From contig NW_006768794.1 in NCBI RefSeq assembly GCF_000204055.1, positions 62,001 to 126,000 on the forward strand: a stretch of DNA of 64,000 bases, given 5' to 3'. Numbering within the stretch: position 1 is the stretch's first letter; each line of letters starts with the position of its first letter. The stretch comes from Melampsora larici-populina 98AG31. Lineage: Eukaryota; Basidiomycota; Pucciniomycetes; Pucciniales; Melampsoraceae. Positions 1 to 64,000 of the stretch are shown here, piece by piece. The position numbers and the translations under genes were made by a program. The notes beneath the pieces were generated by a model. That model searched no databases and was not told where the DNA came from. It worked only from the letters and a program-made list of their open reading frames with translations.

Positions 1-68
1 GACGGGAGTTATTCCCCATCACCCATGACATGTCTGTACGGTAGGCGTGACATCCATGGATCATAACA
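1..68 (-). repeat. Gypsy 3' LTR, outer part cut by window edge
   Basis: Bases 1-68 repeat 6263-6330 in the same orientation with only a few mismatches. The inner end reads TGTTATGATCC on the minus strand, matching the TG that starts LTRs. It abuts the purine-rich tract preceding it in the element. Confidence 0.85.
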
Positions 69-162
69 GTATCCCCTCCTTAATGCCCAGGCTCCATCAT
101 GTTAGCCCAGCGTTCTTTCCACGGACCAGCGTTAAAAAACCACTTGGGAAAAAGCTTGGTCC

Positions 163-1735
163 TCACATCCTTCTCCTTCTCCTAAAGTTCTTTAATGCCT
201 CCGGATATTTAGTCTTGAATGCTTCTACCAAATCTTTCGCGTTTTCTAAGTTGCTCCTTGGTTCCCATGAATCATGTTCTCTTCCGTATCCTGTCCAGCT
301 GATCAGATACTCTTCAATCCTCCCACGTAACCTTCCATCTAGCACTGCTTCTACTTTGTATTCTTCCTCACCATTTAATTCAATAGGTGGCGGCGGTGGT
401 TGCTTTCTTCCTTCTATGGTGTCCTTGTTGTATTGGCGTAATTTTGATATGTGAAATACCGGGTGTAATATGTGCATGCTGTGAGGCAATTCAAGTTTGT
501 AAGCTACTTCTGAAACACATTTGATTATTTTGAACGGTCCTAGCCATCTATGGTCCATCTTGGCGCTTGGTCTTGTCGTTGAGATGTTTTTACTACTTAG
601 CCACACCTTTGATCCTTCTTTCCAACTTGGTGTTTTCTTTCTGTTCTTGTCGTAAAAGTGTTTCATTGACTCCTGTGTTGCCTTCAGACTTTCTTTAATT
701 TCTTGTTGTACTTCTTGAATTTGTTGAACTCGCTCTTCTACCGCTGGTATACATTGATTCTGTGCTGGAGTTGTAGTATACGTCGGATTATAGCCGTAAT
801 TCGCCATGAATGGTGACACACCTGTAGAGCTATGCATACTATTATTATAAGCAAATTCAGCCATAGCCAAAAGGGGCTCCCAATCATCCTGTTTATAACT
901 TGTAAAATGACATAAATACCCTTCCACTACCTTATTCACGATTTCCGATTGTCCGTCAGTTTTGGGGTGGTACGCTGTTGAAGGTGTAGCCTTGATACCT
1001 AATTGTTCGTACAGAGAAGTAGTCAGCTGGGAGATAAAGATTCCACCGCGGTCTGATACTACCGTCTTTGGAGTTCCATGTAATCTCCATACGTGTCGTA
1101 ACATCAATTCGGCCAATTCCTCAGCTGACGTAGTGTTGTTGCACGGGATAAAATGTGCCATCTTTGTCAACCTGTCAACAACTGTCAATATGCAAGTCTT
1201 ACCGTTGGATTCAGGTAGTTCTGTGATAAGATTGTATGATATGTCTGTCCAGGGACCGGCCGGGATTGGGAGAGGTTTCAATTGACCAAATAATTTCTGA
1301 TTTGATGACTTGACCCGTTGACATGATTCACATCCATCAACATATCTATTAATGAATGACTTCATACCCTTCCAGTGGTAGTTTCTCTTCACTAAGTTCA
1401 AAGTTTTTGCACGGCCTGGGTGGCCAGCCATTGGGCTATCGTGCCTACTTTTTACTATCTCTGCTTTGATGCTGTTGTCCGCCGGTACTACCACACAACC
1501 TTTATGATATAATACTCCGTCTTCGACTGAATAGTCTTGCGTTAAGCTTTTCATCCTGATGGAAATTGGCTTTCTTACTGCTTGGACCATTTCACCAATA
1601 TAGGGATCTGTAGTTGATGTCTTTTGGATTCGATCTATGATTGTGGTATCAGACTCAATTGAATTGATTTCGCCATGACATAGGACGTCAGCCTCACTGC
1701 AAACATTAATAAACTTCCCCAAGTGGGCAGGAAAA
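163..1735 (-). pseudogene. Gypsy integrase plus chromodomain
   Basis: This is the 3' part of pol. Near the start is an HHCC-type zinc-binding region (CESCQRVK visible), followed by an integrase core with WTDISYNL, TVVDRLTKMAHF, VSDRGGIF and YHPKTDGQSE. These hold the D, D and E catalytic positions. A C-terminal chromodomain reads LISWTGYGREHDSWEP. Chromodomains of this type steer integration to chromatin marks in chromoviruses. The frame is open for about 520 codons, but it is cut off from the RNase H part by a 0.5-kb MITE and lacks its own start. Confidence 0.92.
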
Positions 1736-1742
1736 AATGATT

Positions 1743-2266
1743 GGGAGTATCATTTGTCATAAAATGATCTATCACTCCACACCTGATCCATAACACTCAC
1801 ACTACATATGTGTAGCAGGCTCAGTGAATTGGTGGTTATCATGTACATACAGTTCTGCTCAGTTATCTGCTCAGCAGGATGAGTTATTCATATGTAATAC
1901 ATGCTGTAACTTTTTTCAGATTGACAAAAGCATTCAAAAGATAGACTACATACACTGACTCAACGTTTTGGTGTAATCTCATCAACTCAACTGCATGTAA
2001 TACCCTTTCTGTTACTAAGAAATAGCCTCAAAAATATTGCCTGAGCAGCTACAGAATTATATGTAGTGAATTCTTGGGACAATTTTTTCCAAGTCAAAAA
2101 AGTTACATGTGGTATAACATGTGATTTATATAGTCTAATGGGCAAAAAACTGAGCAGACCTGTATGTACATGATAGAAAGCTATTTACTTAGTGTACTGC
2201 ACATATGTAGTGTGGGTGTTGAGGCTCAGGTGAGTGGTATTGGATCTTTTTATGACAAACTGTACT
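1743..2266. mobile_element. MITE, family A, copy 1
   Basis: Non-coding insertion of about 524 bp between the RNase H tail and integrase of the Gypsy element. The ends form an imperfect inverted repeat of about 30 bp; TTTGTCATAAAA and its reverse complement are visible near the two ends. A diverged copy lies at 13861-14395, a related core at 12760-13020, and a short piece near 10960. The exact ends and target-site duplication are not clear. Confidence 0.75.
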
Positions 2267-2267
2267 A

Positions 2268-4856
2268 TTAATTATTTTCCTCTTCCAATGTGGGGAAGTT
2301 GAATGATGTCCACAGTGCCTCGAACCACTCTTCCGCCTTTTTGTTCTCAATCATCTCGTCTTCGAACCATGCCTCTACACTGTCGATTTTGCTGATGAAT
2401 GTGTCTTCAACTATGTTTTCAGGTTTTAACATTTGTCCAAACGTGAGTTTTGTCTCCGTTGAGGGCGCCAAGTCTGGTCGTCAAGATAATGCATCTGGTC
2501 TCGTGGCTTCTCTTCCTGGTCTGAACCTTATCTGAAAATCAAAGCTACCTAGTGTTTCCGCCCATCTAGCCTATCTACGAGTGAGCTGCTTGCTTGTCAT
2601 GAAACTCTCGAGGTTTTTGTGGTCGGTATAGACAATTACGTCGAGGCGGTTGCGGTTGCCTTTGAGGTACTGTCTCCACTCTTTGAAAGTAGCCACAACT
2701 GCTAACAATTCTTTATCAAATATTTCGTAATTCTTTTCTGCAGCAATTAAGGATCGTGATAGATACGCTACTGGGTGTAGTAAACCGTCATCAGCAACTT
2801 GTGATAATACTGCTCCTAAAGCAAAATCTGAACAGTCACACTCCAGTACAAAGGGTTTGTATGGGTTAGCGATTCGGAGGATAGGTGCCGTAGTAAAAGA
2901 TTCCTTTAAATCTTCAAATGATTTGTTCCTTCTTTCGTTCCATTCGAATTTGACATCTTTACAGGTCAGCTTGTGTAGAGGTCTTGCTGTCTTTGAGAAT
3001 TGATTAATAAACCCTTGGTAAAAGTTAGCAAAACCTACAAACCGTTGTAGTTCCGTGACTGATTTTGGTGCGGGCCAATCCTTGACAGCTTTAACTTTAG
3101 CAGGGTCCATGCTGATCTTGTTTTTTGATATAATAAGTCCTAAATATTCGACTTCGTCTTTAGAAAACTCACATTTTTCAGGTTTAATCCATAATTGGTT
3201 TTTCTCTAAGATCTTCAGTATTTCTTTGACTACATCCTCATGATTGATTCCTAATTTTGTATATATCATAATGAAATCTAAGAATGCTCCAGTATCCTTT
3301 CCTATATGACCTAGCAAAATGTCTTGAATAAAGTACTGAAAATGTCCCGGAGCATCTGTTGGTCCGAAGGGCATTGTCAAGGGTGCAAATTGACCTGCTC
3401 TGCAAATAAAAGCTAATTTATCTTCGTCTTCTTCAGCTACTCTTAGGTTTCGGTAGGCGTTTCTCAGGTCTAGTTTAGTGAACTTTGTTGCATCCAATAA
3501 ACTGTCAACTAAGTCCATTGTGAGCGGAAGAGGATACTTATGTTTGACCGTCAAAGCATTCAGTTTCCTATAGTCGAAACAGGGCCTAAGTTTTCCGTCT
3601 TTCTTTCCTGTGAACAAGACCAGAGCTGCCCAAGGTGAGGTGGTGTGCCTTATTGTCTTATTAGCTAAACCTTCTTTGACCATCTCCTCCAATACATCAT
3701 TCTCGGCTGGTGACAGAGGTATTATCCTGCTTGCTTGTGGTACAGCACCAGGGACCAATTTAACTTTAAAGTCATATTTCCTACGAGGCGGAAGAGTCAT
3801 TGCCTTTGATTTCGTAAACAGGTGCAGGTATTTGTGGTAACGCGTGGGAACTAATTCATCCACAGTCTTTTCTTTCACCATTGTTTTTGCCTCGGCTGCA
3901 ATACGTGCTGACGTCGACCACGATGCTTTTGCTGTTGCTATTGAAGGGCTGCAGTTATCCTGTAAAGGTAAAAGCTTGCCAGCTGCTTCTTTAGACTTGG
4001 AAAGACTTTGCGTATCAAACTCACATTGTGGGGGCGTTAATGTACTCTTTTGAGCACACACCCCCTCATCATTTTGCCTAGCTTCCTCCCGTATCACCTC
4101 TCTCAGGTCTCTGGAAGGGTTTTTTGGTTCCAATGATGATGTGATATTGATTTCGTGGTCGTTTTCCTTCCTCTCCGTTGATTTCGTAGTCTTGGTGTCG
4201 TGGTGTGATCTAATTAAAGGGGCATCAAGCTTGCTAGCTGCTTCAACGTAATGGTTAGAGGTATGAGTATCAAACTCACATTGCGGGGGTGCTAAAGTAC
4301 CACTATGGATACACACCCCCTTGTCACAATTCTTAGCGTCCCCAACTACGGTCTCTTCCTTGACTTGGGGTGTTTTCAGATCGGACAAAACTGCTTCGAC
4401 AGCTGCGATGTCTTGACCTTCTTTAGAAGTTCTATTTTGCCAATCAATCTTATTACCATGCTTCTTGATCCACGGCATCCCTAGGATCGCATCATATGAG
4501 TCTTTAAGCTTAGTGATGATGAATCTTGAGGGCTCGGTGTCGTCGTCAATACACAATCTTGTGTCTTCAGTGATTCTTCTATTCTTTCCATCGAATCCTG
4601 AGACGTCTTTGGCTTTGGGCAGGGGGCTGGTTCTTATCTTATGCTTGCGAACGTAGTGCTCTCCTAATACTTCATGAGTAGCACCACAATCAATCAGGGC
4701 TTTGGCATCAGTTTTGGATGTGGGGCACGAGGGGTCAGACAATGTTATGGGGGAAAATAAACGTGGATCATTTGAATTGCAAATAAGTTTTCCTGCATCA
4801 ATCATAACCATGTCCTTCCTCTCGTCACTTCCGCTCGAGTGAGACACATCCATCAC
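2268..4856 (-). pseudogene. Gypsy protease, reverse transcriptase and RNase H
   Basis: The minus-strand reading has an aspartic protease region (ALIDCGATHEVLG, an altered DSGA-type site) and a reverse transcriptase with LRPCFDYRKLN and FTKLDLRNAYR. The catalytic box reads FLDFIMIY, where YVDDI/FLDDI is usual, so the second aspartate is missing. RNase H follows (VLECDCSDFALGAVLSQ, VYTDHKNLESF). The main frame ends at a TAG at 2571-2573 where CAG (Gln) is expected. The linker is still readable down to 2268 after another stop (TGA at 2481-2483, from CGA). Function is lost. Confidence 0.93.
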
Positions 4857-6031
4857 TCTTGAGCGTCACCATCTTTTGATAGGTCTGCCTCACTTCCTTC
4901 ACCCTGAGATCTTCCACCGCTACTACGTCCTCTACTTTCAAACTTGGCTAATTTTGCTTCTAAATCAGCTACTCTACTCCTTCCTTTTCCTTTCCACTTC
5001 TTAAACTTTCCACAGTTTCGTGCACAATGATTTAATCCTCCACGTTTGTAACACTCTCCTGCTGCTTCTCTTCTTTGATACTCTTCTCCAGAAATAGGAA
5101 ACCGGGCGGCGGATAAATCCATGGCGTCCGGATCTCTAGCCGGGGTGTTTTGTACAGTGCTTGAGCTATGAACTGTCAATTGTTCACCATGAATCTCACT
5201 ATCAATCTCAGCCGCTAGATTAGTAATGTCTTCCAAACATTCAAAAGTCTTCTGTAGCATTCCCATCCGGATTTCTAATTTTAAACCTTGTTTTTACTGA
5301 CTAATAAGGATTGGAACTTCCCATTCGGTGGCTGCTGCCTATTGATTGAACTTAATTGAATAATTGGCTACGGAACCAGTTTGTTTCAAAGCACGTAATT
5401 CTTTTTATGCTCTTGTCTTCCTCATAGGGTCAAAGAAAACACCTTTGAATGCTTTCACGAAGCTGTCAAATGTAACTGAGTCTGACGTGGCCGGGTTGAG
5501 TACTAGTGCTAGCGTAGGCTGGGCCCATTGTAAGGCTTCTCTGGAGAGGTAAGAAAGTGCAAACATGACTTTTGATTGATCATTGGTAAACATTGCATGG
5601 TTTGTAAGTATGTATAAGCTAATTTGACTAATGAATCCTTCAGCCAATAGTCCTACGGTTCCGGTGAATTTGTTGGGTGTCGCTACCTTGGGTGTTATGG
5701 GTGCAGCTGGGGTAGGGGGGACCGAAACAAAAGTAGGTTGTGTATTTGATTTATTAGCAGCGCTCGGATTAGTTGCATTCGCTTCTAGCTGGGACAATCT
5801 AACTTCAGCCTGTTGTCTACTAAGTTCGGCAGCTTGTTGTAAGTTTGTTTCCTTAGTCAGCCGGGTGTTCAAATCGGCAACTTTTTGTATAAGTAACGCA
5901 ATGTTTGGGATTTCTTCAGACATGTCTAGACTAGTCGCTGATTTGAAATCTTCGCTGTCGTGTTCTTCTTCTTTTACCGTGGATGTCGGTATCTTGGCGT
6001 CTTTTTTGTGGTGTTCTTTAACTTCTTCCAA
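4853..6031 (-). pseudogene. Gypsy gag, frameshifted
   Basis: Two minus-strand frames (5405-6031 and 4853-5266) together make a gag-like protein. The first has a coiled-coil-like segment and the conserved capsid-type stretch SREALQWAQPTL. The second has a damaged CCHC zinc knuckle: the second cysteine appears as Arg in CYKRGGLNHCARNC. The first possible ATG in the long frame is near 5923. A frameshift lies between 5266 and 5405. The second frame overlaps the protease start by a few bases. Confidence 0.82.
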
Positions 6032-6262
6032 TCTTCTTACTAATGATTTTCAATATAAAGTTTTAACAATCTTCGATTTAAAGTTTTAAGTTTGATTCTG
6101 TATCGTCTGTCTTCTTCTATTTTAAGTTTGAGATCTTGCTTAGTTCTTGGGATTTAAAGATACCGCAATATGTTATGAACGGCTCTATGCAGAGTTCGTG
6201 AGAACTTATACAATTAACTGAGATTGCAGTGTGGGGAAAACTCTCATATGATACAACTGTGA

Positions 6263-6330
6263 GACGGGAGTTATTCCCCATCACCCGTGACATGTCTGTA
6301 CGGTAGGTGTGACATCCATGGATCATAACA
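6263..6330 (-). repeat. Gypsy 5' LTR, outer part
   Basis: Outer 68 bp of the right-hand LTR, matching 1-68. The LTR must extend inward towards about 6050-6110, but its inner end cannot be fixed because the other copy leaves the window. Beyond 6330 the LINE reading resumes, so this is the insertion point. Confidence 0.82.
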
Positions 6331-7092
6331 GTGGACTTGTGTAAGTATTGTTGTGATCAGTGCTTGGTGGTCAGAGAAGTGGCTGGTGATGCTATCTTTG
6401 TCTATCAGGCATTGTTGGATTGTTTCGTCAAGTGCTTTGTTGACCCAAGTTTGGTCAATTGAGGTGCCTAGTGTGGTGCTCAATCCAACCCCAAAGGTTG
6501 GGGTACCACATGGGGATCATAGGCGCATATCCCAGTCAGACATTTAGTCGACTAGTTTTTCTGCGTCCCAGTCTGTTGTGTTGATATTAGGAGGGTTCCA
6601 CAGGGCGGAATGGAGGTTACAGTCGGTGTTGAGGATGGTTTGGAGTAGTTGAGTTTGGAGCGGAAGGCCTTTCATCAACTCTTTGTAGGCTGAGAATCCA
6701 GAGAAAATGGCCGGGTTGTTGTAGACACTGATAGCAAGCAGCTTAAATCCGGATGTGAATGTTACAGTACACGCGGCAATGTCTTGTGAAGTTGTTTGGA
6801 GGGGGTTGATTTGCGCATCAAGGTCTTTCCTGATATATAGGCACACTCTAGGTCGTGCTCTGATATTTCTTTTGTTAGGTGTTGAGCTAATGAGTGTCCA
6901 GTTGGGATGTTCTTGCGGTAGGTAGTTGACTTTGTTGATGTTTGGCTCTTGTAAGGACAGAATGGAGAACAAGTTAGTGAGATCTGAATTAAAGAGTGAG
7001 TTAGAGATGTCTGGTGAGTGGCAACAATTCAGTTGAAGAATTGACTCGATGTGAGGTAAGGTAAGTTTTTGCCAAAGTTGTTGTTCTAACAT
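6331..7092 (-). pseudogene. LINE ORF2, endonuclease part only
   Basis: Minus-strand APE-type endonuclease fragment: LFSILSLQEPNINKVN carries the QEP motif, VCLYIRKD and LLAISVYNN follow. The frame closes at a TAA near 6544 and again at a TGA at 6517-6519, then continues as SIDQTWVNKALDE and the end motif HFSDHQALI (SDH box). Reverse transcriptase should follow but the Gypsy element begins at 6330, so RT is displaced or lost. The ATG at 7092 overlaps the end of ORF1. Confidence 0.85.
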
Positions 7093-8814
7093 CGTAGCAT
7101 GGAATCAACAACTTCTGGGACAACTACTAGTTTTGGTGAGGCACTTGGATTGTGAGGGGGTAGGCTCTCAGCAATTTGTGTTGCACATTGTGGGTGAAAA
7201 GGGGAATGGGTGAGATCCTGGTTATTGGATTCAAACAGGCCTTTGGCTGTTTTTGTTGTGTCTATTTTCATTAGAGCTCTGATGCACGCAGTGCACTTCA
7301 TGGGGGTCGGGCCCTTTTTTGGCCATGCGTGTGCGTGATGTCCGTCACCCCAGTATGGGCACATGGCTGGGGAGGGGCAGGATGGGGCGGTGTGACCTGT
7401 CTTTTGGCAGTTATAGCACCTTTTAGGCGGGTCTTTTCCAGCCTCCGTCTTGTGAAGGCCGCGAACAAACCAAACTTTGTCTTTGATACATTTGTTGGCT
7501 TGGTCTTGAGAGTCCAGACCAATCAAGAGGGTTGAGTACCTCTTTGATGGATTGTCCTTTAGTTTGGGGTTGAGCCATCTGATGAAGGCTGCGCCCTGTA
7601 ATAGATCGGGGTTGGAGGCGAGGAGCTCCTCACGGTGGCTAAGGATATCAGGGTCAAATGAGGTTGGGATAGCGTGGACCAACACTGTAAAGTGTTCTGG
7701 TTTGATGTGAAGGTTTGCTGACACGGTTGGCAGCCATGACTTTTCCATCTCCCTTACCTTTTCAGCATGTGCGGCGCTGGCTAGGTGTAGGACTAGATCA
7801 TTAGATGGGTGTCTTTGGACTGTCTTGACTGTTATAGTTGACTCTGATGTCTCTTCAGCTTTCATGTTATTAGCACAGAACGCCGTGTTGAAGCCCTGAA
7901 TGAGCTGGGTGACAGATAGTGAGCCTAAGGCTACTTGAGATTTGTCCGTTTGGACAAGTGTTACGGTGTTTGTAAGGCGCTTTCGTGCCTTGGGTTTGGG
8001 CATCTCTCTCTGGCTTGGACGTGGTCCAGCTGTTTGAGTGTGGGTTTGGTCACCAGCGTGTTTGGACGCAGCTGCGGCATATGAGCCTGTAGCGGGTGTA
8101 GCAGTTGTTTTTTGAGTTGGTTTTGATGGAATGATGTGGGAGGTTAGGATTGAAACCTGCTGAGAGCGCTTCAAGCTTCTCGGTCCACGAGTCAGCTCGG
8201 AAATCGAAGGTTGGATTAGAACTCATCGATGGGGGGTTCATTATTGGCACTGACGCTCTTTTGGAGCCTGCTAGGTCAGCTGCCGGTCGCTTAAAGAGGT
8301 TACACCTCATTTGTTCAAACTGATGCTGATCAAACGCTGCGTTGATCAGGACCAGGATGTCTGCGCAAGAGTTCACATCGATGTGAACCTGTTTGGCAAG
8401 CCGGCCCTTGGCCGGCAGCTGCATGACGTCGTTGGCGACCACCGCGAGCTTGGCCAACAGGACTGTGAGGCAACGATCTTCCTCACAGCCTGGGACCAAT
8501 CGCGCCATCCTTTCAGAACGAGGCGTTCCGGTGACCGTTTGGATATGTTCTTGAGCCACTAGTCCGGGTGTACTAGTACGGGCTCTCTTTTTAGCGAACT
8601 CGGTTAGTAATGGGATCTCTGATTGCTTCGGGGTAGCTCCTAGGGCGTCTGAGGTGATTTCGATCTGGGGTAGACCGCGTTCCGAGCCTCTCAGGAAGGC
8701 GGCTACCGCGTCATCGTTTGTGCTAGACGCGGTCGGATTCGACCATCGTGACGTCGAATTCGAGCTTGGACCATCCTCGACGATTTGGCCCGTGTCGGGC
8801 GCGTCAGGGGCCAT
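7086..8814 (-). pseudogene. LINE ORF1 (Tad-like), one frameshift
   Basis: ORF1 protein of a non-LTR element. The first ATG is at 8814. The reading shifts frame near 8110-8174 and continues to 7086. The C-terminal part has a zinc knuckle, CYNCQKTGHTAPSC, followed by a degraded second one (CPYWGDGHHAHAW, cysteines replaced by Trp) and a CTAC motif. This layout, with ORF2 starting at the ORF1 stop, is that of Tad/I-type LINEs common in fungi. An RNA-binding role is inferred from the family. Confidence 0.82.
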
Positions 8815-9525
8815 AGGGCGCGAGATAAAGAGGGATAAGAGGTTGTTGATGGTGGCGAAAAAGTTAGAATAATGAAGTGGACGAGGCGAATTTCGGGTCA
8901 CGTGACCTTAGAAAAAACCTGTACAAAGTCATAATTCTTCCCTTTCCCCCATAACTATGTGGTCAAAGAAACTTGCGATAAGACTTTTCTTCGAAGGTCG
9001 ATCTCGACCCGGCTGTCATCTACATCGATCCTCCTTGGTTGGTCGAGCAAAGGTCTAGAAAACCACGTGACCAGTCAAAAAACCCGCCAGTTGCTAAGAA
9101 AATTCATCCACCTTGAATGGTATCAATGCAGGCTAGGAAGGCTTCAGGTCGGACACCGAAGCTCGGTATGGGTCGGGTGAGCAAGCAATGAGATACCGTA
9201 GAATTTGTGACGTCTTGTTGTCGCTTTTCCATCTTGACGATTCCAGGTTGGTTTGCATGCTATGAGCAATTGCTCGGCGGAAGCTGTGATTGATGATCAG
9301 TCGAATTACATCACTTCGACTGACGAGGTTGGCGAACCTCGACTGGTGAGGTTGGCAGGAGAACATTATGAATGTTGCCGAGGTTTGCCACATCTATGTT
9401 CGGGACCAATCGTTGAATATCTGAAATATATCCATGAACACCTGCGTAGCCATGTAGCCGATGCACGCTCAGCACTGCTGCTAAAGATAGGAAATGTGAG
9501 CTCAAGGCCAGCTTTTTCTTGTCAC
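8815..9525. other. No gene seen; LINE 5' end and promoter-proximal DNA
   Basis: Only overlapping short frames with no recognisable domain. The left part is probably the 5' UTR of the LINE; the right part is the upstream region of the secreted-protein gene. I see no RNA gene. Confidence 0.5.
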
Positions 9526-9536
9526 CTATAAAAGAG
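9526..9536 (+). promoter_or_regulatory. TATA box of secreted-protein gene 1
   Basis: CTATAAAAGAG lies 138 bp before the ATG. The paralogue has the same CTATAAAAGAG at 31202-31212, about 141 bp before its ATG, so the core promoter is conserved along with the gene. Confidence 0.75.
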
Positions 9537-9664
9537 AACTCGGATTATGTACTCGGATCTTTCTATCTGCGCATACTTCCTAGGATCACACTAATAGAGC
9601 TAGACCTCTATAACTAACAACTATACATCTAAGGGATTGCCGGGCATCCTTCCTCTCGCTTAAT

Positions 9665-10471
9665 ATGACTACTACATCTAGATATTTAAAGCACAAGGCA
9701 GATCACTCAACTGCCTTTTTTAGACGAAAAGGTATTATCATATTGTTGGTTTTGATCTTCTTCTTCGGAACTTGTTCAGCAAAGGGAGGAAATCACAAGC
9801 CGAATAACCATAACACGACACCTGATGGTAAGGCCAAGGTAGGAGGTTGCCAGTACAAGGGTACAGGTGACGTCAAGAAAGAAATCGACATGTTGAACAG
9901 AGAAGTCAAACAAATGAATGGTATCGTCGGTGGCCTCGGCAAGAAGGGGGGTAATTACATAGAACTTGCAAAGCATGGCATATGCTCGGAGATCCAACAG
10001 AATGGTGCCCGAGCGTTTCTAGCCGGGCCCAAGGTGGCAAATCTCACTGCCGATTTGAACGAGATCAACAAGCTCATTTCCCAAATCATGTGAGTCTTCG
10101 TCAAGAATGTATCCATGATTGCTCTAGAGCAATCCGTACTATGTGAATTACCATTGAGAGCCAAGACTGAAGGGAATATCCTGGATTCTTTCTCATAGAG
10201 ACTTATTGAACAAATTCATCAGCGGTAAAGGTCAATCAGACCAAAGCGCAGCAAAGCTAGCTCAAGATATCACAGCAATCCGCGGCAAAGCCAAACCAAG
10301 TAAGGGTCTTCTCTTCATCCACATCTCCTTGTCATCAACCCGAGCATATGAATCTGATTCAAGTTGACGCCAATCTTGTGATATCATTGAAATGGTAAAG
10401 TTAATAAAAAGATCATAGACGCAGCCACCAAGAAAATTGGTACTTCAACAACCAAGCCGCGCCACAAGTAA
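9665..10471 (+). CDS. Small secreted protein 1, three exons
   Basis: Exons 9665-10089, 10199-10299 and 10419-10471 join in frame to 192 codons. The introns are 109 bp (GTGAGT...TAG) and 119 bp (GTAAGG...TAG). The N-terminus is a basic stretch followed by a hydrophobic core and a likely signal-peptidase site after GTCSA, so secretion is predicted. The mature part has two cysteines, including the motif HGICSE, a helix-rich middle (DVKKEIDMLNREVKQMN) and a basic tail; IRGKAKP ends exon 2. The paralogue at 31344-32164 shares promoter, intron positions, intron phases and both cysteines. No known family is recognised. An effector-like role is only an inference from size, secretion and duplication in a TE-rich setting. 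Confidence 0.85.
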
Positions 10472-10748
10472 TCGGGCAAAACTCAGGAGAAGATCGAATA
10501 TGACCTTTTGAGGAAATATATGCGAGTACTCTCAAGCCTCTATTGATTACAAAGAAAGCAACAGCACATACCTGTCTCCTAATATCAAATTTCAACCAAA
10601 ATCTCTACTTTCACCCCCGTTATCCTTAATCTCGTTCAGTTCATCTGTTGTATTCAGAGCGCATTTCACAGTGTCTATTGAACTGAAATTTTGTCCTTTT
10701 ATCACAAGTAATTTTCTAGCATTTCTTAGCAACTTTATTTGTAATACT

Positions 10749-10970
10749 TTAATCCCTGACTTGGCTTACTTGTGATTTTAATTTGATGGATGCTTCCATG
10801 TTCTCAACTCCAATTGTTGAAACTTCTACCCACTTGTCCTCGTCTGCTGGCCTGCCTTTGTATTGTACCAGGTACAGGCGCATATCTTTACCTTGGATCC
10901 GCACCAGTTTGTCGTTGATGACTTTCTTTATTCCAGGCCACAGCCCTAATATGAACAGATAACTGAGCAA
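10749..10970 (-). pseudogene. Stranded chromodomain fragment
   Basis: The minus strand reads KVINDKLVRIQGKDMRLYLV then QYKGRPADEDKWVEV, which has the spacing of a chromodomain such as those at the C-terminus of Gypsy integrases. Nothing else of the parent element is adjacent. A short piece of MITE family A (about 10955-10990) follows immediately. It is a relic, not a gene. Confidence 0.6.
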
Positions 10971-11069
10971 ACCTGTATGTACATGATAGCCATCTAGGGC
11001 TGTGGCCCGGCCCTGGGTTTCGTTTTTCCCGTTAAGTTTTTAACTTTTTTTTTCATTTTGCATTTGTAG

Positions 11070-13180
11070 GTGAAACTGCTCAACCGAGCCAACCTCAAGG
11101 AAGTCCTAGTCCGGATGGTTGTCAATTGAGAAGTTCCGGTCTCCTTTGTTGACGCAAAGGAGTTCCAAGAAATGATCAACATGATCAACCCAGCCGCCTA
11201 ATCCCTTCTATCCAAACAAAGCGCTGTTTCCGAATCAATTTTGGACATGTATTGTTTGACTTGTGCTTCAATCACCAACTTACTCTAAAACATCAGCCAC
11301 ATCAGTATTACTTGCAATGTATGTACAACTCCTACCAACGTATCCATGTTGGGAGTGACTTCCCACTGGATTGAAAACTTGTTCACAATGTGTGGGATTA
11401 CTCTTGCTTTGAAGCCTATTGACGGACCACATACTGGAGCTAATCTTGCCATGCTTCTCAAGCACACCCTGGATTCTTTCAACATTGCCAAACGGCTCTT
11501 CTGTATCACAGCTGATAACGCTTCCAACAACACAACTATGGGTCAGAGTCTTTCCTCAATGATTCCTCAATCCAATGCTTCACAGAACCTACATGGTTGT
11601 GTGGCACACATAATCAATCTCATGGCCAAGGCTGTCATGGGAGTCTTTGAATCAAGAGGAACCTCCCCTCATCAATGCCCTTGACCCAGCTATTCCTCAA
11701 CCATTGTCGTCAATTCCCTTATTTCTTGAGCCTACCTCAAATTCTGAGATATGCAGCATCCTCACGCAAATTTGTGGATTTCATAAAAAGATTAAACACA
11801 GTGGTCAGCTCAAGACTTCCCTCAACAATTCCATTGCCAGCTGTGTGACGTTGGCACACAAGGTCAGTCTTGTTCACAAAGTTTCAACACGGTGGTTGTC
11901 CACCCACTCTTCTCTTTCACAATTTGTCAAGCTTAGAGTTGTGATAGAGTATCAATTTAATTGCACCCCTGCCCTTGAGGGCTTCAAGCTTGAGCACAAA
12001 GAGTGGCTCTTAGTTGAAAATCTTGTCCAGTTCTTAGCTCCTCTGGCTACTGTGACCAAGACTCTAAAAGGACACAAATACCCAACTTTCTCTCTTGTTA
12101 TGCCTGACTACCAATGGCTAGTCAAACAGCTTGAATGTGTATATTTTTTTCTTTTTGATTACTTTTTTATTCCTTTTTATAAGTTACTGATATCACATCT
12201 GTTTGTTACAGGCTTGGGCCAATTCTAAATGCAAGGAGTTGGAAGTGGCAATTATGCCCATGATAAAGAAGGTGATTCAATATCAAGAGGCGGCTCAGAA
12301 AAAGGCAGTCTATATCTGCAGTGCTATTCTTGACCCTTGACTTGAATTTACCGCCATTAAAGCTCAAACAATGGAACCACTGGGTTGGGGACATGAAGAT
12401 CTAGTTACTTACTTTACCAAACATGCCAGTGCCTTTAAAGCTGCTCTTGACACGGAGATTGAAATAGTTGAACCTCAAGAAACGCTCCGCCTTGACCAAC
12501 CTCAACATCACATCAAGCGACGCAGGACGGTGCCGATTGAACATGAGGTGCACAAATATCTCACTGCCCCTCAAGAGGACAAGATATGCAAGCCTCTCAA
12601 CTACCGGCAAATCAACACCCGTCTGTGGCCCAACCTGGCATGTATGGCAAAGGCAATGATTGCTGTGCCTGCCGCAAGCACACCTAGTGAGAGTCTTTTT
12701 AATGCCTTGCACTGCCAGCATTAAAGAGGTTCCCAGGTGGGAAAGTGACCTAGGCTGGGAACATGATTGAGAGTAAAATGGTCATGAAATCATCTTGCAC
12801 TGCACAACTGAGCCTTGAAGCATATGCTACATATGTGCAAACATCTGTGTAAATCCTTAGCTATCAGCTACATACACATCAGCTCAGTTATCTGTTCATC
12901 TGGATAGGGAAATTACATGTAATACATGTTGTAATTTTGCTCAGATTGTGACAAGCATTTTGAAAAATTGACTACATATATCACAATGACTACTCAGGCA
13001 ATATTTCTTAGGCTGTGTAACAGTAACAGAAGGGGAATCTGGTCCCTGGGACCCAGATTCCCATCCGGGAACCTCTTTAATGCTGGCAGTGTTGAGAGTG
13101 ATGAGCGATCACCAATCATCATTCACTCCCACCAATCTTGAGGTGCAAGTATGCCTTAAGAGCTGGAACAAGGTGTTATC
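11070..13180 (+). pseudogene. hAT-family transposase, broken and split by a MITE
   Basis: Plus-strand pieces line up with a hAT (Ac-type) transposase. They are an N-terminal part (FVDAKEFQEMINMINP), then VSMLGVTSHWI and ITADNASNNTTM of the RNase H-like catalytic fold, LHGCVAHIINLMAK, and VSTRWLSTHSSL. The C-terminal dimerisation region has LWPNLACMAKAMIAVPAAST. A 382-bp MITE follows the last block, and the tail (VCLKSWNKVL) resumes after it. Frame changes and stops near 11205, 11684 and 12228 show it cannot be translated. No terminal inverted repeats for the parent element could be assigned. Confidence 0.85.
12710..13091. mobile_element. 382-bp MITE with 32-bp TIRs inside hAT gene
   Basis: The ends start CACTGCCAGCATTAAAGAGG and finish with its reverse complement, with about 32 bp matching. 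Inserted between the conserved hAT motif and its tail. TTG flanks both ends and may be a 3-bp target duplication. The core (12760-13020) resembles MITE family A at 1743-2266. Confidence 0.85.
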
Positions 13181-13216
13181 AACCTGAAATGTTTCAAGTA
13201 AGCTCACACCGCGAAT

Positions 13217-13358
13217 ATAATGTATTTTTCCGAGGTGAAAAATGATTACATTTATTTCACAAAATGATTAAAAATGCATTAATTCTGCATTAATTCTGCA
13301 TTATTAATCATTTTGTGCATTAATTTCAATCACTTTTCACCTTGGAAAAATACATTAT
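13217..13358. mobile_element. Foldback element, 31-bp inverted arms
   Basis: ATAATGTATTTTTCCGAGGT at 13217 is repeated inverted near 13358 with about 31 bp of pairing. A second, shorter inverted repeat (AAATGATTAA) lies inside, so most of the 142 bp could fold on itself. A relative lies at 14012-14152. Confidence 0.7.
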
Positions 13359-13692
13359 TTTTGCAGTGTCATAAACCTTTATATATTCTTTCAAAAAGGC
13401 TGACATCTGTTCTCTTTTCTTGTGAAGTAGGAGCTCTTATGAAATTTTATACACAAAAATTCAAAATATACTAACCAAGTAGGATCTTGCAAATCTAGAA
13501 TGTTTTTACTTTCTAAAACTGCTCATAAAGCTCTTGTACAAGTTTCTATACATGTGAACTCTTGGGATCAGAAACTTGTTTTTCATTTCTAAATAGGCTC
13601 ATAAAGTGGTTATCTAAGTGTTATACTTGTGAATTATTGAATATCAAACAATATACTTGTTACTTATCCCCTTCTTGTGCATTTTTTACCCT

Positions 13693-13845
13693 ACTGTTGA
13701 GTCCGGTCCTGCCTGGCCACGTGGCCAGGGCTTCCGGGGCGTGCCCTGGGCGGCCATCCCTCCCTGTTAGAGCCCATTGGATCTACCCGGGGCCTGTTTT
13801 GGCCCCGTGGCCGGCCCCAAACTTTTGTGGCCGCACCACAGTCCT
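13693..13845. other. GC-rich island with small hairpins
   Basis: About 150 bp of strongly GC-rich sequence in AT-rich surroundings, with short palindromes such as GGCCACGTGGCC. No coding sense is apparent. Its junction with MITE family A copy 2 is abrupt. Confidence 0.5.
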
Positions 13846-13860
13846 AGCTCATATGGATTA

Positions 13861-14395
13861 GCAACTCATATGTAATACATGCTGTAACAGTTTTCAGATT
13901 GAAAAAAGCATTCCAAAAATTGACTACAATAGACTGACTCAAAGTTTTGGTGTAATTTCATCAACTAAACTTCATGTGACCCTTTCTGTTACTGACAAAT
14001 GGGTTTCAGTACCAGCATAAAGTAATTTTCCTGTGGAGAAGATGATATCATTTAGAGCAACAAATGATTAAAGATACATTAATTCAGCATTCTTGATTAT
14101 GTGATGGATTGAATGTAATCATTTTGTCCGCGGGAAGATTACTTTATTCTGGTTGTGTTTGAGAATATTGCCTGGTTGCTATAGAGATATATGTTGTAGT
14201 GAATGTTTGGGATAAATTTATCAAAGTCAGAAAAGTTATGGGATGTATTACATGTGATTTATCTATTCAGATGAGCAGACCTGGATGTACAAGATAGGCA
14301 ACTATTTAATTAGCCTACTGCACATATTTAGTGTGGTTATTGTGGCTCAGGTTTGCAGTGATGGATCCTTCTATGACATACTACTCCTGTCAGGG
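13861..14395. mobile_element. MITE, family A, copy 2
   Basis: Parallel to 1860-2266 over most of its length, with shared blocks such as CATATGTAATACATGCTGTA and GAGCAGACCTG. The left terminal repeat of the family is missing and GC-rich DNA stands there. A foldback element has been inserted into it. Confidence 0.75.
14012..14152. mobile_element. 141-bp foldback nested in MITE copy 2
   Basis: CCAGCATAAAGTAATTTTCC at the left end pairs with the right end in 18 of 20 positions. Removing this block restores colinearity between MITE copies 1 and 2, which shows it as an insertion. Confidence 0.75.
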
Positions 14396-15543
14396 TGGCT
14401 ATCTAATAAAGGTGCTGAGAAAGGTCTAGTACTTACTCAGTAGAGATCCTGACAAATATGTATCTCACTATTTACTCCGGATATACTAACTGGATGAAAC
14501 CTAAGTATCAAATAAGAATGTTGAACATCAGTATCTATAGTGATAAATACAAGTTTTTTTGAATGCACAGCCTCAGGCCTACTGTCTGTTCAACAAAGTG
14601 GGATGGTCAATCCTGAACCCAAGTTTTTCCCTTGAGCTTGGGAGCTTAGGGTAGCCTGATATCTCTTACAATACTCAGGGACCTTGTCCAACAGAAGTTG
14701 CAAGAATAAGATGACCAATCATAAATCACTTGCAAAAATTCTAGGAAGCAAAGAGGGATCCTTCTAAGAATTTTGGGGCTAATGAGATATTAATTGTATG
14801 TTGGCCAGAACTGTCGAAATACAATCAAGACCAGAATGGGTTTATGAAAATGCAATTTAGGAAATGGTGAATACGGTTTAAGGTGTATCATTTCTCGTTT
14901 GATAAGATGTTTCTTTTACTTTTTTTCGTGCTTTGTTCTTCGTGCTTTGTTCTGTAACCCCAAAGGACTCTATTGTACCTCATTCACTGCGTCCACCACA
15001 GACCTTCTCAACGTCGAGATGGTCAGATCTTCCCGACTTTGTTTCCACTTAACTCTTTTTCAATGTTTTGTTCCTTCACAGACCTTCTCCTCAGTCAAAA
15101 GCCTGAAATTCCCTCCTTTCCACGTTTTTTTACTTTACTGAGCTTATGGTCAGTCAACAGTCTGAGGTATTGCACCAAAGCTCAGGAGATGAGCAATCAC
15201 CTCAGCGCACAGGCATAGCACTTTGTACATGACCGCGCACATGCACATTCACTTTTAGCCCGGAGAGAAAATCTTGAGGGCGTCAATTGAACACTAGAAA
15301 ATACGGTGCCATCCAAGCTGCAGGAAGCATTAAAAGCACGCATCTTCAGAACTCCCTTGGCAGCTGAGGTGAAATCAGATGACCAATGGCTGCGAGTAGT
15401 CAGGGCGCCGGCCCCGGTGGTTTTGGGCATCAAACCTTGGGGCGCTGATGAAGACGTCACAGTCTGAGTCACTGCATCGATCTCTAGCCCTTGCACTGGC
15501 TGTGCAGCTTGATCAATCCCTGATCTCTTTCGCCCATCTCAGA
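14396..15543. other. Intergenic; no gene supported
   Basis: Only short open frames. A stretch at 14985-15029 recurs, diverged and inverted, at 18761-18808. The last 150 bp precedes the amine-oxidase-like pseudogene and may hold its former promoter. Confidence 0.5.
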
Positions 15544-17280
15544 ATGAAGGTAGCCGTCATTGGAGGTGGAATCAGTGGACTAGGTGCTGTCTGGGTGAGC
15601 GTTTGAGACACCCTCTGAACGTTCCATACTTGATGTTTCACTGACAAATTGATCAGCTTTTGAATGAACATTCCGAGCACCAAGTCGAACTTTTCGAAGC
15701 AAATGAATATGTTGGTGGTCATCCCCATACCGTCCCACTCCCCACCAATGCTATGGTAGACACTGGTTTCATCGTTTTTAATCGGCTCACGTATCCTAAC
15801 TTCACCCAACTTCTCACTATACCGGGCGTTCGAAGTGGTCCCTCCGAAATGTCTTTCTCAGTTTGCGTCGGTTCAAAGTATGAGTGGGCTGGGACAGGTT
15901 TAATGGCAGCATTTGCTGGGGCATCTGATTGGGGCGCTCAAGCTCGCATGTTGTGTGATATCATCCGTTTCAATGCCAACGCCCCAGACGCCCTGCTCGA
16001 TCCACGTCCATTGCTGAGTGTTGGGGAATACTTGAACGAAAATGGCTATTCAGATGCGTTCAGGCGTCATTGCCTACTGGTAAGCTCGTTTGTTCCGCAT
16101 ATGTGCTAAAGACTTCATAGGGCTGAATGTCCTCAATTTCAACAGCCAATGACTTCTGCCATCTGGTCAACCCCCGCAGACAAAACCGCTCTGTTATTCC
16201 CGGTGAAAACTCTTGTACAATTCTTTCCAACCATCACCTACTACAAGTCTTTGGTCAGCCAGAGTGGTTAACAATCCCTGGGGGCGCTCGTACCTATGTA
16301 GAAGCTATATTACGGAACTTCCACAACCTCACCTTCATAAAAGTGCATCTGTGACCTCCATTCGGCGCGAGGGAGATGACAAACTCAGTGTCTTACTCGA
16401 GTCTGGGAGGGAGCGTGGGCCATTTGATCAAGTGATTTTTGCTTCTCACACCGACAAGACGTCAAAAATCCTGGCATCCTCTGCATCGGACACAGCCTGC
16501 AATCAAGCGTTATCCGTCTTATCTCGATTTTCTTGCACTGCAAACCATGCAGTACTGCATTCTGATCCGAGCTTGACGCCCAAACAGCGTAACTGTTGGA
16601 CAGCTTGGAACTATGTAATTCACAATTCTGGTGAAGCTTACGAGAAAGATCACGTGGAAGACATTGTTTGTCTGTCGGTCCCCTATTACTACTCTTCATG
16701 CTTGATTGATGCAAAACAAGATTAGTGATATACTTACGTCAAGTGCTGACTATCCATAGGACTTACTGGATGAATTGCCTTCAACCTGATACGTTACCAG
16801 AGAGCATCCATGGGCCTGTGTTTGTCAGCCTCAACCCACCCGATAGTGCCATATTTCCTAAAGATGTCATCGGAAGGTGGACATATCATCACCCTGTTTA
16901 ATCAGCTGGAGTGGGTATCCATCTTTCAAATCGAAAATCTAGATAGTGTAACTGACAAGCTGGCATGTTAGAGTGTGGCAGCACAGGATAAGATTTCAGA
17001 AATACAGACTCAGGGACGGATGAGCTTTGTAGGCGCATGGACTGGCTACGGTTTTCATGAAGACGGGTTTTGGTCCGCGCTAAGATTGATGACCGTCAGA
17101 GCAGGTGAAAAGGTTGCCGGGGTCAAGCGCCCAGTGGGAATGAATCCTCGAATACCTTCCACAGAATCTAGACGTACGCCTTTAGCAATACGCGTCACCA
17201 TTGGAGTAGTCAATTGGTTTCTGAAGAGGATATTTGGCAAGGAGAACCATCAGATACCCAATCGTACCAAAAATAGTTAG
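15544..17280 (+). pseudogene. Flavin amine-oxidase-like protein, broken
   Basis: Exon 1 (15544-15594) begins MKVAVIGGGISGLGA, a textbook FAD-binding Rossmann motif. Introns of 62 bp (15595-15656) and 66 bp (16080-16145) join it in frame to exon 2, which carries VELFEANEYVGGHPHT and MVDTGFIVFNRLTYPNF. This is the family of fungal NAD/FAD-binding oxidoreductases often called predicted amine oxidase. Downstream, EWLTIPGGARTYVEAI, HGPVFVSLNPPDSAIFP and GRMSFVGAWTGYGFHEDGFW are all conserved. However, the frame slips near 16231 and again between 16300 and 16345, and a TAA stands near 16900 where Tyr is expected. It is a pseudogene unless these are assembly errors. Confidence 0.85.
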
Positions 17281-18837
17281 GCTGATGTGGATTCCAATTT
17301 GCCCCTCATCAGTTTTGATTTCTTGAATACATGATGTTGTATGACTAGATTGTTGTACGGCAATTACACTAAATAAAGAAATGAAGACCAGTCAGAAGGT
17401 CATAATTTAATGGGGCTGTGAATTCTTGAATACAAAGAGGGAAGAGATACTAAAGAGAAGTGATTAAGACACCCATGCATGATAATCACAGCTCTCTTAC
17501 AACAATTCCGGCCATGTGAATGAAACTTGTTAAGGTGATGATGTAGCGCGCTTTCACAACAGAAAATTGTGCCGCGACCATGACTTTAGGATTTTTCAAA
17601 CAAGGAATTGATGCCGAGATGAAGAATGCACCAACTAAGCCCTGTCTGAGGCAGCGGAATACATGCATGTGAGATGAACCTGATTGTTAAGTTTGATGGT
17701 TGGGTGTGATTGCACCTTAAAAAGAGACACTTTTGAAACTTGAAAGCTTTGAATTTATCAACTCAAGGCTACGGAAATGACTAAGCCTACTGAACCAGTA
17801 GGTTAGGTTTTTGAGATAATCTAAAATAAAATACGTATAAAATCGAGAACAACAGGTGAAATGTACGATCAAATATCAAAATCAAAGAACAACGTGCTGA
17901 TGATAGAACTACACAAGTATGGGTCAGGATTCAACCGTCATCCTGAAGACTCTATGATCATGAAGGAATGGATCCATCAGACTCTCAGTGTCTGATAATT
18001 TGCTTTCCACCTCCGCCTTTTCGAGGTCTTCTTCCTGCCATGGTCGAGCCTGTTCACGGAACTCAGGAAGGAACATCTTGGGGTTGATATCTTCCAATTC
18101 AACGCCCGAGATGGCTTTTTGACCTCTTGGTGGGGCAGTGGAGGTGAATCGCAAAGGCGAAAGAAGCTTGGAATCATGAATCGCTCGATAAGCTCCAGGT
18201 GGGATTCTAGGTTGACCAACACGGGAACGGATAGGATAGGCGGAGAAGGAGTGATGTAAACCTTGTTGCTCAAAGCTCTCAGGAGTGAGAAGGTTCTCAA
18301 TTGTAGGCGGAGTGTTGACCGACAAAGTCAACCTAGGAGTCTACATGAAAGAACTCTGATCGACTGCTCTCAGCGTCGCAAGCTGTGATTAGCCTTCGGG
18401 CTCAAGTCTGGGTAGCTACTCATTTTTCGTGTTGAAACTGGGAGCAACACCCTTCTTGGTGTTGATATCATACTCTTACAATTAGTAAAGAATACTCATA
18501 AAACAGAGACAAGCACTTGTTAAACAAAGGACTTTGTCATATTTTTTTAGTTTTCTTTGCAGTTCTTTTTTCAGTATACTAAGAAGAAGAGCGAGTACAA
18601 GTGCTGTGTGAGCTGGGCAATGATTGAGCTGCTCTGAGGGTCAGCAACTCCTGCTCAACCAGGATACGCGGTTTGCTTGGGCTGTTCCTGAGCAGCATGA
18701 AGGGGCATTTGGAACAAACTTTGACCAAACATGATACAAACTTTGGACAAACACAACACATCTAACCATCTCCACGTCGAGAAGGTCTACGGTGGACGCA
18801 GTGATTCCCAATGTTTCATTTTCATGTTCGTTGTTGA
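17281..18837. other. Intergenic; two doubtful minus-strand open frames
   Basis: A minus-strand frame at 17924-18331 (about 135 codons, no ATG near its start) is acidic at its C-terminal end and of unknown family. Another at 17486-17668 starts with ATG and has a hydrophobic segment (GLVGAFFISASIPC); it also follows a good 3' splice sequence. They could be exons of one small gene, but I cannot join them. No function is proposed. Confidence 0.3.
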
Positions 18838-18838
18838 A

Positions 18839-18846
18839 GATATATG
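18839..18846 (+). promoter_or_regulatory. TATA-like sequence of left arm
   Basis: GATATATG lies 33-40 bp before position 18879, the point where the intronless second copy of the module begins. That spacing is what a TATA element and its transcription start would show. Confidence 0.5.
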
Positions 18847-18878
18847 TTGTTCCCCAGCTACTCTGACTCTCTTTCCTC

Positions 18879-19202
18879 ATCTTTCGGAAAGAGAGTAAGT
18901 CCGTTATCATCTTTTCTCACGCGTTCACAAATACTAATCATGTGGTACTACTAGAATCCGTTTAGATCATTATCACAAGCTCGTAGCTTATTAACTTTTT
19001 CTCATTACTATCATTCCTCCTACACTTAGGTACTTCATCTTACAATTTCCATTTAGAACTCAAATATCGTCTAACTTAGTTCTTACCATTTATATCTTTT
19101 TCTACCTTCTGTTACTCTCTGTTTCGTGTGTAGGTTAGTGCCAGTGTCAGCATACACTTGGATTGGGAGAAGAGGTGCTTATATAGCGCATCTATTTGTC
19201 AG
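18879..19202 (+). repeat. Intron-bearing E1-E2-E3 module
   Basis: E1 end 18879-18894; intron A 18895-18954 (60 bp, GTAAGT...CTAG, with branch-like ATACTAAT); E2 18955-19029 (75 bp); intron B 19030-19133 (104 bp, GTACTT...GTAG, with TCTAAC); E3 19134-19202 (69 bp). The intron limits are defined by comparison with the copy at 19226-19454, which lacks exactly these segments. Probably an untranslated leader rather than coding sequence. Confidence 0.85.
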
Positions 19203-19225
19203 GTTGGTTAGAAATGAATACTTTT

Positions 19226-19454
19226 ATCTTTCGGAAAGAGAAATCCGTTTAGATCATTATCACAAGCTCGTAGCTTATTAACTTTTTCTCATTACTATCA
19301 TTCCTCCTACACTTAGGTTAGTGCCAGTGTCAGCATACACTTGGATTGGGAGAAGAGGTGCTTATATAGCGCATCTATTTGTCAGGTTAGTGCCAGTGTC
19401 AGCATACACTTGGATTGGGAGAAGAGGTGCTTATATAGCGCATCTATTTGTCAG
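19226..19454 (+). repeat. Intronless (spliced) copy of module, with E3 doubled
   Basis: 16 nt of E1 (19226-19241), then E2 (19242-19316, identical over 75 nt), E3 (19317-19385) and a further E3 (19386-19454), all fused at the exact splice junctions. A 23-bp spacer separates it from the first module. The three E3 copies are identical over 69 bp. Confidence 0.9.
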
Positions 19455-19819
19455 GTTGTAGAAGTCTTCTCAGACATTTACAGAACTGGGCAGTGGAGGT
19501 TTGCACTACTATGGAATTTATTGAGGAGCAAACAGAGAAATAAGCAATAGCCAGAAATCTATCAAAAGAGGGTAGAAAGGTGATACATTTATTTCACGGC
19601 ATCAAAATTCAAAAATCAAGAAGTTGTGATCTTTGAAGAAATGGAATGAGCTCACAGTGGATTGGTAGCAATTTTATCAGGGTGACTAAGTAAAGGGGCT
19701 ATTTTATTCTAATATGGGTTCACTGGATTTTGGAAGAAAATAACAATTGGTTACTTAAATTTAGATATGGTGTAATTCAATGATCTCTTTCAGGCTTGAT
19801 CACAGACGTGGTATTTATA

Positions 19820-20087
19820 TAGTGGGAACCATCAAGAGCCACTTAATTGGATAATTTTTCAAAAAAGATTGCCAAAGTCACAAATATCACCCAATTCAGA
19901 AATCAAGATGTTTTTGGGGTCCTCCGGTTCAGGGCTCTTCAAAAATATCCTCAGAAGACCAATTTTTGAAGTTCTTGTTTTTTTTTGATTTGTGACGGTC
20001 AAGAGTGCACCAGATAAAAATCAGATTGTTTGTTGTAATTACAAAATACCCGGTCTGTGGCTTCTTGCCTCTTGGTGGTTCCCACTA
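19820..20087. mobile_element. 268-bp MITE with TA target duplication
   Basis: Ends TAGTGGGAACC and its reverse complement, flanked by TA on both sides; the inverted match extends for about 22 bp. Stowaway/mariner-like by target site. Located between the two inverted arms. Confidence 0.75.
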
Positions 20088-20409
20088 TACCTTTTTCTCC
20101 TTGCCGCTTAGTTGGTGGGTACTAACCAAGTACATACTCTCCTGATCTTGGTGTGGTATCCTCTGGGCTGGGTTCTCTTATCAGTAATGTATAAATTACT
20201 GTTCATTTCACTTGTTTGCTTCATGACTAATTTATCTATGTAACCAATGTTTATGTGTTTCTCTTATTGATCTTCTCTTGGTGGATAAGGAAATTCCTAT
20301 CACTTATTCATTCCTCCTTTAGCTAAAGGATTTCATTTACATTCTGTTTGTCTTAGTGTTTTCTTATGACAACCTTTTATATAAGAATTGATAGAATGTT
20401 CTCATTGTA

Positions 20410-20660
20410 AATGTCTAAGAAGACGTTTAACCTGATAACAGCAGTGCATACGTGATCACTCTTGTCCAAGGCAAAGGTATACAGACTTTGGTACTAACCT
20501 AGTTAATGTAGGAATAATATAAAAGTGAGAAAATAATGGTTCAATAAGCAATGTGCTTGAGTAGATATGATCTAAGCGGATTCTAATAGTGTTATAACAT
20601 TAGTATATCTAAGTATTGTGAAAGGTATGAAATCACTTACTCTCTTTCCAAAAGATGGGA
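20410..20660 (-). repeat. Right-arm E1-E2-E3 module, no intron B
   Basis: Read on the minus strand: GGAAAGAGA, then GTAAGTGATT...CTATTAG as an intron A equivalent with ATACTAAT, then E2 (AATCCGCTTAGATCAT...), passing directly into E3 (GTTAGTACC...TTATCAG) with no intron between them. Much diverged from the left arm. Confidence 0.7.
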
Positions 20661-20988
20661 AAGAGAGAAAGAAAAGAGGAGAAAGGACAAGAACATATAT
20701 CAATATTGATTAGATAGAAATCTGTTGGGATTGATGTACATCATAGTCGAGTTGGGGTTGATCTCACAATAATCAATCATAGACAATAAAAAGAGAAATG
20801 AAACATAACCACAATAACACATTATCACAACTATACTTTTAAAGAACTACATTATAAGATACTTGAACACCATAACCTCTAAGCTGTCTTAATTGTATCT
20901 TGACACTTATTAACTGCGGGAGTTTCCCATTACTAGTCTATTCCCTATATGCTAGTATGAGTGATGAGAAAGAACGAACTCGAGTTCG

Positions 20989-21730
20989 GGTATTCACTAT
21001 ACCATGTTGTTAGGTATTATGTATTATGTACGTTATGTGTTACGTCTGTTTTCATTCAGGAGTTTTAGATGTCAAGGACTTCAGCTCGAGGTCATTTGAT
21101 TTCAAGTTGAAGAGAATTCAGTGGAAATTTACTTACAAATGTAGTGATGATTGGTAATGATTGGTGGTCATGGTCTGAGTCCGGTGTGCTTTTCTTTTCT
21201 TTTTGGGAATAGGTCGCTTGTGACCTGCGACTATTACGTTTATGATCTCTTATGTGTGTGTTCATTATATATATATCTAAAGACTTGTTTTGCTCAATTT
21301 CTTTCCTCATCGGAAAGAAATTGTAAGTGTTTCTTTGTACACTATCATCTAGCTCAGATTAACAAACTAACTGCTTACTGTGCCCACTAGTTATTATCTC
21401 TTACTTATAACTGTTTCCGCTCGATTCTCTTTTGAATCTGTCCTGTTGCACTGTGTACAGGTTTGTTCTGATTTCTCTATTTTCTGTTTTTCTCTATCTA
21501 CTTACTGATTTCTGTGTGTGTCAGGTGTGTTGATTATTCGTAGCTTTCTAGCTCGTGGCTTGTTGCCTTGTTTTACTTACACTGCACCTGATACCCCAGG
21601 TTAGTAATCAAATCATCGGAAAGAAATTTTATTATCTCTTACTTATAACTGTTTCCGCTCGATTCTCTTTTGAATCTGTCCTGTTGCACTGTGCACAGGT
21701 GTGTTGATTATTCGTAGCTTTCTAGCTCGT
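20989..21730 (+). repeat. Left inverted arm with spliced second module
   Basis: The arm holds intron A 21323-21390 (GTAAGT...ACTAG, branch-like AAACTAAC), E2 21391-21460 (70 bp), intron B 21461-21524 (GTTTGT...GTCAG) and E3 21525-21599 (75 bp). A 13-bp spacer follows. Then comes a second copy without introns: E1 end 21613-21628, E2 21629-21698, and E3 21699-21730 cut off at the Copia pol junction. Compared with the right arm it has several C-to-T type changes at CpG. Confidence 0.9.
21266..21276 (+). promoter_or_regulatory. TATA box in left arm
   Basis: TATATATATAT ends 31 bp before 21307, the first base shared with the intronless copy. The right arm has the equivalent at 27918-27928. Confidence 0.65.
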
Positions 21731-24700
21731 ATAAGCTGACGAAGATAGTAGAACTGTTTGCGTCCCAAAGGTTTAGTAAGTAGATCCGCCATCATTTCAG
21801 ACGTAGGGCAGTGTTTGACTACAAGAGCTCCTTGCTTCACCACTTCCCGGATCCAATGGTATTGGATCTCAATATGCTTGGTTCGAGCATGAAAAATTGA
21901 CTTAGTTGTTAAGTGGATAGCACCCATATTGTCACTTCTCAATTCAGTTGGATTCGGATCCTCGAAACCAAAAATAGTCAGCATGCCTCGCAGCCAGACC
22001 AGCTCTTGTCCAGCCTCCGTGATGGCGCGGTACTCTGTTTCCGTTGATGATAACGCAACGGTTGGTTGTAGCCTTGATTTCCATGAGATAGGGCCCCCAG
22101 CCAACTGAAATATGTAACCCGTGGTAGAACGCCTCGACTCGCGATCACCAGCCCAATCCGAGTCGCAATGAGATACCGGTAAGTTAAAGCTTTGCATACC
22201 ATTAATTGCGGTAGAGGAGGATACGTCGCCGTTGTAGGAGATACCCAAATTCATAGTTCCACTAAGATAACGAAAAATGTGAATGACTGCGTCCCAATGC
22301 TTTCGGGCAGGGTGATCGAGATGTTGCGACAGAACCCCAACCGCGTATGTTAGGTCAGGACGTGTACATTGAGCCAAGTACATTAAAGATCCTACCGCGC
22401 TCCAATAGTTCAGGTTCTCAAGCTGAAAAACTTCAACCTCTTCGTCACTGGCCTTGTATAACTTGAGACCTGCAGGAAAAGGTGTTGAAGCAGGTTTCAA
22501 ATTGATCAAGTCAAACCGTTCAAGAACAGCACGAGCCAGGGCTGATTGAGTTAAAGTGTAGCACAAGGATGATTGATGAATGATTTGTATCCCAACAACA
22601 GTAGTGGCCACCCCTAAATCTTCCATTTCCCACTTCTTGCTGATCTCCGATTTGAAGTTAATAATGTCATTTCCTGTAATTGCTAAATCATCTACGTGAG
22701 CGTATACTGCAGTAAACACAGTGTCTTTAGACCGAGTGTATATGCAAGGGTCAATGGGACATTGCATAAACTCTATGCTGACGAGAAATGACACCACATC
22801 ATCATACCAGATTTTAGGAGACTGTCTCAGACCATACAGGGCTCTCTTCAATCAACACACCTTCCCTTTGGATCCTCGTGAAAACCCTTCAGGCTGATAC
22901 ATATAGACTTCTTCGTCCAAGGTGCCATTGAGGAAGGCTGTAACCACGTCCCTCTGGTGAATTTCCCAGCCTTGGATTGCAGCTATTGCTATGAGAAGTC
23001 CAAGCGAGGATGGTTTGCCTGTTGGCGAGAATGTTTCGTGAAAATCAACGCCCTCTTGTTGCATATTACCCATGACAACAAATCGGGCCTTGAATTTAGA
23101 CACAGTGCCATCCAAGTTGAATTTCTTGCGAAAAAGCCAGAACCTGCGTAGTATGTTCTTTCCTTTCGGCGGTTCGACAAGCTCCCAAACTTCCTTACTG
23201 GTAAGTGAATCAAATTCCTTCTGACAGGCTTGACACCACATGTCACCTTCAGGACCGTTGATAGCAAACTTGTAGGACTCAGGTACCGGTACGTCGATGG
23301 TTGATGAAGAGAAAGCTTCTGCCAGGATGTCAAAAGCAGAGACATAAGTACAGTTTGCAAGGTACACGTGGCCCCCCATTCCTCTGTAGTTGACATTTTC
23401 CTTGACACGAGTTGACTGTTGAATAGGTATGGTCGCTTGAGGTGGTGTATCGTCGTTGGATGATAACACCGGAGTCAAAGCATTGATAGGAGATGTGGAA
23501 GAAGGTTCAGGTACTGGGGGAAGATCATCCCCGTCACTGTCTCCATCATTGTCGAGCAGAATGTTGAAACGGTTTGGCGTTTCTACGGATAGAGGTACTT
23601 TTTCAGATTTGAAGTTCAGAGGAAGAGATGTTGTTGATGGTGACTTCATATTTAGCATAAATGGGAATACGGATTCACAAAAAGACACATTGTGAGTTAG
23701 CGTGATCTTTCTAGAGTCTAAGTCGTAAATGTGATAATTAAAGTTGTCATCTTGAAAACCAATCAGAACACCTTCTGTTGTGAGTGCGGAATATTTGCTA
23801 GACCTTTGTTCTTTTCTGATAAGAACATGAGCCTGACACCCAAATACCCTGAGATGCTCCACACTAGGTTTTCAAAAATACCAGATTTTGAAAGGAGTCT
23901 TCCCACTTGGAAGAGCTGATGTGACTGTTCGATTGGTGATGAATACACACTACAAGAAACATAACATTTTCTGGGCAGAAAATTAAATTATCTGTATACA
24001 AAAATCTGGAAAGGTCAGAAACAGAGCAAAAAATATGAAAAAATATGCATCCTGTTCCTTGGTTTGAGATCTCCAATCTGCATATTTTTCCGTATTTTTA
24101 GGGTTCATATTGGTCAGTGTACTAACAATAAACCCTCATAATCATCAGATTACCACCTGTAACAGATGCTGGAATTTGGCTGAGCAGTGCTGAGAGAAAA
24201 TTTTGATTACTACAAAACCCCATAACTTTGTCAATTATGACTCAAAACACTCGATTTTGAGTGCATTGGAAAGCTGGTATTTGCCTTAAGGTAGTTCATA
24301 AATGGAGCAAATACGTTGCGGGCCTTCAAAGAAAGATATCCCCAATGAAATTGAATTTCACATATCATCAAATAGAATGTCAGTCATTTGGATTACACAT
24401 TGTGTGTCGCAATGAGAGTTGTAGTTCAGGAATTCAGCTTTCTAATGCACCTCAAATCAAGTGTTTTGAGCCAGAATTGACAAAGTTATGGGGTTTTATA
24501 GTAATCAAAACTTTCTCTCAGCACTGATCAGCCAAATTTCATCATCCGTTACAGGTGGTAATCTGATGATTATGAGGGTGTATTGTGAGTACACTCACCA
24601 ATATGAACCCTAAAAATACGGAAAAATATGCAGATTGGAGATCTCAAACCAAGGAACAGGATGCATATTTTTTTATATTTTTCGCTCTGATTCTGACCTT

Positions 24701-27201
24701 TCCAGATTTTTGTATACAAATAATTTAATTTTCTGACCAGAAAATGTTATGTTTCTTGTAGTGACAGCTGTCGCACATGCTTCGTACCAGAAGCTAAGCG
24801 GAACACCTGACTGAGTCATTAAGGATCTCGCACGAGTGGTTATGGTTTGGTTACCTCTTTCTGCCACTCCGTTTTGTTCAGGGGTATGACTAGCGGTAAA
24901 ATGAAGCACAATACCCGTGTCTTCACAGAAACCTTGCATTATCGAGTTTACAAATTCGCTTCCTTGGTCCATAGTGAATTGAATCAAGTGGCGACCAGTT
25001 TGTCGTTCAGCTAATGCTATATATTTGACAAAAACGTTGAAAACTGATTCTTTGGTTTTATTGCAGAGTGGAAATATGTGACGAAAAGATGAAAAGTCAT
25101 CCGTGAATAAGACATAATAAGATTCATTATGGATACCCATGACACGATTAATGCCACTCAGGTCCACATGGACATTCTGAAGAAAAGTAGTTGAACAAGG
25201 TCGAGAGCCGGAAAAAGGTAACTTCTTAGATTTTGACATAGTACAAACAGGACATGACGAATTAGAGGAAGGAAACCCAGTGAACAACCCATCCACACTT
25301 CCATGTTTAGCCATTTCGTTAAGATACTTGTGGCTCACATGACCTAGTCGTTGATGTTGCAGACGACAAGAGTGAGATTGAGTGTTGTTGATATGCTGAG
25401 ATGAGATGAGTGAACTCACAGGTTCTAGGGCGATGAGCATAAGATTCCCGGAAAATGCACTGTTGAAAAGAGCACATTGTCCCATCACTAAACTGAAACA
25501 TTCAGGGTCTGATGAATTGATTAACGTGACCACCCCCTTCTTTAGCAAAGCACCTCCAGCAATTAGATTTCGGCTAAGTTCCAGAACGTATAGACAGTCG
25601 GCCAGAGTAAAGACTGTACCATCACCAGCTCTTAACTTAACAGACCCGGTGGAATGAACAGCTAGCGACGCATTACCTCCTGCCAAACGAAGTTGTTTGT
25701 TGGAGTCTTCAAGTGTTTTAACAGTAGCAGCATCAAATAAACTCATGTCGTTAAACATGTGGTGTGATGCACCGGTGTCGTTCAAGGCCCATAGACCATC
25801 CGTGGGGATAGTTGAGGAAGCCGACGCATCAAGATCGACTAGCTCAGATCCTTGAGCAGTAGGGTGATTGTCGTCAGACTGAAGGGAACTAACAACTCTA
25901 CCTGATGGTTGAGGGTACACAAAATTTGGATCGAGCTGAGCGTGTATATATGCCGAAGATACATCCATCACTGAGATCACATCCGTAGATACTGAAGGTT
26001 GAGGATTGACAATAGGTGTATTCGAGATTGGTTTTAATTTGATGAAGAACGTCATAGCATGACTAGCTGAAGCTGCGGGTGGTCGTACTATCTTCACACC
26101 TCTAACTGAGTTAGCTGATTCTGCACTGTTTGATTGATGATGATTGCGTCTCTTGAAACGTTTCTTGTTCTCGTCTTGTTTCTGCATCCATTCGTCTCGT
26201 TTGGCGAAATTAGCCGGTTGCTTGAAGCACTGATCAGGTTTGTGTGGGTTTTGGAAAGTGTTACCTACACACCGATCAATAGTGCACCTGGTCAGGTGAC
26301 TTGGACCAGCATGATAGTGAGAAGTATGATGAGTAGATTGTATTAAAGAAGGAGAAGTGTAAGATTGTTCCTCTTCAGACATCAATAATTCATGTTTGAC
26401 CTTTTCTAAAGTAAGCGGCTTAATGACACGATATATAATTTGTATGGTTACTTCGTAACCTGGTTTAAGACTTTTTATCAACGTTCTAGCTTCTTGAGAT
26501 GTATCCATGTCACCACCGTACTTCTTAAATTCGCGAAGTATGGATGAGAATTTGTCGATATGAACTTTCAAGGAATCAGACCGAAGTTGAGACATGGAGT
26601 GAAGAGCATTCTCGATATGCTTGAGCTTAGCCTCAGAGATGCTGGCGTGATAAGAGTTTAAATGTGTCCAAAGTAGGAAAGGATCGTAATTGATAGTCAT
26701 GATCTTAGTGACTGGGTCTCTGACTGTTAACTCGTCTCGAGCTCTTTCGCCGTTGATGCCATCGCACTTGCTTGAAATCCAAGTAGTAAGGATGAATCTA
26801 ATCTTCTTATGTTTCTCCTCGGTTAACGTAGTATCTTTAAAATCCTTTAGATCCAGATAAGATTCGTATCCAAGGGATTCAATAGCTTTGTGAATCAACA
26901 AATTCCAGTGGTTGAAATTTTCATCAGTAAGTTCGTTTTTTATGACAAACTTGCTAAGAGCATTGGTAGTACGTTGTATGAAGAGTTGTAGAGGTGACAA
27001 AGCCTCAACAGAAGAGTGATTGGTTGACATAGCAGCAGAAAGAGATTTAGAAGGCGAGAAAAGTGTTTTAGGGGATAACAAGAGAGGTTTTAAACCAGTC
27101 GATTTTCTAACGGTGTCTGTTGATTTGTACGATCCTTCTGATCCGGAAGAAACTGATTCGGTGTCTGTAGGAGTATCAGGGTCTTTGTCGTTGGGTTGCA
27201 T
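21731..27201 (-). pseudogene. Copia gag-pol, interrupted
   Basis: The first ATG after the right arm is at 27201 (MQPNDKDPD). The order is gag, a protease region (GLWALNDTGASHHMF), GAG-pre-integrase (HQRLGHVSHKYLNEMA), an integrase core (FTMDQGSEF, HTPEQNGVAERG), reverse transcriptase (KFKARFVVMG, YAHVDDLAI with the DD pair, MKRALYGLRQSP) and RNase H (ADLLTKPLGRKQFYYLRQL). Stops at 22852-22854 and 23872-23874 (TGA for CGA) and an 816-bp CACTA-like insertion kill it. The pol tail runs straight into the left arm, with no polypurine tract or normal 3' LTR. Confidence 0.93.
23948..24763. mobile_element. CACTA-like palindromic element, 3-bp TSD
   Basis: Both ends read CACTACAAGAAACATAACAT inward and are flanked by the direct duplication ACA (23945-23947 and 24764-24766). 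Almost the whole 816 bp is an inverted repeat with arms of some 370 bp. CACTA ends and a 3-bp target duplication are hallmarks of the CACTA/En-Spm superfamily. No transposase is present, so it is non-autonomous. Taking it out restores the Copia pol frame. Confidence 0.9.
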
Positions 27202-27345
27202 ACAAGTTGTAGAAGTAGTTGATCGTCGGAGATTTGAGTAGTGTTGAATAAATTCAAGACTCTTGCTACCATGAGAAAGAACGAACTCGAGTTCGAAAGC
27301 AAGCTTTAAAGCTTCAAGGCTTTTGTCGGTTTGAATAAAGAACAC

Positions 27346-28205
27346 CTGGGGTATCAGGTGCAGTGTAAGTAAAACACGGCAACAAGCCACGAGCTAGAAA
27401 GCTACGAATAATCAACACACCTGGGGTATCAGGTGCAGTGTAAGTAAAACACGGCAACAAGCCACGAGCTAGAAAGCTACAAATAATCAACACACCTGTG
27501 CACAGTGCAACAGGACAGATTCAAAAGAGAATCGAGCGGAAACAGTTATAAGTAAGAGATAATAAAATTTCTTTCCGATGATTTGATTACTAACCTGGGG
27601 TATCAGGTGCAGTGTAAGTAAAACACGGCAACAAGCCACGAGCTAGAAAGCTACGAATAATCAACACACCTGACACACACAGAAATCAGTAAGTAGATAG
27701 AGAAAAACAGAAAATAGAGAAATCAGAACAAACCTGTGCACAGTGCAACAGGACAGATTCAAAAGAGAATCGAGCGGAAACAGTTATAAGTAAGAGATAA
27801 TAACTAGTGGGCACAGTAAGCAGTTAGTTTGTTAATCTGAGCTAGATGATAGTGTACGAAGAAACACTTACAATTTCTTTCCGATGAGGAAAGAAATTGA
27901 GCGAAACAAGTCTTTAGATATATATATAATGAACACACACATAAGAGATCATAAACGTAATAGTCGCAGGTCACAAGCGACCTATTCCCAAAAAGAAAAG
28001 AAAAGCACACCGGACTCAGACCATGACCACCAATCATTACCAATCATCACTACATTCGTAAGTAAATTTCCACTGAATTCTCTTCAACTTGAAATCAAAT
28101 GACCTCGAGCTGAAGTCCTTGACATCTAAACCTCCTGAATGAAAACAGACGTAACACATAACGTACATAATACATAATACCTAACAACGTGGTATAGTGA
28201 ATACC
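27346..28205 (-). repeat. Right inverted arm with spliced module and E3 doubled
   Basis: Read on the minus strand from 28205: TATA at 27918-27928, E1, intron A 27804-27871, E2 27734-27803, intron B 27670-27733, E3 27595-27669, spacer 27582-27594. The spliced copy follows: E1 end 27566-27581, E2 27496-27565, E3 27421-27495, and a further E3 27346-27420 that abuts the gag leader. Same layout as 18879-19454 but a different sequence family. Confidence 0.92.
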
Positions 28206-28514
28206 ACGACAAGTGATTATTTCTTTTAGTGAACTTGTGATCCTAATTCAATGAGGTGTTTGTCAGCCCTGAGCCCTGTGTACAGGACCATGGGCTAACA
28301 AACACACATGTAAATATAGTGAACTTGTACAAAAGCATAGTGATCACACCTCATGGCTCAGTATTAAAAGTCACTTAAATAAAAAGAGTTACTATGACCT
28401 AACTAGTAATATTAAACCTAACCCAAACCTGACTCAAAAGAGAAGCAAACCTAAGCACCAACCACAAGTTGATGCCAAGATCTGGAATATATATACTCCT
28501 CTTCTTCCCACTTA

Positions 28515-29711
28515 GGGTATACAAAGTTGTTCTGGCAATTTCCAGAAGGTTATTTCCAGAACGCCAGAACCCTTCTGGCAGCGTCCTGGCGTTCTGGAAA
28601 ACACAACAACTCATCATGCCACCACCCCACCTCGAGCCCACCGAAGAAGATCAAGTTATCACAACATCGACTTTAGGAATTTACCCATCTGCACTTCAGG
28701 CCTTCCGGTCGACTTTCAAATTGAACTCCAGATCACCAAACTTCTGTATGCAACCCATTCCAGATATCAAGATCGGCTTTGAATCACGCTCGTTCTAAAC
28801 TCTTAAATGCTCATTCGCCGTGAATCGATCGATACACCAAGACAAAGCTCTCACTGCAATTCAATTGATACACAGGGGTGCTTTTATGCTTATGATTTTC
28901 ATCCATTTTCTCTAGGTTTTCAAGCACAACAGTCGATCTAAGCGGATTCATTTCATAATCGTATTGAGAATAGTCTCAATTTGTACTTTTTGTCAAGTTT
29001 CAACATTCTTCAAGTCTCACTTTGTACTCGTTGTTGAGTTTCAAAGGTTTCTCAAAAATAATCAAGATGTGTCATCAACTCGATTATTGTTGTCTTACCT
29101 ATATCGTTGTGTCTCAAACTTTTCCAAATGAAAAAGAATGTTATCTTGATTTCTTTTGTTCTTTTGAAATCGATCGCCAGTCTGTGTTTGTTTCTAATGA
29201 GCGAACAAATTCAGAGCTTGTTTCCATGAAAGTCTGATAGAAAAATCTGACTATGCAAATGGATTTTTAGATATACACCCGGCAGGAGTCTCTTTGAGAG
29301 ATGCATGTTTTGTTTTTTCATTCATCTCATCAAAAAGGAACAAGACCTCCTTCAAACCAAAATGTATTTCAAGTGTATATATCTTACAGAATCTTTTGAG
29401 TTCGATCTTAAGCCTAAATTGGTGGAGACATTAAAGTGATTATAGTCGGTTTTTAGAGCTATTGCGGGAGGAATGGCATGTAGAGCAGAATTGAGATGTG
29501 AGAACGGAAGTGCTGAGATGAGAGAGAGACAAGATTTGGTTTCTGAGGGGATGAGGGGAGTGCCAGCGGTAGTGTACTCAGGCTTCTGGAATTCTGGAGT
29601 GTGGGGCATTCAAAGTTGCAGAACACCAGAACGCCAGAACACACCAAAAACAAAACTTCTGGCGTTCTGGAAAAAGCCTTCTGGAAATTTCCAGAACAAC
29701 TTTGTATACCC
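28515..29711. mobile_element. 1.2-kb TIR element flanked by TA
   Basis: Ends GGGTATACAAAGTTGTTCTG and its inverted copy, with about 90 bp of imperfect terminal pairing rich in TTCTGG/CCAGAA. TA stands on both sides (28513-28514, 29712-29713); ACT outside it could alternatively be the duplication. Internal open frames are short and unlike any transposase. Confidence 0.8.
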
Positions 29712-29936
29712 TAACTCTAGAAGAAGGAATAACCACATCATCACACAACTATTCATCACATCTTACTTAAAACCAGTGCCCATTCCCTTCAAATCTTTCT
29801 ATCCAGATTTCATGTATCTCACTCTGAGTTTTCTCAAGACGGTGTCAAAAAATTTGGGGATTAAAATTTGGTGACTGTGTCTTTGAAACAAAACTTACCA
29901 AGGACCTAAATAATGCATTCTCCTTCCTGCAAGAGG

Positions 29937-30520
29937 ATCAATAATTGATTAAGCTTGACCAAGACCCTCTTCCAATGCAACCATTTCCGCTCTCAAAGAT
30001 GTTCTTGGGGCTTATACCTGGACTTTGGCCTGAGACCAGCAGGAATGTTAAGCAATTTTGCTAGCAATCCTTTTTTGAGGGCTCTCAACATTGTAAAAGC
30101 TTGCAATAAATTCATCAGGGCTTCTTATAAGCCTTTTGTGCTAATTTCAGCGCCACTTTACTTGAGTGAAGTGATAAATCTGAGCTGTTGAGTTCTTGTA
30201 AATCTGAGTCATTATTAGCATGCGGGCCTACATGCATGCTGAACCCTTTGACATCACTGGATATTGGAATGCAATTTCCTCACAATCTACGAGTGGTGAT
30301 GCGGTAAATATCAGAGGAAGAGCAGCAGAACAGCTTAAAGAATCCATTACAAGTTTCTACAACATTTAGAGCCCTCAAAAAGGGGTTTCAAGCAAAGATG
30401 CTTGAAATTCCTGCTGGTCTCAGGCTAAGGTCAGGGTATGTATAAGGTCTAAGCCGCTCTTCAAGAGCGGACGTTGCCGCATCGGAGGAGGGGCTTATTT
30501 AAGCTTAATAATTGATCAAT
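29937..30520. mobile_element. MITE with ~170-bp inverted arms
   Basis: The left arm (about 29937-30110) pairs with 30350-30520: GATCAATAATTGATTAAGCT at the end, CTGAGACCAGCAGGAAT and TTTTTTGAGGGCTCT inside. No coding capacity. The exact ends and duplication are unclear. Confidence 0.7.
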
Positions 30521-31201
30521 GGACTTCCTTCAAAAACCAAAGTTATTCATCCTGATGTTCTGAAGATTTTGTGCTCCTCAGGAATTGTGTATTGTACCAA
30601 CTACAGAAGATGCAAGACTATAGAACAAGAAAGCCCTACAAGATATTGGGACTTGTGACAGGATCTGGAGCGAATTTCTGGAGGTTGGGCTGTAGTGTAA
30701 TGAGCAGACCCCATTTCAAAGCCAATTGTGAAGCGAAAAACGATTCTTGTACCAGAGGCTGTTGTATGCATTGACCAAGCTTGGCTGAATCAAATCCTTA
30801 GTGGGACCCGGAGAAGCCAGCGCTATGGCTTCTTGCTAATCACGAAGCTTGACCTACATTCAGCTTTGAGTATAGCTTCGGTTTGTATGCATCGAGCTTG
30901 CTTGGTGTTCGGAAGACAAGTGACCGAATACGAGACCGAGTGTCCCATAGTCTCTAAGGGGATCATTTACCTGAAGTTGAGAGAAGTCCAGGTCAGAAAC
31001 CGAGAATTCGACAATGAAGATCATTGGAAGATCATTGGAAGATCAATCGGCATTGACACCGGTGTACACTTGGTCAATGCCCGGTAGCTCAAGAAGCCTC
31101 TGTTCTAGGGATACCGGCGTACCCAGGTAGCTGATTGACGCCTGGCAGCTAAAAATAGATATGCCTTTTTCTTGAATTCAAAGGCACCTTACTCTTTTCG
31201 T
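30521..31201. other. Upstream region of secreted-protein gene 2
   Basis: No gene supported. An open frame at 30728-31087 resembles no family. A direct repeat of GAAGATCATTG occurs near 31016-31040. Confidence 0.4.
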
Positions 31202-31212
31202 CTATAAAAGAG
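31202..31212 (+). promoter_or_regulatory. TATA box of secreted-protein gene 2
   Basis: CTATAAAAGAG, same sequence and nearly the same distance to the ATG as in the paralogue at 9526. Confidence 0.75.
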
Positions 31213-31343
31213 GACTCAAGTGTTCATATATTTCCCTATACTCGTCCGTCAGTTGCATGTTCCCTGTCTAACACCTTAGAGCTAAACTTCAATAATTAAC
31301 CAATTACCTGAGGATTTGCTGGCATTCCTTTAACTCGCACAAT

Positions 31344-32164
31344 ATGACTACTACACTTAGATATTTATCGCCACAGTCAAATCGCACTACTCTCTTCTTC
31401 AGACACAAAGTTTTTATCGTCTTTTTGGCTTTGATCTGTCTCTTGGAGACGTGTTCAGCAGGAACAAGTGATTCAGCCCTAACGGAAGATTGTGGTTTCA
31501 CGCCTGCGACAGACGGGGTCAATGGAGAGATCGGCAATCTGATGGATGAAGTCAGCCGAATGACCGGTCATGTCATAGATCTCCAAAGACCAGGTAACAC
31601 CGCCGATTATTACAAAATGGCTGCAATCAGAGGTATCTGCTCTGAGAACAAACAGAATGCTAGCCGAAAAATCTTATCGGATAAGGGAAAAGCCCAAAAG
31701 GATCTGGATGCCATCAATAAGCTCATTGACCAAATCATGTAAGTCTTTGTCAAATAACATGTCCATCTTTTGTCTCTGAATGGATGCTCTGGTGTGAATC
31801 TATAAGATGGCTCACCCTGAGAGACACTGAAGAAGCCAAACTGACGGAAATATTCTGATTGCCTCCTCACAGAAAGTTATTGCGGGATTTCATCAAACTG
31901 CCTACTGCAAAGCAAACACCTGAAAAATCTGAAGCTCTAGCTGCCAAAATCACAAAGATTCGCGGCAAGGCTAAACCTCGTAAGAGCCTTCTCTTCATCT
32001 ACATCTTGTTGTCACCGAAACTAGTTTATTTAACTGATTTGGTGATAATCCTCTCTCCACTGTGGTCTTCTTTGAATAATAAAGACAATGTCAACATAGT
32101 CCAAGCCGCTAAGAAAGCCAAGAATAGTAGACTACGACACCGAAGGGGAGAGCCACTTATGTGA
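31344..32164 (+). CDS. Small secreted protein 2, paralogue of 9665
   Basis: Exons 31344-31738, 31873-31979 and 32100-32164 join in frame to 188 codons. The introns are 134 bp (GTAAGT...CAG) and 120 bp (GTAAGA...TAG). Both start with MTTT.RYL, have a hydrophobic signal segment ending in ETCSA or GTCSA, a conserved GICSE, the junction motif around INKLI.QI, and IRGKAKP at the end of exon 2. Intron phases are the same (after two bases, then after one base). Sequence elsewhere is diverged. The tail is Arg/Lys-rich (KKAKNSRLRHRRG). Function unknown; likely secreted. The two copies are about 21.7 kb apart in the same orientation. Confidence 0.85.
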
Positions 32165-32951
32165 AAAGGATGTAAAGGGGTTGTCACCATCTGTCACGAA
32201 TGGCTTGAGGATCAAGTCAGGGGACACCCTGAAGATATGTGGCCTACAAAAAGTTCTAAGCACTTCTCGAAGATTAGTAATGATCTCATATACAAATTAC
32301 TCAACCGAATAATATACCAGTCTTTAAGTATCCAATTATGTACCATCTGCGGCTATCACCCTCTTGGTCTTGTTTTCTTTTTATGGATTTCTTTCATTAA
32401 TTTTAGAGGCTCAATTTGTGTTGCCTATGAGGCTTGATATTTGTACTTCAATTTCATCATGATTTTCTATTTGGGGTTTCTTCTATATATCACTATTATC
32501 AGTATATAGTAATGCAGCACGGACTTCAAACCCATTCAACGAGGTACAAACATTAATGGAAGTACATCGTATCAGTGTGGATACAATGGTCTCCACCCAA
32601 TGCACAAATCCGAGGTTGTCCTTGCAGATTGCTAAATATTAACAGTATCATCATTCATATTTCATAATGGTTTTCGCCTTTCAAGATCACCAATTCCCGA
32701 CGAGTGTGGATATCAATGAGAAAAGTGCAAAAAACTACATCACAACACTTGATCCTTGCAATGTTCACGTCAGGTTTCAACAATTGGTCAGACTCATAAG
32801 CCCCTCTGGGAGGGCGCGGACGTGGCCGTGCGGCGCCGGGATCCACCTGTGTGTGTTACAGTCAACATAGGTGCCTGCACCTGCCTGCACTCTTAAAATT
32901 GAATGTGCAGGAGAAGTCTGTTTTGACTGCCCGACCCCGTTCTTGCTCATA
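32165..32951. other. Intergenic; no gene seen
   Basis: Probable 3' end of the secreted-protein gene, then AT-rich DNA and a short GC-rich patch near 32803-32850. Confidence 0.5.
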
Positions 32952-34861
32952 CAGTCTAACCCGCGCTAATGCATAATTTGGGGAGACTCACTTTCCTATG
33001 CAATTAGACGGGTTATGCTTTTTGACCTACACCCCCAAAATGCATAAAAATATGCATTTAGATTTTGGGGTGTATTGCATAGAATTATGCATTAGAGCAT
33101 CCGCACTCGTGCGGTAAGTCGGGTGCGGTAAGGTTAAATTTACCGCAAACGCGGGGTCTTTTCCACACCGGTGAAAAATTAGCCCCGCGGTAGTTAATTT
33201 TCGGTCATTTTGCGTTAGCGAATCGGTAAATTTACCAATTGGCTAACGCATGCGGTATCACACATCACGACTTGTTCCCGGCAACTCGACTCCAAAAACA
33301 AAACTCAACCAGACCTCCAACACCAAAGTCAACAACCAATATCTCCTTTTCACCACTCACACACGATGAATTCCAAGCCTTACAGTTGCATGAATCAACT
33401 CGAGAACGTTCGACACCGATCGATGTCTTCAATTGAAATAAGTCAATCAACCATCTTGAACTCGACTCCAAACCATTCAGATGAAAATGAAAGATGTCTA
33501 GATTCATATAGCTATGTAGAGGTCAATATTTAAGAAAATCAACATTAAAAGACCAATCATTGGAGGACTTTTAGGATCAAGTGATACAAATTAAAAATTG
33601 AAGTTTGGATTTTTATTTCCTAGTTTTAAATCTTTAAATCTTTTACAAGATCATTATGTGTATTCAGACTCATTAAAAGCTTTCTCGATGTAGTAAAGCC
33701 TTTGTTTTTTAATTGGAATTCATGTATTAAGATCTGAACAAACTCATGTTAAATTTGTAATTTTAAATTAAGATCTATCGATCGAGTAGATGAACAGGAT
33801 GATATCGGGTCTTCATGTGTAGATGGAGTATTAGTATCTTAGTGCAAAGAAGAGAACAGTGCCTCTATCACATGAAAACTGGCCATGAAAGCAGGTGATG
33901 TGTACTCAAAAAATTAAAACTTTACCTTACTGCACGACCGGTGCGGAGTACATGCACTATCTGTAAAGTTATAAAAGTTACAGCGCTGCTAATGCAAACG
34001 AGTGCGAAATTTGGTTGAGTTAAGTAACTTTTTACTTAATGTTGTGTTTGTTACCGCACGTGACCAAATTAACAACCGCAAACGAGTGTGGATGCTCTTA
34101 GTACGGTTATTGTATTACCCCACCCATATGGGACAAGAGAGGGTGAAGGTGGGAAAACTTCAGTAAGAAAGTGTTTAATTTTGAGGACATTTGTTGTCTA
34201 TTTAGTACGATATGTACAGAAAGAAACAAAAACAATTGTTTTCAAGAACATGCTTTATCAAGTACAATGTGTTACAAAAAACAGTCAACAAACAATAACT
34301 TTTGAGGACTTGTGCTTATTTGGTACGACATGTACAAAAAGAAAGAAATTGAAGTATTTTTGAAGGCTATCGATAATCAAGTGTTAGATATAGTCACACG
34401 TTGGAAGAAATCAGTTATTGCCACTTGTTTCTTGTTACCAAAAAACAGCTCGGACTCAAGCATCTCGGCATACTTCTGCAAAGAGTTGTCCAATTTGAGA
34501 CCAGAAGCTGTACCAGTGCCCTCTATGTGAGCTAATTCCTTGTTTTCAGTAGCAGACATGATGAAAAAAGATGCAAATTGATCTAAGGGAGCCGAAGATC
34601 GTGTGAGGTGGGTGATATCACTTTGCTGATCATTCCAAAGCACAACTGCTGTTGCTTTTTGTCAGTATCACCACCACATCACTGGGTTTGACCTATGCAA
34701 TACCGCTTCCAAGATATAATTTTTTTTGCTTTGACCCTATGCATCATGCAATATGCAATTAAAATCTTGTTTTGGCCCGCACCAGCGTGGTGGAGACCAA
34801 AACCTATGCATTTTGGCTGGATATGCATATGCGCGGGTATACAACAGCGCGGGTTAGACTG
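32952..34861. mobile_element. 1.9-kb TIR element flanked by TA
   Basis: CAGTCTAACCCGCGCT at the left end and its exact inverted copy at the right end, with TA duplicated outside (32950-32951, 34862-34863). Mariner/Fot1-like by target site and terminal CAGT. It carries another TIR element, and no transposase is recognised. Confidence 0.82.
33095..34097. mobile_element. 1.0-kb TIR element with TTA TSD, nested
   Basis: GAGCATCCGCACTCGTGCGG at the left; the right end is an imperfect inverted copy. TTA is duplicated at 33092-33094 and 34098-34100. A 3-bp TTA target fits PIF/Harbinger. It lies inside the 32952-34861 element and is therefore younger. Confidence 0.82.
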
Positions 34862-34972
34862 TAGTTGTCCAGCAGGCTCCAGCCCAATGCCATTACATAA
34901 TCACTTTCCTCAGCCACTGATCATATCAACACCAGCGCTGTCATCGAAATACAATAAAGCCCATCAACTGTC

Positions 34973-37081
34973 ATGGAAGGTTCTGTCTTCTCGCTTCTCG
35001 CTTTTCCAACAGATCGACCCAAAGGAGCATTCGAACCTGTCCATCCTGACCGCCCAAAGCTCTTATTCATGGGACCTAGAAGGTACATCGATCTCTTCAA
35101 GATGGCTATTCTCTTCATTCTGGTGGTTGAACCAATTGTAAAGAAGGCTTATCGATAGTTTCTTCTCTCGATAACGATCTTTGTTTTTTTCGCTTAAGCT
35201 CAGTGGTGGCAAATCGTCTATACGCGAGGTCGTATTCCACAAGGTCTGTCCTATAAATTGCGTGCCAATCTTGAATGTGGACTTTTGGATGTTGATCGGA
35301 TGTTGATGACGGCTTCTGTTTACCCATTCACTAAATCTAGCTTCAACCTGATCAGACCCTCCATCTTGAGACCACCCGAAGAATCACTCAAGACGACATA
35401 AAGTCTGTCACGTTTCTTTTACTCTTCATTTCTTCAGAGTTCCGGATTTGAACTCACAAATTGTCAAGCTTGCGATCTTTCACCTTTTCTTCTCAAGCTC
35501 ATTTATAGATTTCGAAATTTGGGATCTTCCTGGTCCTCTGGAGTCTGATGAATTCGCAATGCCATTTGCACAAGTGGGTGCGGTGATCTTTGTAATCGAT
35601 GCCCAAGTGTGTATCATGTCCCTTCGTCAATCCGCACTTCCACGCTCCATACACCCTAAGGAAGAATCATTCACTGACACACTGCTTTGCATCTTTGGAT
35701 CAAACCTTCAGTCAAGCTATCTGACTATTATCCCACAACTTGCCATGACCTTGATCAAAGCATACGAAATCAATCCCTCCTTACACTTCGAGATCTTTAT
35801 GCACAAAATCGATGCTGTCACTCAGGATTATCGTAACGGTAAATGTTTGTTCCTTCGCATAGCCCCGGACCACACGTCTCTCAACTATGGCTTTGACAAC
35901 CTAGATTTGAACTTATATCCTCCTTTGTCCTGGTTGCCTGTACCATATTGGGTTCATATCGTACCTGTTTTGTGCCCACCATCATACACATCGAATAAAC
36001 ATCAAAGAAATTATCGAGCAATTTAAGGACCGTCTAACGGATGAACTTTCGGATCGAGAGCTTTCTATTTACGCTACCACTGCTATCGCCATTGAACTCG
36101 GTCAGCGGATTACCTACAAACTTACCACCGTCTTCGATTACTCGATATATGATGCTCTTAGCCGGGTAATTATGAAGATCATCCCTCAACAGGCGGCCCT
36201 TGAACAGCTCATGAATGTTCTTGCCCAACAAAGTGGAGTCGAAAATTGCATCCTAGTACGCCAGCTGGCATCTTAAAATCGCTGAGATGTCACAACTACA
36301 TCTCTAACGTTGCTAATGACTGCATTTGCGCCCTTCATTTTAAGTTTGACACTTGGACAAAGCTTTACATTGCAACTGATTCCTCACCAACGGAAAAACC
36401 TTTGCTAGAAATGTGTTCAGATTTCATGGACATCTTCACCGACCTTTCAGAGCTATATGGTGTTCCTCATCAAGTCTCGCCTGTCACTAGACCTGTCGTT
36501 CCGGCTTCCAGTAATGGAGGGCGAAGGGCAGTCACCCAACCCTCTGGCTCAAGAAGTCCTCAAAAGCACCGTAGTACTAGTCGAGGTCACGGTCGAGATT
36601 CGAGCCCAAGAACCAGATCAAGAGCTTCGATCACGACTCCTGTCCTCGACCACACCCCGTTATCTCAATCTGGTGAGCTGAAGACTGAAGAACAAGAATC
36701 AAAATCCAGCACTAGAGGTAGAAAGATGATAACCAGTCATGTCAAGCTGGACACGAGTTTTGGTGGACATAGGGAAGTTGGAAATCAAGAGATAGTAGAT
36801 CAACCAGGTCGAGTGGTATCATATTATGAAATCAATCAGTATCTCACTTTGGTTTGTATTGCTCATGAAGATGTCATGCGTACTCAGGGTAGCTTGATTG
36901 AATACAAGTGAGTGAATAAGAAAATCAGATCTGGGCTGCTTCCTGATTGATGTCTGACATTGGTATATTCCTTTTTTTCGCGTCACACAGCGTTTCAAGA
37001 GTTCGGGATAGTATAACCAAAATCTTTGCCATCACAAATGCTTCTGCCCTTAGAAGGGCGTCTCTTGCTGCCTCTAATTGA
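34973..37081 (+). CDS. gtr2: Rag-family GTPase, RagC/Gtr2 type
   Basis: Eight exons join in frame: 34973-35082, 35204-35243, 35341-35411, 35498-35606, 35712-35838, 36008-36255, 36345-36907 and 36991-37081; 452 codons. The P-loop GPRSGGKSS is created across intron 1. IREVVFHK, LQPDQTLHLETTRRI and FEIWDLPG (DxPG switch II) follow, then HKIDAVTQDYR (HKxD guanine motif), and a roadblock-type C-terminal half with TKLYIATDSSP. In other fungi and animals Gtr2/RagC pairs with Gtr1/RagA on the vacuole or lysosome to signal amino acids to TORC1. Yeast Gtr2 is about 341 residues; the excess here is mainly a Ser/Arg-rich, probably disordered insert in exon 7 (SGSRSPQKHRSTSRGHGRDS). All introns are GT-AG. 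Intact and single. Confidence 0.92.
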
Positions 37082-37816
37082 ATCTCCTTTCCCTACTCTT
37101 AGTTCCACTTTGTGGTGTAATAGATCTTATTCCGTACGTTGTATTATAACCGATATATTCCTTACGCCAACATACATATTTGTTTGCAAAGGACCTCATC
37201 AGTTCTTCTGTACGTTGCCACTAGTTTGTTCAAGTGGCCGTTTCTTCAGAGATTATTGACGTTCTCACTACATGACATCAGTCTGAGTTTCTAAATTCTG
37301 AAGAGCGGATACAAGTCATTTTAGCTGACTGCGGCAGCCGTATGTGGCTTTGACGGGAGTCTTCGTCTTCCTCTGGAAAGGTTTAGACGCTTCACCCCAT
37401 CCCTAGCTTGCAACTTTTTGGGAACACCTTCAAACTCTCATCCTGAGCCCAGGCAACCAGTTGCCCATGTCTACTACTCCTCACCAACATCAACTGTTGA
37501 GTATATTTGTCACCCAACTCCAAACTTCTGGGGCTATATTCAGAGATCCCCACAAAGTCAGTAAGTACATAGTAGGCAGATCGACAAATTCCGAAATATG
37601 GAGTATTCGCGATTTTGATCCATGATCAAACTTCTTTTGGATTACCGCCCATCGTCGTTTCAATCAATTCACAAACAAACCTGACTCCATTTCTAGCATC
37701 CCAGATTTTGCATATCTACATTTTCACTCGAGTAAGGAAAAAGCAAACGTTACACCTACTTTGACCAACTCCCAATTGTAATCATAAAAGCTCAAAACCC
37801 CATTTTCAAAACATCT
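37082..37816. other. Intergenic between convergent genes
   Basis: 3' ends of the gtr2-like and MYG1-like genes point at each other. No further gene or repeat recognised. Confidence 0.6.
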
Positions 37817-39396
37817 TCAAAGAGCAAGAGCCTTCTTAACCATCTCCACCGCACCTTGTCTTGTTTTGTTTCCACCGATAAATCCAGCCGCATGTACAAA
37901 CACACAATCTGGTATACCTGTCAGTTGACTTAAGGCTTCATCTCTTATTCCTCTCCAAGCTTCTGGTAAAGCTTTACGTGATTCGAATCCATCTGGTACT
38001 TTTGGAATTGCCTGAACTCTCCAACCTCCTGATTCATCAGCATATAATACATAGAGTGGTAACACCTTTTCACCCGTAGACGAAGCTTCTAAAGTAGCTT
38101 CAAGTGTATGAAGATGTCCCTGGGAAACATTCAAAGCACCGCAAGCCTTATCAGTCTTTGGTGTTCTGGTATGGAACTGAGGATATATTGTAGATTTATT
38201 ACAAACCTTCCATGGACAAAATTGTTCAAAAACCAGCACACGACCTTGTGGATCTTGAACATCATTAGTAAACCGATCTTTAAGAGCCTCGACTACTAAA
38301 TCTCGACCTGGTAACCAAGATTTAGCGTAATAATCCAGACGTTCAAAGAATTCGGAACCGGCCAATTTGGAGGCTACTTCAAACTTGGCCTATAATTATC
38401 TCAGACAATCAAAGGATTCAATAAGCAAAGTCAAAATACCTGATCTTTGCGGTAGATACTGACGTCTAATATATCCGAATTACTGGGTTCGTTCCAATCT
38501 GGATTCAACTAAAACCGAAGAAAATGGTATGGATCAACTAGCTAATTCGATGAATGTTTCTTGATTCCAATATTAGAAATTTACTAACCCGAGAGATCCG
38601 ATCACTCAAGCTTGTACTACTCCTATATTTCTTTCGAACTTCAACTTCAGCAGGTTTACCATCCGGATTAACAGCTTCGTACTGATTGATTCCCTACAAT
38701 TTGGATGGTTTTCATTAGATATACATTAGAATTCCAATCGATTAGATCTCTTCATATGTATGAAAGGTTTTAAAACTAACATTATCAATCCCATCAATAG
38801 CTTCTACAAAATCATCATACATTTTAGCCATCAAGATCGGTAATGATCCGTCATCTGATTTTAACTTTAAATAAGTAGCAATGATTTGTTTTCCAAAGTG
38901 TCTAAACACACACACACACACACACATCTATCAATCCTATGTAAGGTCAAGTGAAAACTTCAAAGTCAAATTCAAAAATTTTAGAAAACTTACTTGTAAA
39001 TCAATCCAGCAGAAGACAGTTTAGTAAGATGAGAACTCGAATATGTTTCATTAAAACCACGTTGATGATGATCATATCGATGTGAATCAGGTTTATATTC
39101 TCCTCCCACATCTACCACAATATCACAAGTTTCTAAAACTTTTGGATCTCTTGTACGAACCAAACCTAAAAGAAGAAAGGAGTGATCCAATCCAAAAAAA
39201 AAACCAAACCGGATTTTTCAGTCAACCGTTTTTTCAACAATATCCGTTTGATTAAGATTTGGTGAAACTTACGTGATGATTTATATTCTTCTAAACTTCT
39301 TAAAAGGTTCACGGCTAATGCTTCATCAGCATGAAAAGTACCACTATGAGTTCCAATTAAGAGTCCTTCTACTCTTGCTTTCTTTGGTTCCGACAT
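37817..39396 (-). CDS. MYG1-family (UPF0160) protein
   Basis: Six exons on the minus strand: 39273-39396, 38994-39165, 38781-38901, 38589-38693, 38440-38508 and 37817-38389; 387 codons, the usual MYG1 length. The start region has IGTHSGTFHADEALA (HxGxFHADE) and exon 2 has SHRYDHHQRGF (DHH). Both are metal-binding motifs of the DHH-like phosphoesterase fold. VFEQFCPWK and the C-terminal VFVHAAGFIGG are also family marks. MYG1 is a 3'-5' RNA exonuclease acting in nucleus and mitochondria in animals; the same role here is inferred. The chosen ATG gives MSEPKKARV. The frame is open further upstream, so a longer N-terminus is possible. A run of TG dinucleotides lies just before the acceptor of intron 2. 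Confidence 0.92.
38905..38927. repeat. (AC)n microsatellite in MYG1 intron 2
   Basis: About 23 bp of alternating A and C. On the gene's strand it is TG repeats right before TTTAG and exon 3, where a pyrimidine tract would normally lie. Confidence 0.85.
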
Positions 39397-40266
39397 GATC
39401 AAACGTTTAAAAGTGGTTGAAGTTTTGGGGAGTTGAAAGATATGAGTTTTGAAAGTGAAATGTTTGAAGTACAAGTTGGCCAGAGTAAATTGACTTTCTG
39501 ATATCTTTTTGAGGTGGATCGGTCGATGTCCGACTTGGCGATTGCGACGCGAGCTGGTTGTGATTTCTCAAACGCGAGACACAAGAACCCTCTACAAAGA
39601 CATCAACATATTTTCACAAAGCCATAAACATATTCCCACTGTCCACAAGGCCAAGTCGTCATTTGCACTTTCAACTTTGTACACCCAGATCTCATGTTCA
39701 GCTTGTTGCTGTTTTCATCGACATCAGTCATGGAAATAAAAAATGGAACTTCCTTGGATAAAAATATCCAAGCTGGCGTCTGACTGTGAACAACAATACA
39801 GACAAAATCACAAAATCACAACTCTTACAAGCTATTGCGATTGCCAAACCCATTGTTCACCGGAATGGCACATGAAAATCGAAGCTCTTCTAGGAAGAAA
39901 CCTGATTGGCAGATTACCAACTAGAATATGTTGCCAGGATGAATCTGCAATTCATGAAATCTAAAGAGTCTCTTGGGACTTGGAAGGATAAAGCCAAATG
40001 AAAAAGATATGAATTGACATTCTCACAATGTAGTACTGAAAGAGCATGGCAGATCAAAACCATCTTTACATGATTCACAGTGATGTATGTACAACAAGTT
40101 ACTGATCTCAATCAATTTCAAGAAGTCCAACTCCTTGATCAACCAAAAAGATCTTTCACATTGTTACTAAGCAGAAAAGACAAAAAGATAACGAACGTTT
40201 GCAGGTATGTATATTGTATGTATGAATCATCAGGAAAAACAAACCGATCCTATGAAATCTTTTTTT
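39397..40266. other. Intergenic; no gene supported
   Basis: Upstream of the MYG1 gene and downstream of the THEM6-like gene. Short open frames only. A pyrimidine run near 40260-40268 lies at the THEM6-like stop codon. Confidence 0.55.
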
Positions 40267-41674
40267 TTATAAATCTTTCAAAGCTTCTACACCTAAATTA
40301 CCATCTAAAGCGAATCTAATGATTTCTAAATTCCTTTGACGTTGTTCTTCAAATCGATCCATTCCATCAAATGGCTCACCATTCAATAACCATTCTTGTG
40401 ATGCACTTAGTTTTTGTCTCATCGGTTTTCGTTCTTGACGTAATTTACAAATCCGATGCCAATTCGATTCATCTGGACCAAAGCCTCCAGCTGCATATAC
40501 TTTTGCTGGAGGAACTGTTCGTCGACCGATTTTGTGTACCGTGCGGGTAATTGAGATGCACTAGTGTGAAAAAGTAAAAGAAGATTGATCAAGTGGAGAA
40601 GAAGTATGTATGTAAGATGTAGGGTTTGATAGTAAGAGGTTAGCGACGCGTAGATTTTAGAAATGTCCCCAAAAGAGGATACTAACGTTGAGAGTTCTAG
40701 TAGTTGACCCTTTTGGCGGGGCAGTGGTGAATTTGGAAAGCAGATAAACCTAAGTGTCAATGAACAAAGCAGATCAGCCATTCGTGTCTGTCAAAGTAAC
40801 TTGAAGTATAAGAGAAACTCACCCATTTGTTGTCCCAACTGACGGGTCTCACTTCGACTTCGTAATCGGCAAGCATCTGTATGTGAGATATCAATACTTT
40901 GTCGTTAAAGAGAGCCACAAAAAAACATCAAAACACTTACTGGAATCTCCACGAGAAAAGCAAGGTGAGTCGAAGCAACGATCACTTTGATATATTCCAT
41001 ATCATTTCTCATCAAGATTCCGAGTTTGTTCACATGCCAATCACATCTAGCTTCATCCAAAGCAGCTGCATATGATGAATTTGACATATGCATCATAAAA
41101 TCACCTACAAGAAATCATATTTAATCACAGGGGTTCATCATTAGCTTCAGAAAGTTCACATGTGAAACTGGATGTTTCTCAAGTAGATCGATCTCTTACA
41201 TGCATTCCAAGTCGCGCAATGTTTTGTAACCGTTCTCACCTCAAAAGGATTCATACCAATCACACCTTGACTTCTAACAAATGCTTCATTATCTGAACCT
41301 AATCTCCATCTTCTACATTTAACTTTAAGAATCGGAAAGAGTGTAGCAACATGCCAATAAAATGGTACAGCCTGTAATTCCCAAAATAAACAAGATATTT
41401 AGTTCTGAAAGAATCAAATGACAAATTATCATTTGGTAGTTTTACGACTCACTCTCCAGTTTAGTATTGCAATCAAGATAGCTATCCATTTACAAAGTCT
41501 GATAACCAATTTCGACTTTTGGAGAGATTTGTTTCGTTGATTAAACCAATAAGATAGAACAGCGATAGCGATCGTACTTGGACGAGGACAAAGGCGAGTT
41601 TTTAGTGAGATCTCAGGTCTTGAAACGCGAGTGATTGGGGATGAGCTTGAAGGTGAATCTGTGATGTCTTTCAT
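40267..41674 (-). CDS. THEM6-like hotdog-fold protein
   Basis: Six exons on the minus strand: 41453-41674, 41200-41371, 40941-41104, 40823-40876, 40687-40749 and 40267-40560; 322 codons. A hydrophobic segment (LCKWIAILIAIL) lies near residue 60-72, probably a membrane anchor. The core motif is ACDFMMHMSNSSYAAALDEA, the D-x-x-x-H-M-S-N-S-x-Y signature of THEM6-like and fungal 4HBT-fold thioesterase-like proteins. VASTHLAFLVEIPMLADYEV continues the fold. Exon 2 must run to the donor at 41199; an earlier GT would put a stop in frame. THEM6 homologues sit in the ER membrane. Enzyme activity and substrate are not established. Confidence 0.87.
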
Positions 41675-42911
41675 CTCGTCTGCCGGCTTTGATTCGAGTT
41701 GAACTTGAAGGATGCGACAAGGTATGTAACAGCGAATTTTCTTTTCAAGATAGCCTGGATGTAGCAGGTTGGGGTCTGGGCTGATCTCGGCAAGGGAGCA
41801 GAGTCAAATTATGTACTTATGTAATCGATTGAAGCTACCTGAAGCTGATTTAAGACGAGTGACGACCGTGGTAAAGAGGATTCAAGAGCACTTTACATAA
41901 TATTTACATATCATCTCTTGAGTCTCAATTTGTATGTAACGGGTCACTCCAGCACGGTCCAGGGGTTTACAGTCGGTGCCGCTTCAACACATTGTACATT
42001 TTCCCATAGGGGCTGGCAATCCAAATTTATTTCAGCCCTTGCCTGGCCTTGAAGTTGCAATTCCATCCTTCATAGAGACTTGATGGTTTGATTCTATGCC
42101 ACCTTGAAGCCTTTCTTTCATCACTTTTACCACTAAATTCAGGCAAGCTTCCTACTGAGTACTTGATAAGAGATGAATAGTAAGTAGACAGAGCCCAAAT
42201 GAAAGAAGTGAACCAAATCTAAAGTTGAAGTTGTCTTCGGGGGGAATACTGATCATCTTGCCAGAATCAAATCTTCCTAGTGTTTCTGAATAAAACCTTT
42301 TATTTCTTCAGTAAGTGTGTTTTGTAAGACTAGAAAAAAAAGATATTATTTGTGTTTATTGAAAGAATTGGGGAGTCTTGATGGACTTGATGCAAAAAAA
42401 ATCCACTGGATCAAGAAAGTGTCAAGTGAGAACTTGTGTTGATGAATCCACCTACAAAACTATCATGAGCTGAGATTTATGATTTCCTAAGGGAAGTGAT
42501 ATAAAGGTTGATATGATTTCTACTTTTGGCGCGGATCTAGTGAGAACAACGGATGAAGAGAATGTAATGACATCCCCCTGATGTGGGCATCGTTGATCAT
42601 GGACGTCAGCGGTTTATAGAGGCGGCAATTCTCATTTTGATTTCACTCATGACTTGGCTCTTGTCACATCATAAAAGCATGAATATATCTTCAGAAGGGG
42701 AAGATATTCGCTTGGTCTTTCAGTTATGATCATCATCATTCACTCATTAAACATATAAAAAACGATGCAATAGAGATAAAGCTCACAAGTTGAAGAAAAT
42801 TCACACGGAAGTATTAATTCTAGATAAGAAAGATGAAGATATCAAAAAAACCAGTTCTTTGATAAAGAGTGTAAGGAAAGATATTACTACAAGAAAAACG
42901 TCAATGAAGGT
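41675..42911. other. Intergenic; no gene seen
   Basis: AT-rich DNA between two minus-strand genes. No open frame of note and no inverted-repeat element recognised. Confidence 0.55.
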
Positions 42912-43904
42912 TTATGGAGTAGAAACCTCGTCGTGAAAGAAATTTGATAAAATTAAATCCGTTGTACAATTTGTCCTGAGCTCCACGTTCCTATTCAAGA
43001 GTCCTTCTATGACTTCGCGGCAATCTTTAGATACATATGAAGGAATGATCAATGGACCAGATATAATGTTTTCCTCGAGAGTCTTGCCATCACCTGAAAA
43101 AATAAATAAGAAAATAAGACAAAAAAATCAGTAAGTGAATCTACGGAAGATGAAGTATAGTGATAGAGAAAGATACTTACTTGCTTCAAAAGGTGGCTTT
43201 CCTACAACCAATTGGTAAAGAATAACCCCTAGGCCCCACCAATCTACAGAACCACCGTAAAACTCTTGTGTGAGCATTTCAGGAGCTTGTGCATAAGTAG
43301 TTCCACAGATACCAGAGGTCTTACCTTCAGATGAAGCTATCGTTGCAAGACCAAAGTCAGAAAGTCTCATTCGTGCATCAGATCCGATCACAACGTTGGC
43401 AAGTTTGATGTCACGATGGATTATTCTTCTGTCATGAAGGTATTCGAGTGCGCTACCGATGTCTAGTAAAATTAGTTTGGTCTCTTGTTCGGGGATTGTA
43501 GTATAACCATAGATCATGTCTTCAAGATCCCCACCAGGAGCAAATTCAAGAACGATTTGAGCTGTATGAGAACCAACATAGGATCTATAATGTTTGATGA
43601 TAAAGTCGTGATCGATTTGCTTTAGTATTCCAATTTCTCGATGTATGGACCGGGTGTAGTCTCTTCCGTTTTGATTGATGTGAATGACTTTGATGGCACA
43701 TAGAGAGTCATCAATGTTGCTCCTAGCTTTGTGAACCGAACCAAAGCCACCTGCACCAATCTGTTTTATGATTCGAAATTCATGTTTGACTGAGGTTTTT
43801 TCTTTGGTGATATTGAGAAGAGAAGCTGGAGGATTGGTGTTGTAATGCAAAGGACGCGTGGGATTGGGTAAAGAGTTGGTCAAGCGATTATAATTGGACA
43901 TCAT
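42912..43904 (-). CDS. Serine/threonine protein kinase
   Basis: Two exons, 43181-43904 and 42912-43093, joined by an 87-bp GTAAGT...CAG intron; 301 codons. After a 40-residue N-terminus the kinase domain runs almost to the end. It has the glycine loop IGAGGFGSVHKA, the lysine in LCAIKVI, the glutamate in IHREIGIL, IIHRDIKLANVVI, SDFGLATI, AQAPEML and VDWWGLGVILYQLVVGKPPF. All catalytic residues are present, so it should be active. The VDWWGLGVILYQ stretch recalls AGC/Aurora/PLK-like kinases. No regulatory domain or hydrophobic motif follows (the end is FFHDEVSTP), so the subfamily stays open. It is near the minimum size for a kinase. Confidence 0.9.
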
Positions 43905-46721
43905 AAACTGGTGAAGGCTGGTTGGATAAAAGTGAATGCGTTTATGGATATAGAGAACTGGTGAGGAAAACTGTTATGATATGAAGTGTAGTCGAGAAGT
44001 TGTGGTATGTGGATATGGAAGCTTGGAGTGAGTTGAGACCGGCCAATGGATTTATATACCATGATTGATGCTGATCCTGATCAGCAAGGTATCAATCAGG
44101 ATGCGAATTATGCATTTTTAGAAATGTGAACAAGTTAGAATTTTTACGGATTCATGTATCGCGGCTGATTGCGATAATGATGCCGAAAAATAATTGTGTC
44201 ATGAAATATGTTGGCTGAGCCATACAATGCAACCAAAAGCACAAACCTTAAAGTTTTCGTCATGGTTGTAGTGCATTTCCACTTCCTTGAAGGGGATTAG
44301 GGATGTTGGGCACTTGGCTTATGGTCGTCCGTTTTTTGAAAAACGTGATATATGGAGCATAAATTGACAATTGCGCAACTCGAGCCAAGAGCCGAAAATG
44401 GGTGGAAGGGGTTCCGATCTTCCGTTGTGCCCCAGTAGTATACATCACATTCTGCTAAGTCAACCGCCTCAAAATAACTTGATAAGGAGAAAATATTCCA
44501 GCACTTTTCATGATGCTTTTGGTGCAAAAAGTGTACAAGATCCGACATGGCCATTAGCATTTTGCTCGAGTATCCAATTGATGTTCTACAAAATACTTCC
44601 AGAGATATCTCATGTCTGGCTCATCTAAATCCAAAGCGTTTGTCGGGTTTTAAAATCCTCTGGTGATCATCTGGTGTATATACTTGAAAGGTGGTCGCTG
44701 CTATAAAACTGGATCCATAGTAGCAAAAGCAATAAAGACTGATAACATAATCGTTTTACCAATCACATAACTGTAAGGCGGAAGCTCATCCCGCTGTCAA
44801 GTATAGATGAGAAAAGTAGAGTAAGCGATCACGCCTGGTAATTTTCAACAACAGGTGAGGAAAAATGTAAACCAGTTAAAAAATCTGGAACAGAAAAGAG
44901 AAAAGTCGCACTGAAGTGGGCTGAAATGGACATTTGAAAAGCGCCATCACAGTTGAGCTCTAGGTTGGGTTAGAAATTTACACGCTCATCCTCTCCTGGT
45001 GCCGCTCTGTTGACTCCACCGTGTGATAAAGGCCTTGTATCAGAAAAGAGAATTCTACTGGGTTCAGAGTCGCGTCTTGGTCAGCTGGTGGCTTGTGCTC
45101 CAAAAAACACCTCGATGAACGCAGACGCAGAGATTTCCAAGTGATGAAGCTGATAATTTCGGGTCGCTTTACACCTAGTAAGTAATGACCAAATGATCAT
45201 TTAGAAAAAATTGTCAGCATGTCACCCTATTCTCAGATAGAGATACAAACAGTGATAAGAGGCGAGCTGATATTTGCTACTCAAAGAGATATGGAGCAAC
45301 GCAAGTGGGCAAACAGGAAATCTGGTGAAATATTAACAAGAAAATTGAACTATTGGAAGTGCAAAGTAGCTCAGAGACGTGTCAAGATATGTTAATTATC
45401 TAATAGATACCGGGCATTTACAAAGCACTTTCATATTGAATCATCGAGCTTTTCCATATTGTTCAAAATTGCTGTCTAGACAGTGTTTGAAAAACCTGTG
45501 ATCGATCGCAGATGGAATTCGATGCGATGTTGAAAGTTTTACATAGCCTTGATGCATTTGGTCCTTCTTGAACCTATCACACGACAATGAGCTTCATGTT
45601 TGATCACCACGACCAGTGTCGTTCAAGCAATACGATTCATTCACGCTGCTGAAAATTATCATAGCTTTTTATCCCCTGTTACTTTCCGGAAAATCTTGAT
45701 ATACAGTCACCTACATCTGAAGGACTTGTGTGCGCAAAACATTCGAACTTCGCAAGTTTGGTAGTCGAAAAAATGAGGTAATAAGTTAAAAATCATCCCA
45801 TCGACCGTCCACTGCAGGTGGGTATGTATGACATGGCAAGTGTTTCTCAAAGCCGGTGAAATTTAAGAATGCTCGATAAAAGTGGTCGGTCAATATAACG
45901 AAGTCCAACAAGCTTCGAGTCCATGTTGATCACCTGGGTCGTAAACCTAACTGCCCAATTCCACTTACTTAGGTCTGGCTGTTGGCTGGCCGCTGAGCCT
46001 GAACTGACTCAAAATTGACGCAAATGCACGGAGATGTCTGCATGCATCACAACATGTAGAAACCTTTCTACATCTTGTGATACCATGAGGAATCATGCTA
46101 AAAGGATGTCAAATCAAAGGTCTCCTGCTCCTTACCAAGTTCTTTCCTCTACTTATGACAGCTTATCACCATATCTCTAGCCAATGCTTTGGAATATAAC
46201 CTGCTCAGAATTCCATTAACCCTAGAAGACATTTGCGCCAAGAACCTGGTGTCCTGCACTCGTTTTTGACCATTCAGATCACAACCATCGAGAGAATATA
46301 TATGTTCAAATTGACTAAGTGTTTACATACCTCCGTCTAAGTGCATGTATCTTGATTGAAGTTTTCCCTGCTTGGAAAAATCTGTCAATGATAGGTTACT
46401 GGCAGTAAGAGATGTGTTGTTGTGATGATTGTGATCTTTGCCGTCGTCTCTTTCTATCCCACACCCTGAGCCTGAGGTGATGCTAAGGTTAAGATTCAAC
46501 AGTTGGCCAGATTTTGAGTCATAAGCCTAACTGTCCGGTTGACGTCGCTCAGCCTCACTACATGCCACATAAACAGCCAGGACTCGAGCATCCTTTATAT
46601 CTTCATAGCTATCAAAGGACAACTACTGTTGTAAGAGATTTGCTGGGATGGATTGAAGTGACTGTCTTTATAAAGAAAGGAAAGTGTTTTGCGCATATAT
46701 CCTAACATATATTCAGTTCAG
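43905..46721. other. 2.8 kb without a supported gene
   Basis: Contains the kinase promoter side and AT-rich DNA. Short frames at 44260-44640 and 46514-46705 have no domain. I recognise no TIR element or RNA gene. Confidence 0.5.
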
Positions 46722-46931
46722 TCCACTCTCTCTTTGTGATATCTAGCTTGGCAACTAGAAACTGATGTTTTGGTTTAAGATACGTAGATCTTTTCATTTC
46801 ATTTCACTAGTCCGTCAGTGAGTCCTAGTTAAACCAAAGTTTCCTTGTGAGGAGTTCTTTAGGTTTTTTGGGGGGGGCCCTCAATGTAGAGGGGAGTAGG
46901 AACACCTCGGGACCGTAGATGGGGGAGCTCT
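46722..46931 (-). repeat. Split direct repeat A1 (outer)
   Basis: 210 bp, apparently identical to 47435-47644. Includes a G-run and GGCCCTCAATGTAGAGGGG. Confidence 0.92.
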
Positions 46932-47145
46932 GAACGGAGGGCTAGGCAAACCCCATCTACAGTGACTATACTACTGCTACACCGTACATAATTACAGACA
47001 AGTAGATATACAAAGAAAGGAAGGAAAATTACTCATCTCTACTTAACCTTTGACCACCTTAGGAGACTCTGAAGAGTAAAATACGACCAATCCCTCTCCA
47101 GTCCCTTGTGTCAGGAAAAGGTGATCTTTCCGGGTGGAGGGTGGG

Positions 47146-47432
47146 TGCGAGAAAGATCTCAGAGTGACAAAGTGAGAGCTATGGGATGACAGAGGGGATT
47201 TCCCGTCACGAGCGTGAGATATCTTGGGAGAGGAAATCTTGGCGCGTGGGAAAAGAAGATGGAAAAAGTTTTCCTTGTGAGAAGGAAATTTTTTCTTTGT
47301 CTTGTTTGACTCTGTGTATGCGCCTGGAAGACATTTCCCCGGTATAAGGATACCTCCCTGATACAGGCCCGGTACGATATCTCCTGTGTCGTGGAAACCA
47401 ACGGTACCGTCGTGCCTTTGGGTACTGTTTAT
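47146..47432 (-). repeat. Split direct repeat B1 (internal)
   Basis: 287 bp, matches 56278-56564 with about three transitions, at CpG sites. It stands two bases from A2, giving the internal joint of the two repeats. Confidence 0.92.
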
Positions 47433-47434
47433 CA

Positions 47435-47644
47435 TCCACTCTCTCTTTGTGATATCTAGCTTGGCAACTAGAAACTGATGTTTTGGTTTAAGATACGTAG
47501 ATCTTTTCATTTCATTTCACTAGTCCGTCAGTGAGTCCTAGTTAAACCAAAGTTTCCTTGTGAGGAGTTCTTTAGGTTTTTTGGGGGGGGCCCTCAATGT
47601 AGAGGGGAGTAGGAACACCTCGGGACCGTAGATGGGGGAGCTCT
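47435..47644 (-). repeat. Split direct repeat A2 (internal)
   Basis: 210 bp, copy of A1, adjacent to B1. Confidence 0.92.
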
Positions 47645-47853
47645 TCCCCACAACTCGGGGCATCGTCCTGAGCCTGTGATCGCCCATCTACGGTGCACCG
47701 GGTCGGGTGCTTTCCCCCACCCCAACTAGAGCTAGGACCGCACGTAGCGTCCTCGTTCTAGAAAGGTGTCTATGACGCAATGCACATCTCAAACTGCCAT
47801 AAAGGTGCAATGTCAACATATCGATCAATTACCGCTCTACCAATTATTTTAAA

Positions 47854-48891
47854 CTATCTTTCTGACTTCGATTCTTCCAATAAACGTTTCGTTCCTAGTA
47901 ACTCTGCTTCTGAATACTCCCTGATGTACAACTTATAAGCTTTCGACCGCCATCTCCCCACTGCGACGATCTCTTCTAACGAGCTACCCAGATTCCAACG
48001 TGAAGATGCCCCTCCTACCCTAAACGAGTGACCGGTAAGTTTCTTCTCTGCCTTTAACTCCCACACCTTATCAAAAATTTTCATACAACGTGTCTTCGTC
48101 AAGGTAATTCTCCGATCTCCTTTAGGGTATGAGAACAACGCATCGTCTTCTGTCGCTCCAGTAGCTAATATAAGTCTTCGTACTGCTCCGAGTGGATCGA
48201 GCAAGGAACGTTGATGTTGACAGTGTATTTTCTGAACTTCACCCACCACAGCCGTCTTTGCTTCTCTTATTCGTATCTGAAGAAATTCGTCATTTGGGTC
48301 CCACAGAATATCTTTCACCAACACCTGATTCCCACTTTGCGATGGTTTTAATAATTCACCCAACCTCGCCATGCCCCAAAAGGCAACTAGCGCTACAGTG
48401 TAAGCTAACTGGTTTTCTAAACTCCCATCTGATAGCGAATCTAACAGTGTGAATAGATGTTCTACCAAAATTGGGTTTTTCGGGATTTTTGGCGTCCGTT
48501 TTAGCTCTAGTTTCTCGGCTACCTTCAGAATGGCCTCAACTTTCGGCGTAGCATGGTGCGGATAATCGGCGTCGTGAAACAGGTGCCAGGCCTTAATGCC
48601 TGATAGGTACGTTCTTACTGTAGATGCTTTGATTGTCGGGAGATTTGAATGAGTCGGATCGTCCGAGGCAGGTGGACTTGCCCATACTACGAAACGATAT
48701 AATACAGATGGATCGATCGGTAGGAGGAATTTTCTGTGTACTTTTTCTTCGAGTGCCAACACTAATAGTTTCGACACGCCAGCATTATAATGCTTCATTG
48801 TTGACCCTGCCCAGCTTCCATTTAGCATATAGGCCTTCACTTTATCCTCTGCCAATATACCGAAACCATCTTGTCCCCTTAAGAATTCCAT
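47854..48891 (-). CDS. Tyrosine recombinase of DIRS element
   Basis: 345 codons, uninterrupted. Box I arginine in WGMARLGELLKP, box II LTGHSFRVGGASSRW (HxxR), then EEIVAVGRWRS and the tyrosine region YKLYIREY: the R-H-R-Y set is complete. Such enzymes integrate a circular cDNA without target duplication. The frame starts with MEFLRGQDG. It is the best-kept gene of the element and could still act in trans, though the rest is broken. Confidence 0.93.
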   Translation of the reverse strand: MEFLRGQDGFGILAEDKVKAYMLNGSWAGSTMKHYNAGVSKLLVLALEEKVHRKFLLPIDPSVLYRFVVWASPPASDDPTHSNLPTIKASTVRTYLSGIKAWHLFHDADYPHHATPKVEAILKVAEKLELKRTPKIPKNPILVEHLFTLLDSLSDGSLENQLAYTVALVAFWGMARLGELLKPSQSGNQVLVKDILWDPNDEFLQIRIREAKTAVVGEVQKIHCQHQRSLLDPLGAVRRLILATGATEDDALFSYPKGDRRITLTKTRCMKIFDKVWELKAEKKLTGHSFRVGGASSRWNLGSSLEEIVAVGRWRSKAYKLYIREYSEAELLGTKRLLEESKSER

Positions 48892-49191
48892 CTAACTGTC
48901 TAGCAACTAGTTCACTCAACACTTGGTCAGGACGGTCCGACGAACAGATAAAACAGAAGATATGATGAACGACGATGTGTTAGGGTGAAGGATAAACTAT
49001 GTGGGGGGGGACCACAGGTCTTATGATCGGGGGCAAGTTTTTTCAAAAGGGAAAGTTTTCCTTTCCATTTCAGTCATTTATTACTCAACAACAAGAAAAA
49101 CGCCTTTCTTCTCAAGCGTATACTGATTTACGCCTCTAATACAGAACAAAAACCAAAACGGTTTCTCACAACACTTGCTTTACAACGTCTG

Positions 49192-49806
49192 CTAAGTCAA
49201 TGGTACCTCGATCACTACACGATCTTCAACCCCACGACTATCTTTCCCCCTCGATAGCAAATCTGCCATGTTGTCACCCGTGGCTACCCTCTCCGCCACC
49301 AAATCTGCGTGTGAGTCGAGCAACAACTTCTGAATCTCTTTCCACTCTCCGTTCACCGCTCTATCTTTTGACCTCCTCTTTTCCACCGCTGATTGCGACG
49401 TCGTGTTGTCCGTGAGTACAATTAATTTCTTTCCACCTATGTTCATGAACTGATTGATCATGATCAATCCCAGTCTGATAGCCACGGTTTCGGCCCATGC
49501 TATCTTACGGGTCACGTGGTTTGGCGAGGGTTTGTTCCAACCTTTCTTCAAAGTAAATTCCGCCCACTTCGAACCGACTAGTACACCTATTCCCGTGTTC
49601 AATGCATCGCCAACCCACTGTAAGTCAATCGGGTCCAGATCTGGTATAATACGTCAAACATTGAAACTTGTCAAAGCCTGTCTCCACTCTTTCAGATCTT
49701 CCATCACGTCTGCTGGTACTACACGCCGAGCCGACTGTACTCTCCACTCTGCCTCCCACCGATGCAAACCTGGCATACAGCACTGGAGGTGTGGTAGGAT
49801 GTACGT
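49192..49806 (-). pseudogene. RNase H of DIRS element, one stop
   Basis: Catalytic positions are visible as VGDALNTGIGV, WAETVAIRLG, VLTDNTTSQ and NMADLLSRG. The upstream connector (PHLQCCMPGLHRW) is in frame but ends at a TGA at 49654-49656 where CGA is likely. The piece is separated from RT by a 1767-bp insertion. Confidence 0.87.
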
Positions 49807-51573
49807 TGTGGTGAGCAAGATCTCTACTTAAGCAAAAAATTTAAAAATTGTGTGAAAATTCGAGTTTTTGGTCAAAGGCAATATTATTATTGAGGTTGTT
49901 AGTCATCAAGGTTATCAAAGTTGATTCATTATTTTCATTTCATTATCTTTCAGAATATATATTTACATAAGCAATTGATAAGATCATTTAAGAGCAAAGA
50001 AAAATTCGAAAAGATCAATAAAAATAGTATAAGAGTGAAAATTAAATTAAGAGAATTAGTAAGAAGGGATTTGAGGAAGAAGAACATTTAGTTTGGATCT
50101 CTAGGAATGGAAACTGTTATGAAAAGAATGACAGAAGAAGAAGAATATTAAGCAAGTTGGAGAAAAATTCGAAAATATGGGTATGAAAGCTTGGAAAGTG
50201 GTTTTTAGCTTATTAATAGAAGAGATATTGGTTCAGGAAGGTTTTTATTGTGAAAGAGAAGGATCACATTAGTCATCAACAACTTTAATCATGAGGATTG
50301 ATAAGGGAGGTGTGAAGTTATTCAAGAAAAGGGAAATTTCGAAGGAGGGTACTATGGTATTAATTCCTGTGTAGTGATGTCATTGATGGATTGATTGCGC
50401 CAAGAGTTTTTCAGAGTGATTTTTATGCTGTGTGATTGATTGGAGTGCTGTGGAATGATCTTTTGATAGAAGAAAAATCATTATTAGACGTGAAAATAGG
50501 TGAAAATCATCAAAATTGGAGGTTTTCAGTTAATTACATATGGTAAAACTTGTCAGAACATGATGAGTAATAGTTCATTCGACGCAGAATCATTGGTTTC
50601 ATAATTTAAAACCTTTAAATCATTAGTAACGGAGGATTAGTAAAGAAGTTATAAGGCAACAAAGAAACTGGAGTGAATTTCAAATTTGGAGGTTACATGT
50701 GACATTTACATGAGAAAACCTTATTATTGCAAACTTTACAGCTCAATAACTTATTCATCACACATCAGAAATAGGTGATATAGGGGTGATAAATGATCAG
50801 AATCACGAGGGCTATCAAATGAGCTATAGTAATCCAAAATTGAACAACTTTACAAAAAAATTCGTAATTCCAAAAATGGATTTCAGCTATGAATATTAGG
50901 AAAAAATCACCTGTATTCATCATAAGAAGATCTGTTCATCATTTATTCATATCAATTGATCAAATTCACGCCTTGAATCATTACAAATAACAATATTTAT
51001 GACATCATATGATTACTTTGGAGGATATTCTATTGATTTTGACGGTTTTTTTGAGGTTTTTGGAGGTTGTTGACCATTGTGGAAGTTTGTTGGAAGGTTA
51101 TATACTATTGTTAAGGATTTTACGGGCCTTTGTTCCCTTTTTTACTCATCTTATACTTTTGTTAGAGTGTTTTTAATCATTATTAAATTACTTTAGCAGT
51201 ACTAAGTTCACTAAATAGCCCCTTTACATCAAAGGAGAGATTTCTTTACGTGTGATAAGACTACAAGTCTTCATTTGGAATAACAATCAAACTGATTGTT
51301 GCTTGCTAGTAATTAAAATTGTGTTTTGTTGTGTTCAAATTGGAATAACACTACAATAGTGTTGAGATTTCTTTATTTCTAAAACTCACGGGAATAATAC
51401 TTGAATTAAGTATTGAGACATATTTCTCTGGTGCCTTATCCCAAAGAATTCAGCAAAACCCCGTGTTGATTCTTTCAAAGAGGCAGTCTTAGACAACTTC
51501 CACTAGTTAGTTATATTAGTAGATTATCCCTCTTTAAGCTCTGTAAAGCTCTTGTTGAGCTTTAAGTTCTACA
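49807..51573. mobile_element. TG...CA insertion of 1767 bp, ACGT duplicated
   Basis: Starts TGTGGTGAGCAAG and ends AAGTTCTACA; ACGT flanks it at 49803-49806 and 51574-51577. Removing it and one ACGT joins the RT and RNase H frames without a break. No coding capacity, strongly AT-rich. TG/CA ends suggest a solo LTR of a long-LTR retrotransposon, though a 4-bp duplication is one short of the usual five. Confidence 0.72.
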
Positions 51574-51577
51574 ACGT

Positions 51578-52741
51578 GCAATGTACCAATCTGCCTACAA
51601 GTTTTTCAACCTCCTTCAGTCTGAAGGAACCTCCGGGGGCCAAGAAGTCGGTAACTTGATTCTTCCTTTCTTCTAATTTCTCAGCTGGTAACCTAACGGT
51701 GCGTTCCTTTACATTCCAGATGAAACCTATATAACATTGCTCATCTGCAAATTCGTGGACCTTTTCGAAATTTGACGCGACACCCATCTCATTACTCAGA
51801 TTCACTATGTCCTTTATTGTCGTCGGGTTTGTCACCGTTTTTACCAGTAGGTTGTTGTCTACCCACCGGAACGCGGTCTCCAAACGGAAGTAACGCTTAA
51901 CAATTTCTTTCCACAAGTCTGCTGCTCTCCCGAATACACCACACCCCGCTACACCTCCAAATTGAATCCTCGTATCTACCCAAACTCGATTTCGCATGTC
52001 TAACATCATGAGGTATCTCCACTGCGAAGGGTGTATCGCTATCTGGCAATACGCCTTTTCCCAATCAAAAATAGCCAACTGTAAGTCTCCTTTATTATCC
52101 TTGAAAAATATCACCAGTACCTTGAAATCGTCCCAGTTTGTTTCAAAATCTTTCTTATCTACTAGACTATTAACTGATGGTGTTGCTGGGTCGTCTTGGG
52201 GGAAAGACAGGTCATTGATGATTTGAAAGGAGCCATCACCATTGGTTACACTTCCCATGGGGCTCGTCCGAAAAAACCCAAATTTTCTGTACACCTCTTC
52301 GTGAGTGAAGGGGCCAAATATCCTCTTGGCTCGTTTTTCTTTTGCTAATGTGTTTTCAATCTTCTCTACTGCGATGTTGGCTGATTCATGATTTGGAGGG
52401 GTGAACCACTTCCTTCCTCCTAGTGTATGATCCGGGATTCCCTGGTGAAATCCGAGCAAGCAACCTTTCAACACCTCTTCTGCATCACCTTCGACCTTTA
52501 ACGCCGACACCAAGGATCTCCACTTCTCAATATTGAGATCGCTCTTTGCGGTTTCCTCCGGCCATCTGCTGTCATACGTAGGCCCCGAGTTTTTGTATTG
52601 AAGTAGCTCTACGTCGACATTCCTTCTCAACTGACCCATCGAAGGGTGCCGGAAACTTCTCAGGGGTGTCGACACTGGGCTTCGCATGCGTCTGCTTTTT
52701 TCAAGACACGGGCATGACAAAGATGGTGACGTACCAGTCAA
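51578..52741 (-). pseudogene. Reverse transcriptase of DIRS element
   Basis: DIRS-type RT: QIINDLSFPQDD, LAIFDWEKAYCQIAIHPSQW, FGGVAGCGVFGRAADLW, the catalytic box as FRWVDNNLL, then CYIGFIWNVKERTV. The usual VDD reads VDN here, so activity is doubtful. The frame ends at LVGRLVHCT, where the 1767-bp insertion begins. Confidence 0.9.
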
Positions 52742-53076
52742 GGTTCATTTTAGCAAACGTGGCAGAAAAAACGAAAAACAATCATCAGATTCTGCTGTGG
52801 CATTTGACATTTCAGTCATGGATTACGATCAATCTTTAAGACATTTCCACTATCCACAACTCAAAACGGACTACATGTGGGACTCTAAATTCCCTGCCAC
52901 CGCACATCTGGGTACTGATCAAGAAAACTTAAACATAACTCAACACTCATCGTCAGACTTGCAATCACCTCCTGCAGCGGTCTGCCCATTTTTGGAAACC
53001 TCTTTCACCAGATATAGGAAAGGGAAGTAAAAGGTAAAACTTTTCAGACAGTTCGGATAGGTGTCTCGACCTCAGC

Positions 53077-56000
53077 TTACTTTGCTGGTCCTTTCCCATT
53101 GAAGGGCTTTCTGCCTGTGTGGTAATCATGGTCCTCATTCCTTCTATCGTCTCTGCGATTGTCTCGGCGCCATGCTCCACTTCCTTCGGGTACGTTTGGT
53201 TGCGATTACAGATTGTAAACTCCATTTGACCCCAGGTACATTGCCCCGGGGCAATTGAGTTTCTTGGTCAAATGGAGTTTTTCTCAAACAAACTCCGTTA
53301 TGGGTACATTTGACAAAATCACGTTTGGTTGAAATTTATCCCAACCAGACGTATCTTGTCAACTTTCTTTAAAAGTTCCTCACCTCCTCTCACATCACCT
53401 CACTTCACATTACACCACCTCACATCCACCCATATGGACATCCTTTGCCAATGTCTGTTCCAAGTAATGAACACATGACACAATCTTTGTCCCCATCCGA
53501 CAAAATTTTCAATCGAAGTCGATGTTGAACGATCGATTGGAATGAAACGGGTGAATTTGAACAACTGACTGGAATTGAATCGTCAATCAAAATTCAACAC
53601 TCTCCTCCACTTTCTATGTATTTCATCTTTTAAGAGCTATCTGTTTTTGTATCTTTTGATGTTCTACAATTGATCAAGGTTGAGTGAACAATTGCTTTTG
53701 AACATTTGATTGGAATCGACCGATTGATTGAAATGACTGATTGATTGAAATTGCACAATCAACCAGAAATTGAACGATTGATAACTCAAATCTACAGACA
53801 GAAATGGTTTCCAAGTTTTCATTGTGCAACACAAAAGATAGTAACTTCTGACACCAAAGCAATCAGAATTAGATTCAGTTCTATATTCATATTTGAGAAA
53901 CAGAAGATAGATTTGAGGCAGCTAGGAGCTAAAAGTAGAAGTGAAGATTACCTGGTAAGTGTTGAGTGTGATGGTGTAGTGTTGAAGGTGTTGATCGAGT
54001 TGAAGAAACAGCATCTGGTTTGCTTGCTATGACACCGAGGAAGGTCGAAGCTGGTCAAAGACTTTTCAGATGAAGTTTCTGTAAGTCCAAAAAAGAGTTT
54101 ATCGCATGATTAAACTCCCTTTTGTCGTTTATCCAAAGGACCCTTTTAAACTCCTTTTGGGACGGGGAAGGAGTTTATTTTGGGGTACCATAAATGGTCC
54201 CAAACGTATTTTTTCAACGGCGATTATTTTGCAAAATAATTGCGATTATTCAAAATAATTGCCAAAAATAATCGCTACCAAACGTACCCTTCTCCTTGGC
54301 GTGTATGACCTCGATCTTGGGCGTGTCTAAACGGTGGGCTTGGATTGTGATTTCCGCCGCCACCCGAATACCAGTTACCACTTCTCCCTCTACCTCGGGT
54401 GTTTCTTCCACCACCTCGGCCACCTTCCGTAAACCCATAGCTTCCTCTGTGATCTTCGAACACATGCTGGTTGGCGTGTGACCAAGACCTAGCATTTGGC
54501 TTACTGCCCGACTGATACCCTGAGGTGTGATGATTTACCGAACTAGGAAAACTTGAGTAGGTTCCTACGTTTTGGGCATGTGCAGTACCAGTCAAGGGGT
54601 CGATGTGAGATTTGACTTGACCATCTGCGTAGGGATTGATGTCGTTGAAACCCGGCTGGAAATCTTTCCACCTCTCGGTATCACGGAAAGCGTCTCGTTC
54701 GATCTTGTCATCACGTACTGCTGGGTTCGCTAGTTGGCCATTTGAGTTTTGGAAGGTCAAAACAGTCGTACGTATCGCGAGGTCATACCGGAAGGCCATA
54801 GGCCAGTTGAGGTTTTCACTCTTGATGTCCATAACATGTCCTTTATGAATCACGAACTTATTTGCAATGTCGTTGTGTTTGTAATGACGTAAATAGGCGA
54901 CAAACAGGTCGAAAGCAATAACCCACTCTCCAAACGTCATCTTCCATTCTGGAGGGACGTTGTGACCGACGTAATTATCGTCAAGTTTCTCTTTGATGAT
55001 TCTACGTCGGAAAGACTGTTGAATTAAGTCCGCCTTTAGCCACTGCAAGTTGAACACCGACAGAGGTATATAACCTTTACATGCGATCATTTTGTCTTCA
55101 AAGTATTTTGATAAGCCTACTAATCCTTTGACTTCTATGCCCTGCTCACCACATTCTACAGTTGTACCTTCTGATGTACTGGGAGCGTCTGAGTTTTTCT
55201 CTTTCGAAGGAATGGTCTGCATAGTTGATTTCTTTGACACGGTTTGAATTTCGACTTCCTCTTCTTCAGAGTCATTTGTCAAGTTGTTCCACACAACTGA
55301 CTTACTCTTGGCGGTAACGCCTACAGCATTGGCGCTCAATCGATTGAGATCCGACTGGTTTCCCGCGACTGACGTGTTGGTAATCGCATTAATTTGGCTG
55401 TGCAGAGGGGTCGAGTTGGATCCGGTTTTTGGTAAACCTTGCTTTGGCATGACTGTGAGACCGTTTGCCGCTAACCATGAATGGAAACCGATCGGAGGGC
55501 TCGCTCCTGTGCCAGTTACCGTGTTGCGTCTTGAAGGAGACTTAGACGCTGTATCCGAGGTAATCCACACCAAACAAAGGGTAAAACGTAATGGGTACGT
55601 TAGTTTCCGTGATCGATCCTTCCCGGTAGGGGCATCTCAACTGAGGCAACATTCTGCATTAGAATGGCTACACTCCCTAGAGTGGCTTCGCTTTGCGGCA
55701 ACACCTCTGGTGGATCAATACGGGTGACTTCTCCTAAGCAGCTTACGTGTTAAAGGGATAGTATCTCGTGATATTAAACCCGATGTCTGTTTATCTGGGA
55801 CAATCAACGTCGCGCCCGCGGGGGTAGGTTGCTTCTCTGTGGCGGGGTTCGATGTACTCGTTTGCTCCGTAGGTTGATTGTCTTCCGTGGTGGAGGCTTC
55901 AGTCGTCCCTTTGTTTGCTTCTGCTAACTGTCTGGCTGCTGCTGCTGCCCAAGTCGTCACAGTTGAGGTCTTCTTCCCACGGCTTCTCCCACGTCCTCTC

Positions 56001-56209
56001 CCCGTTCCGGTGCCTCTAGATGCGGCGGCTCCATCGTTGGTTCCAGTAGTGCTGGTGTCGATGGGTTCCGACTCCTGACCTGAACCATTAGTAGATGGTC
56101 GAACGTCTGCTGGTGCTGATCCTGCTCTGTTGAACACTCTTTCACTCGTCTTTTTCAGCTGTGCGTTAAATTTTTCCAAGTTGCTTTCGATGTGATTGGT
56201 GCTAGTCAT
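53077..56209 (-). pseudogene. gag of DIRS element, frameshifted and interrupted
   Basis: N-terminal frame 55715-56209 begins MTSTNHIESNLEKFNAQLKK and is rich in RGRGRSRGKK. A middle stretch is readable in other frames with stops around 55573-55740. The main frame 54275-55573 has a conserved block (WPMAFRYDLAIRTTVLTFQN) and a C-terminal Gly/Arg-rich part (RGGGRNTRGRGRSGNW). A MITE enters at 54289. After it the tail continues in frame (SGAWRRDNRRDDRRNEDH) to a stop at 53077. Nucleic-acid binding is inferred from composition. Confidence 0.8.
53188..54289. mobile_element. 1.1-kb Harbinger-like MITE, TTC TSD
   Basis: GGGTACGTTTGGTTGCGATTA at one end and its near-perfect inverted copy at the other. 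TTC is duplicated at 53185-53187 and 54290-54292. Ends and 3-bp target resemble PIF/Harbinger MITEs. Excision in silico restores the gag frame. No transposase. Confidence 0.83.
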
Positions 56210-56277
56210 CGTGTAAAGGAATTATGTATGATGTTTGAGATCTAATAATAGAAATTCCTATCTGAGTTTTGTTCTGA

Positions 56278-56564
56278 TGCGAGAAAGATCTCAGAGTGAC
56301 AAAGTGAGAGCTATGGGATGACAGAGGGGATTTCCCGTCACAAGCGTGAGATATCTTGGGAGAGGAAATCTTGGCGCGTGGGAAAAGAAGATGGAAAAAG
56401 TTTTCCTTGTGAGAAGGAAATTTTTTCTTTGTCTTGTTTGACTCTGTGTATGCGCCTGGAAGACATTTCCCCGGTATAAGGATACCTCCCTGATACAGGC
56501 CCAGTACGATATCTCCTGTGTCGTGGAAACCAACGGTACCGTCGTGCCTTTGGGTACCGTTTAT
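56278..56564 (-). repeat. Split direct repeat B2 (outer)
   Basis: 287 bp matching B1 at 47146-47432. It marks the 5' end of the DIRS element in its own orientation. Confidence 0.92.
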
Positions 56565-57922
56565 TAATATTCTTAAATCCGGATTCACCCCCCCCAAAAG
56601 CCTTATACCCTGTCATGACGGCAAGGTTCAAGCAATTTGGGTGAGTGAACACCAGGATCTCGCCGCTTCCCACTTACGACTCACAGAAGTGCAGCCATGG
56701 GTAGCTTTGATTGATGAGAAATTATTGGCTCTCACCCCCCTTTATTTATATCCTTTCCCTCCCACCTTTGGTGGGCCTATTTACGGAAATCATCCACCTG
56801 TGGTAAGCGCTTTTAGCACATGCTTGCTTTCGGAAATCCATATCTCAAAAGCAACAATTGCATCAATCCCCACGTTTCCGACTTCAATGCATTTGATTTT
56901 CTAAAAGGCTGCTTTGAAAGCACTGACAGTCTGCTTTCAAATCATCAATTGCTTCGAGACAAGTCATTATTGCCACATCACTAATTTCTTCCATCAAAAA
57001 GCCGCATGTAGCCAATTGTTCCTGCTTTCAATTCATTTGCTTTTCTAAAAGTCTACTTCGAAAGCATCAGTCGCGGTGAGCATACCACTGATTTCTTCCA
57101 TCAAAAATCATCCAGTACATACATTGTTTTTGTTATCGTTGATGTGCTTTTGAAGATGTTGATCTAAGCACCAAGTTTCTCAATCAATCCTCGCGCCTGT
57201 TACATTATAAATTTGCTTTTCTGAAACTCTGCTTTAAAAGCATCAACCGCCGAGATATTTGCAATCTCACCAATTTCATCCATTGAAAAGCCCATGTAGT
57301 ACCTCCTTTTTGTTATCAGGTGTTGATCCCGCTCTGCTTTTGATGATTGTATGCCGACATCAAAATCCTCATTTTGCTTTTGAAAGTTTGTTTTCTTTGT
57401 ATGCCAACAAGCTTTGCTCTTCGCAACGTGATATGGTACATCGTTTAAAAATACACACCCGGTGGTATTTGCCCGTGCTCCTCAGATCCTATGCTGCCAG
57501 TAGTACATTGACTCTTTTTTCAATGAAACAAAAGCTCTATTGCTTACACCAAAAGACTTTTCATGATCCCACGTTTTTGATCCATAATTCAACTAATCGA
57601 TGTTTTCTTTTGCGATTCAAAAAGCATATCCTTTTTCATCAAATCGCACATCCCGCCTTTCTACAAGGGTCGGTTTCCACTCATGATTGTATATTTTCCC
57701 CAAAGGATCCATAACAAAATAAGTTGAACTTTCATTTGCTACTCAATCTTGAAGTGGAACTTCACATTTGGACTCAAAAGTGTGCTTACACAGTCCAAAA
57801 GCACATTTTTACATAGATGACATGAGAGCAAAATCGAATCTCAGTGTTTGTGTTACCTTTATTCAATTTCTTAAAACCCCTCGGAATCAATCAGTTGATG
57901 AAACTTGAACTCTTGACCATTC
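56565..57922. other. Intergenic with ~160-bp degenerate tandem repeats
   Basis: TTTG.TTTTCTAAAA...CT.CTTTGAAAGCA recurs at about 56888, 57048 and 57210 with similar following text (TTTCTTCCATCAAAAA), so three units of about 160 bp. The stretch 56600-56900 has an open frame with no recognised domain. Confidence 0.55.
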
Positions 57923-58318
57923 TTGCCTAAGCCGATCAAAAATCCTGCAGATCAACCGCCACCACATCGGGATTCCGATCAATTCACTTCTTCATCTTCC
58001 AATCTAGATGATGATGATGAAGAAGAAGAGATAGACCTGTTAGGAGATGTTGATCAACTTTCATTTTTTGAAATCGTCAACAAATTGTTAATCATTGTAA
58101 CATTTATGATCCAACTCCTCTTCATAACCATCAATCTGATGTTCCATTATCTTTCTTACTACCTTTATCACCTCAACCTTTATGAACCACAAATTGACCA
58201 CAACAACAGATCAATTCAACTCAATCAAATCCAACTCTTAATCATGTTTGAGTCTATTCAATATTGGATCATCAGACAGATAAATGTTAATTTGAACTCC
58301 TTTTTTCCCACAGATTGA
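57923..58318 (+). other. Doubtful open frame with a membrane-like segment
   Basis: 131 codons without an ATG at the start. An acidic run (DDDDEEEE) precedes a hydrophobic segment (LLIIVTFMIQLLFITINLMF). It could be an exon of a small membrane protein, but no splice partners or family could be found. Confidence 0.25.
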
Positions 58319-61001
58319 CTTTCTAATCAACAACCATTTTATTCAACAAAAAGAAAAATGACTTTGTTTGATCATCAAAGTAAAAATTAATATTTAACTT
58401 CCGCTTCCCAACTACAAAAAACAAAAGCATTACAACAATCAAAGATAATTACCACCATATTTAACCATACTAAACCAATATGTGATTGACCAAAGCCAAC
58501 AACAACAACAACGAATATCACAAGATCACTCTCAATCAACCATCTTAACAACAGCTGCTGCTACTACAATAGATCACCCCAACCCACATCAAATGTGTTT
58601 TTTTAGTTATTGATATTGAATGAATTTGTTAAGTTATTGAGAAACTTCATTAAGTTCCGGCCCAATTCGTGGTGTAGTTGATACAAGTAAATGATTTGCT
58701 CTCCAAGAAAAACATAAAAAAAGATCACACTTGGAACCTGAATACTTAACTCTAGGTTTCACAATAGATCCAACACTATAAAATGCCACCTATGACAGTT
58801 TATTAACTTGACCTTCAAAAGGAAGATAATGCAACTCTTGCAAGGCATTTTCCCTTGAGCAGTAGGTTCATATTATCTTATGCTGCTTAAAGAGGCCACT
58901 GAGTAAGAGAGTGAACACAGGTGGATGCAGATATGTGCTGTTAAAAAGTAACTACTGTTGAAATACAGTTTTCTAATCCAAAATTGCCACTGTGAGAGTC
59001 TTGGAAGGATTCCGCAAAGAGGAGAGAGCATGATGTAGATTTAACACTTTGCAAAATTCATATGGAAGACAAAGAAATTTCAAGTGTAGGATATTGATAC
59101 AGGAGAGGGCAAGAAATATGCCTATCCCATCAATGGGTGTGGTCTAAAATGCAGTTCCCTGTGTGTCAGGAACAATTATCTATACTACAAGTTGAAGTTG
59201 ATGCCTTGATGGTGGGTCTGTTGAAGCTCAAAAAGGCAACCTGTGTATACAATGCATCACGATTGTCTTTATTAAGGGATGGACCTGCCTGGCCAAAAGA
59301 TCACATTGGGTGCATGAGCATTGGTAATTGTGGTATTACTGCACTAAACTATTGCAAGGTGTGAAGGGGAATAGAAAGTAAAGGGTTTGAGGGAAGACAC
59401 AATAGGCATAATTTAATCATATGGCGGGGCCAGGAAGTTGCAGCACTGGTACCACCACATATATTAGAGATCTAAGGAGAGCATAACTGAGATCAACCAC
59501 ACCACCTGAAATACTTCATTAACATTAGAAATGCATAAACAAGTGCATTTTGTGAGTATCAGACCCTTACTATTTAGAATTCCCAGCATTCATATTAATT
59601 TGAGTCTGTTTTGGATCTTCCATTCATCATTCATGGAGGGCAACTTCTAGAATAGCCTGATAGGGAGGGGAAGGAAACAAGAGTAATTACAAGTAGTGAG
59701 ATTTTTAATTCTCAAGTTACAATTGAGGCAAGATGACAGTCTCAGGTAGGCTCTACTACTAAGGCTACCTGTCTCTTTCCTAGAGACCAGAGAACCATTT
59801 GGTGTGGTGTGGGGGGAGTCCCAAATATGGGTAAGACTAGCACGGGGAGACAATTCCCTCCTGTCTACACCACGGGGTGACTTTCAACTGGCCCCACCTG
59901 AAACGAGCCATAGTGGCATCGTGTGGTGGGGCTGTGAAAATATAAGAGTTTTTTGGGTGACAGGCACCTGAGGGAGGCCACGCGGCCCTCACCCAGGCCG
60001 TCACCTAGCCACAAGGTGAAAAAAATCGACCACATCGGCGTAGTGTGGACTACCAGCCGATCGGTAGGCACCTCAGGTTTTTCTGAGAACAACCTGTCAT
60101 CCAGTGGCCAGGTGCTGAGCACCCGGGATGCTGATCATCCAAGCTCTTTCGGATGCTGGCCACCTGGATGACAGGTCGGTCAAGTATGGAAATACTGACC
60201 TGCCATCCAGGTCCTCTGTGAGGCTGGCATCGGCTGCCGAGCTCACGCCGGGTGCTCAGCACCTGGCCATTGTGCAATTGACAGGTGAAATATACCTGGG
60301 TCCTTAAAGTAAGGACAACAAAAGATCAGCAAAAAGATTTGAAAAAAATGATTCAAGACTTTGAATCATTTTGTTTACCATCTGTTTGATCGATCCTAAA
60401 TCAAACCACACCAAATTGAAAACTGTGAATCTTTGATTCCATTGAAACCAGTTCTCTTTGATTCCCAACCGAACACCATCTTTGATTCCATCAAAAACTG
60501 CTTTCTTCGATTCAAAACCCAAAATAAACTGACTTAAAACTGTCCGACAAAGTCAACTCGAACAACCTCAATTCAAACAACCTTGAGCGTGTCTCTTATA
60601 CATAGGACCAATCTCTTTGTAATTAACTTTTTGTGGATGATTCATGTAAACTTGATAGAATACTAAATCAATGGTCTTGATCTGCAAAATTAAAAGTACA
60701 GTTTGGTCTGAAGAATTCAGCGTTGGGTCTTCACATTGTCGTTATATTTCGCGGTTCTTTGGGTTTACAAAACATCTGACCACTGGTACAGCCGTTTGCA
60801 GTTTTGATGAACTTACGACGAAAGATGAGCAAATGTTGAGTCAAACATTCATCGAGTTTATATTTAATAAATGTCGAATGAAAAAACCAAAACCCATAGT
60901 GATCACATAAGCAGCTCAATCGCCCTATTTTTTTGCTTTTGATCTTGAGCGAGTTCCACTTTGACCAATTCAATGATCAATCCCTACTTTGATCACTCAA
61001 G
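58319..61001. other. 2.7 kb without a supported gene; GC-rich inverted repeats
   Basis: 58.3-59.6 kb shows nothing. From about 59940 to 60300 the DNA is GC-rich and full of short inverted repeats: CCAGGTGCTGAGCACCCGGG near 60110 pairs with GGGTGCTCAGCACCTGG near 60255, and CATCCAGGTGGCCAGCATCC recurs inverted. Confidence 0.55.
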
Positions 61002-61135
61002 ATGAACGCCAACTCTCATCTCAATAGCGCTCAATTTATTGATGATGATTCACTTGACGACTTACCAGCCTTTGATGAGGTTGAGCTGATGCAACCTGGA
61101 GCATCCTCAAACAACAGTCCAGATAGTAAGACATA
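61002..61135 (+). other. Possible first exon of an unknown gene
   Basis: ATG at 61002 opens 44 codons rich in Asp and Ser (FIDDDSLDDLPAFDEVELMQ) up to a good donor, GTAAGA, at 61136. No downstream exon could be linked; the next conserved sequence is the carboxylase relic. Confidence 0.25.
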
Positions 61136-61224
61136 ATACACTCTCTTACTTTTATTAAGCAATTGCAATATCCGCTGATACTGTGTATTTTAATTACAAT
61201 TCAATCCTTACCCTGCACACTGTC

Positions 61225-62818
61225 ATAGTTATTGCGGTTCTCTGCTGCGTTTGCCAAGGCAGTGCGTGATTACAAAGGATGTTTGATCATGGACACCACT
61301 TGGCGAGACACTCATCAATCTCTCCTAGCTACCCGTCTTCGAGCCATTGATCTCAACATTGCTCGTGAAACTAGTCATGCTCTAGCCAACGCTTACTCGC
61401 TTGAATGTTGGGGAGGTGCAACGTTCGATGTAGCGATACGATTCCTCTCTGAAGATCCATGGGAACGACTTCGAAAGATTCGTAAACTAGTACCTAACAC
61501 TCCTCTCCAAGCTTTAATAAGAGGAGCGAACGCGGTGGGTTATACTTCTTACCCCGACAATGCCATCTACGAGTTTTCGAAAAAGGCTGTCGAGAATGGC
61601 CTAGATATCTTTAGAGTCTTTGATTCTTTGAATTATCTTGAAAATATGAAACTCGGTATTGATGCTGCTAAACGAGCTGGAGGAGTGGTTGAAGCTACAT
61701 TTTGTTATTCACGTGCGTGCGATCAAGGATATGGCGGGCTTATTGACCCCTCGAGCTGCAAAGATGTTTGTATGGTTTCCTTGAGGTGCTGGTACCTTGA
61801 GAAGGCTGATTCGGTTTGATCCTCCGAAAATTGTTAGTCTGATCGGTAACTTGCGATAAAAAGACCCAGAGTTACCTATCCACGTTCACTCTCACGATAC
61901 TGCCGGGATCTCCCTTGCGACGATGCTGCAATGCGCTGAATCAGGTGCCGATGTCGTTGATTGTGCAATCAACAGCATGTCTGGAATTACCTCACAATGT
62001 GCTATGGGCGCTTTGTGCGCTGTGCTTGAGCAAAACGATCTCGGGACTGGAATCCGCTACGACGACGTCCAAGCTTTGAATGTATGTGTTCCAAGTTTAC
62101 AATTCAAATTCTTGAACCTGTTTACTCATAAAAGTGGACCTGTCTCGACAGCTCTACTGGTCTCCATGCCGAATGCTTTACAGCTGTTTTGATGCTAACG
62201 TAAAAGCTAGTGACTCGGGTGTTTATGAGTTGAGTATTTGATCTGGGTAAAGCTGATATTATGAGAAACTTACAATGTTTCCTCTATGTGATTGTAGGCA
62301 TGAGATGCCCGGTGGGCAATACACTAACCTCATGTTCCAAAGCCAACAACTTGGTCTTGGTACACAATGGGCTGCAGTGAAGAAAGCTTATGTACACGGT
62401 TTCCTGCTCGATCACGCGATTGCCTCGCTGACTTGGCTATCTCACTTCCGGTTGCTCATAGATTGAAGCCAATCAACTCTGTGGTGATATTGTAAAGGTA
62501 ACCCCTTCATCAAAAGTTGTGAGAGACTTTGCTCAGTTCTTGGTGTCCAACAAGCTCTCTAAGGCTGATGTTGAAGCCCGAGCCGATAAACTTGACTTCC
62601 CTAACTCGGTGGTTGAATTTTTCCAAGGATATCTTGGTCAACCTGTGGGTGGATTTCCAGAGCTGCTAAGTAGTCAAATCATTTGTGATAAACCTAGAAT
62701 TGAGGGTGGTCCGGGTATCAGTATGGCACCATATAATTTTGATAAGACCAGGAAGGATCTTCAAGAGAAATTTGGAAAGAGTATCACCTCAACGGTCCGT
62801 TATCTTTTTCAGACTTGA
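61225..62818 (+). pseudogene. Pyruvate carboxylase, carboxyltransferase part only
   Basis: Clear similarity to fungal PYC in order: [119 protein letters not shown] and the linker SKVVRDFAQFLVSNKLS. This is the oxaloacetate-forming domain that carboxylates pyruvate. The N-terminal biotin carboxylase and the C-terminal biotinyl domain are absent. Stops occur at about 61817 and 61857, with breaks near 62190 and 62463. It is a relic; a functional PYC must lie elsewhere. Confidence 0.88.
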
Positions 62819-63339
62819 TAACGAATTACAATTCCTGCAAATGCCGATTGACTTTTTGACACCTTCTATAGGACATTCTCTCTTATTGCATGTACCCCAA
62901 AGTGTATGAAGCACAGCTATTGCTTCATACTGTTCTGAACTTCAATACCTTGCTTCACCTGTGACTACTCATGTTCAAAGTGCCAAATCTCATAATCAAT
63001 CCGTGAATTCACTGAAGAAGAACAAAATAAAGATCAGCAAGATGATGATGGATTCGGAAATGGGCTTCATGATCTGTCTGTAGATGAACTTAAGACACTG
63101 GTTCACCTCAAGTTTAAGATGATTTTTTGTTTTTTGTTTTCAATTTTCTCGTTGTTTTCTTGTTTTTTTTTTTCAATTTATTTGTTAGGCTTTGTTCTTA
63201 GTGTAATTACTATTTCCTTCCTCATTTGTATTGTTTCCAGTCTTCCTGCAGTATACTATATGTAGCAAGAATGCTATAGATGTGAGATGCCTGAGCCACA
63301 ACAATAAATTTGTGTCTAATGAAACAGGACTGGAATAAG
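62819..63339. other. Intergenic; T-rich runs, no gene
   Basis: Long T-rich stretches at 63120-63190. Nothing else recognised. Confidence 0.5.
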
Positions 63340-63610
63340 GTGAACCTGAACAGGTGAGCCATCACATTATAACCAGGTGACCCATCACCTGTTCATTGGG
63401 CGAGACAGCCCACCTGTTCATTAGATGATGGCTCACCTGCTCATTAGGTGATGGGACACCTGGTCATGGTGTGAGTCATCTCACCCAATGAACAGGTGTC
63501 CCATCAGGTGAGATGACTCACACCATGACCAGGCAAGGCTTCTCACATAATGACAAGGTGAGCCATCACCTTGTGATCACATGGCCATGTTGGGTGATGG
63601 TCACACTGGC
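63340..63610. repeat. Palindromic AGGTGA/TCACCT repeat cluster
   Basis: GGTGATGGCTCACCT-like words recur in both orientations. The arms around GGTCATGGTGTGAGTCATCT (63464) and AGATGACTCACACCATGACC (63511) are exact inverted copies of 20 bp. Together they could form a long hairpin. Confidence 0.75.
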
Positions 63611-64000
63611 TTTCATGTGTTGCCGGTAGATGTGGCATAGTGTGAAGAGCCTAGGATTTATTGGCAGAGGCTGATTTCACCTGATCTTCACATGCCAGCT
63701 GCCCCGTGGTGTAGCCTTACCATGTTTGGGGTGAGAACCGGTCTGAGAAGATCATCCTTCTCAACCCCCCAGGTGGTGGGTGGGTTTTTGAAAAAAATTT
63801 TGAAGGGAAATTTAGAAGAGTCTAACTTGCTGGGAGTTCAGATGACAGTGCAGGATGAGATTTGGAAGGATTCCTGGAGAGAAGAAATTTTCTTCCATCC
63901 AAGTCTTCCAAATTCATGGTCACTAAGTGTCAACCTTACGTGATGTCCCTGCATCCCTGACAATCCCTCTCCCATTTGAGAATGGAATTCAGTGTACCCT
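63611..64000. other. Window end; no gene supported
   Basis: An open frame at 63692-63943 shows no domain. CCCCGTGGTGTAG near 63704 is an inverted match to CTACACCACGGGG near 59864. Confidence 0.4.

Follow-up and report, generated by a model that had tools for sequence, protein, structure and literature searches.

The feature at 18879-19454 in the window studied here (a 64-kb stretch of DNA, bases 62001-126000 of contig C30, from a 98.3-Mb genome of 243 contigs) was found to hold two modules built of the same three exons, the first with two introns and the second an intron-free copy, inside the LTR of a Ty1/copia retrotransposon. Comparison of this LTR with its relatives suggests that the feature is probably the R part of the LTR and that the second module is the R used in strand transfer, which would be rewritten in each cycle from spliced RNA. 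The 18.8-kb locus and a pair of arms at 21-28 kb had originally been predicted to represent two families sharing this layout; both are Ty1/copia LTRs, unrecognised there as such, and not free-standing loci. The replication of the element itself can supply the mechanism behind the layout, a point absent from that prediction.

A base-by-base reading of the plus strand gave the order E1-iA-E2-iB-E3, a 23-bp spacer, then E1-E2-E3-E3. The first module consists of E1a (18879-18894, with the putative RNA 5' end at 18879), intron A (iA; 18895-18954, 60 nt, GTAAGT..CTAG), E2a (18955-19029, 75 nt), intron B (iB; 19030-19133, 104 nt, GTACTT..GTAG) and E3a (19134-19202, 69 nt), both introns being of the GT..AG type. 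After the 23-nt spacer (19203-19225) follows the intron-free module (19226-19454), made up of E1b (19226-19241), E2b (19242-19316), E3b (19317-19385) and E3c (19386-19454), all on the same strand. The copies are identical for E2 (75/75) and for all three E3 (69/69); on these identities, and on the layout to the base, the original prediction was exact, and E1 is identical as well (16/16). The spacer starts GTTGGT, which may be the donor of a third intron (iC) running to the end of E2b or E3b.

These segments lie in the 3' part of a family-B copia LTR (18801..19482, plus strand), which was read against L028, L026 and L027. Its 5' end is truncated near 18801 as judged by eye, and its 3' end, ..GACATTTACA, is at 19482, with no primer-binding site after it. 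Around the presumed transcription start there is a hairpin at 18863..18899 on the plus strand (inverted repeat; locus L089) with arms at 18863-18876 and 18886-18899 and the loop TCATCTTTC, its 3' arm being formed by E1 and the first donor bases of intron A. In L028 (C3:1239000-1245500), a close relative of the window LTR, the 5' LTR consists of the intron-containing module only and the truncated 3' LTR ends E3-E3.

The second family predicted at 21-28 kb is real, with arms at 20989-21730 and 27464-28205 that are 99% complementary. They belong to a family-A copia element whose 5' LTR (27272..28211, minus strand; L055) reads U3, hairpin/E1 (27885), iA, E2, iB, E3, spacer, E1-E2-E3-E3, U5, and whose primer-binding site TGGTAGCAAGAG begins at 27271. 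Several ORFs at 21643..27390 on the minus strand (Retrotran_gag_2, gag_pre-integrs, rve, SH3, RVT_2) encode gag and an integrase upstream of the RVT_2 reverse transcriptase, which is the copia order. In the 3' LTR (20965..21730, plus strand) the body (20989-21730) lies inverted and is cut within an E3; the last 24 nt of the LTR (20965-20988), namely the palindrome CGAACTCGAGTTCG plus TTCTTTCTCA, keep the orientation of the element. A TCACT site duplication is intact around the element (20960-20964 and 28212-28216, minus-strand reading). The 3' LTR is thus an internal inversion with an intact site duplication, which perhaps arose in reverse transcription or by self-integration. An element bounded by inverted arms, with 20989-21730 and 27464-28205 as terminal inverted repeats, was considered and rejected; the LTRs of relatives are direct. 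Reading 18.8-20.9 kb as one element with inverted arms was likewise rejected, this region holding two different family-B LTRs. The other of these is a solo LTR (20406..20905, minus strand; layout and ends by eye) of the form E1-iA-E2-E3, without intron B and without a second module, flanked by ATAAG and ATGAG.

By the features tested the element is a member of Ty1/copia with a new LTR plan. Relatives were found in a genome search as same-direction pairs about 5.1-5.7 kb apart, and the direct LTRs within L021, L022, L024, L026 and L027 are 99.3-99.8% alike, start TG (TGTCG) and end CA. A primer-binding site, TGGTAGCGAGAG, adjoins the CA of the 5' LTR in L021, L026 and L027 and is one base off in L022, L024 and the window element; it is presumed to match an initiator tRNA. 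In full elements a purine-rich tract, GAGGGGG, lies before the 3' LTR, and GAGGGGGCG or GAGGGGGTG precedes TGTCG. Site duplications of 5 bp, identified by eye, were TACAA in L021, GCTCT in L022, AGCTC in L023, CGTAT in L024, AAGAT in L026, AATTT in L027, AGATT in L028 and TCACT in the window element. The elements thus resemble Ty1 (Ty1/copia, Pseudoviridae) in their gag, in the placing of integrase before reverse transcriptase (Retrotran_gag_2, rve, RVT_2), in the TG..CA LTR, and in the 5-bp site duplication, the primer-binding site (TGGTAGCG..) and the purine tract. They differ in having introns in the presumed R, a spliced copy behind these introns and a hairpin across the putative start. 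The DNA after this start holds both the intron-bearing and the intron-free copies, and the ends assigned to R are putative.

The layout of the 18.8-kb feature is not due to chance, as it recurs in 31 of 60 loci selected by hairpin and in seven of nine elements chosen by polymerase. Hairpin patterns located 46 family-A and 50 family-B places in the genome (2 and 0 with the patterns reversed), and 60 of these 96 places were examined by self-comparison and spliced alignment. In the 31 loci with two modules, to which two-module LTRs from outside the hairpin list (L026, L030, L031, L035 and others) were not added, module 2 corresponds to module 1 minus its introns with few mismatches. Spliced alignment of these LTRs gave 53 introns, of which 51 are GT..AG, a type that the aligner prefers wherever the placing of a border is uncertain by a few bases. 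The spacer of two-module LTRs, among both the hairpin- and the polymerase-selected loci, mostly starts GTTAGT directly after ..CAG, and tandem E3 copies are common in them; from this donor-like sequence and the tandem E3 together a third intron was deduced. It should also be noted that L029 (C30:140000-144500), a family-B LTR, has about 500 bp inserted in the spacer between its modules, the insert itself containing a repeated stretch.

The remaining 29 loci comprised 15 with other or unclear layouts and 14 without an E2/E3 match, which were left unclassified. The other layouts were called by matching the loci against a set of exon and intron sequences, with intron A deduced in several loci from the gap between E1 and E2. 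On this basis E1-iA-E2-iB-E3 stands alone in L058, L065, L067, L087 and L093; intron B is missing, giving E1-iA-E2-E3(-E3), in L041, L059, L060, L070, L082, L090 and L091 (the last two being the LTRs of one element); L085 is E1-E2-iB-E3; L044 is a deleted two-module LTR; and L088 is unclassified in these counts. Intron A is missing from two groups of two-module LTRs on the tree, L042/L061/L072 and L052/L064, the latter placed beside L066, which appears to have intron A to judge from its E1-E2 gap. It is also missing from L035 and L085, which are off the tree and match L061 and L072 best. Intron B without intron A was confined to these two groups of the tree, L035 and L085; intron A, whose donor lies in the hairpin or next to it, occurs without intron B in seven hairpin-selected loci and in L103, L104, L105, L107, L110 and L111. 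This excess of intron A-only over intron B-only LTRs would fit a protection of the intron-A donor, but it would also fit chance of descent.

Other differences were seen within single elements. L025 (C6:387000-395500), a full element, has an intron-free E1-E2-E3-E3 in both LTRs and keeps a 9-bp hairpin with other letters. The LTRs of one element differ by one E3 in L022, L027 and L095/L096, those of L022 and L027 being otherwise more than 99% alike; the number of E3 copies thus changes fast, likely in reverse transcription. In L023 (C8) the 3' LTR has a stretch, running from a point ahead of the hairpin as far as the beginning of E3, that is missing from the 5' LTR, where the junction is one base off a GT..AG splice.

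To avoid the bias of selection by hairpin, nine elements were chosen by their polymerase only, picked to span the range of identity and not at random, and the 5' LTR of each was read. Their polymerase fragments are 31-47% identical to that of the window element. A second module was present in seven of the nine (C21, C26, C15, C49, C64, C69 and C7), all with an intron after E1, and spliced alignment of these seven LTRs gave 10 introns, all 10 GT..AG. Single modules were found in C19 (E1-iA-E2-E3-E3) and C55 (E1-iA-E2-E3), the intron of both being placed by eye from motifs. Compared by eye, modules from distant clades share no sequence, yet they follow the same plan. The window's two families are only two among several that occur in the genome. 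Insertions of complete elements are known that have no module 2 (L105, L110, L027 and the 5' LTR of L028) or no introns (L025), and hence neither module 2 nor the introns are essential. In the clade of L104 and L103, E3 starts GTAAGG right after CTGCAG, and each E2/E3 border has the appearance of an acceptor and a donor together (a recursive splice site).

The two modules of an LTR were found to evolve together. E2 copies within one LTR differ at 33 of 2084 sites (28 LTRs; the within-LTR totals leave out L066, L073 and L074), and the median identity of E2 between loci is 0.74 (378 pairs, second LTRs included). A tree was built with both modules of each of 18 family-A loci (without family B, the second LTRs of pairs, L050, L073 and L074). 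In it the modules of an LTR group together or within their subfamily, and there are 17 changes of module label. A constraint uniting the module-1 rows in a single clade, with three sets of identical rows left free, cost 934 log units (AU p 6.8e-45). Over all 153 locus pairs, which are non-independent, 6234 differences are common to both modules, and 363 and 424 are confined to module 1 and to module 2, respectively. Among closely related pairs the common differences number 22 (vs 3 and 4 in one module only) for L056/L078, 11 (vs 1 and 2) for L052/L064 and 33 (vs 2 and 0) for L042/L072; L045/L063, L042/L061 and L046/L051 show 0 common differences, these pairs being too close.

Since the modules of one LTR group together and share the differences of their lineage, these comparisons reject a single inherited duplication without renewal. 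The original prediction had named one ancestral duplication with equal divergence of the modules as the outcome that would speak against it, and the opposite was found. Its view that the layout points to a mechanism rather than an accident is supported by this renewal, which is seen both in the trees and in the site counts. It had further proposed an independent origin, or an independent renewal, of the layout in two families. Renewal is borne out by the 33 of 2084 differences within LTRs against the identity of 0.74 between loci, and independent origins neither find support nor are needed, as the layout spans distantly related copia lineages; this spread makes one old origin with constant renewal appear the simpler reading. 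The E3 copies within an LTR differ about equally (E3a-E3b 20, E3a-E3c 16 and E3b-E3c 15 of 1487 sites), so that the prediction of the last E3 as the oldest copy, which would follow if it were only inherited, failed. Some further process, for example repeat slippage, would be needed to account for its turnover.

In 28 of the 29 LTRs with an aligned E1 (two of the 31 two-module LTRs are without one), the first base of module 2 is the loop A of the E1 hairpin, or lies at most 3 nt upstream of this A where the spacer has the same letters as E1. A TATA-like match starts at -44 to -34 relative to this A in 40 of 48 loci. The stem of the hairpin covaries, with five pairs changed on both sides (12 cells) and none of 500 shuffles as high in cells or in score; the inner six pairs belonged to the search pattern, and the covarying changes are in the outer pairs. 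Hairpins persist in lineages without intron A (L042, L052 and L064), and other clades have hairpins with other letters, L109 having no clear hairpin across the start.

Folding suggested that the 5' arm of the hairpin may close the donor of intron A. The cost of opening the donor was 9.6-9.7 kcal/mol with the 5' arm vs 3.7-5.5 without it, being higher with the arm in 22-23 of 25 LTRs, and in 18 of the 25 it exceeded that of all 30 shuffled upstream stretches. One such comparison gave 9.7 vs 5.0 kcal/mol, the cost being higher with the arm in 22 of the 25. The mean unpaired probability of the donor GT, however, had the opposite sign (0.07 in the 5' RNA and 0.31 in the 3' LTR; n=15, p 0.006), and opening energy was chosen as a measure after this result had been seen. 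Unpaired probability was computed for 15 LTRs and opening energy for 25, nine having been added from other elements together with one more family-A LTR. There was no masking of the donor in L080, L098 and L109, and almost none in L103 in one setting. When the 3' LTR was folded, E1b was the more open of the two E1 copies in 18 of 21 cases.

From the features established in the DNA, namely the LTR context, the spliced copies, the concerted evolution, the spread over clades, the conserved hairpin and the TATA spacing, we infer the simplest cycle that would remake this LTR, with its RNA ends, poly(A), splicing in the cell, site of strand transfer and role for the hairpin. Its RNA would start at the loop A of the E1 hairpin (ATCGG.., ATCTTTCGG..), and the capped 5' end would be without the 5' arm of the hairpin, leaving the intron-A donor free. 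The leader would be spliced to E1-E2-E3 and then, with removal of the third intron (beginning at the spacer and finishing with E2b or E3b), to a later E3. In the 3' LTR the same RNA would contain the whole hairpin, so that the donor would be closed and this copy stay unspliced. The strong-stop cDNA of the spliced end (E1-E2-E3-E3-U5) would pair uncleanly with module 1 and match module 2, where it would land and be extended upstream through the spacer, E3, iB, E2, iA, E1 and U3. The remade LTR would then read U3, E1-iA-E2-iB-E3, spacer, E1-E2-E3-E3, with module 1 retaining its introns. If the cDNA landed instead on the E2 or E3 of that module, layouts without intron B or without module 2 would result; introns would be lost if it landed on E1 or if the 3' LTR were spliced. 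The variant layouts (seven loci with E1-iA-E2-E3(-E3), five with E1-iA-E2-iB-E3 and the intron-free L025) fit such other landing sites. The renewed intron-free copy may therefore be the way in which the element keeps introns that would otherwise be lost. It is also possible, though somewhat less likely than not, that a whole set of copia lineages uses a two-state RNA switch, spliced at the 5' end and closed by the hairpin at the 3' end, with the cDNA aimed at an intron-free R rewritten in every cycle; carrying spliceosomal introns in R through RNA in this way would be an undescribed mode of replication.

Other routes to this layout were considered. If R had been duplicated once, long ago, by a spliced cDNA and its modules then kept uniform by gene conversion at the DNA level, the modules would also group by locus and the E3 copies of one LTR would be equally similar. 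Conversion is two-way, however, and should often erase the introns of module 1 or seed them in module 2, whereas a module 2 with an intron occurs in 0 of the 31 plus 7 aligned LTRs; the one-way asymmetry that is observed comes free with the RNA route. In addition, the LTR pairs that are 99.3-99.8% alike (L021, L022, L024, L026 and L027) are recent insertions with little time for conversion, and this history is considered unlikely. Improbable too is a series of accidents in which a spliced strong-stop cDNA was joined without homology to the RNA 3' end at the poly(A) site, giving a layout without any role. Such joining would account for a spacer that is short and AT-rich in many LTRs and ends where the RNA 3' end could lie, and for single-module relatives beside double-module ones (L093 vs the window LTR). 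Within subfamilies (for example L046, L051 and L079), however, spacer and junction are inherited nearly unchanged, so that the junction is not made anew, and the layout is present in seven of the nine polymerase-chosen elements.

The variable presence of introns A and B among lineages would also be expected if a plain tandem duplication came first and introns later entered module 1. This is very unlikely, since introns would have had to insert at exon borders in module 1 and never in module 2, and to do so in several clades between which the modules cannot be aligned; it also leaves the start of module 2 at a TATA-spaced A unexplained. An artefact of assembly or library, such as cDNA chimeras, in favour of which nothing was found, is barely credible given tens of distinct loci with different flanks, with site duplications where these were checked and with the layout in both LTRs of single elements. 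Rewriting of module 2 from spliced RNA is thus the reading that is preferred here.

Retroelements copied through RNA are expected to lose introns. In these elements introns persist in the presumed R, the region of strand transfer and seemingly the most delicate part of the LTR, in many lineages and beside a spliced copy that evolves with them. If the proposed cycle is true, it would be a new answer to the question of how an RNA-copied element retains introns, the DNA of the LTR would preserve a natural record of both splicing and strand transfer, legible without any RNA, and it would become directly testable why one RNA sequence is spliced differently in its 5' and its 3' copy.

We know of no other LTR with introns in R, a spliced copy behind them and a hairpin at the start, and a search of the open-access literature, outside which most subscription papers lie, brought up no article describing intron-bearing LTRs that also contain a spliced copy. 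Deltaretroviruses and foamy viruses have a splice donor in R, and resemble the present elements in having a splice signal inside a long R; to our knowledge it is a donor only, with neither a whole intron in R nor an intron-free second R. Penelope-like elements keep introns through retrotransposition, but they differ from the copia elements described here in their enzymes and mechanism and have no LTR strand transfer.

The R of HTLV-1 is up to about 250 nt long (PMC12789967), and BARE1/BARE2 of barley, which are likewise copia-type, have RNA that is partly spliced, with a junction at the end of gag and not in the LTR (PMC3735527). The spliced RNA of BARE is argued to be excluded from reverse transcription, and no copies of it could be amplified from barley DNA (PMC3735527); unlike this, spliced RNA seems here to be the template of the strong-stop cDNA. 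In a study on HIV-1, proviruses with asymmetric LTRs were ascribed to template switching, and the differences in E3 number between LTRs may arise likewise; the HIV-1 cases described there are large deletions without an intron logic, unlike those found here (PMC9278108).

Scans of the 64-kb window for tRNA and Rfam families gave no match. A Ty3/gypsy element with a chromodomain was identified at 163-4856 on the minus strand (integrase, Tf2-1-like SH3, Chromo, RT/RNase H). At 23948-24763, inverted repeats of 329 bp (94%) flank 158 nt, forming a short foldback insertion between the coding blocks of the copia element.
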